From IMG/VR virus record IMGVR_UViG_3300030098_002080, positions 1-34,150 of that record: DNA of 34,150 nt, one strand, 5' to 3'. A program made the position numbers and the translations under genes. The notes beneath the pieces are model-generated. The model saw only the letters and a program-made list of their open reading frames with translations, made no database searches and was not told the DNA's origin. Shown here piece by piece: positions 1 to 34,150 of the stretch (within the stretch, counting starts at the first letter, position 1; the number at the start of each line of letters is the position of its first letter). The DNA is from a virus.

Positions 1-98
1 AGTCACTGGGACTAACACTACCGGAACAATTTCTAGTGGGTCTAACAGCCTGACGGTTGCGTCAGCAACAGGCATCAACGTTGGTGATTTTGTTGTTG
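1..98. repeat. Terminal direct repeat, left copy
   Basis: These bases are identical to 34051-34148 at the other end of the window; the match breaks at base 99 (g here, a at the right end). A repeat of this size at both ends is what a circular or terminally redundant contig gives. It lies inside the fibre gene and keeps its reading frame across the joint, so it is not a separate element. Confidence 0.95.
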
Positions 99-568
99 GT
101 GAGGGTATCGCACCAGGCACTACGGTTTCAGCGATTAGTGGCACAACGATCACGTTGTCAGGAGTTGTAGGCGCAACACTTAGCACTGATCCAGTTGCGT
201 TTTACATTGCGAACAAAGCACTTAGTCCTGGTTTGGTTGGTGGTCAGTTGTGTAGGGCATGGGTAAATTTTGATGGTACAGGAACAGTGGCAATACGTGG
301 AAGTTTTAATATTAGCAGTATTACAGATAATGGTTCCCCCGGATGGTACAAAGCAAATTTTATTACAAATATGTCGGATACAAATTATGCAGTTGTTGGG
401 TCTGCTAGACCAGACACTGGTACCTCACATGGTGGACACTTCTTATTAGGTAGATCTGGTAACAGTTTGGCTGTTACAGAAGTTGATGGAGTAACATTTA
501 CAACTTGTAGAAATGATCAAAGCACTTACACGGACAGCCCTGTCATCTGTTTGGCAGTCTTCCGATAA
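1..568 (+). CDS. Tail fibre / receptor-binding protein, 3' part (gene begins at 33770)
   Basis: This is the C-terminal part of a 282-residue protein whose 5' part is at 33770-34050. Base 2 is the first base of a codon in the joined frame, and no stop occurs before 566-568. The middle is a Gly/Ser/Thr-rich segment typical of beta-structured fibre shafts. The last ~110 residues form a domain beginning CRAWVNFDGTGTVAIR and ending in AVFR, closely resembling the whole protein at 32954-33310, so the two are paralogues. By analogy with podovirus fibres the C-terminal domain should contact the host surface; that is inference. The frame also has an internal ATG at 155, but starting there would discard the N-terminal attachment domain. 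Base composition is more AT-rich than in the capsid genes. Confidence 0.8.
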   Translation, partial: VTGTNTTGTISSGSNSLTVASATGINVGDFVVGEGIAPGTTVSAISGTTITLSGVVGATLSTDPVAFYIANKALSPGLVGGQLCRAWVNFDGTGTVAIRGSFNISSITDNGSPGWYKANFITNMSDTNYAVVGSARPDTGTSHGGHFLLGRSGNSLAVTEVDGVTFTTCRNDQSTYTDSPVICLAVFR

Positions 569-594
569 CCGAAATTAATTAACAGGCCGAGCAT

Positions 595-879
595 ATGCCA
601 GAAGATTTCCTTAGTATTATCAGTGATTTAGGTGGCACTATGGCCTCTCTGGCCTTTGCCGGATATCTAATTGTGTATTTGCTGAAGGGTTTTGCGGCAG
701 AACGTGAAATACACCTCACGAAAGATTCAAAAAATGATGAAGCGCTCCAAAAATTAATGCGAGAAAGTAATGCAGCTTTAATAACTACTATGGAACAAAC
801 AAACCTGACTTTATCAGAAATGCGTGTCGCTATTAGTCAGCTTCATGAAAGTATTGTGAACATTCAAAGAAAACCTTAA
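595..879 (+). CDS. Small membrane protein with cytoplasmic coiled coil, possible holin or spanin-like lysis protein
   Basis: The 94-residue product has one hydrophobic segment at about residues 15-33 (LAFAGYLIVYLL core). A charged, helical C-terminal half follows, with heptad-like spacing of Leu, Met and Ile. It sits 10 bases before the endolysin gene and 26 bases after the fibre gene, the usual place for a holin in a lysis cassette. A single transmembrane segment followed by a coiled coil is seen in some small holins and in Rz-type spanins; there is no signal that decides between them. I recognise no named family. The lysis role rests on position and topology only. Confidence 0.6.
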   Translation: MPEDFLSIISDLGGTMASLAFAGYLIVYLLKGFAAEREIHLTKDSKNDEALQKLMRESNAALITTMEQTNLTLSEMRVAISQLHESIVNIQRKP

Positions 880-889
880 GTAAAACTTT

Positions 890-1300
890 ATGAGCAACAC
901 AGTCGAATGTTCCAAGCATTTCAGCCGCGATGAACTAAAATGTTCTTTTGCGCCTGACGCGGAAGTTTTAATGTGTGCTTTTTTTATGGAAAAGCTGGAA
1001 GAGCTGCGCGAAGAGTGGGGGAGACCGATGCACCTAAGTAGCGCGTACAGAACAGAAGACCACCCACGCGAGCGCACCAAGCCCTTAAAATATGACCATC
1101 TGGGCAATCCGTTACCCCGTGGGGGTATGCACGCCCGTGGAAGAGCCTGCGATGTATTGATTGCAGGCAGTGATGCAGTGGCTTTTTTGCGGGTAGCGCT
1201 TAAGTATTTTTCGGGTATTGGCCTAAGTCAGAAGGCTGACTGGAACCAGCGCTTCATACATTTGGATGACCGCACTAATCCTGCTATCTGGACGTACTAA
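890..1300 (+). CDS. Endolysin, M15 family zinc peptidase (D-Ala-D-Ala carboxypeptidase-like)
   Basis: The 136-residue product has the M15A signature: SSAYR at residues 50-54, then GMHARGRACDV with His81 and Asp88, and FIHLD with His124. In this family the two histidines and the aspartate bind the catalytic zinc, and the enzyme cuts peptide cross-links of peptidoglycan. The length fits a single-domain endolysin with no wall-binding module. There is no signal peptide, so release would depend on a holin, for which the genes on both sides are candidates. Its stop overlaps the start of the next gene (TAATG). Confidence 0.85.
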   Translation: MSNTVECSKHFSRDELKCSFAPDAEVLMCAFFMEKLEELREEWGRPMHLSSAYRTEDHPRERTKPLKYDHLGNPLPRGGMHARGRACDVLIAGSDAVAFLRVALKYFSGIGLSQKADWNQRFIHLDDRTNPAIWTY

Positions 1301-1458
1301 TGGACATATTTAACGCAATCGTAGATTCAGGTGGGCTGGAACTAATTTTAGCAGCAACCGGCATGGGCGCAGCGATACCTGCTGTAGTCATGTATAAGAA
1401 GATTCGGAAGGCGAAACAAACAGGCGAGCAAGTCAAAAAACGCTTCGGCTTTTTTTAG
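1300..1458 (+). CDS. 52-residue single-span membrane protein, possible second holin
   Basis: The ATG overlaps the endolysin stop codon (TAATG), a common coupling arrangement. The product has a hydrophobic stretch at about residues 12-31 (ELILAATGMGAAIPAVVMY) followed by a short, strongly basic tail with seven Lys or Arg in about 16 residues. A small one-span protein with a positive cytoplasmic tail next to the endolysin fits a holin or antiholin, but I recognise no family. The end of the coding sequence is part of the hairpin at 1435-1456, so the gene and its terminator overlap. Confidence 0.6.
   Translation: MDIFNAIVDSGGLELILAATGMGAAIPAVVMYKKIRKAKQTGEQVKKRFGFF
1435..1456 (+). terminator. 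Probable intrinsic terminator of the late operon
   Basis: Six A residues, a bulged C, GC, a UUCG tetraloop, GC and seven T residues form a hairpin with a U tract on the plus strand. UUCG closed by a C-G pair is an unusually stable loop. The GC stem is only two pairs long, so strength is uncertain. It lies exactly where rightward late transcription should end before the leftward integrase gene. Confidence 0.55.
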
Positions 1459-1466
1459 TACCTTTG

Positions 1467-1519
1467 TGTTGCCAATGTTGCCAGTGTGGATTGCAACGCT
1501 TTGGCTGATCTTTGTTGCC
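1467..1519. repeat. Integrase arm-type repeats, left side of attP (TGTTGCC motifs)
   Basis: TGTTGCCAATGT lies at 1467-1478, an overlapping TGTTGCCA at 1476-1483 and TGTTGCC at 1513-1519. The full 12-base form recurs at 1646-1657 on the other side of the tRNA-like core. Direct repeats flanking the core are the usual layout of arm-binding sites of tyrosine integrases; the binding itself is inferred. Confidence 0.5.
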
Positions 1520-1537
1520 CTAAGTTATTGTAATTAT

Positions 1538-1587
1538 TGGTAGCAGAGGGGAGACTTGAACTCCCGACCTTGCGATTATGAATCGTA
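1538..1587 (-). other. attP: attP core: 3' half of a CAU-anticodon tRNA
   Basis: Read on the minus strand this is the 3' part of a tRNA. It has an anticodon loop TTCATAA (anticodon CAU) at 1582-1576, the 3' anticodon strand, a five-base variable loop, a T stem-loop GGGAG-TTCAAGT-CTCCC, the 3' acceptor strand CTCTGCT, discriminator A and an encoded CCA at 1540-1538. No matching 5' half follows: the acceptor partner AGCAGAG and a D arm are absent at 1588-1660. Integration into such a site restores the host tRNA 3' end. The tRNA is an elongator Met or an Ile2 type; its identity is not decided here. The crossover point cannot be seen without the host sequence. Confidence 0.8.
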
Positions 1588-1645
1588 AATTAGTAAAGCC
1601 GCTAGCCCGCTAAATATCTAGCCTTCAACGACTGGCTACAAAGTT

Positions 1646-1657
1646 TGTTGCCAATGT
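1646..1657. repeat. Integrase arm-type repeat, right side of attP
   Basis: The 12 bases TGTTGCCAATGT are identical to 1467-1478 and in the same orientation. They lie between the tRNA-derived core and the end of the integrase gene, where one arm of attP is expected. Confidence 0.5.
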
Positions 1658-1668
1658 ATTGACAACAC

Positions 1669-2736
1669 TCACAGGCGATTGACTAGGCTCTGGACTTCCA
1701 CCGTTTGACTGTTGAGGTAGCCCAGCGTCGTGGTTAGTTGCTGATGACGTAGTAGCTTTTGAACCAAAACAGGTGACTCACCCGCAGCTAGTAACTCTGT
1801 GGCTACGGTAGCCCGAAAGCCGTGCAACACTTTTGGCCCTCTCAAGCCAAGCTGATCCAATACTTTTTTGAAGCTGTGCCCTGCACTGCTGTAGTCCCGC
1901 CAGAACTTCCTACCGCTCCCATCATCACAGACGTAGGCTTCGCCGTCATGCGCTTCTGCATCTAAAAATTGCCGCAGTGGTTTTGCTATTGGCAGGATTG
2001 CGTCGGCCCGACCTTTGGTTTGCCAATCTTTGTCAGACTCCAGCCAGATGCCCTGGTTTAGTATGTGGTCCCAGCGTAGGTTGATTAGCTCGCTAGCACG
2101 CATGCCCGTGTAGCGAAACAGATAAAAGGCTCGACGCAGTACAATGAAGCGTCGTGAGCCGGTTTCTTTTAGTTTACGCTCTATGTACTCACGCATCAGC
2201 TCTAACTCATCACGACTCCAAGTCTGCGGCACTACTGTGACAGCGCGGAGTTGTTTGAGCTTGACGGGCTTGACCAACAATTCTTCTTCAAAAGCCCAAT
2301 TATAGAATCGATTTACGTTGCGGATATGGTGGTTAATCGTGCGGTCGTTTAAGCCACGATGTCGCTCCTGGGCAATGAAAAGGTCTAGAGAGCTGCGGCG
2401 ATGGTCGTCGAGTGCGTAGTTTCCAGTCGCTTGCTTCCAGCGTTTTAGTGAGTCTGTGTAGGTGTAGACAGTGCGTGGGCTGTTGCGGGTCTGACAGTAT
2501 TCAAGGAAACGTTTGGTCGCCATCTGCAAATCAATCAACTGCGTGCCTGTTGTCAAGCCCAATTGATGTTGCAGTGCTAGCAGTCTGTCTTCTAGTAGCT
2601 TTTTTTGTTCGTCATCAGTCAGCCCGTAAAGTTCTGCAAATGACGCAATCTTTTTGCGGACACGCTTACCCGCAACATATAGCTGCGCTTGCCAGATTTT
2701 TCTAGCGTGGTTCTGGGTAAGTAGTTGAGGTTTCAT
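1669..2736 (-). CDS. int: Tyrosine-family site-specific integrase
   Basis: The 355-residue product has a basic N-terminal region of the arm-binding type (about 1-60), a SAM-like core-binding domain (about 70-155) and a C-terminal catalytic domain. The catalytic set is visible: Arg213 in GMRASELINLRW, Lys241 in TKGR, His305 and Arg308 in HGFR, His331 in LLRHQ and the nucleophile Tyr340 in LGYL. Length is typical of phage integrases. It catalyses recombination between attP, just beyond its 3' end at 1538-1587, and the matching host tRNA gene. It is transcribed away from the immunity region on the minus strand. The ATG at 2736 has no clear ribosome binding site ahead of it. Confidence 0.97.
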   Translation of the reverse strand: MKPQLLTQNHARKIWQAQLYVAGKRVRKKIASFAELYGLTDDEQKKLLEDRLLALQHQLGLTTGTQLIDLQMATKRFLEYCQTRNSPRTVYTYTDSLKRWKQATGNYALDDHRRSSLDLFIAQERHRGLNDRTINHHIRNVNRFYNWAFEEELLVKPVKLKQLRAVTVVPQTWSRDELELMREYIERKLKETGSRRFIVLRRAFYLFRYTGMRASELINLRWDHILNQGIWLESDKDWQTKGRADAILPIAKPLRQFLDAEAHDGEAYVCDDGSGRKFWRDYSSAGHSFKKVLDQLGLRGPKVLHGFRATVATELLAAGESPVLVQKLLRHQQLTTTLGYLNSQTVEVQSLVNRL

Positions 2737-2797
2737 TGCGTAATAATTTTAACAAAATGAATAGTAAGCAGGTGCTAATAAAAAAAATTAGTGTATA

Positions 2798-2826
2798 ATT
2801 ATAGTGGGGGAGGGACAATCAAGTAA
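2798..2826 (-). promoter_or_regulatory. Candidate promoter for the integrase gene
   Basis: On the minus strand a perfect TATAAT lies at 2803-2798. A weak -35 (TTACTT) lies 17 bases upstream at 2826-2821. The site is about 60 bases ahead of the integrase ATG. The poor -35 suggests an activator or a weak promoter. Confidence 0.3.
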
Positions 2827-2837
2827 CACTTTTTAAA

Positions 2838-2854
2838 CACCTTTTTACAAGGTG
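2838..2854 (-). terminator. Hairpin after the repressor gene
   Basis: CACCTT and AAGGTG form a perfect six-pair stem with a five-base loop. On the minus strand it starts 13 bases beyond the repressor stop and is followed by TTTAAAAAG, so the U tract is poor. It may separate repressor and integrase transcription. Confidence 0.4.
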
Positions 2855-2866
2855 CTTAAGATCTGC

Positions 2867-3289
2867 TCAGGCTTCAGCGGGATGATGCAGAACTTTGAAT
2901 TTGTGTGTTTTCGTCGTCCCCCCCATTACTTTTTTTCTTTTTAGCTCTGCTTGTAATTCCTCCACTTTACCTTCCAGCAATTCAATTATTTTATCTTTTG
3001 AGGCCAGCAGTTCATCGCGTTGCGAACTAGCATTTTGATAAATTTTACCCGCTTCGCTGTTGACACCAGGCAGAAACGGATCACCTTCACCAGTTATCAG
3101 CCAAGTTGTGTTATAGCCACCCGCTAAGGCTTTCTTAAGCATTGTTGAAGACAGCCCCCTTGTACCTTTTAACACTTGTATCAGTTGTGGGGCACTAACT
3201 CCCCAGTCCCTAGCAAGTGCGCTTTTATTGCCTTTTTTACTATCAATGTAAAAATTTAATCGTTCAATGATTTCAGCATTTTCTGCCAT
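2867..3289 (-). CDS. Phage repressor-like HTH protein with coiled-coil C terminus
   Basis: The 140-residue product has an N-terminal helix-turn-helix at about residues 19-42 (KSALARDWGVSAPQLIQVL). The motif NTTWLITGEGDPF follows at about 60-72, as in the CI-type repressor N domain of many Gram-negative phages. Residues 90-125 are a charged coiled coil, and the tail is short and basic. There is no S24/LexA peptidase domain, so RecA-driven self-cleavage is not expected. The gene points left, opposite to the small HTH gene at 3428, across a space full of inverted repeats. That is the layout of a lysis-lysogeny switch. It should bind those operators and silence rightward early transcription. Confidence 0.8.
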   Translation of the reverse strand: MAENAEIIERLNFYIDSKKGNKSALARDWGVSAPQLIQVLKGTRGLSSTMLKKALAGGYNTTWLITGEGDPFLPGVNSEAGKIYQNASSQRDELLASKDKIIELLEGKVEELQAELKRKKVMGGTTKTHKFKVLHHPAEA

Positions 3290-3318
3290 AGATTACCACG
3301 CTTGGAAAAAATTGTGAT

Positions 3319-3340
3319 TGCAAAGTAAATCATCTTTGCA
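3319..3340. promoter_or_regulatory. Inverted repeat, candidate operator 1
   Basis: TGCAAAG (3319-3325) and CTTTGCA (3334-3340) form a perfect seven-base inverted repeat with an eight-base spacer. It lies about 30 bases ahead of the repressor start. The half-site shares the CAAAG core with the second inverted repeat at 3364-3390. Confidence 0.55.
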
Positions 3341-3363
3341 TATGTTAAATAGCAATGTTAAAT
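3335..3363 (+). promoter_or_regulatory. Candidate rightward early promoter
   Basis: TTTGCA (3335-3340) and TTAAAT (3358-3363) each match four of six consensus bases and are exactly 17 bases apart. The -35 overlaps operator 1 and the -10 adjoins operator 2, so bound repressor would block polymerase. The choice of hexamers is tentative in this AT-rich stretch. Confidence 0.35.
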
Positions 3364-3367
3364 AACA
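3342..3367 (+). repeat. Tandem 13-base direct repeat between the operators
   Basis: ATGTTAAATAGCA (3342-3354) is followed at once by ATGTTAAATAACA (3355-3367), with one difference. It sets the spacing between the two inverted repeats and covers the likely -10 region. It could be another protein site or a simple local duplication. Confidence 0.5.
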
Positions 3368-3390
3368 AAGCTACCATAGCTAGCTTTGTT
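3364..3390. promoter_or_regulatory. Inverted repeat, candidate operator 2
   Basis: AACAAAGCTA and TAGCTTTGTT form a perfect ten-base inverted repeat around a seven-base spacer. It is the longest perfect dyad in the immunity region and sits just downstream of the candidate early promoter. The CAAAG half-site core is shared with operator 1. A TTTGCAAA palindrome follows at 3389-3396. Confidence 0.6.
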
Positions 3391-3427
3391 TGCAAACTAA
3401 ACATAGCAACACAGCAAAATTTGGGCA

Positions 3428-3625
3428 ATGAATTTATCAACTCAGTGCAAATTTTATGGCGTGAAGATCAAAGATATAGCGGTCGAAACAGGGTTTACGC
3501 CCGTATACGTTTCGCAGGTTTTAAAGAATCACAGACGCAACACTGATATTGAGCAGATAACTTTAGTCGCCCTCTCCAATCGCAAAGAAGAGCTGCTGAC
3601 CGCTCTATTAAAGGAGTCCGCGTGA
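3428..3625 (+). CDS. Small HTH protein, Cro-like
   Basis: The 65-residue product contains an apparent helix-turn-helix at about residues 11-34 (VKIKDIAVETGFTPVYVSQV). It is the first rightward gene, divergent from the repressor, with the operators between them. By position it should act like Cro: a small competitor of the repressor at the shared operators. Sequence similarity to any named Cro family is not evident to me. The ribosome binding site ahead of the ATG is weak. Its stop overlaps the GTG start of the next gene. Confidence 0.65.
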   Translation: MNLSTQCKFYGVKIKDIAVETGFTPVYVSQVLKNHRRNTDIEQITLVALSNRKEELLTALLKESA

Positions 3626-3816
3626 GCGACACCACAGAAGAAACTTTGAAAGAAGTACTGAACCTTCTGCGCGGGCTGCGACTAGATGTCAACCACCTAG
3701 CCAAAGCGCAAGGTGTGCCCGTGATGACAGAACAAAACAGCCTGCTAATGGAACGCCAGAAACTTACAAACAGAGAGGCTGTTGCCCAGGCTTTGGAAAA
3801 GTCCAAAGCTAATTAG
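3622..3816 (+). CDS. Short helical hypothetical protein
   Basis: The product is 64 residues with a GTG start that overlaps the preceding stop (GTGA), so translation is probably coupled. It is rich in Leu, Glu and Lys, with an amphipathic helix at about residues 5-28 and no Cys or membrane segment. I do not recognise the family. It belongs to the immediate-early operon. A GC hairpin (CCGCC, TGTT, GGCGG) at 3818-3831 follows directly but has no T run, so it is not a clear terminator. Confidence 0.55.
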   Translation: MSDTTEETLKEVLNLLRGLRLDVNHLAKAQGVPVMTEQNSLLMERQKLTNREAVAQALEKSKAN

Positions 3817-3916
3817 CCCGCCTGTTGGCGGCAGTACCTGGACTCACCAGAGTTCTCTTGAGATGAAAGCGGTTTATCTCATCTGCCGCCATTTCACACA
3901 CTACATGGAGTTAGTT

Positions 3917-4099
3917 ATGAGCCGCGTTGAATACCTGTTTGATCTTGAAGTACAAAGCACTAAGTCTCGCCTACTGCGTCCCGCCCAACAACACACCCTA
4001 CGCCGTTTTTATTGGTGGGTGCGCTTAAAGTATTTGACCGTCAAGTGGTGGTATCGAAATAACAGAACAAGAAATAGAACAAAGCTGGTTACGCGCTAA
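3917..4099 (+). CDS. Short basic, Trp-rich hypothetical protein
   Basis: The ATG at 3917 has GGAG at 3907-3910, a good ribosome binding site, and gives 60 residues. Possible upstream starts of the same frame lack such a site. The protein is strongly basic, with an aromatic cluster (FYWWVRLKYL) at about residues 31-40. The last 15 residues are a low-complexity Arg/Asn/Thr stretch encoded where another frame (4038 onward) looks more like a gene. The real protein might be shorter or might shift into that frame. No family recognised. Confidence 0.45.
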   Translation: MSRVEYLFDLEVQSTKSRLLRPAQQHTLRRFYWWVRLKYLTVKWWYRNNRTRNRTKLVTR

Positions 4100-4199
4100 A
4101 GCAAGACACGAAGCCTTTTTAGACGAAACCAAACGACTAAAACGCCAAAACAGTTACTGGAAATACCGAGCTAAGTTTGCTCAGAAAAATATTTGTTTT

Positions 4200-4391
4200 T
4201 TGTACGCATGCGAATGCGGGAAACTGGTCGGGGCAAAGCACGCTTTGAATTGTCCAGACCGTGATTTAACGCCTGTTATGCCGTCAGATTTTTTATTGAT
4301 TGAACGCCTACAACGAAAGGATGATTTATTTAACGATTCAAACTGGGACTATGACGCCGACGTGGAGAAGCTAGCCGAATTGCTGTCGTGA
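4200..4391 (+). CDS. Hypothetical protein; frame open from 4038 without a usual start
   Basis: From the TTG at 4200 the product is 63 residues and holds a Cys pair and a third Cys (CECGKLVGAKHALNC), possibly metal-binding. The frame is open back to 4038, just after a TGA at 4035. The upstream part reads like protein (ITEQEIEQSWLRAKARHEAF and more), with helical charged character, yet contains no ATG, GTG, TTG or CTG before 4200, and TTG 4200 has no ribosome binding site. Explanations are a rare start codon, a frameshift from the gene at 3917, or a sequence error. The TGA at 4389 is the only stop between this frame and the zinc-knuckle gene in the same frame. Confidence 0.5.
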   Translation: MYACECGKLVGAKHALNCPDRDLTPVMPSDFLLIERLQRKDDLFNDSNWDYDADVEKLAELLS

Positions 4392-4400
4392 GGAGTTCCC

Positions 4401-5252
4401 CTGGCAGGTGAGAAGAACCGCAAGTACTTTCCCAAGCCCTGTGTATATTGTGGGAGGTACTTCACACCGCGAAATTCTAATCACAGACACTGTAGCATGA
4501 AGTGCAGTGCCGCGCGTGCAAGCCAAGAGCATCGCGCAAAAGTGATGAAACGTTGCGCTCAATGTGAGCAGATGTTTTATAACCGAAACAGTGCTGCCAA
4601 GTATTGTAATCAAGATTGCTATTTAGTTGCTGCACGGTCCAGACGAAAGGGAAACGCACCAGGTTGGACACCCCAACAGATGCAGTGTCCACAATGCGCA
4701 AAGTTTTTTAGTCAGAACAGCGTCAACCACCAGTATTGTACGCGGGCCTGTTACACCGCAATGAAGCGACATCTGAGTTATGTACGCTTGAAAGCTAGCA
4801 GTCGTACTGACTGCAAGGGCTGTGGGACACCACTCACCGAACTAGGCCGCGTGTTCTGCAGTGTTTCGTGTAGGACTAAGCACTATCTGGTCGGTAAACG
4901 CCTATACAAAAAAACCTGCCCGATGTGCAGGACTCAGTTTGAAACACACAACAAAGGACGCCAGCACTGCAGCAGGACTTGTAGTAATAGGGCGACAGCA
5001 CGCAAAAAACAGGACGACGCATCAGCACGCGAAGACGCCAGTCTTAGATATAAAGAGCTGCGTCAGACAATGGAAAGTCGGGTGAAGCACAGTAAGCTGA
5101 TGCCACTGGAAACTGCTTATGCGGACTCGATCCAGGCGTTTTTAAAGCGTGGTGGCACTATAAAACAATTTCAGCCGCAGGACGCAAAGAAGCCAAAAAC
5201 GGCGGTGCCTGGAAACTTTTGGTCGTTCGATCAATACGACGCAGAACCATGA
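4401..5252 (+). CDS. Five-module zinc-knuckle protein, apparent CTG start
   Basis: From CTG at 4401 the product is 283 residues. Five Cys4 modules follow one another: C14/17/31/35, C52/55/69/73, C96/99/113/117, C138/141/153/157 and C173/176/190/194. Four have the exact spacing C-x2-C-x13-C-x3-C; the fourth has x11. Each should bind one zinc. The first ATG of the frame, at 4497, falls inside module 1 and would remove three of its four cysteines. CTG 4401 has GAGGAG at 4390-4395, five bases upstream, and no other usual start precedes module 1. The C-terminal third is helical and contains FLKRGGTIKQF. Nucleic-acid binding is likely; the precise role is unknown. The stop overlaps the next ATG. 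Confidence 0.75.
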   Translation: MAGEKNRKYFPKPCVYCGRYFTPRNSNHRHCSMKCSAARASQEHRAKVMKRCAQCEQMFYNRNSAAKYCNQDCYLVAARSRRKGNAPGWTPQQMQCPQCAKFFSQNSVNHQYCTRACYTAMKRHLSYVRLKASSRTDCKGCGTPLTELGRVFCSVSCRTKHYLVGKRLYKKTCPMCRTQFETHNKGRQHCSRTCSNRATARKKQDDASAREDASLRYKELRQTMESRVKHSKLMPLETAYADSIQAFLKRGGTIKQFQPQDAKKPKTAVPGNFWSFDQYDAEP

Positions 5253-5641
5253 AGCGGGATTACTCAATCATTGGTGAAGAGTTTGGCGATTTGCGCGTGT
5301 TGGCGTTTGAAGAAACAAAAAAACGCTCTCCGAAGTCAGGGGCAAGAACCTTCTGGAGATGCCTCTGCTTGGTCTGCGGTAACGAGTGTGTCATCGAACG
5401 CAATAACTTAGTCAGCGGCAATACCAGTAGCTGCGGTTGTCAATGGGGACTTCGTGAGAGAGTAGCCTGGTTGGTTGGATGCAATCTTAGCACAGTTTCG
5501 ACTGTGCTAGCTGGCGGCAAAAAAAAAGGCGGGCAAGGAACTATCCATTGGTCACTGGCTGAACGAATTCGGGCAGTTGCGGAATTAGTTGGAGTCAAAG
5601 GCCGCAAATACAGTGATCCGAATAAACGTGAAATAAAATAA
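5249..5641 (+). CDS. Zinc-ribbon protein with LacI-like HTH
   Basis: The ATG at 5249 overlaps the preceding stop (ATGA) and gives 130 residues. Residues 5-65 match a zinc-ribbon module common in phage DNA-binding proteins and homing endonucleases: EEFGDLRVL, then WRCLCLVCG and later SCGC, with four Cys placed to bind zinc. Residues 72-118 resemble a LacI-type headpiece: VAWLVGCNLSTVSTVLAGG, then a helix RIRAVAELVG. No nuclease motif is visible, so it is more likely a regulator than a homing enzyme. It follows the zinc-knuckle gene with no gap, so the two may work together in early control. Function inferred from domains only. Confidence 0.65.
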   Translation: MKRDYSIIGEEFGDLRVLAFEETKKRSPKSGARTFWRCLCLVCGNECVIERNNLVSGNTSSCGCQWGLRERVAWLVGCNLSTVSTVLAGGKKKGGQGTIHWSLAERIRAVAELVGVKGRKYSDPNKREIK

Positions 5642-5794
5642 AATTAAGCTACCGGCCAACTCGCGGTGTGTCCTCCCGCTGGGATTCCGATCACCAGTAA
5701 AAAATCACACCATTCATTTGGCGACTAAGCAATAGCCCCTTCACTCAACTCAGGCCACGCTGTCGGTAGCACCAATTTTAACGCACAGGACAAA
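5642..5794. other. Short intergenic region without a gene
   Basis: I see no coding frame or clear terminator. GCTACCG near 5648 and CGGTAGC near 5764 form a distant seven-base inverted repeat. No convincing -35/-10 pair was found, though a promoter for the following gene would be expected here. Confidence 0.4.
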
Positions 5795-6409
5795 ATGGCT
5801 ATCTATTTTTTTTTCAATGAAGTTGAGCAGATTGTAAAGATTGGCTACACCGAGCAAAGACTCAAGGACCGCGTTAGCCAGCTACGCACTGCCGCGCCCA
5901 ATTGTCGTCCTCTGGGTAACCCAATACCAGGTAGCCGCGAAACCGAAAAGCAATTGCACCAACGATTTGCCAAGTACCGCATCAACCGTGAATGGTTCCG
6001 TTATACAGGTGAGTTAAAGACATACATTGCGCATGTGCTAAATCAGTCACGTGACGCTGAACCGGAGTGGTTCAAGGCCATCATTGAAAACCATCACAAA
6101 GCCGTCAATCACGGCAATCCTGAAATGAGTACCTTTTCAATGATTGACGCGCTCAACCAGCACCGCGAAAGCGATGTACTCAACAACTGGGAACAAAACT
6201 TTGTAGCGGATATATATGATCGTTTTTTTCTGCCATTTGCTAGCGAGAACAACGATCTTTTACGGCCCGTTAGTGGGCCATCATTGAAGCAGTTAGACCG
6301 GCTGTGGACTATTTACATGGAGCGACTGAATGCCACTATCACTAGCAGAAAAGTACAGCCCGCCCGAGAGCGTGGAGACACCTCAAACCTTTTACAAGAA
6401 ACCGGCTGA
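5795..6409 (+). CDS. GIY-YIG superfamily protein, T5orf172 type
   Basis: The 204-residue product begins with a T5orf172/Mug113-type GIY-YIG domain (about residues 1-85). It has an initial IYFFFN strand, VKIGYTEQRLKDRVSQL, then a conserved Glu in ETEKQLHQRF and REWFRY. These match the family's usual order of motifs: an early aromatic strand, KIGxT, an Arg on the helix, ExxLH and EWF. The family is related to nucleases and is widespread in phages, often of unknown role. Residues 85-204 are helical with no recognised domain. AGGA lies just ahead of the ATG. The 3' end overlaps the next gene by 80 bases in another frame. Confidence 0.7.
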   Translation: MAIYFFFNEVEQIVKIGYTEQRLKDRVSQLRTAAPNCRPLGNPIPGSRETEKQLHQRFAKYRINREWFRYTGELKTYIAHVLNQSRDAEPEWFKAIIENHHKAVNHGNPEMSTFSMIDALNQHRESDVLNNWEQNFVADIYDRFFLPFASENNDLLRPVSGPSLKQLDRLWTIYMERLNATITSRKVQPARERGDTSNLLQETG

Positions 6410-6992
6410 CGAAGAGCAGCCAGCGCCAGGTATAACTTTTACAGTTGACCCTCCTAGCAATGACGTTGTTGCTGATAAGGTGGTGGAGGGCATACACAAG
6501 CGGATGCGTGATGAGGGCAGGCCTATCGCCAACATGGCTTTGCTGTGCCAATATGAGCCCGCCGCAGTCAAAGATGAGGCAAAAAAGCTGACGCGTGCTT
6601 TTGATAATTGCAAGGATTTGCATATTTTCCTTTTAACCCACGGCTACCTTGAAAACTTTAAAGAAGATGCTGCGAAAAACCTGCCGATTTACGAGCTGCG
6701 CCATAAGTATCAAACGACCTACAGCATCATGTATTCACTAGCGCAGACACTTGATTGTAAATTTTCCGTTTGCAAATCCAAGTACGAATACCGTTTTAAA
6801 TTGCGTGAACAATATGGTGTGAAGTGTGTCAACAGCGAACCGCAAAATGCAATGCAGTCTAGCGAAATTGAGTCACGGCTGGAGCTTATAGAGTCACGGC
6901 TGGAGCTTATAGAGTCGCAGCTTCGAGTTAAAAACAATTTACTGATCAGCATTTGGAAAGAAGTCAGTACAGCCAACGACTTTGAGGAGTAA
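6330..6992 (+). CDS. Early hypothetical protein with C-terminal coiled coil
   Basis: The 220-residue product starts at ATG 6330, seven bases after GGAG, inside the end of the previous gene. Residues 1-40 are Pro-rich and probably disordered. Residues 45-160 are mixed helical with three Cys and no motif that I recognise. Residues 175-200 are a coiled coil built by a duplicated seven-residue unit, ESRLELI (bases 6870-6911). It may be an oligomerising partner of the replication genes that follow. The overlap with the T5orf172 gene supports cotranslation. The next in-frame ATG, near 6505, would drop the Pro-rich part. Confidence 0.6.
   Translation: MPLSLAEKYSPPESVETPQTFYKKPADEEQPAPGITFTVDPPSNDVVADKVVEGIHKRMRDEGRPIANMALLCQYEPAAVKDEAKKLTRAFDNCKDLHIFLLTHGYLENFKEDAAKNLPIYELRHKYQTTYSIMYSLAQTLDCKFSVCKSKYEYRFKLREQYGVKCVNSEPQNAMQSSEIESRLELIESRLELIESQLRVKNNLLISIWKEVSTANDFEE
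6870..6923 (+). repeat. 21-base tandem repeat coding for a coiled-coil heptad
   Basis: The unit at 6870-6890 is repeated exactly at 6891-6911, and a degenerate partial third copy follows to 6923. Each unit encodes seven residues, one heptad, so changes in copy number lengthen the coiled coil without breaking the frame. Confidence 0.85.
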
Positions 6993-6996
6993 GCAC

Positions 6997-7791
6997 ATGA
7001 GCAACCTAACGGACTGGGGCTTGCCCGATGATTATGTAAATCCCAACAAGATTGGTCCTTTCTTCAAACTTGATCCGGCCAACAAATTAGGAGTTCGTTT
7101 GCGGGTACTTGGCTCTTTTAAAGACCCAAGATTGGCAGTTCGTGGCTTTGAAGGTTGGTACTTCACCACAGATCATGTAACCGGCCAGGAAGTCAAAAGA
7201 CCGCACCGTGTACCCATGTCAAACAAAAATGAGTTGATTCGCGCAGGTCGTGAAGAAATCAAGCACTTCTGGGCGCTAGCAATCTACAACTACGCAATGG
7301 ATTGTGTGCAGTGCTGGCAGATTAACCAGTCTACCATTCAAACCAGGATCGAAGACTTGGTGCAGATACATGGTGCGCCTAGCACTTATGACTTGCAGGC
7401 CATCCGCACTGGCACTACCAAAACTGACACAAAGTACATCATTGAAAAAGTAGAACCGAAAGGCGATGAGCATTTGGCAGTAAATGCTTTAGAAGAGTCA
7501 ACAATTGACCTGAGACAGCTTTTTGTTGGCGGTGACATCATGACACCCCTTGAAGAACGAGCCAGTGACGGCGATTCTGAGCATCTTGAGCGTAGTGACC
7601 TGAAGCCTATCGAAAAGCTCCGTCTGGTCCGCAATCAAATTGAAGCGGCTCAGTCATTTGAGCAGCTCGACGAAGCGCTGATGTTAAAAGACACCTACGT
7701 CGAGCGCGGTGACATCTCCAAGGCCGAACAGATGACGCTCAAGAGTATTGAAGCCAAGGTCAAGGAGCGCCTGTCTGACGAAGTGGCTTAG
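6997..7791 (+). CDS. Probable phage single-stranded DNA-binding protein
   Basis: The ATG at 6997 has GAGGAG at 6984-6989 and gives 264 residues; a TTG at 6982 in the same frame lies ahead of that site and is not used. Residues 10-145 resemble phage ssDNA-binding proteins of the gp32/gp2.5-like kind. Visible are a basic early stretch (KRPHRVPM), then KHFWALAIYNY, a strand-helix IQTRIEDLV and a pattern YDLQAIRTGTTKTDTKYI. The C-terminal half is acidic and helical, as in proteins whose tail recruits partners. It precedes the initiator gene by three bases, which fits a replication operon. The family call is from memory of pattern, not from an alignment. Confidence 0.6.
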   Translation: MSNLTDWGLPDDYVNPNKIGPFFKLDPANKLGVRLRVLGSFKDPRLAVRGFEGWYFTTDHVTGQEVKRPHRVPMSNKNELIRAGREEIKHFWALAIYNYAMDCVQCWQINQSTIQTRIEDLVQIHGAPSTYDLQAIRTGTTKTDTKYIIEKVEPKGDEHLAVNALEESTIDLRQLFVGGDIMTPLEERASDGDSEHLERSDLKPIEKLRLVRNQIEAAQSFEQLDEALMLKDTYVERGDISKAEQMTLKSIEAKVKERLSDEVA

Positions 7792-7793
7792 TC

Positions 7794-8720
7794 ATGAACA
7801 ACTACACCAAGGTCAGTAACCAGGTGCTGGAAGACGCAACGCTTTCCTTGAAAGCCAAAGGGCTCTTTGCCTATCTTGTCAAGCTACCCAAAGGCTGGAA
7901 GATCCGCATTGGCGAAATAGCAAAACACCATCGGGATGGCTATGACAGTGTACACAGTGCATTGAATGAATTGCTGGCTGCTGGTTACTTGCAGCGCTTT
8001 GGTCGTAGTCGTGACAAAGGTCAGGTCGGTGACTGGCAATACCACATAAATACTGGGTTGCAACCTGACAGGGAAAAACCTGTTCAGGAAAATCCGCATC
8101 AGGTTCAGCCTGACAGGGAAAATCCAGTTCAGGTTAATTTGCCGCAAGCCCAGATAGAATCAACAATTGAGCCTGACAGGGAAAATCCAGTTCAGGTTTC
8201 ACCTGACAGGGGAAAACCTGACCAGGGAAAACCTGACCAGGAAAATCCCGATGTATATATAAAAGACTTAGAAAGAAAAGACTTAATAAAAGAAAAAGTA
8301 AAAAAAGAAAAATTAGAAAAAGGGAAAGTCGCAGATGGATTACCTGATTGGGTACCCAAACAAGACTGGTACGATTTTGTAAAACAACGCAAAGCCATGC
8401 GGAACGCACCTTGGACACCAGGTTCAGCTTCTAGAAATTTAGGAGTGCTGAAATCTATTGCTGCAGAGTATGGGGTAGAACACGCAATATTTTGCCTGAA
8501 TGAAACCATACGGCAGTCTTGGCGTGGCATACCGAGGATAGAACCTAAATCAGCAACACAACGCTTCCAGAGTGCTGATGAAAAGAGCCAAGCCGTTTTA
8601 GACAATTTCTTGAAGGAGGACACCAATGGCAAGCAGGGAAACCATAGCCCGCTCACTGAAGAGCTGGGCAGCAAACACTGGGCGGACGATTACCAGCGAC
8701 CAAGCCGCAGAGTGGTTTGA
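7794..8720 (+). CDS. Replication initiator, lambda O-like, winged-helix
   Basis: The 308-residue product has an N-terminal winged-helix domain (about 1-85) with LSLKAKGLFAYLVKLPKGW and IGEIAKHHRDGYDSVHSALN, as in phage replisome organisers. A middle segment (90-155) repeats PDRENPVQ-type units, encoded by the iterons of the likely origin. A Lys/Glu-rich linker and a C-terminal domain follow (about 180-250; WYDFVKQRKAMRNAPWTPGS, then RQSWRGI), which is shared by such proteins and probably contacts the loader. As with lambda O, initiator and origin occupy the same DNA. The 3' end overlaps the helicase-loader gene by 95 bases. It should open the origin and recruit the host helicase through the next product. 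Confidence 0.75.
   Translation: MNNYTKVSNQVLEDATLSLKAKGLFAYLVKLPKGWKIRIGEIAKHHRDGYDSVHSALNELLAAGYLQRFGRSRDKGQVGDWQYHINTGLQPDREKPVQENPHQVQPDRENPVQVNLPQAQIESTIEPDRENPVQVSPDRGKPDQGKPDQENPDVYIKDLERKDLIKEKVKKEKLEKGKVADGLPDWVPKQDWYDFVKQRKAMRNAPWTPGSASRNLGVLKSIAAEYGVEHAIFCLNETIRQSWRGIPRIEPKSATQRFQSADEKSQAVLDNFLKEDTNGKQGNHSPLTEELGSKHWADDYQRPSRRVV
8064..8330. other. ori: Probable replication origin: iterons plus AT-rich stretch
   Basis: Seven small dyads CCTG-N1/2-CAGG (or CCAG variants) occur in 178 bases: CCTGACAGG at 8064, 8109, 8172 and 8202, CCTGTTCAGG at 8079 and CCTGACCAGG at 8217 and 8232. Each is followed by a GGAAAA-like run, and the last three are exactly 15 bases apart. Immediately downstream, 8251-8322 is very AT-rich and almost all purine on the plus strand. 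Iterons next to an AT-rich unwinding region inside the initiator gene is the plan of lambda ori. No binding data are available. Confidence 0.7.
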
Positions 8721-9012
8721 AGCCTTCCAGACTGTCAGTGACGAAGACTTTGAGCGGGCGCAACGCCAGTTACTTTACAGCACAGAAGACCGCTATCTGC
8801 CCACACAAGGGCAAATCTGGAAAGTGTTGCGAACACAGCCCGCCGCAACGTCACCAGCAGCACAGAAGCTGGACAAGGAGAAAGTCACCACACTTGGGCG
8901 CAAGTACCTGCCCAAGTTGATTGAGCTGGCAAGACGCAACGGACAAAATGGAATCAGCAACCTACGTCTTTCAAGTTCCCCCACAGACTGCGCCGCGCAT
9001 GACGCGCCGTGA
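8626..9012 (+). CDS. Helicase-loader-like replication protein
   Basis: The 128-residue product has a strong ribosome binding site (AAGGAGG) just before the ATG and lies directly after the initiator, like lambda P after O. Residues 20-70 (DQAAEWFEAFQTVSDEDFE, then LLYSTEDRYLPTQGQIWKVL) match the helical N-terminal pattern of G39P-type helicase loaders: a short helix bundle ending in a Pro-x2-x-(E/Q)-I motif. The C-terminal third is Ala/Arg-rich and probably unstructured. It would deliver host DnaB to the origin. It overlaps both neighbours in other frames. The loader role is inference from position and a short pattern. Confidence 0.6.
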   Translation: MASRETIARSLKSWAANTGRTITSDQAAEWFEAFQTVSDEDFERAQRQLLYSTEDRYLPTQGQIWKVLRTQPAATSPAAQKLDKEKVTTLGRKYLPKLIELARRNGQNGISNLRLSSSPTDCAAHDAP

Positions 9013-9358
9013 CCGTTGGAAGAAGCGCCCTTGTGTGGTTCGTTACTTCGAATACCGTGACCAACTCCGCGCAAAAGCCATAGAGTATGGCATTACGCTC
9101 CCGAATAACTTCACCGTCACGTTCTACATGGCTATGCCAAAGTCTTGGAGCAAAAAGAAGAAAGCCGCGCATGTCGGCAAGCCTTGCCAGTCCAAACCTG
9201 ACCTAGACAACGTGCTGAAGGGCTTTATGGATGCGCTGCGGACTAACGACGCTAGCGTTTACGCCGTGAGCGCTTCGAAGTTTTGGAGCGAGCAGCCTGG
9301 CGTCGTGCTAAGCGTTCGCGTGCCCGCTCCCGTTTGGCCGCCAAACTGGGCGGTATGA
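8948..9358 (+). CDS. rusA: RusA-family Holliday junction resolvase
   Basis: From ATG 8948 the product is 136 residues, the usual RusA size. The motif KPDLDNVLKGFMDAL at about residues 89-103 carries the two acidic residues that bind magnesium in RusA. A further Asp follows in TNDASVY, and an early strand TVTFYMAMP precedes a Lys-rich turn, all as in the family. The enzyme cuts four-way DNA junctions and would resolve recombination or replication intermediates before packaging. A TTG at 8921 in the same frame would add nine residues but has no better binding site. The last 107 bases overlap an opposing gene. Confidence 0.9.
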   Translation: MESATYVFQVPPQTAPRMTRRDRWKKRPCVVRYFEYRDQLRAKAIEYGITLPNNFTVTFYMAMPKSWSKKKKAAHVGKPCQSKPDLDNVLKGFMDALRTNDASVYAVSASKFWSEQPGVVLSVRVPAPVWPPNWAV

Positions 9359-9569
9359 GCATCTCTTGAAGGATCGACACGGGCGCATCAGGTGGTAGGC
9401 TGTGGATGGAGTACAAGAGCGCTACCTGGTGCAGCGTTCTGTCTGCTACTTCCAGGTGCGAACACTCTTGCAGGCTAATGTGAGTTTCTGAAACGCTTAA
9501 AAGTTCCGCCAGTTCTTTTTGCGTCAATTGCATGGCTGTTCGCCAGGCGCGCATCATATCGGCGCGCAT
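9252..9569 (-). CDS. Minus-strand XRE-type HTH regulator
   Basis: From ATG 9569 the product is 105 residues. An XRE/Cro HTH is clear at about residues 6-60: RAWRTAMQLTQKELAELL, then VSETHISLQECSH. The tail from about residue 78 is very rich in Arg, Lys and Ala and lies antisense to the end of rusA, so that composition partly follows from the overlap. The frame is open to a TTG at 9647; none of the starts (9647, 9569, 9557) has a visible ribosome binding site. It is the only minus-strand gene outside the lysogeny module. Placed between early and late genes it may repress or time late transcription. Confidence 0.6.
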   Translation of the reverse strand: MRADMMRAWRTAMQLTQKELAELLSVSETHISLQECSHLEVADRTLHQVALLYSIHSLPPDAPVSILQEMLIPPSLAAKRERARERLARRQAARSKTSKRSRRKR

Positions 9570-9647
9570 TGCAGTATTTAATGCTGTTTGTGGCGGAAGG
9601 CCAGCCAAGGCAGGTAATTGGTGGTAAAGTGGTGATTTTGCACCCAA

Positions 9648-10008
9648 AGAAAATGGGCAAAAGGACCGCGCCCATCGCTGTGAAGTGGCAGGTTTCGCGT
9701 ATCGATTACGACTTTTCTGCGATTATTTTGCATTTTCGTAGCAGTGTATGGCCGCTAGCCCAGTAGATATGCGGCTTTGACTGTGGTAACACGCCTGATT
9801 GCTAATCCGTTGGTCTGGTGTCGGTTGTCCTACTTGCCCTGACTTTGCGATGCCGGGGGCACAAAACGCGCGTCGATGGTTAGTAGGTCTATCCCCTCCC
9901 CCAAACGGGCCGATTTTGGAAGTCGCCATTTCAACCGCGCTTACTGAGTTCGCTCGCGCCTTGTTTTCTTTTCGTGGGCGTGTTTGGTTTTGTTTATGGA
10001 GTTACCAT
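9648..10008. other. Gene-poor boundary between early and late blocks
   Basis: I find no convincing gene in this stretch. A 65-codon plus-strand frame (9569-9766) overlaps the HTH gene and lacks a binding site. From 9960 to 10000 the plus strand is very T-rich (runs of TTTT separated by G). This is the natural place for the promoters of the regulator and of the late operon, but no good -35/-10 pair stands out, so late transcription may need an activator. GTGGTAACAC near 9785 can form a small hairpin. Confidence 0.4.
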
Positions 10009-10524
10009 ATGCCTAGACGAAGTGCAAGCAGCGCGCAGCCTACGACAATCCAGCCGATAGGCCAGAGCAAGATCAACGGCGATTTTATGCGCATCGCGAT
10101 GTCGAATGCGACGATTGCGGAAAAGGCCGCAATGATTGGCTGCCACAAGAACACGTACGACAAGGAGCGCAAGGCTAGGGCGGACCAGATCGCGTTACAG
10201 ACGCGGATTGAGTTAGACGAGAGCGTCCACCACGCGATGAGTACGCTGGTGGAGCTGTTGGATTGTGATGACCCGAATGCGCGCTACAAAGCCGCGAAGG
10301 ACATCTTGGACAGGGCTGGGTTCAAGCCGACAGACAAGCTAGAAGTGACGGCGGAAGTGAAGCGCACACCCAAGGAAATTGAAGCAGAGATCCGGCAGCG
10401 GATGGGTGATGAGATCGCGAGCCGGTTGTTGGGCGTAGACTTAAAGCCAGCGGCACCACCAGCGGATTTACCAGCAAAGGTAGTCGAAGCCGAAGATGCG
10501 GACTGGGAGAAAGTCGATGGCTGA
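10009..10524 (+). CDS. terS: Probable terminase small subunit
   Basis: The ATG at 10009 has GGAG at 9998-10001 and gives 171 residues; upstream starts of the same frame lack a binding site. Residues 15-55 form a HTH-like unit (KINGDFMRIAMSNATIAEK, then GCHKNTYDKERKARAD). The stretch DPNARYKAAKDILDRAGF at about residues 88-105 is typical of small terminase or related HTH proteins in tailed phages. The C terminus is acidic. It is the first gene of the late block and lies about 1.5 kb before the large subunit. It should recognise the packaging site and regulate the motor. The family is assigned by pattern and place. Confidence 0.65.
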   Translation: MPRRSASSAQPTTIQPIGQSKINGDFMRIAMSNATIAEKAAMIGCHKNTYDKERKARADQIALQTRIELDESVHHAMSTLVELLDCDDPNARYKAAKDILDRAGFKPTDKLEVTAEVKRTPKEIEAEIRQRMGDEIASRLLGVDLKPAAPPADLPAKVVEAEDADWEKVDG

Positions 10525-10771
10525 GTATCGCGGCAAGAAGGTGACTTTGAACAAGCCACGGCGCACACCTGGGAAGCCGAAGAAGTTTGAAGTCTTTGTC
10601 AAGAACGATGCGGGCCGCGTGGTACGGGTAGCCTTTGGCGATCAAAAGATGTCGATCAAGAAAGACCAGCCGGCGCGCAAGAAGAGCTACTGCGCTAGGT
10701 CAGCCGGTATCAAGGGCAAGAACGACCGGACCAGTGCAAACTACTGGTCAAGACGCATGTGGGGATGTTAA
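10517..10771 (+). CDS. Small basic conserved phage protein
   Basis: The ATG at 10517 has GGGAG seven to eleven bases upstream and gives 84 residues; an ATG at 10496 lies ahead of that site. The protein is rich in Lys and Arg. It contains KKFEVFVKNDAGRVVRVAFG, a likely beta-hairpin pair, and a conserved-looking tail, RSAGIKGKNDRTSANYWSRR. I recall this type from marine podoviruses and pelagiphages, always of unknown function and close to the terminase genes. It overlaps the end of the terminase small subunit by eight bases. Confidence 0.7.
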   Translation: MAEYRGKKVTLNKPRRTPGKPKKFEVFVKNDAGRVVRVAFGDQKMSIKKDQPARKKSYCARSAGIKGKNDRTSANYWSRRMWGC

Positions 10772-10970
10772 TAGATTTGGAAGTGTCACAGCGAGTAGGT
10801 TTGACGGGTAAAATTTCTGAGATAATGCCCAGTAGCGATCTATTGGGTCCGTCACAGCATCAAGCTGCCAAACGCCACGCAGGCCATCGGAGCTTACTAT
10901 GCCAAAGCGATATGTCGGTGAAAAGGACGGCCGACAAGCTGCACTTCCAACCCTTTGTGGGGCTTGAGTG
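10772..10970. other. Stretch without a convincing gene
   Basis: One plus frame is open (GTG 10759 to 10971) but has no binding site and an unremarkable composition. A different frame gives a short protein-like run (KLPNATQAIGAYYAKAICR) that ends at a stop at 10920-10922 and has no start, perhaps the remnant of a decayed gene. TTGACG at 10801 is a good -35, but the nearest -10-like GATAAT is only 14 bases away. Confidence 0.35.
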
Positions 10971-11201
10971 ATGAATGTGAACTTAAGCCCGTTGGAGATT
11001 GATTTTTTGTTGCGGGAGTTGCAGGCGAATCAGGGCATGATTGCGCCGAGTGCAAGCATACCAGCGTATTACCGCCACAGCATTCAGGAGACTTTACGCG
11101 AAGCGCTGATCTTGAACCGCAAGCAGCGCATTGAGTTGCAGGATCAGAAGGTCAAGGCGTTAATGGAAGAAGAAGCCAAACAGAACCAGGGGCTACGATG
11201 A
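10971..11201 (+). CDS. Small helical protein
   Basis: The product from ATG 10971 is 76 residues; a GTG directly upstream is possible. It is predicted mainly helical, with a central segment rich in Ala, Pro and Tyr (IAPSASIPAYYRHSIQE) between two amphipathic helices and a charged Glu/Lys/Gln end. I recognise no family. Its TGA overlaps the ATG of the next gene, so it is part of the coupled chain of small genes that leads to the terminase large subunit. Confidence 0.6.
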   Translation: MNVNLSPLEIDFLLRELQANQGMIAPSASIPAYYRHSIQETLREALILNRKQRIELQDQKVKALMEEEAKQNQGLR

Positions 11202-11368
11202 GCGAAAACAAGCCGAACAACCCAGCTTTGTGGAGTCGCGCTAAAGCAGCGGCAAAGCGAAAATTTGACGTATACCCATCAGCGTACGCCAATGCCTGGG
11301 CTGTGCGCAAGTATCGCGCCATGGGCGGCACCTGGTCTAAAAAAGCCAAGAGTAAAAAAGGCAAGTAA
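11198..11368 (+). CDS. 56-residue conserved basic phage protein
   Basis: The ATG overlaps the preceding stop (ATGA), and the stop overlaps the next start (TAATG). The product contains WSRAKAAAKRKFDVYPSAYA, then NAWAVRKYRAMGGTW and a Lys-rich tail. This pattern (WSRAK, FDVYPSAYAN, W, Y, GG.W) is a conserved small domain of unknown function known in marine phages and some bacteria. I recall it as a DUF but cannot confirm the number. It is too short for many gene callers, yet the motif makes it a real gene. Confidence 0.8.
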   Translation: MSENKPNNPALWSRAKAAAKRKFDVYPSAYANAWAVRKYRAMGGTWSKKAKSKKGK

Positions 11369-11631
11369 TGGCAAAAGGTGGCCTTGATACTTGGTTCAAA
11401 CAGAAGTGGGTAGACATCAGCCGCAAGCGTAAGGACGGGTCACACCCGCCTTGTGGGCGTAAAAAGGCGAGCAAGTCAAGCAAGGGTTATCCGAAGTGTG
11501 TTCCAGCAGCAAAGGCGGCAAAGATGACGGCTTCAGAGAAGGCGTCTGCAGTACGTCGTAAGCGTGCGAAGGCGCAGGGGGTCGGTGGCAAGCCGACGAA
11601 TGTTTCAACCAAAACTAAAAAAAGGAGCTAG
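11368..11631 (+). CDS. 87-residue conserved Lys-rich phage protein
   Basis: The product carries GGLDTWFKQKWVDISRKRKD, then HPPCGRKKASKSSKGYPKCV, then SEKASAVRRKRA. This arrangement of a WF..KWVDI start, two Cys about 20 residues apart and a basic tail is a conserved domain of unknown function in tailed phages. The two Cys are conserved within that family as I remember it. It starts inside the previous stop (TAATG). A structural or DNA-binding role is possible given the charge, but nothing shows which. Confidence 0.75.
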   Translation: MAKGGLDTWFKQKWVDISRKRKDGSHPPCGRKKASKSSKGYPKCVPAAKAAKMTASEKASAVRRKRAKAQGVGGKPTNVSTKTKKRS

Positions 11632-11633
11632 CC

Positions 11634-11696
11634 ATGCCAATGGGCGTTGGATACGGAAACACCAAGAAGAAGAAAAAGAAACCAAAAAGGTACTGA
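11634..11696 (+). CDS. 20-residue Lys-rich micro-protein
   Basis: AAAGGAG lies seven bases ahead of the ATG at 11634, one of the best ribosome binding sites in the region. The frame encodes a short Gly-rich start (MPMGVGYGN) and a tail with nine Lys or Arg among the last twelve residues. It ends in TGATG, overlapping the next start. Very small MP-G-G-Lys-rich proteins of this form are known in marine podoviruses. The site and overlap support translation, but function is unknown. Confidence 0.6.
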   Translation: MPMGVGYGNTKKKKKKPKRY

Positions 11697-11875
11697 TGAA
11701 AGGAGTCAAACACTACTTACGCAGTGGCGAAGTCTACAGCGGGCCGACCCATAAGATGAAGGATGGGAAGCTCCACACGGGTGCGAAGCACACTTCATCC
11801 AGCAAGCCGCTCTTTCACATGCGCGACTTGAGTGAAACGGCAAAGAAGCGGGCTAAATCAAAACGGGGAAAATGA
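11696..11875 (+). CDS. 59-residue conserved small phage protein
   Basis: The true start is ATG 11696, overlapping the TGA of the micro-gene. A longer frame back to 11564 only runs through the neighbours. The product contains MKGVKHYLRSGEVYSGPTHK, then GKLHTGAKHTSSSKPLFH and DLSETAKKRAK. This repeated His-rich pattern (KHY, THKM, LHTG, KHT) is a conserved small protein of cyanophages and pelagiphages with no assigned function. It is strongly basic like its neighbours. Confidence 0.75.
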   Translation: MKGVKHYLRSGEVYSGPTHKMKDGKLHTGAKHTSSSKPLFHMRDLSETAKKRAKSKRGK

Positions 11876-12006
11876 TGCCAGGACTTGCGAAGAAGAAGAA
11901 GCTGACACCACGGCAGAAAAAGTTGGCAGCGATGACGCCACCGAGGAACAAGATCACGCGGGGTGATGTGATCACAGCGGCGAAGAAAAAGGCGAAGAAG
12001 AAGTGA
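11875..12006 (+). CDS. 43-residue Lys-rich small protein
   Basis: The start is one of two adjacent ATGs (11872 or 11875), overlapping the previous TGA. The product reads MPGLAKKKKLTPRQKKLAAM, then PPRNKITRGDV, with a Lys-rich tail. The central LTPRQKKLAAM-PPRNKIT pattern is one I know from other small phage genes beside terminase, function unknown. It ends in GTGA, overlapping the GTG start of the terminase large subunit, which supports coupled expression. Confidence 0.65.
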   Translation: MPGLAKKKKLTPRQKKLAAMTPPRNKITRGDVITAAKKKAKKK

Positions 12007-13514
12007 CACGTCAGCAAGCAGACCAGTGGGCCGAAGAACAGTACCTGGACGGCCTGGATGAAGTCCTGAAGCTGCGCGATGAGTACGAGGAGCTACGCCG
12101 CACGAACACGATGGACTTCTATGAGCCGTACCCGTATCAGCTCACTTTTCATGAAGCCAAGGATGACGCGGGCCAGCGTGCGCGACAGCGCTGTCTGATG
12201 GCAGGGAACAAGGTGGGGAAGACTTTCTGTGGTGCGATGGAGTTGGCCTACCACCTGACCGGAAAGTATCCGAGTTGGTGGACGGGTCACAGGTTCGATA
12301 GAGCAATCCATGCGTGGGCGGCAGGGAAGTCGCACTACGCCACACGCGACATTGTACAGAGCGAGTTGGTCGGTGAACCTGGTGATCCTGAGTCTTTTGG
12401 CACCGGCGCGATACCAAAGGACTTGATGGTCAAGACGGAGCGCAATCCGGGGGTCCCGAACGCCTTGGGCTTTGTCTTGGTCAAGCATGTCAGTGGCCGC
12501 AACAGCCGCCTACAGTTCAAGAGCTATGATGCAGGGCCGGCCAGTTGGATGGGGGTCGCAGTGGATTATGTTTGGCTAGATGAGGAGCCACCACAAGAAA
12601 TCTATTCGCAAGCGCTGCGTGCTACCTTGAAGTCTGGTGGTCCGGTATCGCTGACGTTCACTCCAGAAGCGGGTGTCACGGGTGTGGTGGCAATGTTCTT
12701 AAATGAGCGCAAAGGCGGTCAGGCGCTAGTGCAGGCCACCTGGAACGATGCCCCACACTTGAGCTTAGAAGTACGCGAAGAGATCTTGGCAGCCCTACCA
12801 CCGCATGAGCGGTTGATGCGTTCTAAGGGCATCCCTACCTTGGGAAGCGGGCAAGTGTTTCCAGTGCCAGAAGATCAGATCCAGGTTTCAGCGTTTGCGA
12901 TACCAGACCACTTCAGCCGCATCGCCGGTATTGATTTTGGTTTCGACCATCCTACCGCTTGTGTCTGGTTGGCGCATGACCGAGACACCGACACGGTTTA
13001 TCTATACGACGCCTATCGCGAAAAAGGTTCAGGCATGCTTCAACATGCTGAAGCGATCAAGCACCGTGGTTCTTACATACCAGTCGCCTGGCCGCATGAC
13101 GGCTCAATTCACGACAAGGGTTCTGGTGAAGCGCTAGCGACACAGTACCGGCGAGCCGGCGTAAATTTTTTGGGTAGTCACTTTTTGAATCCAGAAGGTG
13201 GCATTGCCGTGGAGCCTGGTCTGATGTCGCTACTCACTAGGATGCAGACCGGCCGGTTCAAAGTGTTTAATCATTTAGATCAGTGGTTTCAGGAGTTTCG
13301 GATGTATCACCGCAAAGACGGGCGGGTGATTCGCAAGCACGATGACTTGATGAGTGCAACCAGGTACGCCTGTCAAAGTTTAAGATACGCGACCACGGTC
13401 AACTTCCAGCCCAGACCATCTGTAGCGGTAGGCAGTTTGACAGACGGGACATTTGACCCATTCGACTTCTGGATGCGACACCAGACCAGTGAGAGTTATG
13501 GCCCGCTCAACTAG
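12003..13514 (+). CDS. terL: Terminase large subunit
   Basis: The 503-residue product starts at GTG 12003, overlapping the previous stop. The ATPase half shows a Walker A motif, GNKVGKT, at residues 68-74 and a Walker B motif, VWLDEE, at 190-195. The nuclease half shows the RNase-H-like acidic residues Asp311 (IAGIDFGFDHP), Asp366 (WPHDG) and Asp447/Asp448 (HDDLMSA). The size and motif order are those of podovirus terminases. It powers DNA translocation into the prohead through the portal at 15727 and cuts the DNA. The packaging mode (headful or cohesive ends) cannot be read from it alone. Confidence 0.95.
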   Translation: MTRQQADQWAEEQYLDGLDEVLKLRDEYEELRRTNTMDFYEPYPYQLTFHEAKDDAGQRARQRCLMAGNKVGKTFCGAMELAYHLTGKYPSWWTGHRFDRAIHAWAAGKSHYATRDIVQSELVGEPGDPESFGTGAIPKDLMVKTERNPGVPNALGFVLVKHVSGRNSRLQFKSYDAGPASWMGVAVDYVWLDEEPPQEIYSQALRATLKSGGPVSLTFTPEAGVTGVVAMFLNERKGGQALVQATWNDAPHLSLEVREEILAALPPHERLMRSKGIPTLGSGQVFPVPEDQIQVSAFAIPDHFSRIAGIDFGFDHPTACVWLAHDRDTDTVYLYDAYREKGSGMLQHAEAIKHRGSYIPVAWPHDGSIHDKGSGEALATQYRRAGVNFLGSHFLNPEGGIAVEPGLMSLLTRMQTGRFKVFNHLDQWFQEFRMYHRKDGRVIRKHDDLMSATRYACQSLRYATTVNFQPRPSVAVGSLTDGTFDPFDFWMRHQTSESYGPLN

Positions 13515-14508
13515 ACGCGACACCGACTTCAACATCCGCGAAGCGCTGAAGCGTACCCGCAGTCAGTTGTTGAGTGCCCAGGAATCGGGCAGAGCCGCGC
13601 TGGCAGGTTATCAAGAGTTGGCACCACAGTACAACCGAGCGGTTGAGCAAGCGCGTAATTTTCAAAGTACCTTGACGCGGGACTATGATCGTTATGTACA
13701 AGACCGCCAGGAAGCGGTGGCGACGTACAATCAGGAGTTACAACGGCGCAAGACTGCCTATGAAACGGCGGCAGGTAGTATTGCAGCACAAGGTCCAAGG
13801 ATTGAGCAAAATTTTCAGCAAGCTCAACAAAAGTTGCAGGCTTTACAAACGCAGCGGGACACTGCTGGAAAAGAACTGCAACGGCGCTACCAGATCTATG
13901 CAGACAACTACCAGACCGTTGTCAGGATTGGTGCGCGTGATTACGAGCAGATGTTGAAGTCTGCACAGGGCAACCCTGCCGAGTATCAGAAGCTAGCGGC
14001 AGACACGGGTTACGTTCAACGTTTTGCCGAGCAACAGACCGCAACAATTTTCAGACGCTACCAAGACTATCTAAGCAACACGTACAACCCTGCGGCGCAG
14101 GCATTCAGTCAATTTGAAAGTGGTGAATTCCGCCAAGCCGAAGAAGCGTTGTTGAATTTTCGTCAAAATGCCAACAGTGCTGAACCTTTATTGCAGGATT
14201 ATCAAGCATTTGCGCAGGACACGGGCTTTGTGGACCGTGCCGCAAGTGACACGAAAGCCGTCTATGATGCTAGTCGCCAAGAGTATGGCCGCTTGCAAGC
14301 AGCCTATGAAGGCATGACCCCACAGTTGAGCGAGTACACCCGACAGGTAGAAACAGCGAAGCAACAAGTACTTAGTTTGCAGGACATGGCACCGGAGCTT
14401 CAGCGCTCCCTAGCTATAGATACTGAAGCCCGCAAGCGTGGGACACGCCGTGATTATCGACGTTCTGTACTGACAGGTGATTTCAAACGACGCGGGTCAG
14501 CACGTTGA
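13498..14508 (+). CDS. Long coiled-coil structural protein, function unknown
   Basis: From ATG 13498, 17 bases inside the terminase gene, the product is 336 residues and almost wholly alpha-helical. It has very high Gln, Ala, Arg and Glu content, many Tyr and no Cys. Heptad patterns run from about residue 15 to 130 and from 255 to 305. It contains repeated phrases of the kind QDTGFV and ADTGYV (about 165-250), suggesting an internal duplication. The first 15 and last 25 residues are basic. Its place between terminase and portal suggests a head-related or internal virion role; I do not recognise the family. Confidence 0.6.
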   Translation: MARSTRRDTDFNIREALKRTRSQLLSAQESGRAALAGYQELAPQYNRAVEQARNFQSTLTRDYDRYVQDRQEAVATYNQELQRRKTAYETAAGSIAAQGPRIEQNFQQAQQKLQALQTQRDTAGKELQRRYQIYADNYQTVVRIGARDYEQMLKSAQGNPAEYQKLAADTGYVQRFAEQQTATIFRRYQDYLSNTYNPAAQAFSQFESGEFRQAEEALLNFRQNANSAEPLLQDYQAFAQDTGFVDRAASDTKAVYDASRQEYGRLQAAYEGMTPQLSEYTRQVETAKQQVLSLQDMAPELQRSLAIDTEARKRGTRRDYRRSVLTGDFKRRGSAR

Positions 14509-14882
14509 ACGAACTCAGGGCAAAGTTTGGACCTGGGCTAGCCAAGGCGCTGGTGCGGGACAAGACGAGTTACAGTGTAGATGATTTGTTTTTGCTGTTG
14601 GAAAAAGGTTCCTGGGTGGAAGCCCATACTGACAAAAGCATTGCCATTGGCGCACCACATACTGAAGTGGACAACGGGCGATCAATTTATTTGCTGCACA
14701 TCACAGGAACACTGCAGGACATTGTGAAGAATCTACTGCCACAAGGTGAAGAAAAGTTCCGGCAGTTAGGCTATTCAAAATTCTGTCTGTACGGCAATCC
14801 AGCCTATTTAAGAATTTTAACCAAGGTTGGTTTTGCATTAAAAGAAATCCATTTGGAGAAAGAACTATGGGCGGCAAAGTAG
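14505..14882 (+). CDS. Small GNAT-fold-like phage protein
   Basis: The product is 125 residues with a TTG start at 14505 overlapping the previous TGA; the frame has no Met, so TTG is needed. The pattern is that of a reduced acetyltransferase-like fold: a helix, strands around SIAIGAPHT and SIYLLHITG, a helix, and KFCLYGNPAYLRILTKVGF followed by a final strand. T7 gp13 and similar phage proteins share such a layout, with N..H/Y..LR-L..-GF near the end. Whether it binds acetyl-CoA is doubtful, as no clear pyrophosphate loop is seen. Its role is perhaps in head or internal core assembly. Confidence 0.5.
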   Translation: MNELRAKFGPGLAKALVRDKTSYSVDDLFLLLEKGSWVEAHTDKSIAIGAPHTEVDNGRSIYLLHITGTLQDIVKNLLPQGEEKFRQLGYSKFCLYGNPAYLRILTKVGFALKEIHLEKELWAAK

Positions 14883-15730
14883 AAAAACCAAAAGTCATTA
14901 AGGACATCCAAAAAGAAGCGGATAAGCAGTTGAAGGGCGCACAGAAAGCGGCAGAAACTGAATTAACCGGCTTGACCGAATCCTTGAAGACTGAGCTGAC
15001 AGGTGCAGGAAAAACGCTTGGCATGAACACCGAGCAAGATTTTAGCGAGGTAGATTTGGGTCCAGTCCAAGACATTGCAGAAGCGGCCATTGAAATAACA
15101 AAATTGCCTGTGCAGGCAGTGGAAGACCTGACAAAGATTGATGTTCCCAAGGTCATTGGTGATGTTACAAGTGAAGCGGTCAGTGGCTCCATCCGACTAG
15201 CCCAGGACGCAATACAGGCGGCAAGTCCTATTTTGTCTTCTGCGGTAAAGGTTGCAGAACAACCATTCAAAGCGGTAGAAGACGTTTCAAAAATAGACGC
15301 ACAAAAAGTTGCGCAGGATGTTTTGACTGGTTCCGCAAACCTAGTAACCGAAACACCTAAAAACCTAGTCACCGTTGCAGAAGAAGCGGTCTTGAAGCCT
15401 GCCAGTGATCTGTCAATGTATTTGACAGAAGAAGCCAAAAAAGGTGCTGAACTAGCTTTCAATAATTTAATCAGCCCTTTCCAACCAGGTGAAACCGAAG
15501 GCACCGGCAGTGGTCAGGCCACAGGTGGCGACAACCTAGGATCTGCACCAACAATGGGCGACCCAGGTGTAATACCTGAAATGGAGCAAGCAACCACAAA
15601 GGCTAATCAGATGACCGAAGAAGAAAGGCTGCGCCGCATCCGCCGCCTGTTATTGAACCGCTATGGCCGTGAAGACACAATTCTTTCTGGCGCAGGTGAC
15701 ACGCGCAGCCGTCGAAGGTATGCGCTATGA
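14867..15730 (+). CDS. Helical structural protein with internal repeat
   Basis: The 287-residue product has GGAG ahead of ATG 14867 and overlaps the previous gene by 16 bases. Residues 1-205 form Ala/Val/Lys/Glu-rich amphipathic helices. QAVEDLTKIDVPKVIGDV (from about 84) is echoed by KAVEDVSKIDAQKVAQDV (from about 137), an internal duplication. Residues 206-245 are a Gly/Thr/Pro-rich linker. The tail RRLLLNRYGREDTILSGA is a pattern seen near the end of small head proteins of many podoviruses and siphoviruses. It precedes the portal gene with a four-base overlap. A virion component is likely, exact role unknown. Confidence 0.55.
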   Translation: MGGKVEKPKVIKDIQKEADKQLKGAQKAAETELTGLTESLKTELTGAGKTLGMNTEQDFSEVDLGPVQDIAEAAIEITKLPVQAVEDLTKIDVPKVIGDVTSEAVSGSIRLAQDAIQAASPILSSAVKVAEQPFKAVEDVSKIDAQKVAQDVLTGSANLVTETPKNLVTVAEEAVLKPASDLSMYLTEEAKKGAELAFNNLISPFQPGETEGTGSGQATGGDNLGSAPTMGDPGVIPEMEQATTKANQMTEEERLRRIRRLLLNRYGREDTILSGAGDTRSRRRYAL

Positions 15731-17379
15731 GTGATGCTGCAACGCTAGTCCAAGAATACGAAGCGCTCAAAAGCGAGCGGGGCAACTGGGAAAATATGTG
15801 GCAGGACATTGCCGAGTTGATGATTCCTAGAAGAGCAGATTTTACGAACCGTTACCGCGCACCTGGGGAGCAACGGCGTGACCGGATCTACGAGTCTACA
15901 GCGGTACGTGCCTTGGTTCGTGGTGCTAGTGGTCTACACAACACATTGACCAGTTCGACGGTGCCTTGGTTTGCACTTGAAACCGAAGACCGCGAACTGA
16001 TGCAGAACCGTCAGGTGCAGCTCTGGTTGGAAGACGCGACCAGGCGCTGCAACTCCGTCTTCAATGCGCCTAGGTCGATGTTCCACCAGTCGGCACACGA
16101 ATACTACCTGGACCTGCTAGCTTTCGGCACAGGCTGCATGTACGTCACCCAAGAGCCTGGCATGGGGCCGGTTTTCAAGTCGTACTTCTTGGGCCACACC
16201 TACATCGCCGAAGGCAAAACCGGCATGATTGATAGCGTCTACCGGCGCTTCGATGACACCGCTAGAAGCTTATATAAGCAGTTTGGCAACAAGCTCCCAG
16301 ATGAAATTATCAAAGCTGCAGACAAAGAGCCGTTTAGACGCTTTGAGCTATTGCACATTGTCAGACCTAGAAGCAACGCACCAGGTAGAACTGCAAAGCA
16401 GAAGCCTTTCTTGAGCGTCTATGTGCATGCAGAAAGCCGCAAGGTCGTGCAAGAAGGTGGCTTTGATGAGATGCCGTACATCGTGTCCAGATGGCAGAAA
16501 AACAGTATGGAAGTCTATGGGCGTGGCCCTGGGATCGAAGCGCTGCCCGATGTACGGATGGTCAATGAAATGGAGCGCGTTGGCCTGATTGCGCTGCAGT
16601 TGCTGGTTTCGCCACCGCTCTTAGTGCCGGACGACGGATTTTTGGCACCCGTAAGGACATCGCCAGGAAGTCTGAACTACTACCGAGCGGGTCTAGGACC
16701 ACAAGACCGCATAGCACCGCTACAAACTGGCGGCAGAGTCGATTTGAACGAAGCCAAAATAGGTCAAGTCCGCGCAGCCATAGAACGTACATTTTATTTA
16801 GACTTGCTGGAACTACCTGGACCTACGGCTGCAGACGGTGATGTCCTGCGCTTCAGTGCTACCGAAATCGCCGCCAGGCAGCGAGACAGGCTAAACATCT
16901 TAGGGCCGATAGTCGCTAGGCAGGAAGCCGAGTTTCTAGGGCCACTGGTGATCCGCACGCTTTCGGTGATGCTGCGTTCACAGATGCTACCACCACCGCC
17001 ACAGGTGCTATTGGATGCCGACTTCAAGGTGGCTTACAGCAATCCGGTAGCGATTGCTCAACGTGCAGGCGAGTTGGCTTCGATCAGTCAGTTGATCCAG
17101 TTCCTGGTGCCGTTTGCGCAGTTGGACCCAACGGTCATCCAACGTTTCCAGACTTCCAGGGTGGCGGAGTTGGCTGCAGAGATCCTGAAGGTGAGTCCAA
17201 GCGTGTTTAAGTCTACAGATGAAATGATGCAAGAACAGCAAGCCGAAGCAGCACAGGCCGCAGCACAGCAGGAGTTGGTACAAGCAAACGCCATTGCGGA
17301 ACAACAAAACTTAATTTCGATGAGCCGCAGAAACGAAAGCGTCGCTACACTGAATGAAGCAAGGGCACAGAGCGCATGA
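15727..17379 (+). CDS. Portal (head-tail connector) protein, T7-like
   Basis: The 550-residue product matches the podovirus head-tail connector family. Its start, with ERGNWENMWQDIAELMIPRR and then GLHNTLTSSTVPWFAL, is typical, followed by LLAFGTGCMYV, FGRGPG-like YGRGPGIEALPDVRMVN and TATEI-like FSATEIAARQRDR. The last 60 residues are a Gln/Ala-rich helix. Twelve copies form the ring through which DNA is packed and ejected. It follows the terminase region and precedes the scaffold and capsid genes, the normal podovirus order. The start ATG overlaps the previous stop by four bases. Confidence 0.95.
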   Translation: MSDAATLVQEYEALKSERGNWENMWQDIAELMIPRRADFTNRYRAPGEQRRDRIYESTAVRALVRGASGLHNTLTSSTVPWFALETEDRELMQNRQVQLWLEDATRRCNSVFNAPRSMFHQSAHEYYLDLLAFGTGCMYVTQEPGMGPVFKSYFLGHTYIAEGKTGMIDSVYRRFDDTARSLYKQFGNKLPDEIIKAADKEPFRRFELLHIVRPRSNAPGRTAKQKPFLSVYVHAESRKVVQEGGFDEMPYIVSRWQKNSMEVYGRGPGIEALPDVRMVNEMERVGLIALQLLVSPPLLVPDDGFLAPVRTSPGSLNYYRAGLGPQDRIAPLQTGGRVDLNEAKIGQVRAAIERTFYLDLLELPGPTAADGDVLRFSATEIAARQRDRLNILGPIVARQEAEFLGPLVIRTLSVMLRSQMLPPPPQVLLDADFKVAYSNPVAIAQRAGELASISQLIQFLVPFAQLDPTVIQRFQTSRVAELAAEILKVSPSVFKSTDEMMQEQQAEAAQAAAQQELVQANAIAEQQNLISMSRRNESVATLNEARAQSA

Positions 17380-17666
17380 GACTAACGGAAAAAGAAAAGA
17401 AGCGACTAGCAGACTACCGCACCATTTTTGAAGGTCCACAAGGCCAGCGTGTCTTAGCAGACCTTTGTCACCGGCATGGTATTTTCGATCCATGTCACGT
17501 TCCTGGCGACCCATACACCACGGCTTATAATGATGGACGGCGTTCTGTGGTTGTTGATTTGCTGCGTTACTTGGGCACTGACCTGGAGCGGCTTAATAAC
17601 CTTATAGACCTACCATATGGAAGCTACGACCCAAGAGACAGCGCCGACCGAGTTGCTGCCATCTGA
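17376..17666 (+). CDS. Bbp19-like small structural protein
   Basis: The 96-residue product begins ATGA over the portal stop. It shows the pattern of the Bbp19 family, first known from the Bordetella phage BPP-1: YRTIFEGPQGQRVLADL, then HVPGDPYTTAYNDGRRSVVV and LLRYL. Proteins of this type lie between portal and scaffold in many podoviruses and are counted as structural; their exact function is not known. The last 50 bases overlap the scaffold gene in another frame. Confidence 0.8.
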   Translation: MRLTEKEKKRLADYRTIFEGPQGQRVLADLCHRHGIFDPCHVPGDPYTTAYNDGRRSVVVDLLRYLGTDLERLNNLIDLPYGSYDPRDSADRVAAI

Positions 17667-18462
17667 AGCACCGATAGAGCCTAGTCAGACTGGCTTGACC
17701 CCAGAAGGCACCGCAGAGGCGGTCAACGGGTTAGCGTTTGATCCGCGCAGTTTGCCTGAAGACCTAGCGAACGAACCGAGCCTGCGCAGTTTTGATGACG
17801 TTTCGAAGTTGGCGAAGAGCTACGTTCACCTAGTTAAAAGGTTAGGCGCACCGCCAGAACAGATCGTGCGGCTACCCAGTTCTGAAGATGATCCGTCCTG
17901 GTCAGAAGTGTATGAGCGTCTAGGGCGCCCAAATGACCCAGCCGGTTACGACATCCACGCCGACAATGAAACGACACGACAGTTTTTGCAGGAAGCTCAC
18001 AAACTGGGGCTGAACAAGAATCAGGTCCGCAACATCTATGATTGGTACAATAAAAACAGTGAGTTAAGCAACACCGCTGCCAAGGATGAGTTTGAACAGC
18101 AGCAGCAGAATTATGTACACGCGCTGAAGCAGGACTGGGGAAGAGACTACGAAGCGAATAGCGACATCGCACGCCGTGCGTTCTTACAGCTAGCCGATGG
18201 CGAAACCTTGAAGCTGGTTGAAGAGACTGGACTCGGCAATCATCCTGGTTTGGTCAAGCTGATGAACAAAGTGGGCCGCATGATGTCCGAGGACGGCTTG
18301 CTACAGAACGATGTAGGCACCAATTCGAACGGTGGCAGAGCAGACATTGAAAGCCGCTTGTCTGAACTGATGGCACCAGATGGCCCGTACTGGGATGGAA
18401 TGCACAGAGATCATGATAAATACGTCGCCGAAGCTCTACGTCTGCGGGAACTGTTGACATGA
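17617..18462 (+). CDS. Capsid scaffolding protein
   Basis: The 281-residue product is acidic and mainly helical, with a disordered Pro/Glu/Thr-rich start (1-35). FDDVSKLAKSYVHLVKRLGA at about 59-78, VYERLGRPNDPAGYDI at about 105-120 and FLQEAHKLGLNKNQVRNIYD follow. The phrase pattern of a helix with LG.P followed by RLGRP..P.GY is typical of phage scaffold-type proteins placed just before the major capsid gene. It guides prohead assembly and is removed before DNA fills the head. It overlaps the Bbp19-like gene by 50 bases and ends in ATGA with the next start. Confidence 0.8.
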   Translation: MEATTQETAPTELLPSEAPIEPSQTGLTPEGTAEAVNGLAFDPRSLPEDLANEPSLRSFDDVSKLAKSYVHLVKRLGAPPEQIVRLPSSEDDPSWSEVYERLGRPNDPAGYDIHADNETTRQFLQEAHKLGLNKNQVRNIYDWYNKNSELSNTAAKDEFEQQQQNYVHALKQDWGRDYEANSDIARRAFLQLADGETLKLVEETGLGNHPGLVKLMNKVGRMMSEDGLLQNDVGTNSNGGRADIESRLSELMAPDGPYWDGMHRDHDKYVAEALRLRELLT

Positions 18463-18641
18463 CAGCGCAGGAAATCCGCGAATTGCGGATGGAAGTACTG
18501 CGCCTAGCGGTAGAAAATGGGACGCCTGCAGACGTAAACGATCCGATTGAGCTTGCAAATAAGTACTATAATTTTGTATGTCAAGATGAAGGGTTCAGAC
18601 TAGAACCACCGAAACCACCGCCTAGCCGACGTAAGCGCTAG
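18459..18641 (+). CDS. 60-residue hypothetical protein
   Basis: The ATG overlaps the scaffold stop (ATGA). The product has one helix with alternating charge (residues 3-18), a likely second helix (27-43, IELANKYYNFVCQ) and a Pro-rich basic end (EPPKPPPSRRKR). Such short proteins of the form helix-linker-ELA..YYNFV are found in phage genomes without known function; I cannot name a family. It is the last gene before the 130-base leader of the major capsid gene. Confidence 0.6.
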   Translation: MTAQEIRELRMEVLRLAVENGTPADVNDPIELANKYYNFVCQDEGFRLEPPKPPPSRRKR

Positions 18642-18728
18642 GCACTATCCGCCATGCGATGGCTGCGGCTCGGACAATCGTTTGACCCGTAATTTTCGCA
18701 ACCTACCCAGAGCCTTCCCCCGCGAAGA

Positions 18729-18766
18729 CAACTCTAATTTGAGCATGGCCGCTTAAATTGGAGTTG
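18729..18766 (+). promoter_or_regulatory. Long hairpin in the capsid gene leader, covering its ribosome binding site
   Basis: The sequence folds into a stem of 16 pairs, 14 Watson-Crick and two G-U, around a six-base loop (ATGGCC at 18745-18750). The 3' arm contains TTGGAG, the ribosome binding site of the GTG start at 18771, so initiation should be hindered while the stem is closed. There is no T run, so it is not an ordinary terminator. It may be a translational control element or an RNase III processing site like those of T7. Confidence 0.7.
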
Positions 18767-18770
18767 ATCC

Positions 18771-19652
18771 GTGTCTTCACAGATTACAACGGCGTTTGTA
18801 CAGCAGTACAGCGCCAACCTACAGCATCTTAGCCAGCAAAAAGGTTCACGGCTCCGTGGAGCGGTGCGCGTCGAAGCGGTTCGAGGAAAGCAAGCCTTTT
18901 TTGATCAGATTGGGAGCCAGAGCGCTTCTGTTCGAACTACCAGAGCCGCAGATACGCTGCTGAATGATACACCACACGCTAGGCGCATGGTGACGTTGGC
19001 AGATTATGAAGTAGCCGATCTCATCGACGATCAAGACAAGTTACGGATGATCGTTGACCCTACCAGCAGTTACGCACAAGCCCAGGCATTCGCCATTGGC
19101 CGCAGCATGGACGACGTGATCATCACCGCAGCCACAGGTGACGCGAAGACCGGCGAAACTGGCGGGACCACAACCAGTTTACCAAGCGCCCAGAAAGTAT
19201 TGGTCAACCATTCAGGGTCCAGCGAAGGTTTGACAATCGGCAAGCTGCGAGAAGCCAAGTTCAAATTGGACAACAACAGCGTTGACCCAAGCATCCCGCG
19301 TGTAATGGTGGTCGGGCCAAAGCAGATCCAAGATTTGCTGGCAACTACACAGATAACATCAAGTGATTTCAACACCGTCAAGGCGCTGGTTCAAGGCGAT
19401 GTCGATACTTTTATGGGCTTTCAGTTCATCACCAGTACCCGACTGGCTCATAACAGCGGCACCGATGTCAGAACCTGCTTCGCGTATGCAGTAGACGGCA
19501 TCACGTTAGCGGTTGCCAAAGACCTGACGGTGCGAATTGACGAAAGACCAGACAAGGGCTACGCAACGCAGGTGTATGCCTGTATGAGCATTGGCGCTAC
19601 GCGGATGGAAGAAGAAAAGGTCGTTGAAATTTCTTGTGACGAATCGCCATAA
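18771..19652 (+). CDS. Major capsid protein
   Basis: The 293-residue product matches the phage capsid family found in BPP-1-like podoviruses. It shows ITTAFVQQYSANLQHLSQQ at the N terminus, GKQAFFDQIG, DTPHARRMVTLADYEVADLI and DPTSSYAQAQAFAIGRSMDD, with later strands including PRVMVVGPKQIQDLL. The fold is expected to be HK97-like. It starts at GTG 18771 with GGAG eight to eleven bases upstream, within the hairpin at 18729-18766. The gap before it is the only sizeable gap in the late operon, which fits separate control of the most abundant product. Confidence 0.9.
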   Translation: MSSQITTAFVQQYSANLQHLSQQKGSRLRGAVRVEAVRGKQAFFDQIGSQSASVRTTRAADTLLNDTPHARRMVTLADYEVADLIDDQDKLRMIVDPTSSYAQAQAFAIGRSMDDVIITAATGDAKTGETGGTTTSLPSAQKVLVNHSGSSEGLTIGKLREAKFKLDNNSVDPSIPRVMVVGPKQIQDLLATTQITSSDFNTVKALVQGDVDTFMGFQFITSTRLAHNSGTDVRTCFAYAVDGITLAVAKDLTVRIDERPDKGYATQVYACMSIGATRMEEEKVVEISCDESP

Positions 19653-19666
19653 CCAGGAGCTGAATA

Positions 19667-20086
19667 ATGGCAAATAATAACACCACCAAAATCACCAACA
19701 TTACGGCAGATCCTTCTGTCAATGTTGATGCCGCTGAAGCCCACGGGCGGATGCGGGTCTGGTATGACAGCTTTGAAGCCAGTTCTACAGCTTCAGGCGA
19801 TACGATAACGTTTTCACGAATGCCGAAAGGCGCAACCATCTATCAAGTTCGCGTCGTTGCGGATGCGTTAGGTTCTAGTGTAACGATCAAGGTCGGCGAT
19901 TCAGGGGATGACGACCGCTTCATCACGGCAACGACAATGAACACCGCGAACCTTGTGACCGAAACCAACGCCATCGCAGGCGTGGCCTACAACTACACGG
20001 CAGAAACCGACTTGATTGCTACTGTTGGCGGTGCTGCCGCCACCGGTACGATTAAGTTTATGGTGTTTTATAGTTTAGGAGACTAA
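19667..20086 (+). CDS. Small head or decoration-like protein
   Basis: The 139-residue product lies 14 bases after the major capsid gene with its own binding site, AGGAG. It is Ala/Thr/Asp-rich and mostly beta, with strands such as IYQVRVVAD and VTIKVGDSG and an end in KFMVFYSLGD. Proteins of this form (RVWYDSF, MPKGATIYQVRV, DDDRFI) follow the capsid gene in BPP-1-like and related podoviruses and are structural. A decoration or minor head protein is likely. Its stop overlaps the next start (TAATG). Confidence 0.65.
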   Translation: MANNNTTKITNITADPSVNVDAAEAHGRMRVWYDSFEASSTASGDTITFSRMPKGATIYQVRVVADALGSSVTIKVGDSGDDDRFITATTMNTANLVTETNAIAGVAYNYTAETDLIATVGGAAATGTIKFMVFYSLGD

Positions 20087-20682
20087 TGACCAGCGTCGTT
20101 CAGATTTGTAACATTGCTTTATCCAACTTGGGTGAAGCGAAAATCGCGGCGCTGACGGACGAAAACGAGCGTGCGCGGCAGTGTAATCTTCGCTACGAAG
20201 ACTGCAGGGATGCCGTGCTACGCTCACACCCTTGGAACGCTGCAGTTACGCGAGTAGCGCTTGCTGCCAACGTGACTGCACCTGCCTGGGGGTTTGCAAA
20301 AAAGTTTGCCCTTCCCGCCGACTGTCTTCGCGTCTTGGACATTGAAGACTTTTACCAGAGTTACAAAGTAGAAGGCCGCTTTGTGTTCACCGACGCGACA
20401 GCAGTCAACCTGCTTTATATTGCCAAAGTCACCGACCCAACACAGTTTGATAGCCTGCTCTTGCACGCCGTAGCGATGAAGCTAGCTAGCGAAATTGCAG
20501 AAGCGCTGACTGGTCGAGCGGAGTTGCGTGACCGGATGTTATCAAAGTATTTACAGATCCTTGCTGAAGCGCGTGGGGTGGACAGTCAAGAGCGCAGTCA
20601 AGCAGGCGAGTTCTTAGCGGACGGGTTCATCAACGCAAGGCTTGTAGGTTCAACCTACCGGCGAGCAGTACCGGCAAGCTAA
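20086..20682 (+). CDS. Tail tubular protein A-like adaptor (T7 gp11 type)
   Basis: The 198-residue product begins VVQICNIALSNLGEAKIAAL and contains DENERARQCNLRYEDCRDAVLR, then HPWNAA, followed by a beta part and a C-terminal helical region. That is the standard pattern of the T7 gp11-type head-tail adaptor: I.NxAL..lG, tE.s..ar.c...y...rd.vLr..pWnfA. It forms the ring between the portal and the nozzle protein encoded next. It overlaps both neighbours by a single base (TAATG). Confidence 0.85.
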   Translation: MTSVVQICNIALSNLGEAKIAALTDENERARQCNLRYEDCRDAVLRSHPWNAAVTRVALAANVTAPAWGFAKKFALPADCLRVLDIEDFYQSYKVEGRFVFTDATAVNLLYIAKVTDPTQFDSLLLHAVAMKLASEIAEALTGRAELRDRMLSKYLQILAEARGVDSQERSQAGEFLADGFINARLVGSTYRRAVPAS

Positions 20683-23435
20683 TGCGAATCCAAGCTCTCC
20701 AATCCAGCTTTGCAGACGGTCAGATCAGCCCGCGTATGCAGGGAATGGTTGAACTAGAGTCCTATAAGTCCAGCCTAGCCACGCTTGAGAATATGGTCGT
20801 TTTGCCGCAGGGCAGTCTTACCCGCCGGCCAGGCACCTTCTTTGCGGCGACGACCAAAGCCAATGGCGCAGCTAGGCTGATCCCGTTCAGTCGCGGCCAG
20901 GGTACTAGTTTAGTGCTTGAGTTTGGCAACCTATACATAAGGTTTTTTGCCAACGATGGTCCTGTGCGTACTGATGATATTTCAGCAACCTACAGCCAAA
21001 GCACGACCACGGTCACGGTAACAAAATCCAGCCACGGCTACAGCGCAAGCGATGAAGTCTACCTAGATTTTACTTCAGGCAATGGTGTTGACGGCTTCTA
21101 CACAATTGCGACTGTAGCAGACGCCAATACTTTCACCGTCACCAGCACGACATCACAGACCACCAGCGGCAACGTAAACATCAGCCAACGCTTTGAAGTA
21201 ACCACGACGTACACCGCGAGCCAGGTCAACGACATCGCCTTTACTCAGAGCGCGGATGTCTTGTTCCTAGTTCATCCAGACCATGTCCCCGCCCGCCTAG
21301 AAAGAAACGCGACCAATTCTTGGGCGCTGACGAATTTGCTGCCTTCCGTCATTAGCGGCACTTACACCCGCCCTGCAACGGTATTAACCGATGGCCCATT
21401 TAAGGCCATGAACACGACAGACACCACGCTGACGGTGGCGCTGGCAGCCAATTCAAATTTCACAACATCCTTTAGCGATGGATCACTAAGCCTGGAAGAA
21501 GTGGGTACAGTTAGTCCGAGTAATGTCGATGTCGCGACCAACGCTTTTACGCTAGCGAATCATCCGCTAGTGAACGGTATGAAAGTTCAGTTCAGCAGCA
21601 TACCGTCTGGGTTTGCCAGTACACCCACTTTATCGGCGACCACTGATTACTTCGTAGTCAGCGCCACACAGAATACGTTCAAACTCGCAACCAGTGCAGG
21701 CGGCACGCCGGTGGACATCACTGCCGCACCGACTTCTGCCGACCTAACCGTCAACAAGAGTTTTGTTGACAAAGATGTTTATATCAAAGTCACCGCAAGT
21801 GCCACAACAGGCATCAACGATGATACGGGCTTTCAAACGACAGACGTTGGGCGCTACATCCGGCTGAATACTGAAATCGCACCGCAGATCAAGCATGGTT
21901 ATGGAGAGATTGTAGAGCGCACCAGTACGACGGTTGTTCTAGTACAACTCAAGACTGCAATTGCCGGTGTAGGCGCAACTACAGAGTGGCAGCTTGGTTC
22001 TTTCAGTGGCACGACGGGCTACCCAAGGACCGTGCAACTCTATCAGCAAAGGTTGGTCTTCGCTGGCACTGCAGAAGAAAGTCAGACGATCTTTCTGTCT
22101 AAGACTGCGGACTTCTTCAACTTTTCAGCCACGGAACCGCTAGGCCAGCAGACCGGACAGCGCGATAGTAGCGGGCGAAGTATTGTGGGAGAGCAAATTT
22201 TTGAGGATGCCGCAATCAGTCTGACGATTAGCAGTGACACCGTGGATCAGATCGAATGGGTTTCTGAGGATCAGCGGCTCACCATAGGGACTTCAGGCGG
22301 CATCTATCAATTGTACGGCAGTTCTGATGACCTGACGTTGACGCCGTTTAACTTCAGCATCACGAAAGTCAGCGCCTGGGCATGCGATCCAACAGCACTG
22401 CCCGCCAAGATTGGCAACAACCTATTATATGTACAGAACAACGGGCGAAAACTGCGCGAGTTGGCATTCGACAAATTGCAGGACCAATACAGTGCGGCAG
22501 ATTTAACGCTTAGAAGTGAAGACATATCAGAGACTGGTCTGATTGCTACCGCCTACCAAGACCAGCCGTATAGCGTGCTGTGGTGCCTGCGAAACGACGG
22601 CAGGCTCGCAGGGTTGACCTATGTAGATTTGTTGCAGATGCGGGCCTGGCACCGACACACGATAGGCGGAAGCCATACTGATGCAACTTTTGGCAATCAT
22701 GCGAAAGTCGAAAGCATTGCCAGCATACCGCGTGGCACGCATGACCAACTCTACATGATTGTGAAGCGGGACATCGATGGCGGTACAAAGCGCTATGTTG
22801 AATTTCTTGAGCGCTACTTTGTTGCTTCTGAAATCCTGCCCAGTGATGCGCATTTTGTAGACAGTGGCCTAGAAGAACCACCTAGCCGCACCAGCGCATC
22901 TACTGCTGTCAGTGCCCTAGACCATCTGGAAGGCGAAAGTGTAGCTATTTTAGCCGATGCCGCCGTACAACCGAACAAGACCGTCAGTTCTGGTGCGATC
23001 ACACTACAGACCGCCGCCACCAACTTTCGTGTTGGCTTCGCTTACAACAGCGACATCAAAACCTTGCCGATGGTGGCGATGACAGGGCAAGGCACCAGTG
23101 TAGGCAACCGAAAGCGCATCCACCGCTTCACCGTGCGTTTACTAGAGTCATTGAGCTTTAAATTTGGGACTAACGCCAACGATTTAGACGCCGCAACCAT
23201 CGCCTATTTGGAAAGCCTTGGACTCAACTTTGGCGTCAACATCAGCGACCTGACCGAAGCGGTCTTTAGAACAGCCAGCGATAATATTGGCAGCGCTCTG
23301 TCCTTCTTCACTGGCGAAAAGACGTTTCAAGTCGGCGACCAGTTTAACACGATTACCCAGTTATTTCTCAGGCAGGATCAACCGTACCCGTTTTCTGTCA
23401 CTTTATTAGCGATTGATTACCAAACCAACGAATGA
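20682..23435 (+). CDS. Tail tubular protein B-like nozzle (T7 gp12 type)
   Basis: The 917-residue product begins with the classic pattern SSFADGQISPRMQGMVELES, then VVLPQGSLTRRPGTFFA, of podovirus tail nozzle or stabilisation proteins. A long, beta-rich middle follows, with Thr/Ser-rich segments and DG, NG turns. Near residues 540-560 a run LTIGTSGGIYQLYG-like and later RKLREL.FD match the second half of the family. It forms the tail tip below the adaptor and carries the fibres. It is longer than T7 gp12 (about 790), with additional beta repeats near residues 100-170 and 270-350. Confidence 0.9.
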   Translation: MRIQALQSSFADGQISPRMQGMVELESYKSSLATLENMVVLPQGSLTRRPGTFFAATTKANGAARLIPFSRGQGTSLVLEFGNLYIRFFANDGPVRTDDISATYSQSTTTVTVTKSSHGYSASDEVYLDFTSGNGVDGFYTIATVADANTFTVTSTTSQTTSGNVNISQRFEVTTTYTASQVNDIAFTQSADVLFLVHPDHVPARLERNATNSWALTNLLPSVISGTYTRPATVLTDGPFKAMNTTDTTLTVALAANSNFTTSFSDGSLSLEEVGTVSPSNVDVATNAFTLANHPLVNGMKVQFSSIPSGFASTPTLSATTDYFVVSATQNTFKLATSAGGTPVDITAAPTSADLTVNKSFVDKDVYIKVTASATTGINDDTGFQTTDVGRYIRLNTEIAPQIKHGYGEIVERTSTTVVLVQLKTAIAGVGATTEWQLGSFSGTTGYPRTVQLYQQRLVFAGTAEESQTIFLSKTADFFNFSATEPLGQQTGQRDSSGRSIVGEQIFEDAAISLTISSDTVDQIEWVSEDQRLTIGTSGGIYQLYGSSDDLTLTPFNFSITKVSAWACDPTALPAKIGNNLLYVQNNGRKLRELAFDKLQDQYSAADLTLRSEDISETGLIATAYQDQPYSVLWCLRNDGRLAGLTYVDLLQMRAWHRHTIGGSHTDATFGNHAKVESIASIPRGTHDQLYMIVKRDIDGGTKRYVEFLERYFVASEILPSDAHFVDSGLEEPPSRTSASTAVSALDHLEGESVAILADAAVQPNKTVSSGAITLQTAATNFRVGFAYNSDIKTLPMVAMTGQGTSVGNRKRIHRFTVRLLESLSFKFGTNANDLDAATIAYLESLGLNFGVNISDLTEAVFRTASDNIGSALSFFTGEKTFQVGDQFNTITQLFLRQDQPYPFSVTLLAIDYQTNE

Positions 23436-24043
23436 GTGCATTAGCAATATTTGGCGCAATCACAGCGGGCAGTACCTTACTTAATATGTACGGGCAGAGT
23501 CAGAAGAACGCGGCGGATGTTAGGGCTTTGAAAGCCCAATCAAAAGCATATCAAGCGAGTGCCGCTGAGAACCTAGCCTTTGCCAGAGAGCAAGCAAACC
23601 TGTACATGCAGACCGGCGCTGAGAACGCCAGAGCGATAGAGTTTCGAGGAGCAGAACTACTGGCACAAGAAGAGCGTGCGGGTCTAGGACGCATTGCCGG
23701 CATCCGTGCCCGTGCTGGCGCTTCTGGAGCTTCAGTCAATGTAGGCACACCCGCCAACGTGCAGATCAGTCAGGCGTTTGCCAATGACTACAACCTGAGA
23801 ATGTTGGACTACAACACGCGCTATGAAGCAGCCCGCACAAGACTAGAAGCAAAGAACAAGGCAACAATGGAACTGCGGCGCGGGCAACTGGCCTATAACC
23901 AATTGATACGCCAAGCACAACTTGCGGAACAGGGTGCAGGCAATGTTGCAGCGGCGCGTGATCTGCAGCTCTTCAGCACACTGCTCGGCGGTGCCGCTGA
24001 CTTTGGGCAACTGTATTACCGATTCAGTGAGTTAGAAAAGTAA
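23432..24043 (+). CDS. Internal virion protein B-like (T7 gp14 type)
   Basis: The 203-residue product has a hydrophobic N-terminal helix (ALAIFGAITAGSTLLNMYG, residues 3-21) and then long Ala/Gln/Arg/Glu-rich helices. It carries the motif RARAGASGASVNVGTPANVQ at about 91-110, a beta-turn signature (AASG.....GTP..v) shared by gp14-like ejection proteins. These proteins lie inside the capsid and enter the outer membrane at infection to form the first part of the DNA channel. Overlap is by ATGA with the gene before and by one base with the next. Confidence 0.8.
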   Translation: MSALAIFGAITAGSTLLNMYGQSQKNAADVRALKAQSKAYQASAAENLAFAREQANLYMQTGAENARAIEFRGAELLAQEERAGLGRIAGIRARAGASGASVNVGTPANVQISQAFANDYNLRMLDYNTRYEAARTRLEAKNKATMELRRGQLAYNQLIRQAQLAEQGAGNVAAARDLQLFSTLLGGAADFGQLYYRFSELEK

Positions 24044-27000
24044 TGGCTAGGCTTCCATTCCAACAGGCCAGTGTTCTGCCACAACAGAACCGTCTAAGTG
24101 CCCCCAACGTACCGAATGCACCTGGTGTGATGCCCACACAAGTGCCAGGTCAGAATATTCAGGCGCAGGCGTTTCAGGATCTAGGAAAGACGATTTCACG
24201 CATTGCTTTCAGCACGGCTGATATTTATTTGGCGCAGGCAGAAAAAGCGAAGAACGAAGAAGAGAATATGGAAATCGTTGACGGTGTTGGCTTTGTCGAT
24301 TCTTTGTTCAACAACTTCAGAGTTTCTTTAGAAAAAGACCCAACTGACAGCGCAGGCGCGCTGCTCCGTTATGAGTCATTCATCAATGACACCCAAGACA
24401 CGCTGGATGAATACTTGAAGGACAAGCCCAAACGGGTACAGAACGCAGTCCGCAAAATGTTGACTAATCGCGATGTCCAGACCAAGCACTTTGCCCAGAT
24501 GCAAGGTGTGCGAACCCAGCAGCGTGCCCAGATCAGCGAAGTCAAAAGCCAAATTCTACAGAAACTTGAAGAACAGCAGATAGCAGAAGGGCCAGAGTTT
24601 TTCCTGAAAGCCATAGAGCAAGACGAAACTAGTTTTGTTGAAAGATATTCACAACAAACTCAAGAACTAATTGATTCTCAAATAAAAGATTTACCAGAAG
24701 GCTTGCAACAAGAAGTACGTAACCAGCTCTATCCTGCTTCAAAAAATCACATACTGCGCGCCCAGCAAGAATACAACAATTCTGCGCGACAACGCCAACA
24801 GGCAGGCTTTGTTGAAGAACGGAACAACATCTTAAGAACTTCAACAACACGCGAAGAAGCTCTTGACCGTTTTGCGACACTTCAAAGTGACATGCTGCTC
24901 AGTGGTGCCACCGATGAACCTACCGCAGCGAAAGCGACTGCTGATCTAGAAAATACTTTTGACAACTTTGATGTCACAGCACAAAGAGAGCAGGCCTTTA
25001 GTTCTGACAATGTTGCAGCACTTGAACAATTGATTGTAGATCTAGAACAAAATGAAGAAGCGTTCCCAGCATTGTCTTTGCCAGAGCGCCGTACTGCAAT
25101 CAACAAAGCAAAAAAATCACTGATTCAGTTGGAAACCAAGATTGCTGGGCAAATCAGGCAGTCCATTGAATTTGACATCCTAGCAATTGGGCTGGTTGCC
25201 GATGACTCGCCAGAAAGTTTGCAACTGAGAAATCAGGCAAGTTTCGAACAGAAACTAGCAGGCTTGATTGATGAAAAAGAAAAGGACGCTTATAGCAGAT
25301 TGTGGACTTATGCAGTTGAAGCGGATGACATGACTGACGGCGTTGAAACAATGACACTGGCAGAACTTGAAGAAATACCAGACAAGTTGGAACCGCCAGT
25401 TTTTATAGAAGGCGAACAAAATATTTTATTGAATCGCTACAACGCCATCTACACCCAAGCGCTCAGACAACGCGATGTGATCAAAAAAAGACGGGCTGAA
25501 GATCCTGCGAGTTTTTATATGGTTCCAGAAGGTCAAGACCCACTGGCTTCTTCAACACTGCGCCAGGTTCTTGATGTCCAGTTGCAGTACGTTGGGCAAA
25601 GCATCAAGCAGATTCCAGACAGAGAACTGCGACGCCGACACATGGCGGGCAACCTGCGGTTGTTCAGTAACCAGACTTTGCGAGATTTAAATGCGGCCTA
25701 CATCAGCCATGAAACAGGCCAGGACCGTCAAAACTTCATGAACAGGTTTGAATCCGCATCTGGCGAATACACAGCATTGGCTTTGTCAGAAGCTGCGATG
25801 AAGAAAGGCATTGGTATTGGCTTACCTGGTCGCGCCCAGCTTTACACAGAAGTCAGCGAACCAGGCACTGTGCAAAATCTTTTCATGAGTGAAACGAACG
25901 CAAAGATTAATCGGGACAATGTACGGAACAATTTTGACGGTCAAAGTCTAAATGATGTTCGTACAGAACTAAATGCCAATGAAGATTTGCAGAACTTTTT
26001 AGGCAGTCTGCAAGTTGATCCTGGCGGAGTGGCGCTAGCCAATGACTTTGAACAAGCGATTCTAGACTATGCACTAGAAATGGGCAGGGCCGGTGTTGAC
26101 GACCCAATTGAAATGGCTGTCGAGCATATGGTGAATGACAACTACATTTTTTTAGATGTCAACGGAGAAGTCGCACCTGTCCGGCTGCGTTCAGAAGTGG
26201 CTACAATGTACGGTCCAGAAGATATGGGCGAAGCCCTGACAGACTACACTGAACGCTGGTTGGCAGAGCGCAAGGCCGGTCTGGTTGATGTCTTTGCAGA
26301 AGATGACCAATGGGCGTGGATTACGCGTGGTGATGAAACCGGCATTGAGTTAGTCAATCTGAATCCGCTGGCAGGCAACCAGGTGAGTTCCCGCACATCT
26401 GGTGTAATTTTGACCAATCAGGAACTGTTGCGGATGACAGAAGACTATGTCCAGGCCAAAGGTGGTCCGCTTACGTCTGACTTTGGCAAAGACGTTATTC
26501 CTGCAGAAGTAGAAACTGCGCCACTTGATCCAATGGTACAAGCGTTTGCGCCTGGAGTTGAACCAGGTTCAACAGCAACCGACAATATGACCCGTGCAAC
26601 TAATGTAGTGCCAGAACCTCAAGAAGATCCTGAACCAATAGAACGTCAAGCGCAGGACCGCGCAGAGTTGTTGCAGGACGCAGAATCTAAAGACCCTGCA
26701 ATGCAAGAGCGGCAAGAAATCAGAAGGCAACTGCGCAAACAACGCGAAGCGCCTGCTGTACCTGAAGCGCCAGAAGCGCCTGAAGCACCTGCAGACACCA
26801 CAGACATGACCCGTGTTCCGGTGGGTATTGCTCCAACTGATGATGTTGTACTAGAGCGAGAAATCAAAAAACGTTTTGGTGCTGCCAATCGAAGTATTCG
26901 CGAACAGGTTCAACAGTACATTATTCAAGACGACGGTATTATTGCAGAGGGTTCAATTCGTTTCCTACAAGCACAGCGAGACATGCACCTAGACAATGCC

Positions 27001-27135
27001 TCTGCATACATGCGTTACAACGATACGAACAAGCAAGACCGTGGCACGTATACGTCAGGCGCGTTGCCGCTTCTTGCCGAAGAACTAGCGATGGCCCGTG
27101 TGTACCAAGAACTGATTACGCTGCATAGCCGATGA
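24043..27135 (+). CDS. Internal virion protein C-like, large helical ejection protein
   Basis: The 1030-residue product follows the gp14-like gene as gp15 does in T7 and is helical throughout, rich in Gln, Glu, Leu and Arg. It begins with a Pro-rich start, LPFQQASVLPQQNRLSAPNV, followed by helices (DLGKTISRIAFSTADIYLAQ). Residues 100-300 hold the motif-like KPKRVQNAVRKMLTNRDVQT and repeats of coiled segments. Residues 850-925 are disordered, with a PEAPEAPEAPA run coded near 26756-26790. I see no transglycosylase motif. It should be packed in the head and ejected to form the periplasmic conduit. Confidence 0.7.
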   Translation: MARLPFQQASVLPQQNRLSAPNVPNAPGVMPTQVPGQNIQAQAFQDLGKTISRIAFSTADIYLAQAEKAKNEEENMEIVDGVGFVDSLFNNFRVSLEKDPTDSAGALLRYESFINDTQDTLDEYLKDKPKRVQNAVRKMLTNRDVQTKHFAQMQGVRTQQRAQISEVKSQILQKLEEQQIAEGPEFFLKAIEQDETSFVERYSQQTQELIDSQIKDLPEGLQQEVRNQLYPASKNHILRAQQEYNNSARQRQQAGFVEERNNILRTSTTREEALDRFATLQSDMLLSGATDEPTAAKATADLENTFDNFDVTAQREQAFSSDNVAALEQLIVDLEQNEEAFPALSLPERRTAINKAKKSLIQLETKIAGQIRQSIEFDILAIGLVADDSPESLQLRNQASFEQKLAGLIDEKEKDAYSRLWTYAVEADDMTDGVETMTLAELEEIPDKLEPPVFIEGEQNILLNRYNAIYTQALRQRDVIKKRRAEDPASFYMVPEGQDPLASSTLRQVLDVQLQYVGQSIKQIPDRELRRRHMAGNLRLFSNQTLRDLNAAYISHETGQDRQNFMNRFESASGEYTALALSEAAMKKGIGIGLPGRAQLYTEVSEPGTVQNLFMSETNAKINRDNVRNNFDGQSLNDVRTELNANEDLQNFLGSLQVDPGGVALANDFEQAILDYALEMGRAGVDDPIEMAVEHMVNDNYIFLDVNGEVAPVRLRSEVATMYGPEDMGEALTDYTERWLAERKAGLVDVFAEDDQWAWITRGDETGIELVNLNPLAGNQVSSRTSGVILTNQELLRMTEDYVQAKGGPLTSDFGKDVIPAEVETAPLDPMVQAFAPGVEPGSTATDNMTRATNVVPEPQEDPEPIERQAQDRAELLQDAESKDPAMQERQEIRRQLRKQREAPAVPEAPEAPEAPADTTDMTRVPVGIAPTDDVVLEREIKKRFGAANRSIREQVQQYIIQDDGIIAEGSIRFLQAQRDMHLDNASAYMRYNDTNKQDRGTYTSGALPLLAEELAMARVYQELITLHSR

Positions 27136-28292
27136 TCTATCATCCAGTGACCACAGATTTTCCAGGCGGACAAGACCAATTTCTGCGCGACTATCAGCCG
27201 AGCGCATATCGGTTGTTTAAACTGGGCATGGGCGCTGGCTTAGATAATACATCGCCTGGGCTGGTGGCGTCCTTACTAGAACTGGACAGAGCTGAAAACG
27301 CGCCAATTCTTAGCAAAGAAGATTGGGAAGAAAGCAAGTTTTACGACCCTGAAATTCAGTGGGACGAATCCTTCACGACACCCAAAGCTAGATTGCTTAA
27401 AGAACGGCGGGACCGTGAGAAAGAACTGGCAACCTTACTAGAGCGCGCGGGCGCTGGTGCTACGGCAGGTTTTTATGCAGGCGCGTTAGTCGGCACAGTA
27501 CCTGATCCGGTCAACTATATACCTTTCGTAGGCATTGCATCCAAAGCCAAGAGTGCAAACACCATTCGCAAAATCATGCAGTCGGGGCGCGTAGGACGCG
27601 GTGCCACGAGTGCGACAGATGCACTGATTGGGACAGCAATTCTACAACCTGGTATTTTTGCCGAACGTGATGCGTATCAATTGAAGTATGACTACCGCGA
27701 CGCTTTGACGGACCTTGGGTTGGCGTTAGGTCTAGGCTTTGGTTTTGGTGCGCTACTGGGCAAAGTCAACCCAAAGGACGGCAACGCAAGTATGCCGCAA
27801 GGCCGTGCGACACCAGATGGTGAGGGGAAGCCTGATCTGTTGCCAGTTATGAAAGTTCAGGCACCGGAAGCACTTTGGAGATCTGTACCGCCACGAGATC
27901 AAGTGGAAGCGGTAGCAAAGAAAATGGCGTCAGATGGTGCTTCACAGAACATCAATGCAGGCGCAACGGCTCGGCCACAACCTGAAGTCGTGCGTGCCGC
28001 AGATCCAAACATGCAGATCCCAGAAGTGCAACTGCGTGGCTTTACCAATGATGGGCGGGTTCAACCTGGACCGACACCAACACCGGAAGACGCGCCAATC
28101 AGCGCGAACGAAGCGCGTTTGATTGAACTGGAAGCTGAACTGGATGAACGAATCCGAATTGCTGATGAGCAGGGTACTTTGCCAGAAAACGACGCCCGCG
28201 AGTTGGCATACTTAGAAGAAGAAGTACAAGCGCAGGTCAAGTACCACCAGGCGATTGAAGAAATCACAGAGTGTTTAATAAACAATGGCTAG
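27132..28292 (+). CDS. Internal virion protein D-like, N-terminal component
   Basis: The 386-residue product starts at ATG 27132 (ATGA). The first 90 residues are mixed and acidic. Residues 110-140 carry a Gly/Ala-rich, moderately hydrophobic segment (GATAGFYAGALVGTVPDPVN, then YIPFVG), and residues 185-215 a second one (LALGLGFGFGALLG). The pattern 'TVPDPVNYIPFVG' is one found in gp16-like ejection proteins that insert into the inner membrane. The C-terminal third is Pro/Glu-rich and disordered. It overlaps the large gene at 28285 by eight bases. In T7 one much longer gene (gp16) covers this role, so here the function seems split. Confidence 0.6.
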   Translation: MIYHPVTTDFPGGQDQFLRDYQPSAYRLFKLGMGAGLDNTSPGLVASLLELDRAENAPILSKEDWEESKFYDPEIQWDESFTTPKARLLKERRDREKELATLLERAGAGATAGFYAGALVGTVPDPVNYIPFVGIASKAKSANTIRKIMQSGRVGRGATSATDALIGTAILQPGIFAERDAYQLKYDYRDALTDLGLALGLGFGFGALLGKVNPKDGNASMPQGRATPDGEGKPDLLPVMKVQAPEALWRSVPPRDQVEAVAKKMASDGASQNINAGATARPQPEVVRAADPNMQIPEVQLRGFTNDGRVQPGPTPTPEDAPISANEARLIELEAELDERIRIADEQGTLPENDARELAYLEEEVQAQVKYHQAIEEITECLINNG

Positions 28293-30834
28293 AAGAAAAG
28301 ATCCTTGTCTAGATTTAGCAAACCAAAGCCGCTTCGGGCTAAGTCCGCAGAAAGCTAAGGACGTTGTTGATGAATTGAAAGCTGAACGTCAGGCAATTGC
28401 AGATGATGCGACGGTTGCCGACAAGAACCAAAAGTTTCGCGAGAAGTCAAAGGAAATCACTGCCACACAACGCTTTCAGATGATTCAAAGACGCCGAGAG
28501 CGCAAACGCCAGGTCTTTAAAAATGTAGCATTGGATGGGCGTCTGGATGCGGTCAGCAACACCAAAGACAAGGCCAAGACACTTAGCAGGTTGCTAGTCG
28601 GCAGCGCCAAGCAAGGATTTGCCGCCTTGGACAGTGTTGCCAGCAAACAAGTCGCCATGCGGAAGCTACGGGTTGGGCGCGTGCTGAGTGTCTTCAACCG
28701 TGCGGGTGACGGACTTTTCAGCACAGAGAACTTACAGCTCAGTCGGCCAACTGTCATGGGACGCTTTCTATTTGGAAAAGGCTTGTTTGATGATGAAGAT
28801 TTTCAACGCAGCTTGATCGTAGAATTGTTTGATGGGCTTGGTAAAAGCGGCAACCCAGATGCGCGCAAGCTCGCTGATGCGATTCTGAAAGAGAAGCGCG
28901 ACATGATTAACAAGCTGCAGGCCGAAGGTGTGCCGATCCGCTGGCTAGATGACCATGTAACGACACAAACGCATGATGCGATTGCAATCAGTAAGGCCGG
29001 TCTTGATGAGTGGATCGCAACAATTGAGCCGCTTCTGAATAAGAATCGAACCTTTACGAGTTCAGACCCAGTAAAACAGCGTGAATTCTTGGAAGCCGTC
29101 TACAACAACATCAAAAGCGGGAAGCGCAAAAGTGTGGAGCTAGTGACCGATTCAGGTCAAGGCGGGCGCCCAAGTCTAAGCAGTACAATGAGCGCAAGTC
29201 GTCAACTTCACTTTGAAGACGCAGATGCCTGGATCAAATACAACCAATTGTATGGACACAGCAACGCCGTCCAGTCTGTCATTCAAGGCATAGAACGACT
29301 CAGCGACAGCCTAGAGCTTATCAAAGTAATGGGCGCAGACCCAGACGCATCGTTTGAGCGCTTGCTCAATAGAAACAATTTTGAACCTTTTCAAAAAAGA
29401 ATGCTGAAGTCCGAAATGAACCAGGTGACTGGAGCTGCTTTTGAAGTCGATGGACCCAAACTACACAAGTGGACACAGGGCATTGCCGCGATTCAATCAC
29501 TGAGTAAACTGGGCAGTGCCATCTTCAGCAGCACCACCGACCCGATTTATGTAGCGTTTACGCAGCATTACCACGGTCGAAACTTTTTCACTAGTTACTA
29601 CAACGCCTTCATTAATATCGGCGTAGGGCGCTTTCTACAACGGGCAAAAAGTCGCGAAATTGAATTGTTTGCGCGCAAGCTAGGTCTAGGGTTTGACGGC
29701 GTGATTGGCAGCGCGGCAGGCAGGTTTGCCGGTGCCAGAGACAACACAGAGTTCCTTCAAGGTGCGGTCAATAACTTTTTTCGATTAAACGGTCTTTCCG
29801 GTTGGACGAACTGGTACCGCGAAGGTTCAGCATATTTAATGGCTAGCGACTTTGCCGATGCAACCAAGATGAACTGGGACCAGCTTGCACCGAGCTACCG
29901 CCGTCTGATGGAGCGCTACGGCATAACGGATGCCGATTGGAAAGACATTGCAGCGCTTCCGAAAGACAAAGTAAATGGCTTAGACGTGATGATGCCACAG
30001 CGGGTCTATGATGAAATTGAACTAGGCAACATCACGGGTGACGCGATACCACGCAGCGAAGAGCTGGCAGAAAAAATTCAGCAGTTGCTCATTACCGAAA
30101 ATGAATTTGCCATCATGCAACCAGGTGCCAACGAAGGTGCTTTCATGGCGCGGTATCCAGTCGGTGGCAGAGAGGGCACCACCGCAGGCACTATTCAAGG
30201 CACAATAGGCCGCTTGTTTTGGCAGTTCCGCAGCTTCGGCTTAACGATGATTTTTCGGCAGTGGCCGAGAGCGTATGAAATGGGCGCGCCAGCCCTAATG
30301 CACCTAGTGCCGATGGTCGGCATTGGTTACGGTGCTATGGCGTCAAAAGATCTACTGAAGATGCGAGAGTTTAAGAAGGCAGATGACCCAGTAGACTTGG
30401 GGAAAATTGCCGTCGCAAGTGTTTTGCAATCTGGTTTTGGTGGTCTAGCAGGCGATTATCTTTTTAATGATTACCGCCAATACGGGAGCAGTGCCTACGA
30501 CGTTGTGGGTGGCGCATCCGTTTCGACCTTTAATGATCTAGCAAACTTTGGACTGTCGCTTTTTGACACCGCCACAGGCAAAGACCCAGTAGATGCTGCC
30601 GCTGCAGGTTGGCGGGCAATTAAGTCAAACATCCCCTACAGCAATTGGTGGGCGTCACGTACCGCTTTTGACTATCTAGTAAATTATCAGATTCAAGAAA
30701 TATTAAACCCAGGATCACTCAGACGTATGGAAAGACGCTTCAAACAGAAAAACAATCAAGACTACAACAAAGATTTCCTTGGTTTTGACATGACACCTAG
30801 CAGCGTGATTGCGCGTGGAGGGGGGTACAGATGA
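28285..30834 (+). CDS. Large internal virion / DNA ejection protein
   Basis: The 849-residue product begins MARRKDPCLDLANQSRFGLS and is helical and basic at its N terminus. The middle (about 330-560) contains LESMKV-like runs and IQSLSKLGSAIFSSTTDPIY and LNGLSGWTNWYREG. The C-terminal part has GTIQGTIGRLFWQFRSFGLT and hydrophobic segments such as ALMHLVPMVGIGYGAMASK. These phrases are typical of the C-terminal half of very large podovirus ejection proteins of the gp16 type. It should travel with the two preceding products into the cell envelope. No lytic transglycosylase signature is visible. It ends in ATGA with the first fibre gene. Confidence 0.7.
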   Translation: MARRKDPCLDLANQSRFGLSPQKAKDVVDELKAERQAIADDATVADKNQKFREKSKEITATQRFQMIQRRRERKRQVFKNVALDGRLDAVSNTKDKAKTLSRLLVGSAKQGFAALDSVASKQVAMRKLRVGRVLSVFNRAGDGLFSTENLQLSRPTVMGRFLFGKGLFDDEDFQRSLIVELFDGLGKSGNPDARKLADAILKEKRDMINKLQAEGVPIRWLDDHVTTQTHDAIAISKAGLDEWIATIEPLLNKNRTFTSSDPVKQREFLEAVYNNIKSGKRKSVELVTDSGQGGRPSLSSTMSASRQLHFEDADAWIKYNQLYGHSNAVQSVIQGIERLSDSLELIKVMGADPDASFERLLNRNNFEPFQKRMLKSEMNQVTGAAFEVDGPKLHKWTQGIAAIQSLSKLGSAIFSSTTDPIYVAFTQHYHGRNFFTSYYNAFINIGVGRFLQRAKSREIELFARKLGLGFDGVIGSAAGRFAGARDNTEFLQGAVNNFFRLNGLSGWTNWYREGSAYLMASDFADATKMNWDQLAPSYRRLMERYGITDADWKDIAALPKDKVNGLDVMMPQRVYDEIELGNITGDAIPRSEELAEKIQQLLITENEFAIMQPGANEGAFMARYPVGGREGTTAGTIQGTIGRLFWQFRSFGLTMIFRQWPRAYEMGAPALMHLVPMVGIGYGAMASKDLLKMREFKKADDPVDLGKIAVASVLQSGFGGLAGDYLFNDYRQYGSSAYDVVGGASVSTFNDLANFGLSLFDTATGKDPVDAAAAGWRAIKSNIPYSNWWASRTAFDYLVNYQIQEILNPGSLRRMERRFKQKNNQDYNKDFLGFDMTPSSVIARGGGYR

Positions 30835-32594
30835 CTGTATCAGTTAAACGAAACAAGGTTCAGTACACAGGTGACAATAGCACCACCGCCTTTAGTGTGA
30901 CCTTTCCATACACTGAAAGCTCGCAAATTAAGGTCTTTCTTGGTGGCACGCTTCAGACGATCACGACGCACTATACGCTTACAAGTCCAGGTGCTACGGG
31001 CACCGTGACGTTTGGCACTGCACCAGGTAGCGGTGTCAATGTCTCGCTGATCCGCGAAACCGACTATTTGCAGGGCGTGGATTACGTCAACAACGACGCC
31101 TTGGACGCCGAAACGCTAGAGAAAGCCTTTGATAAGCTGACCATGATGTGCCAGCAGTTGGACAACAAGATTGAAGGTTCAGTAGGCTTTGAAGAAACCG
31201 TCAGCGATAGCAGCACAACCAGCCTTAAACTCGCTGCTGGGACTACGGACTTAGCAGGCAAGCTGTTGGCCTTTGACAGCACTGGTGCCTTTGTGACCAC
31301 GCAAGAAATTGGGACGTTTAAAGGTAGTGACAACACAACGACTACCGCTGACTACGTGGTGCGCGACCTAATCCGTGACAGCAGTAATGACAACGTGTAC
31401 TTCACGAAGGTGAATGCCGATGCTGGTACTTTACTGACTAACACCGATAAGTTTGAGCTGCTGGTTGACGTTGCCACCGTACGAACGCTCAAGACTCAGG
31501 CGGAAACCGCAAAGACCGCCAGCGAAACCGCAAAGACCGCCAGCGAAGCAGCCCTAGCTTCTTTTCAAGGACAGTACAAAACGGGCAGTAGTGACCCGTA
31601 TAGCGGGAGCGCTGATGCTGGTGACTTATGGTATGACACCAGCGCCAATATTCTAAAGTATTACACGGGCTCCGCGTTTGAGCCGGTCACGACTAGCCTA
31701 GCTTCTGTCAGCAGTAACTACCTGACTATATCGAACCAGGTTATCACCGCAGGCACGGTGCCTGTTGCGTTAGGTGGCACGGGTGCTACTAGTGCAAGTG
31801 CGGCTAGGTCTAACCTTGGAGTAGACGCCGCAGGCACAGATAACAGCACCGATGTAACATTGGCCGGTGCATTGAACTACCTGACGATTAGCGGGCAGGC
31901 GATTACTAGAAACGCAATTGACCTGACGACTGATGTCACAGGCGCTTTGCCACTGGCTAATGGTGGCACGGGTGCCACTTCCGCTAGTGCCGCTAGATCT
32001 GCATTGGGCGTTGATGCAGCAGGCACAGACAATTCTACTGACGTCACCTTGGCAACGGTCACTGGCAACTATCTGAGCATTTCTGGTCAGGCAATTACCG
32101 CAGGTACAGTGCCGATTACACTGGGCGGTACGGGAGCAACCACGGCAAGTGCAGCACGCACAGCTCTAGGCGTTGATGCCGCAGGTACAGACAACAGTAC
32201 CAACGTTACCCTAACTTCTGTTTCTTCCAATTACTTATCGCTTTCCGGCCAAGAAATTACCGCAGGGACCGTACCCGTAGCACTCGGTGGAACAGGAAGT
32301 ACCACAGCATCAGCAGCCAGAACAGCACTTGGAGTCGATCCAAGTGGAACCGACAACTCCACGAATGTGACGTTAGCCACGGTTGCCAACAACTATCTTA
32401 GTTTGTCCGGTCAAGCAATTACTGCTGGTACAGTCCCAGTTTCTTTAGGAGGAACAGGACTTACGTCACTTGGATCAGCAAATCAAGTAATCGCAGTCAA
32501 CTCCGGAGGATCTGCACTAGAGTTTCAAAATCAGTCTGGTGGTGGCGGAATAAGCACAGGAAAAGCAATCGCAATGGCAATCGTTTTTGGATAA
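30831..32594 (+). CDS. Tail fibre protein with T7 gp17-type N terminus and five collagen-like-spaced repeats
   Basis: The 587-residue product starts with a T7-type fibre attachment domain (about 1-135). Visible are SVKRNKVQYTGDNSTTAFSV, FPYTESSQIKVFL, TTHYTLTSPGATGTVTFGTA and LIRETDYLQGVDYVNNDALD. A short helical stretch with a duplicated AKTASET unit leads to five repeats of about 40-65 residues, each beginning NYL(T/S)(I/L)S.Q.IT and most containing LGGTGATSASAAR. The C terminus reads STGKAIAMAIVFG. The repeats should form a trimeric beta shaft. The N-terminal domain binds the adaptor-nozzle junction. No tip or endosialidase-like domain is recognised. Confidence 0.9.
   Translation: MTVSVKRNKVQYTGDNSTTAFSVTFPYTESSQIKVFLGGTLQTITTHYTLTSPGATGTVTFGTAPGSGVNVSLIRETDYLQGVDYVNNDALDAETLEKAFDKLTMMCQQLDNKIEGSVGFEETVSDSSTTSLKLAAGTTDLAGKLLAFDSTGAFVTTQEIGTFKGSDNTTTTADYVVRDLIRDSSNDNVYFTKVNADAGTLLTNTDKFELLVDVATVRTLKTQAETAKTASETAKTASEAALASFQGQYKTGSSDPYSGSADAGDLWYDTSANILKYYTGSAFEPVTTSLASVSSNYLTISNQVITAGTVPVALGGTGATSASAARSNLGVDAAGTDNSTDVTLAGALNYLTISGQAITRNAIDLTTDVTGALPLANGGTGATSASAARSALGVDAAGTDNSTDVTLATVTGNYLSISGQAITAGTVPITLGGTGATTASAARTALGVDAAGTDNSTNVTLTSVSSNYLSLSGQEITAGTVPVALGGTGSTTASAARTALGVDPSGTDNSTNVTLATVANNYLSLSGQAITAGTVPVSLGGTGLTSLGSANQVIAVNSGGSALEFQNQSGGGGISTGKAIAMAIVFG
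31503..31544 (+). repeat. 21-base exact tandem repeat in the fibre gene
   Basis: GAAACCGCAAAGACCGCCAG plus C is present twice without a gap (31503-31523 and 31524-31544). It encodes a seven-residue helical unit, ETAKTAS, so copy changes keep the frame. It lies between the attachment domain and the shaft repeats. Confidence 0.85.
31716..32480 (+). repeat. Five protein-level repeats of the fibre shaft
   Basis: Units begin at 31716, 31875, 32067, 32229 and 32391. Each has NYL(T/S)(I/L)S.Q.IT, four have TVPVALGGTG-like cores, and units 1-4 continue with SAARxxLGVD(A/P)(A/S)GTDNST(D/N)VTL. Unit 2 has an insertion (DLTTDVTGALPLANGG region). The DNA of equivalent segments differs at many third positions although the residues are the same. 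Confidence 0.85.
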
Positions 32595-32597
32595 AAT

Positions 32598-32957
32598 ATG
32601 GCAGCACCTAATATAGTTTCTGTCGGGACCATAACCGGCAAAACGGCAGTTCAGGCAATCGGCACAAGTCCAGCCGCAATCGTGAGCAATGCAGGTTCAT
32701 CTGGGAAGGTCTTTAAGATCAACACACTTCTGATCGCAAATGTGGATGGGACGGTTGCAGCGAATGTCACGGTTGATTTGTATCGGTCTTCAACGGCATA
32801 TCACCTAGTAAAAACCATCAAAGTCTTTGCAGATTCAACTTTAGAAATCATCAATAACAACAGCATTTACCTGGAAGAAGGCGATTCTTTACGTCTTACG
32901 GCTAGTGCAGCCAGTGATTTGGAGGGTATCTGTAGCTACGAGGAGATCAGCGAATGA
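32598..32957 (+). CDS. Small conserved tail-associated protein
   Basis: The 119-residue product lies three bases after the fibre gene and is mostly beta. It reads MAAPNIVSVGTITGKTAVQA, then SSGKVFKINTLLIANVDGTV and YLEEGDSLRLTASAASDLEG, ending CSYEEISE. This pattern is a conserved small protein found in the fibre region of many marine phages, considered structural. The composition suggests a beta-sandwich that may cap or decorate the fibres. Function not established. Its TGA overlaps the next ATG. Confidence 0.7.
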   Translation: MAAPNIVSVGTITGKTAVQAIGTSPAAIVSNAGSSGKVFKINTLLIANVDGTVAANVTVDLYRSSTAYHLVKTIKVFADSTLEIINNNSIYLEEGDSLRLTASAASDLEGICSYEEISE

Positions 32958-33310
32958 GTTTAGCGAGAAACATTGGAGACTTACCGAATGGTGATGATGC
33001 GCCTTTGTTTGGATGCCGTGCCTGGATAAACTTTAATGGCACTGGAACCATAGCAATCAGGGATTCTGGCAATGTTACTAGTATCACTGATAACGGGACA
33101 GGTGACTACACTGTGACTTTTACAACGGCAATGCCGGATGCAAATTACTCTGCTGTTTTATCTGCTGGTCGAACTCAAGATACTACCAATGCAATGAGAG
33201 TTGGTGTTATTAAAGGTCCACCGAATGCGTCTTTTGTGCGAATAGCAACGTGTTCCTCCGATAATAGTACAAGTGACGCAAATGAAGTTTGTGCCGCAAT
33301 TTTCCGTTAA
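32954..33310 (+). CDS. Fibre-tip-like protein, paralogue of the C terminus of the junction-spanning fibre
   Basis: The 118-residue product is nearly all one domain: GCRAWINFNGTGTIAIRDSG, SITDNGTGDYTVTFTTAMPD, ANYSAVLSA and an end in CAAIFR. The same order and most of the same residues make up the last ~110 residues of the fibre that spans the contig ends. It may be a free receptor-binding tip for the T7-like fibre, or a cap. The domain is common at the C terminus of phage fibres and is beta-rich. It follows the previous gene by a four-base overlap. Confidence 0.7.
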   Translation: MSLARNIGDLPNGDDAPLFGCRAWINFNGTGTIAIRDSGNVTSITDNGTGDYTVTFTTAMPDANYSAVLSAGRTQDTTNAMRVGVIKGPPNASFVRIATCSSDNSTSDANEVCAAIFR

Positions 33311-33325
33311 CAACTAAGGAAACTT

Positions 33326-33541
33326 ATGAAACTTGCAATTTTCCCAAATAACGAGGGCACAATCAGTGTGCTAGTGCCAGTGCCTAACAGTGGCCTTACT
33401 TTAGAGCAGGTGTGTTTGAAAGATATACCTTCAGGTGTCCCTTTCCGCTACCTAGACACAGAAGTCACGCCTTTACCAGATCGTGAGTTTAGAGGAGCTT
33501 GGACCGCTGATTTTACCAACCCAGATGGCTACGGAGCGTAA
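33326..33541 (+). CDS. Small tail-fibre accessory protein
   Basis: The 71-residue product has AAGGAA ahead of its ATG. It carries KDIPSGVPFRYLDTEVTPLP, then DREFRGAWTADF, a pattern found in small proteins next to tail-fibre genes (a VP(Y/F)..-d...LP.d..FR.AW signature). It resembles the front part of fibre assembly or chaperone proteins. The following gene resembles the back part, so the two may form a pair. Its stop overlaps the next start (TAATG). Confidence 0.65.
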   Translation: MKLAIFPNNEGTISVLVPVPNSGLTLEQVCLKDIPSGVPFRYLDTEVTPLPDREFRGAWTADFTNPDGYGA

Positions 33542-33765
33542 TGGTTACTATTGATTTAGACAAAGCAAAAGAGATTAAGAAACAGTCACTAAGGCAGCAA
33601 AGGCAGCCATTACTGGAAGAGCAAGATGTCTTCTTCATGAGAGCGCAGGAAGCAGGAGCAGACACGACTGCAATTATCAATGAAAAAATTCGACTTAGAG
33701 ATATAACCAAACTTTGCGATACGGCCACCAGTGTCGAAGAATTAAAAGCAATCTCAGTGAGTTAG
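33541..33765 (+). CDS. Small helical tail-fibre accessory protein
   Basis: The 74-residue product is helical: IDLDKAKEIKKQSLRQQRQP, then LLEEQDVFFMRAQEAGADT, then IINEKIRLRDITKL and a short end with SVEELKAI. The pattern (D..KA.eI....lR..R.p.L...D..fmrA.E.g....-i...k..LRD.t) is common to small proteins beside tail-fibre genes in many phages, often called tail assembly chaperones. Together with the protein at 33326 it may help fold the fibre that begins five bases after its stop codon. Confidence 0.65.
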   Translation: MVTIDLDKAKEIKKQSLRQQRQPLLEEQDVFFMRAQEAGADTTAIINEKIRLRDITKLCDTATSVEELKAISVS

Positions 33766-33769
33766 ACTG

Positions 33770-34150
33770 ATGTCATATATTGGCAGCGTACCAACGCCAG
33801 CAGGCACGGAAACACGTCAAGAATTTACGGCTACCGCATCACAGACTACTTTCGCAACTTCTGGGTATGTAACTGGTAATTTCATTTCAGTCTACTTGAA
33901 CGGCGTACGTCTCAGTAGTGGTACTGATTTCAGTGCTACTAACGGGACCGATGTTGTCCTGACAACAGGAGCAGCGGCAGGTGATTTACTAGCAGTGGAA
34001 ATGCGCAACTCATTAGCAGACATTGGGGCAGGTTTTGCCAGTCGTGCAGAAGTCACTGGGACTAACACTACCGGAACAATTTCTAGTGGGTCTAACAGCC
34101 TGACGGTTGCGTCAGCAACAGGCATCAACGTTGGTGATTTTGTTGTTGAT
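33770..34150 (+). CDS. Tail fibre / receptor-binding protein, 5' part (continues at base 1)
   Basis: The frame opens at ATG 33770 and is still open at the window end; joined through the 98-base repeat it runs to 568, giving 282 residues. The N terminus (SYIGSVPTPAGTETRQEFTA, then TASQTTFATSGYVTGNFISV and YLNGVRLSSGTDFSATNG) is a short beta domain frequent at the start of phage fibre proteins and related to T7-type fibre N domains. A Gly/Ser/Thr-rich shaft follows. The gene comes after two fibre accessory genes. No strong ribosome binding site is seen, so it may depend on translation from the gene just before it. Confidence 0.8.
   Translation, partial: MSYIGSVPTPAGTETRQEFTATASQTTFATSGYVTGNFISVYLNGVRLSSGTDFSATNGTDVVLTTGAAAGDLLAVEMRNSLADIGAGFASRAEVTGTNTTGTISSGSNSLTVASATGINVGDFVVD
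34051..34148. repeat. Terminal direct repeat, right copy
   Basis: The 98 bases equal bases 1-98; the last two bases of the window then differ by one mismatch (34149 a against g at 99). The left copy continues into open coding sequence, so the right copy is most simply the overlap of a circular assembly. Confidence 0.95.

Follow-up and report, generated by a model that had tools for sequence, protein, structure and literature searches.

A probable phage replication origin built of 15-bp iterons inside the gene for its own initiator

In the virus record IMGVR_UViG_3300030098_002080 (IMG/VR), the gene for a predicted replication initiator contains a series of evenly spaced short dyads followed by an AT-rich stretch. 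The whole stretch of DNA analysed, 34,150 nt long, is referred to below as the window. The locus raises the question of whether these repeats constitute an origin of replication embedded in the initiator gene, as originally predicted, whether they exist for the sake of the repetitive protein linker that they encode, or whether they are bound by the initiator for some purpose other than initiation.

The initiator gene and its surroundings

The window, recorded as a virus, carries genes for an integrase, a repressor, a terminase and a head-tail connector. The genes and gene segments relevant here are the following:

6982–7791, plus strand: SSB-like gene immediately 5′ of the initiator (phrog_1607, single strand DNA binding protein; weak, E 0.018)
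7794–8720, plus strand: replication initiator gene (308 aa), encoding a winged helix, the iteron-encoded linker and a helical C-terminal part
7941–7982, plus strand: codons of the recognition helix (residues 50–63, from the modelled secondary structure), in the HTH region that changes and covaries with the iterons
7989–8048, plus strand: codons of the wing (residues 66–85, from the modelled strands), with the strongest covariation with the iteron core
8626–9012, plus strand: 128-aa ORF overlapping the 3′ end of the initiator gene (only a sub-cutoff match to Pfam TcpQ, E 0.064)
8921–9358, plus strand: RusA-like Holliday junction resolvase (PF05866, 2.7e-16; phrog_140, 3.1e-26)

The initiator is firmly matched by PHROG initiator families (phrog_4707, replication initiation protein, 2.4e-21; phrog_678, O-like, 8.9e-13, covering most of the protein), whereas its score against Pfam HTH_36 (PF13730), 15.3 bits, falls below the gathering cut-off of 25. 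This sub-threshold match was the only one in the Pfam scan, which found no RepA_N domain (PF06970) in the protein. In the AlphaFold model, the N-terminal winged helix is well predicted, with helices at residues 9–13, 19–30, 39–46 and 50–63 and strands at 66–69 and 82–85; the linker (residues ~90–146) is disordered and the C-terminal part is helical, with mixed confidence. A fold search with this model was set aside: its matches were all generic, MarR-like winged helices, and none of them reached E ≤ 0.001.

For the 128-aa ORF, PHROG and NCBIfam searches returned no family, and its structure model (pLDDT 44) is unusable for judging a role in helicase loading; calling it a helicase loader is only a guess. 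Profile searches of the neighbouring genes recognised no P-like helicase loader beside the initiator. Two genes 5′ of the SSB-like gene, at 5795–6409, the window encodes a protein with a T5orf172/MUG113 (GIY-YIG-like) nuclease domain. In phage ICP1, a protein that fuses T5orf172 and RepA_N domains acts as a nuclease directed at origins (PMC8263062); no RepA_N-type DNA-binding domain was seen in the T5orf172/MUG113 protein of the window. The genome is mosaic: its replication module is nearest to that of phages infecting Gram-positive and gut bacteria, unlike the head-tail connector (15727–17379), which is nearest to that of Pelagibacter podoviruses (Skadi, 38.5%). A perfect 98-bp direct repeat at the two ends (positions 1–98 and 34051–34148, the right copy stopping 2 bp before the right end) suggests that the genome, of ~34.05 kb, is circular or has redundant termini, or else that assembly broke off at a repeated tail-fibre motif.

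The iteron arrays and the adjoining AT-rich block

The repeats and the block that follows them are arranged as follows:

8064–8133, plus strand: iteron array 1, five 15-bp CC-N6-GG-N5 units starting at 8064, 8079, 8094, 8109 and 8124
8134–8171, plus strand: inter-array spacer, with a 48-bp step from the last unit of array 1 to the first unit of array 2 that is also found in L007–L011
8172–8241, plus strand: iteron array 2, five 15-bp CC-N6-GG-N5 units starting at 8172, 8187, 8202, 8217 and 8232
8247–8256, plus strand: degenerate last unit, CCCGATGTAT, at the junction with the AT-rich block
8251–8327, plus strand: AT-rich, purine-rich, 15-bp-periodic block, the proposed DNA unwinding element (from composition, the lag-15 scan and the AT peak of the family)

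All seven of the CCTG-N-CAGG dyads reported in the original prediction were located between 8064 and 8241, but the repeat unit itself is a 15-bp iteron, CC-N6-GG-N5, present in ten copies; it stands out most clearly in the seven dyads, CCTG-N1/2-CAGG. The strict dyads read CCTGACAGG at 8064, 8109, 8172 and 8202, CCTGTTCAGG at 8079, and CCTGACCAGG at 8217 and 8232. The first units of the two arrays are 108 bp apart, and the N5 spacer is mostly A-rich; the GGAAAA spacer thought to be shared is present in most units, although not in all. The two-unit pattern CCN6GGNAAANCCN6GG has six matches in the arrays and one stray match at 10456, against 0.01 expected from dinucleotide shuffles. Pattern and lag-15 scans of the window revealed no second comparable array and no promoter-proximal copy of the unit, and only two segments exceed the threshold of the lag-15 repetition scan, namely, array 2 and the AT-rich block. 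The protein repeat noted in the linker as PDRENPVQ was recovered as PDRE(K/N)PVQ, with three occurrences. All ten units are read in one reading frame, and a repeat maintained at the protein level therefore had to be excluded.

The AT-rich, purine-rich stretch expected after the dyads is likewise borne out, with 76% AT and 76% purine at 8247–8330; the 70 nt from 8251 have the highest AT content of the entire window, and the block consists of five purine-rich 15-mers, each starting with TA. When 63 genes of the family were aligned at the last iteron, AT content within the array was equal to the gene average or slightly lower, exceeded that average by 0.25, 0.24, 0.20 and 0.10 in the successive 15-nt bins over 15–75 nt past the array, and returned to it beyond 75 nt. 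The AT-rich block of the family is itself periodic, with 47.8% identity at lag 15 versus about 30–42% at other lags except 30, and contains the frequent words TAAATAC and TACTAAT. In L227, L243, L003 and other relatives, many of them Bacillota phages, the region 15–75 nt past the last iteron carries TTAAATACTAA / CTACTAAATACTAAT words spaced by 15 bp, which might form an ordered series of sites where the initiator binds single-stranded DNA. GC skew agrees only weakly with an origin at the array: there is a broad trough at about 4–10 kb, and the detrended minimum, at 9211, lies near the shift anticipated at 8.2 kb, but the signal is weak, its range being attained in 34 of 1000 block shuffles.

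Conservation of the repeats and covariation with the winged helix

Relatives of the initiator were gathered from IMG/VR, genome contigs, and phage and plasmid records, yielding 146 non-redundant genes. Across these genes, the linker DNA is 45%, 40% and 36% identical to itself at lags of 15, 30 and 45, respectively, compared to about 26–32% at other lags, and the lag-15 peak is absent from their wHTH and C-terminal DNA. A 15-bp repeat stretch is present in 113 of the 146 genes, the other 33 having no array at the threshold used; some of the 113 contain AT-rich repeats and not clean iterons. A clean CC-N6-GG array is found in only 67. The consensus unit of the family is AAAwCC-N6-GGA. Initiators of this family are also encoded beside tra genes on conjugative plasmids of Legionella (L088, L089 and L090), where the CC-N6-GG units of the linker are degenerate.

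When the synonymous codons of the window linker were resampled from those of its own gene, the observed count of pairs spaced by 15 bp was reached in only 16 of 5000 draws; under the same null, 38 relatives have 60 observed pairs, whereas the draws average 13.3 and never exceed 27. The unit is read as E-N/K-P-x-x in 62 of the 67 clean arrays and in another frame, as G-K-S/T-x-x, in five; in a second gene set, 26 arrays use the usual frame and four another one. Nine of the 97 clean arrays in the two sets are accordingly read in another frame (GKTxx, not ENPxx), indicating that the DNA rather than the protein is conserved. Furthermore, the halves of N6 are complementary far more often than halves combined from different genes: for each of the three pairs, and in both gene sets, none of 2000 such shuffles attained the observed dyad symmetry.

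The closest relatives, which come from assembled metagenomic contigs (L008–L010), provide a natural swap. Between L008 and L010, DNA identity is 97% in the first part of the wHTH, drops to 65% across the HTH region and to 51% in array 2, and rises again to 90% in the region of the AT-rich block and 97% in the C-terminal part. Compared with the window, L008 is 76% identical in the HTH region and 81–90% in array 1, whereas its C-terminal part and the region of its AT-rich block are 62% and 66% identical, respectively. Hence, the helix and the iterons travel together, independently of the remaining gene. Some units do not follow the helix, as units 3 and 5 of array 1 retain their CAGG right halves in the swapped type represented by L009 and L010. 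Close relatives that have the initiator without the dyads had been named in advance as evidence against an origin. Such relatives literally occur, in L009 and L010, and yet support the model, because both keep the architecture with different dyads in it, and their recognition helix has changed as well. The CCTG/CAGG letters are not constant across the family.

Across 97 genes, distances between iteron cores correlate with those of the recognition helix (Mantel r=0.156) and of the wing (r=0.222), both exceeding all 300 permutations and both persisting after controlling for alignment columns 1–36; for the N-terminal helix region, the correlation in the same 97 genes (r=0.058) is inside the permutation range. 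The correlations are small, yet located where the winged helix touches DNA. The wing residues in columns 68 and 76 of the wHTH alignment, corresponding to residues 70 and 78 of the window initiator, correlate with the base adjoining CC/GG. A rule for wing column 76 (F/W/Y/M with CCG..CGG; L/V/I with A/T) held in 54 of 57 genes of the discovery set and in 19 of 27 fresh genes, and given this fall of the best residue rule, no recognition code is claimed. The rule for column 68 (Q with G; R/K/G with A/T) held in 21 of 26 fresh genes, and all 10 fresh genes with a Q-class residue at this column had CCG..CGG; the rules for both columns are leads and not results. The wHTH tree is too poorly resolved for a pair test of the residue rules to be usable.

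Known intragenic origins and the reading of the locus

The closest known system is Rep of the Lactococcus phage TP901-1 rather than lambda O, with which the locus had originally been compared. The winged helix of TP901-1 Rep is homologous to that of the window initiator (43.8% over residues 2–96, 95 residues, E 3e-15), and its rep linker contains 15-bp CC-N6-GG repeats followed by an AT-rich stretch, as in the window. The gene order ssb-rep-orf14-rus of TP901-1 resembles that of the window, where rep and RusA are firm and the SSB assignment is weak, as noted above. The differences are that TP901-1 has two CCAGATGTGG copies 15 bp apart, whereas the window has two arrays totalling ten iterons, whose cores read CCTGAC(C)AGG, and that the C-terminal parts of the two initiators have no likeness by BLAST. 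Ostergaard and colleagues reportedly found in 2001 that the TP901-1 repeats are needed for replication. In lambda, the origin lies inside the O gene and comprises four iterons of ~18–19 bp, longer than 15 bp. As an analogy, the comparison with lambda is fair, given that in both cases repeats in the linker codons of the initiator are followed by an AT- and purine-rich stretch, and that the initiator matches the O-like phrog_678; however, with ten 15-bp units instead of four longer iterons, the window segment would work like ori-lambda but is not ori-lambda.

Staphylococcus phage phiJB and related S. aureus phages have an initiator of the same wHTH family, composed of HTH_36 and a phage C-terminal domain, and in phiJB a deposited rep_origin annotation inside the initiator gene overlaps a 15-bp periodic stretch. 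The phiJB iterons are degenerate and TCGG-like, and a DnaC-like loader adjoins the gene, whereas no loader was identified in the window. The alignment scan led by phiJB matched mainly near-identical S. aureus phages. The rep gene of pUSA03, considered as an experimentally based HTH_36 hybrid replicon, is 15-bp periodic in its AT-rich part; the stretch read has no clear CC-N6-GG array, and pUSA03 is therefore not counted as support. The RepA_N plasmid pSK41 has Rep boxes inside rep, and the linker residues encoded there are dispensable (PMC5703833); by contrast, no RepA_N domain was found in the window initiator. In the phage satellite PLE, the DNA-binding domain and the origin swap together and the C-terminus stays (PMC8263062), but the PLE iterons are ~30 bp long and intergenic. 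Hence, origins inside initiator genes (lambda O, pSK41-type plasmids, TP901-1 Rep) and the joint swapping of domain and origin (PLE) are already known. Newer are the 15-bp lattice shared across the family and the matching of helix and iterons as a cassette: in the open-access subset of the literature, we found no description of such a lattice including the unwinding element, or of such a cassette in this phage initiator family.

Two other explanations have to be weighed. The repeats might serve the protein, as a flexible Pro-rich linker expanded by repeat slippage, with the DNA having no role of its own. Such a linker would be expected to have all its units in a single frame, as they are in the window, slippage can spread tandem repeats, and the ENPxx type of linker is common to most relatives. 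Nevertheless, this explanation appears very improbable, considering that the codons used are more repetitive than the protein sequence demands, that the identical DNA unit occurs in another frame in nine of the 97 genes, that the N6 cores are palindromic and vary in step with the recognition helix and the wing, though not with the N-terminal helix, and that the AT-rich block lies at a fixed distance past the iterons.

Alternatively, the initiator could bind the repeats for control (autoregulation, copy number or superinfection exclusion), with replication starting elsewhere. The iterons of plasmid initiators often function in control as well as in initiation, and binding, which the covariation supports, is no proof of initiation. 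Against control as the sole function, the window has neither a second array nor a promoter-proximal unit, and its most AT-rich 70 nt abut the array, a pairing that is family-wide. Given, in addition, the deposited rep_origin of phiJB and the intragenic ori of pSK41 at the same place (PMC5703833), we regard control without initiation as very improbable.

By contrast, we consider it highly probable that the segment is a phage replication origin inside the initiator gene, with iterons bound by the winged helix of the same gene and an AT-rich block that melts. This origin reading, which is the best-supported one for the location originally proposed, builds on the homology of the initiator and the TP901-1-like gene order, on the 15-bp repeats of TP901-1 rep and the deposited rep_origin of phiJB, on the sole array in the window, the 15-bp DNA conservation in the family and the dyad symmetry of N6, and on the covariation of helix and wing with the iterons and the position of the AT-rich block right after them. 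It is well supported, not proven; from these comparisons we infer binding, melting and the start of replication here. The winged-helix N-terminus of the initiator would bind the ten CC-N6-GG iterons in its own gene, probably as symmetric units, one on each dyad. The resulting nucleoprotein array would strain the DNA, such that the neighbouring AT-rich block (8251–8327) melts, and helicase and primase would then be loaded at the melted block, aided by the C-terminal part and by host or phage loaders. The linker residues (PDRENPVQ...) would be mostly a by-product of the in-frame origin: with a 15-bp unit equal to five codons, the array can gain or lose units without a frameshift, and the linker probably tolerates whatever is encoded, given that the origin-encoded linker residues of pSK41 are dispensable (PMC5703833).

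A broader proposal, the case for which we judge to be evenly balanced, is that throughout the family the origin is a single lattice of 15-bp steps that extends from the iterons into the unwinding element, and that gene and origin together make up a self-matched specificity cassette. Each initiator gene would then encode a winged helix as well as the sites that it binds, and helix, wing and iterons would be altered or exchanged by recombination jointly. At the practical level, AAAwCC-N6-GGA iterons of 15 bp in the linker, with an AT-rich block 15–75 nt further on, provide a rule for likely origins that applies to many uncultured phages and plasmids without a known origin. The natural pairs of DNA-binding domain and site make specificity, incompatibility and the swapping of phage origins directly testable and, if the cassette reading is true, it would yield replicon compatibility types as well as a natural library for the protein–DNA recognition code.
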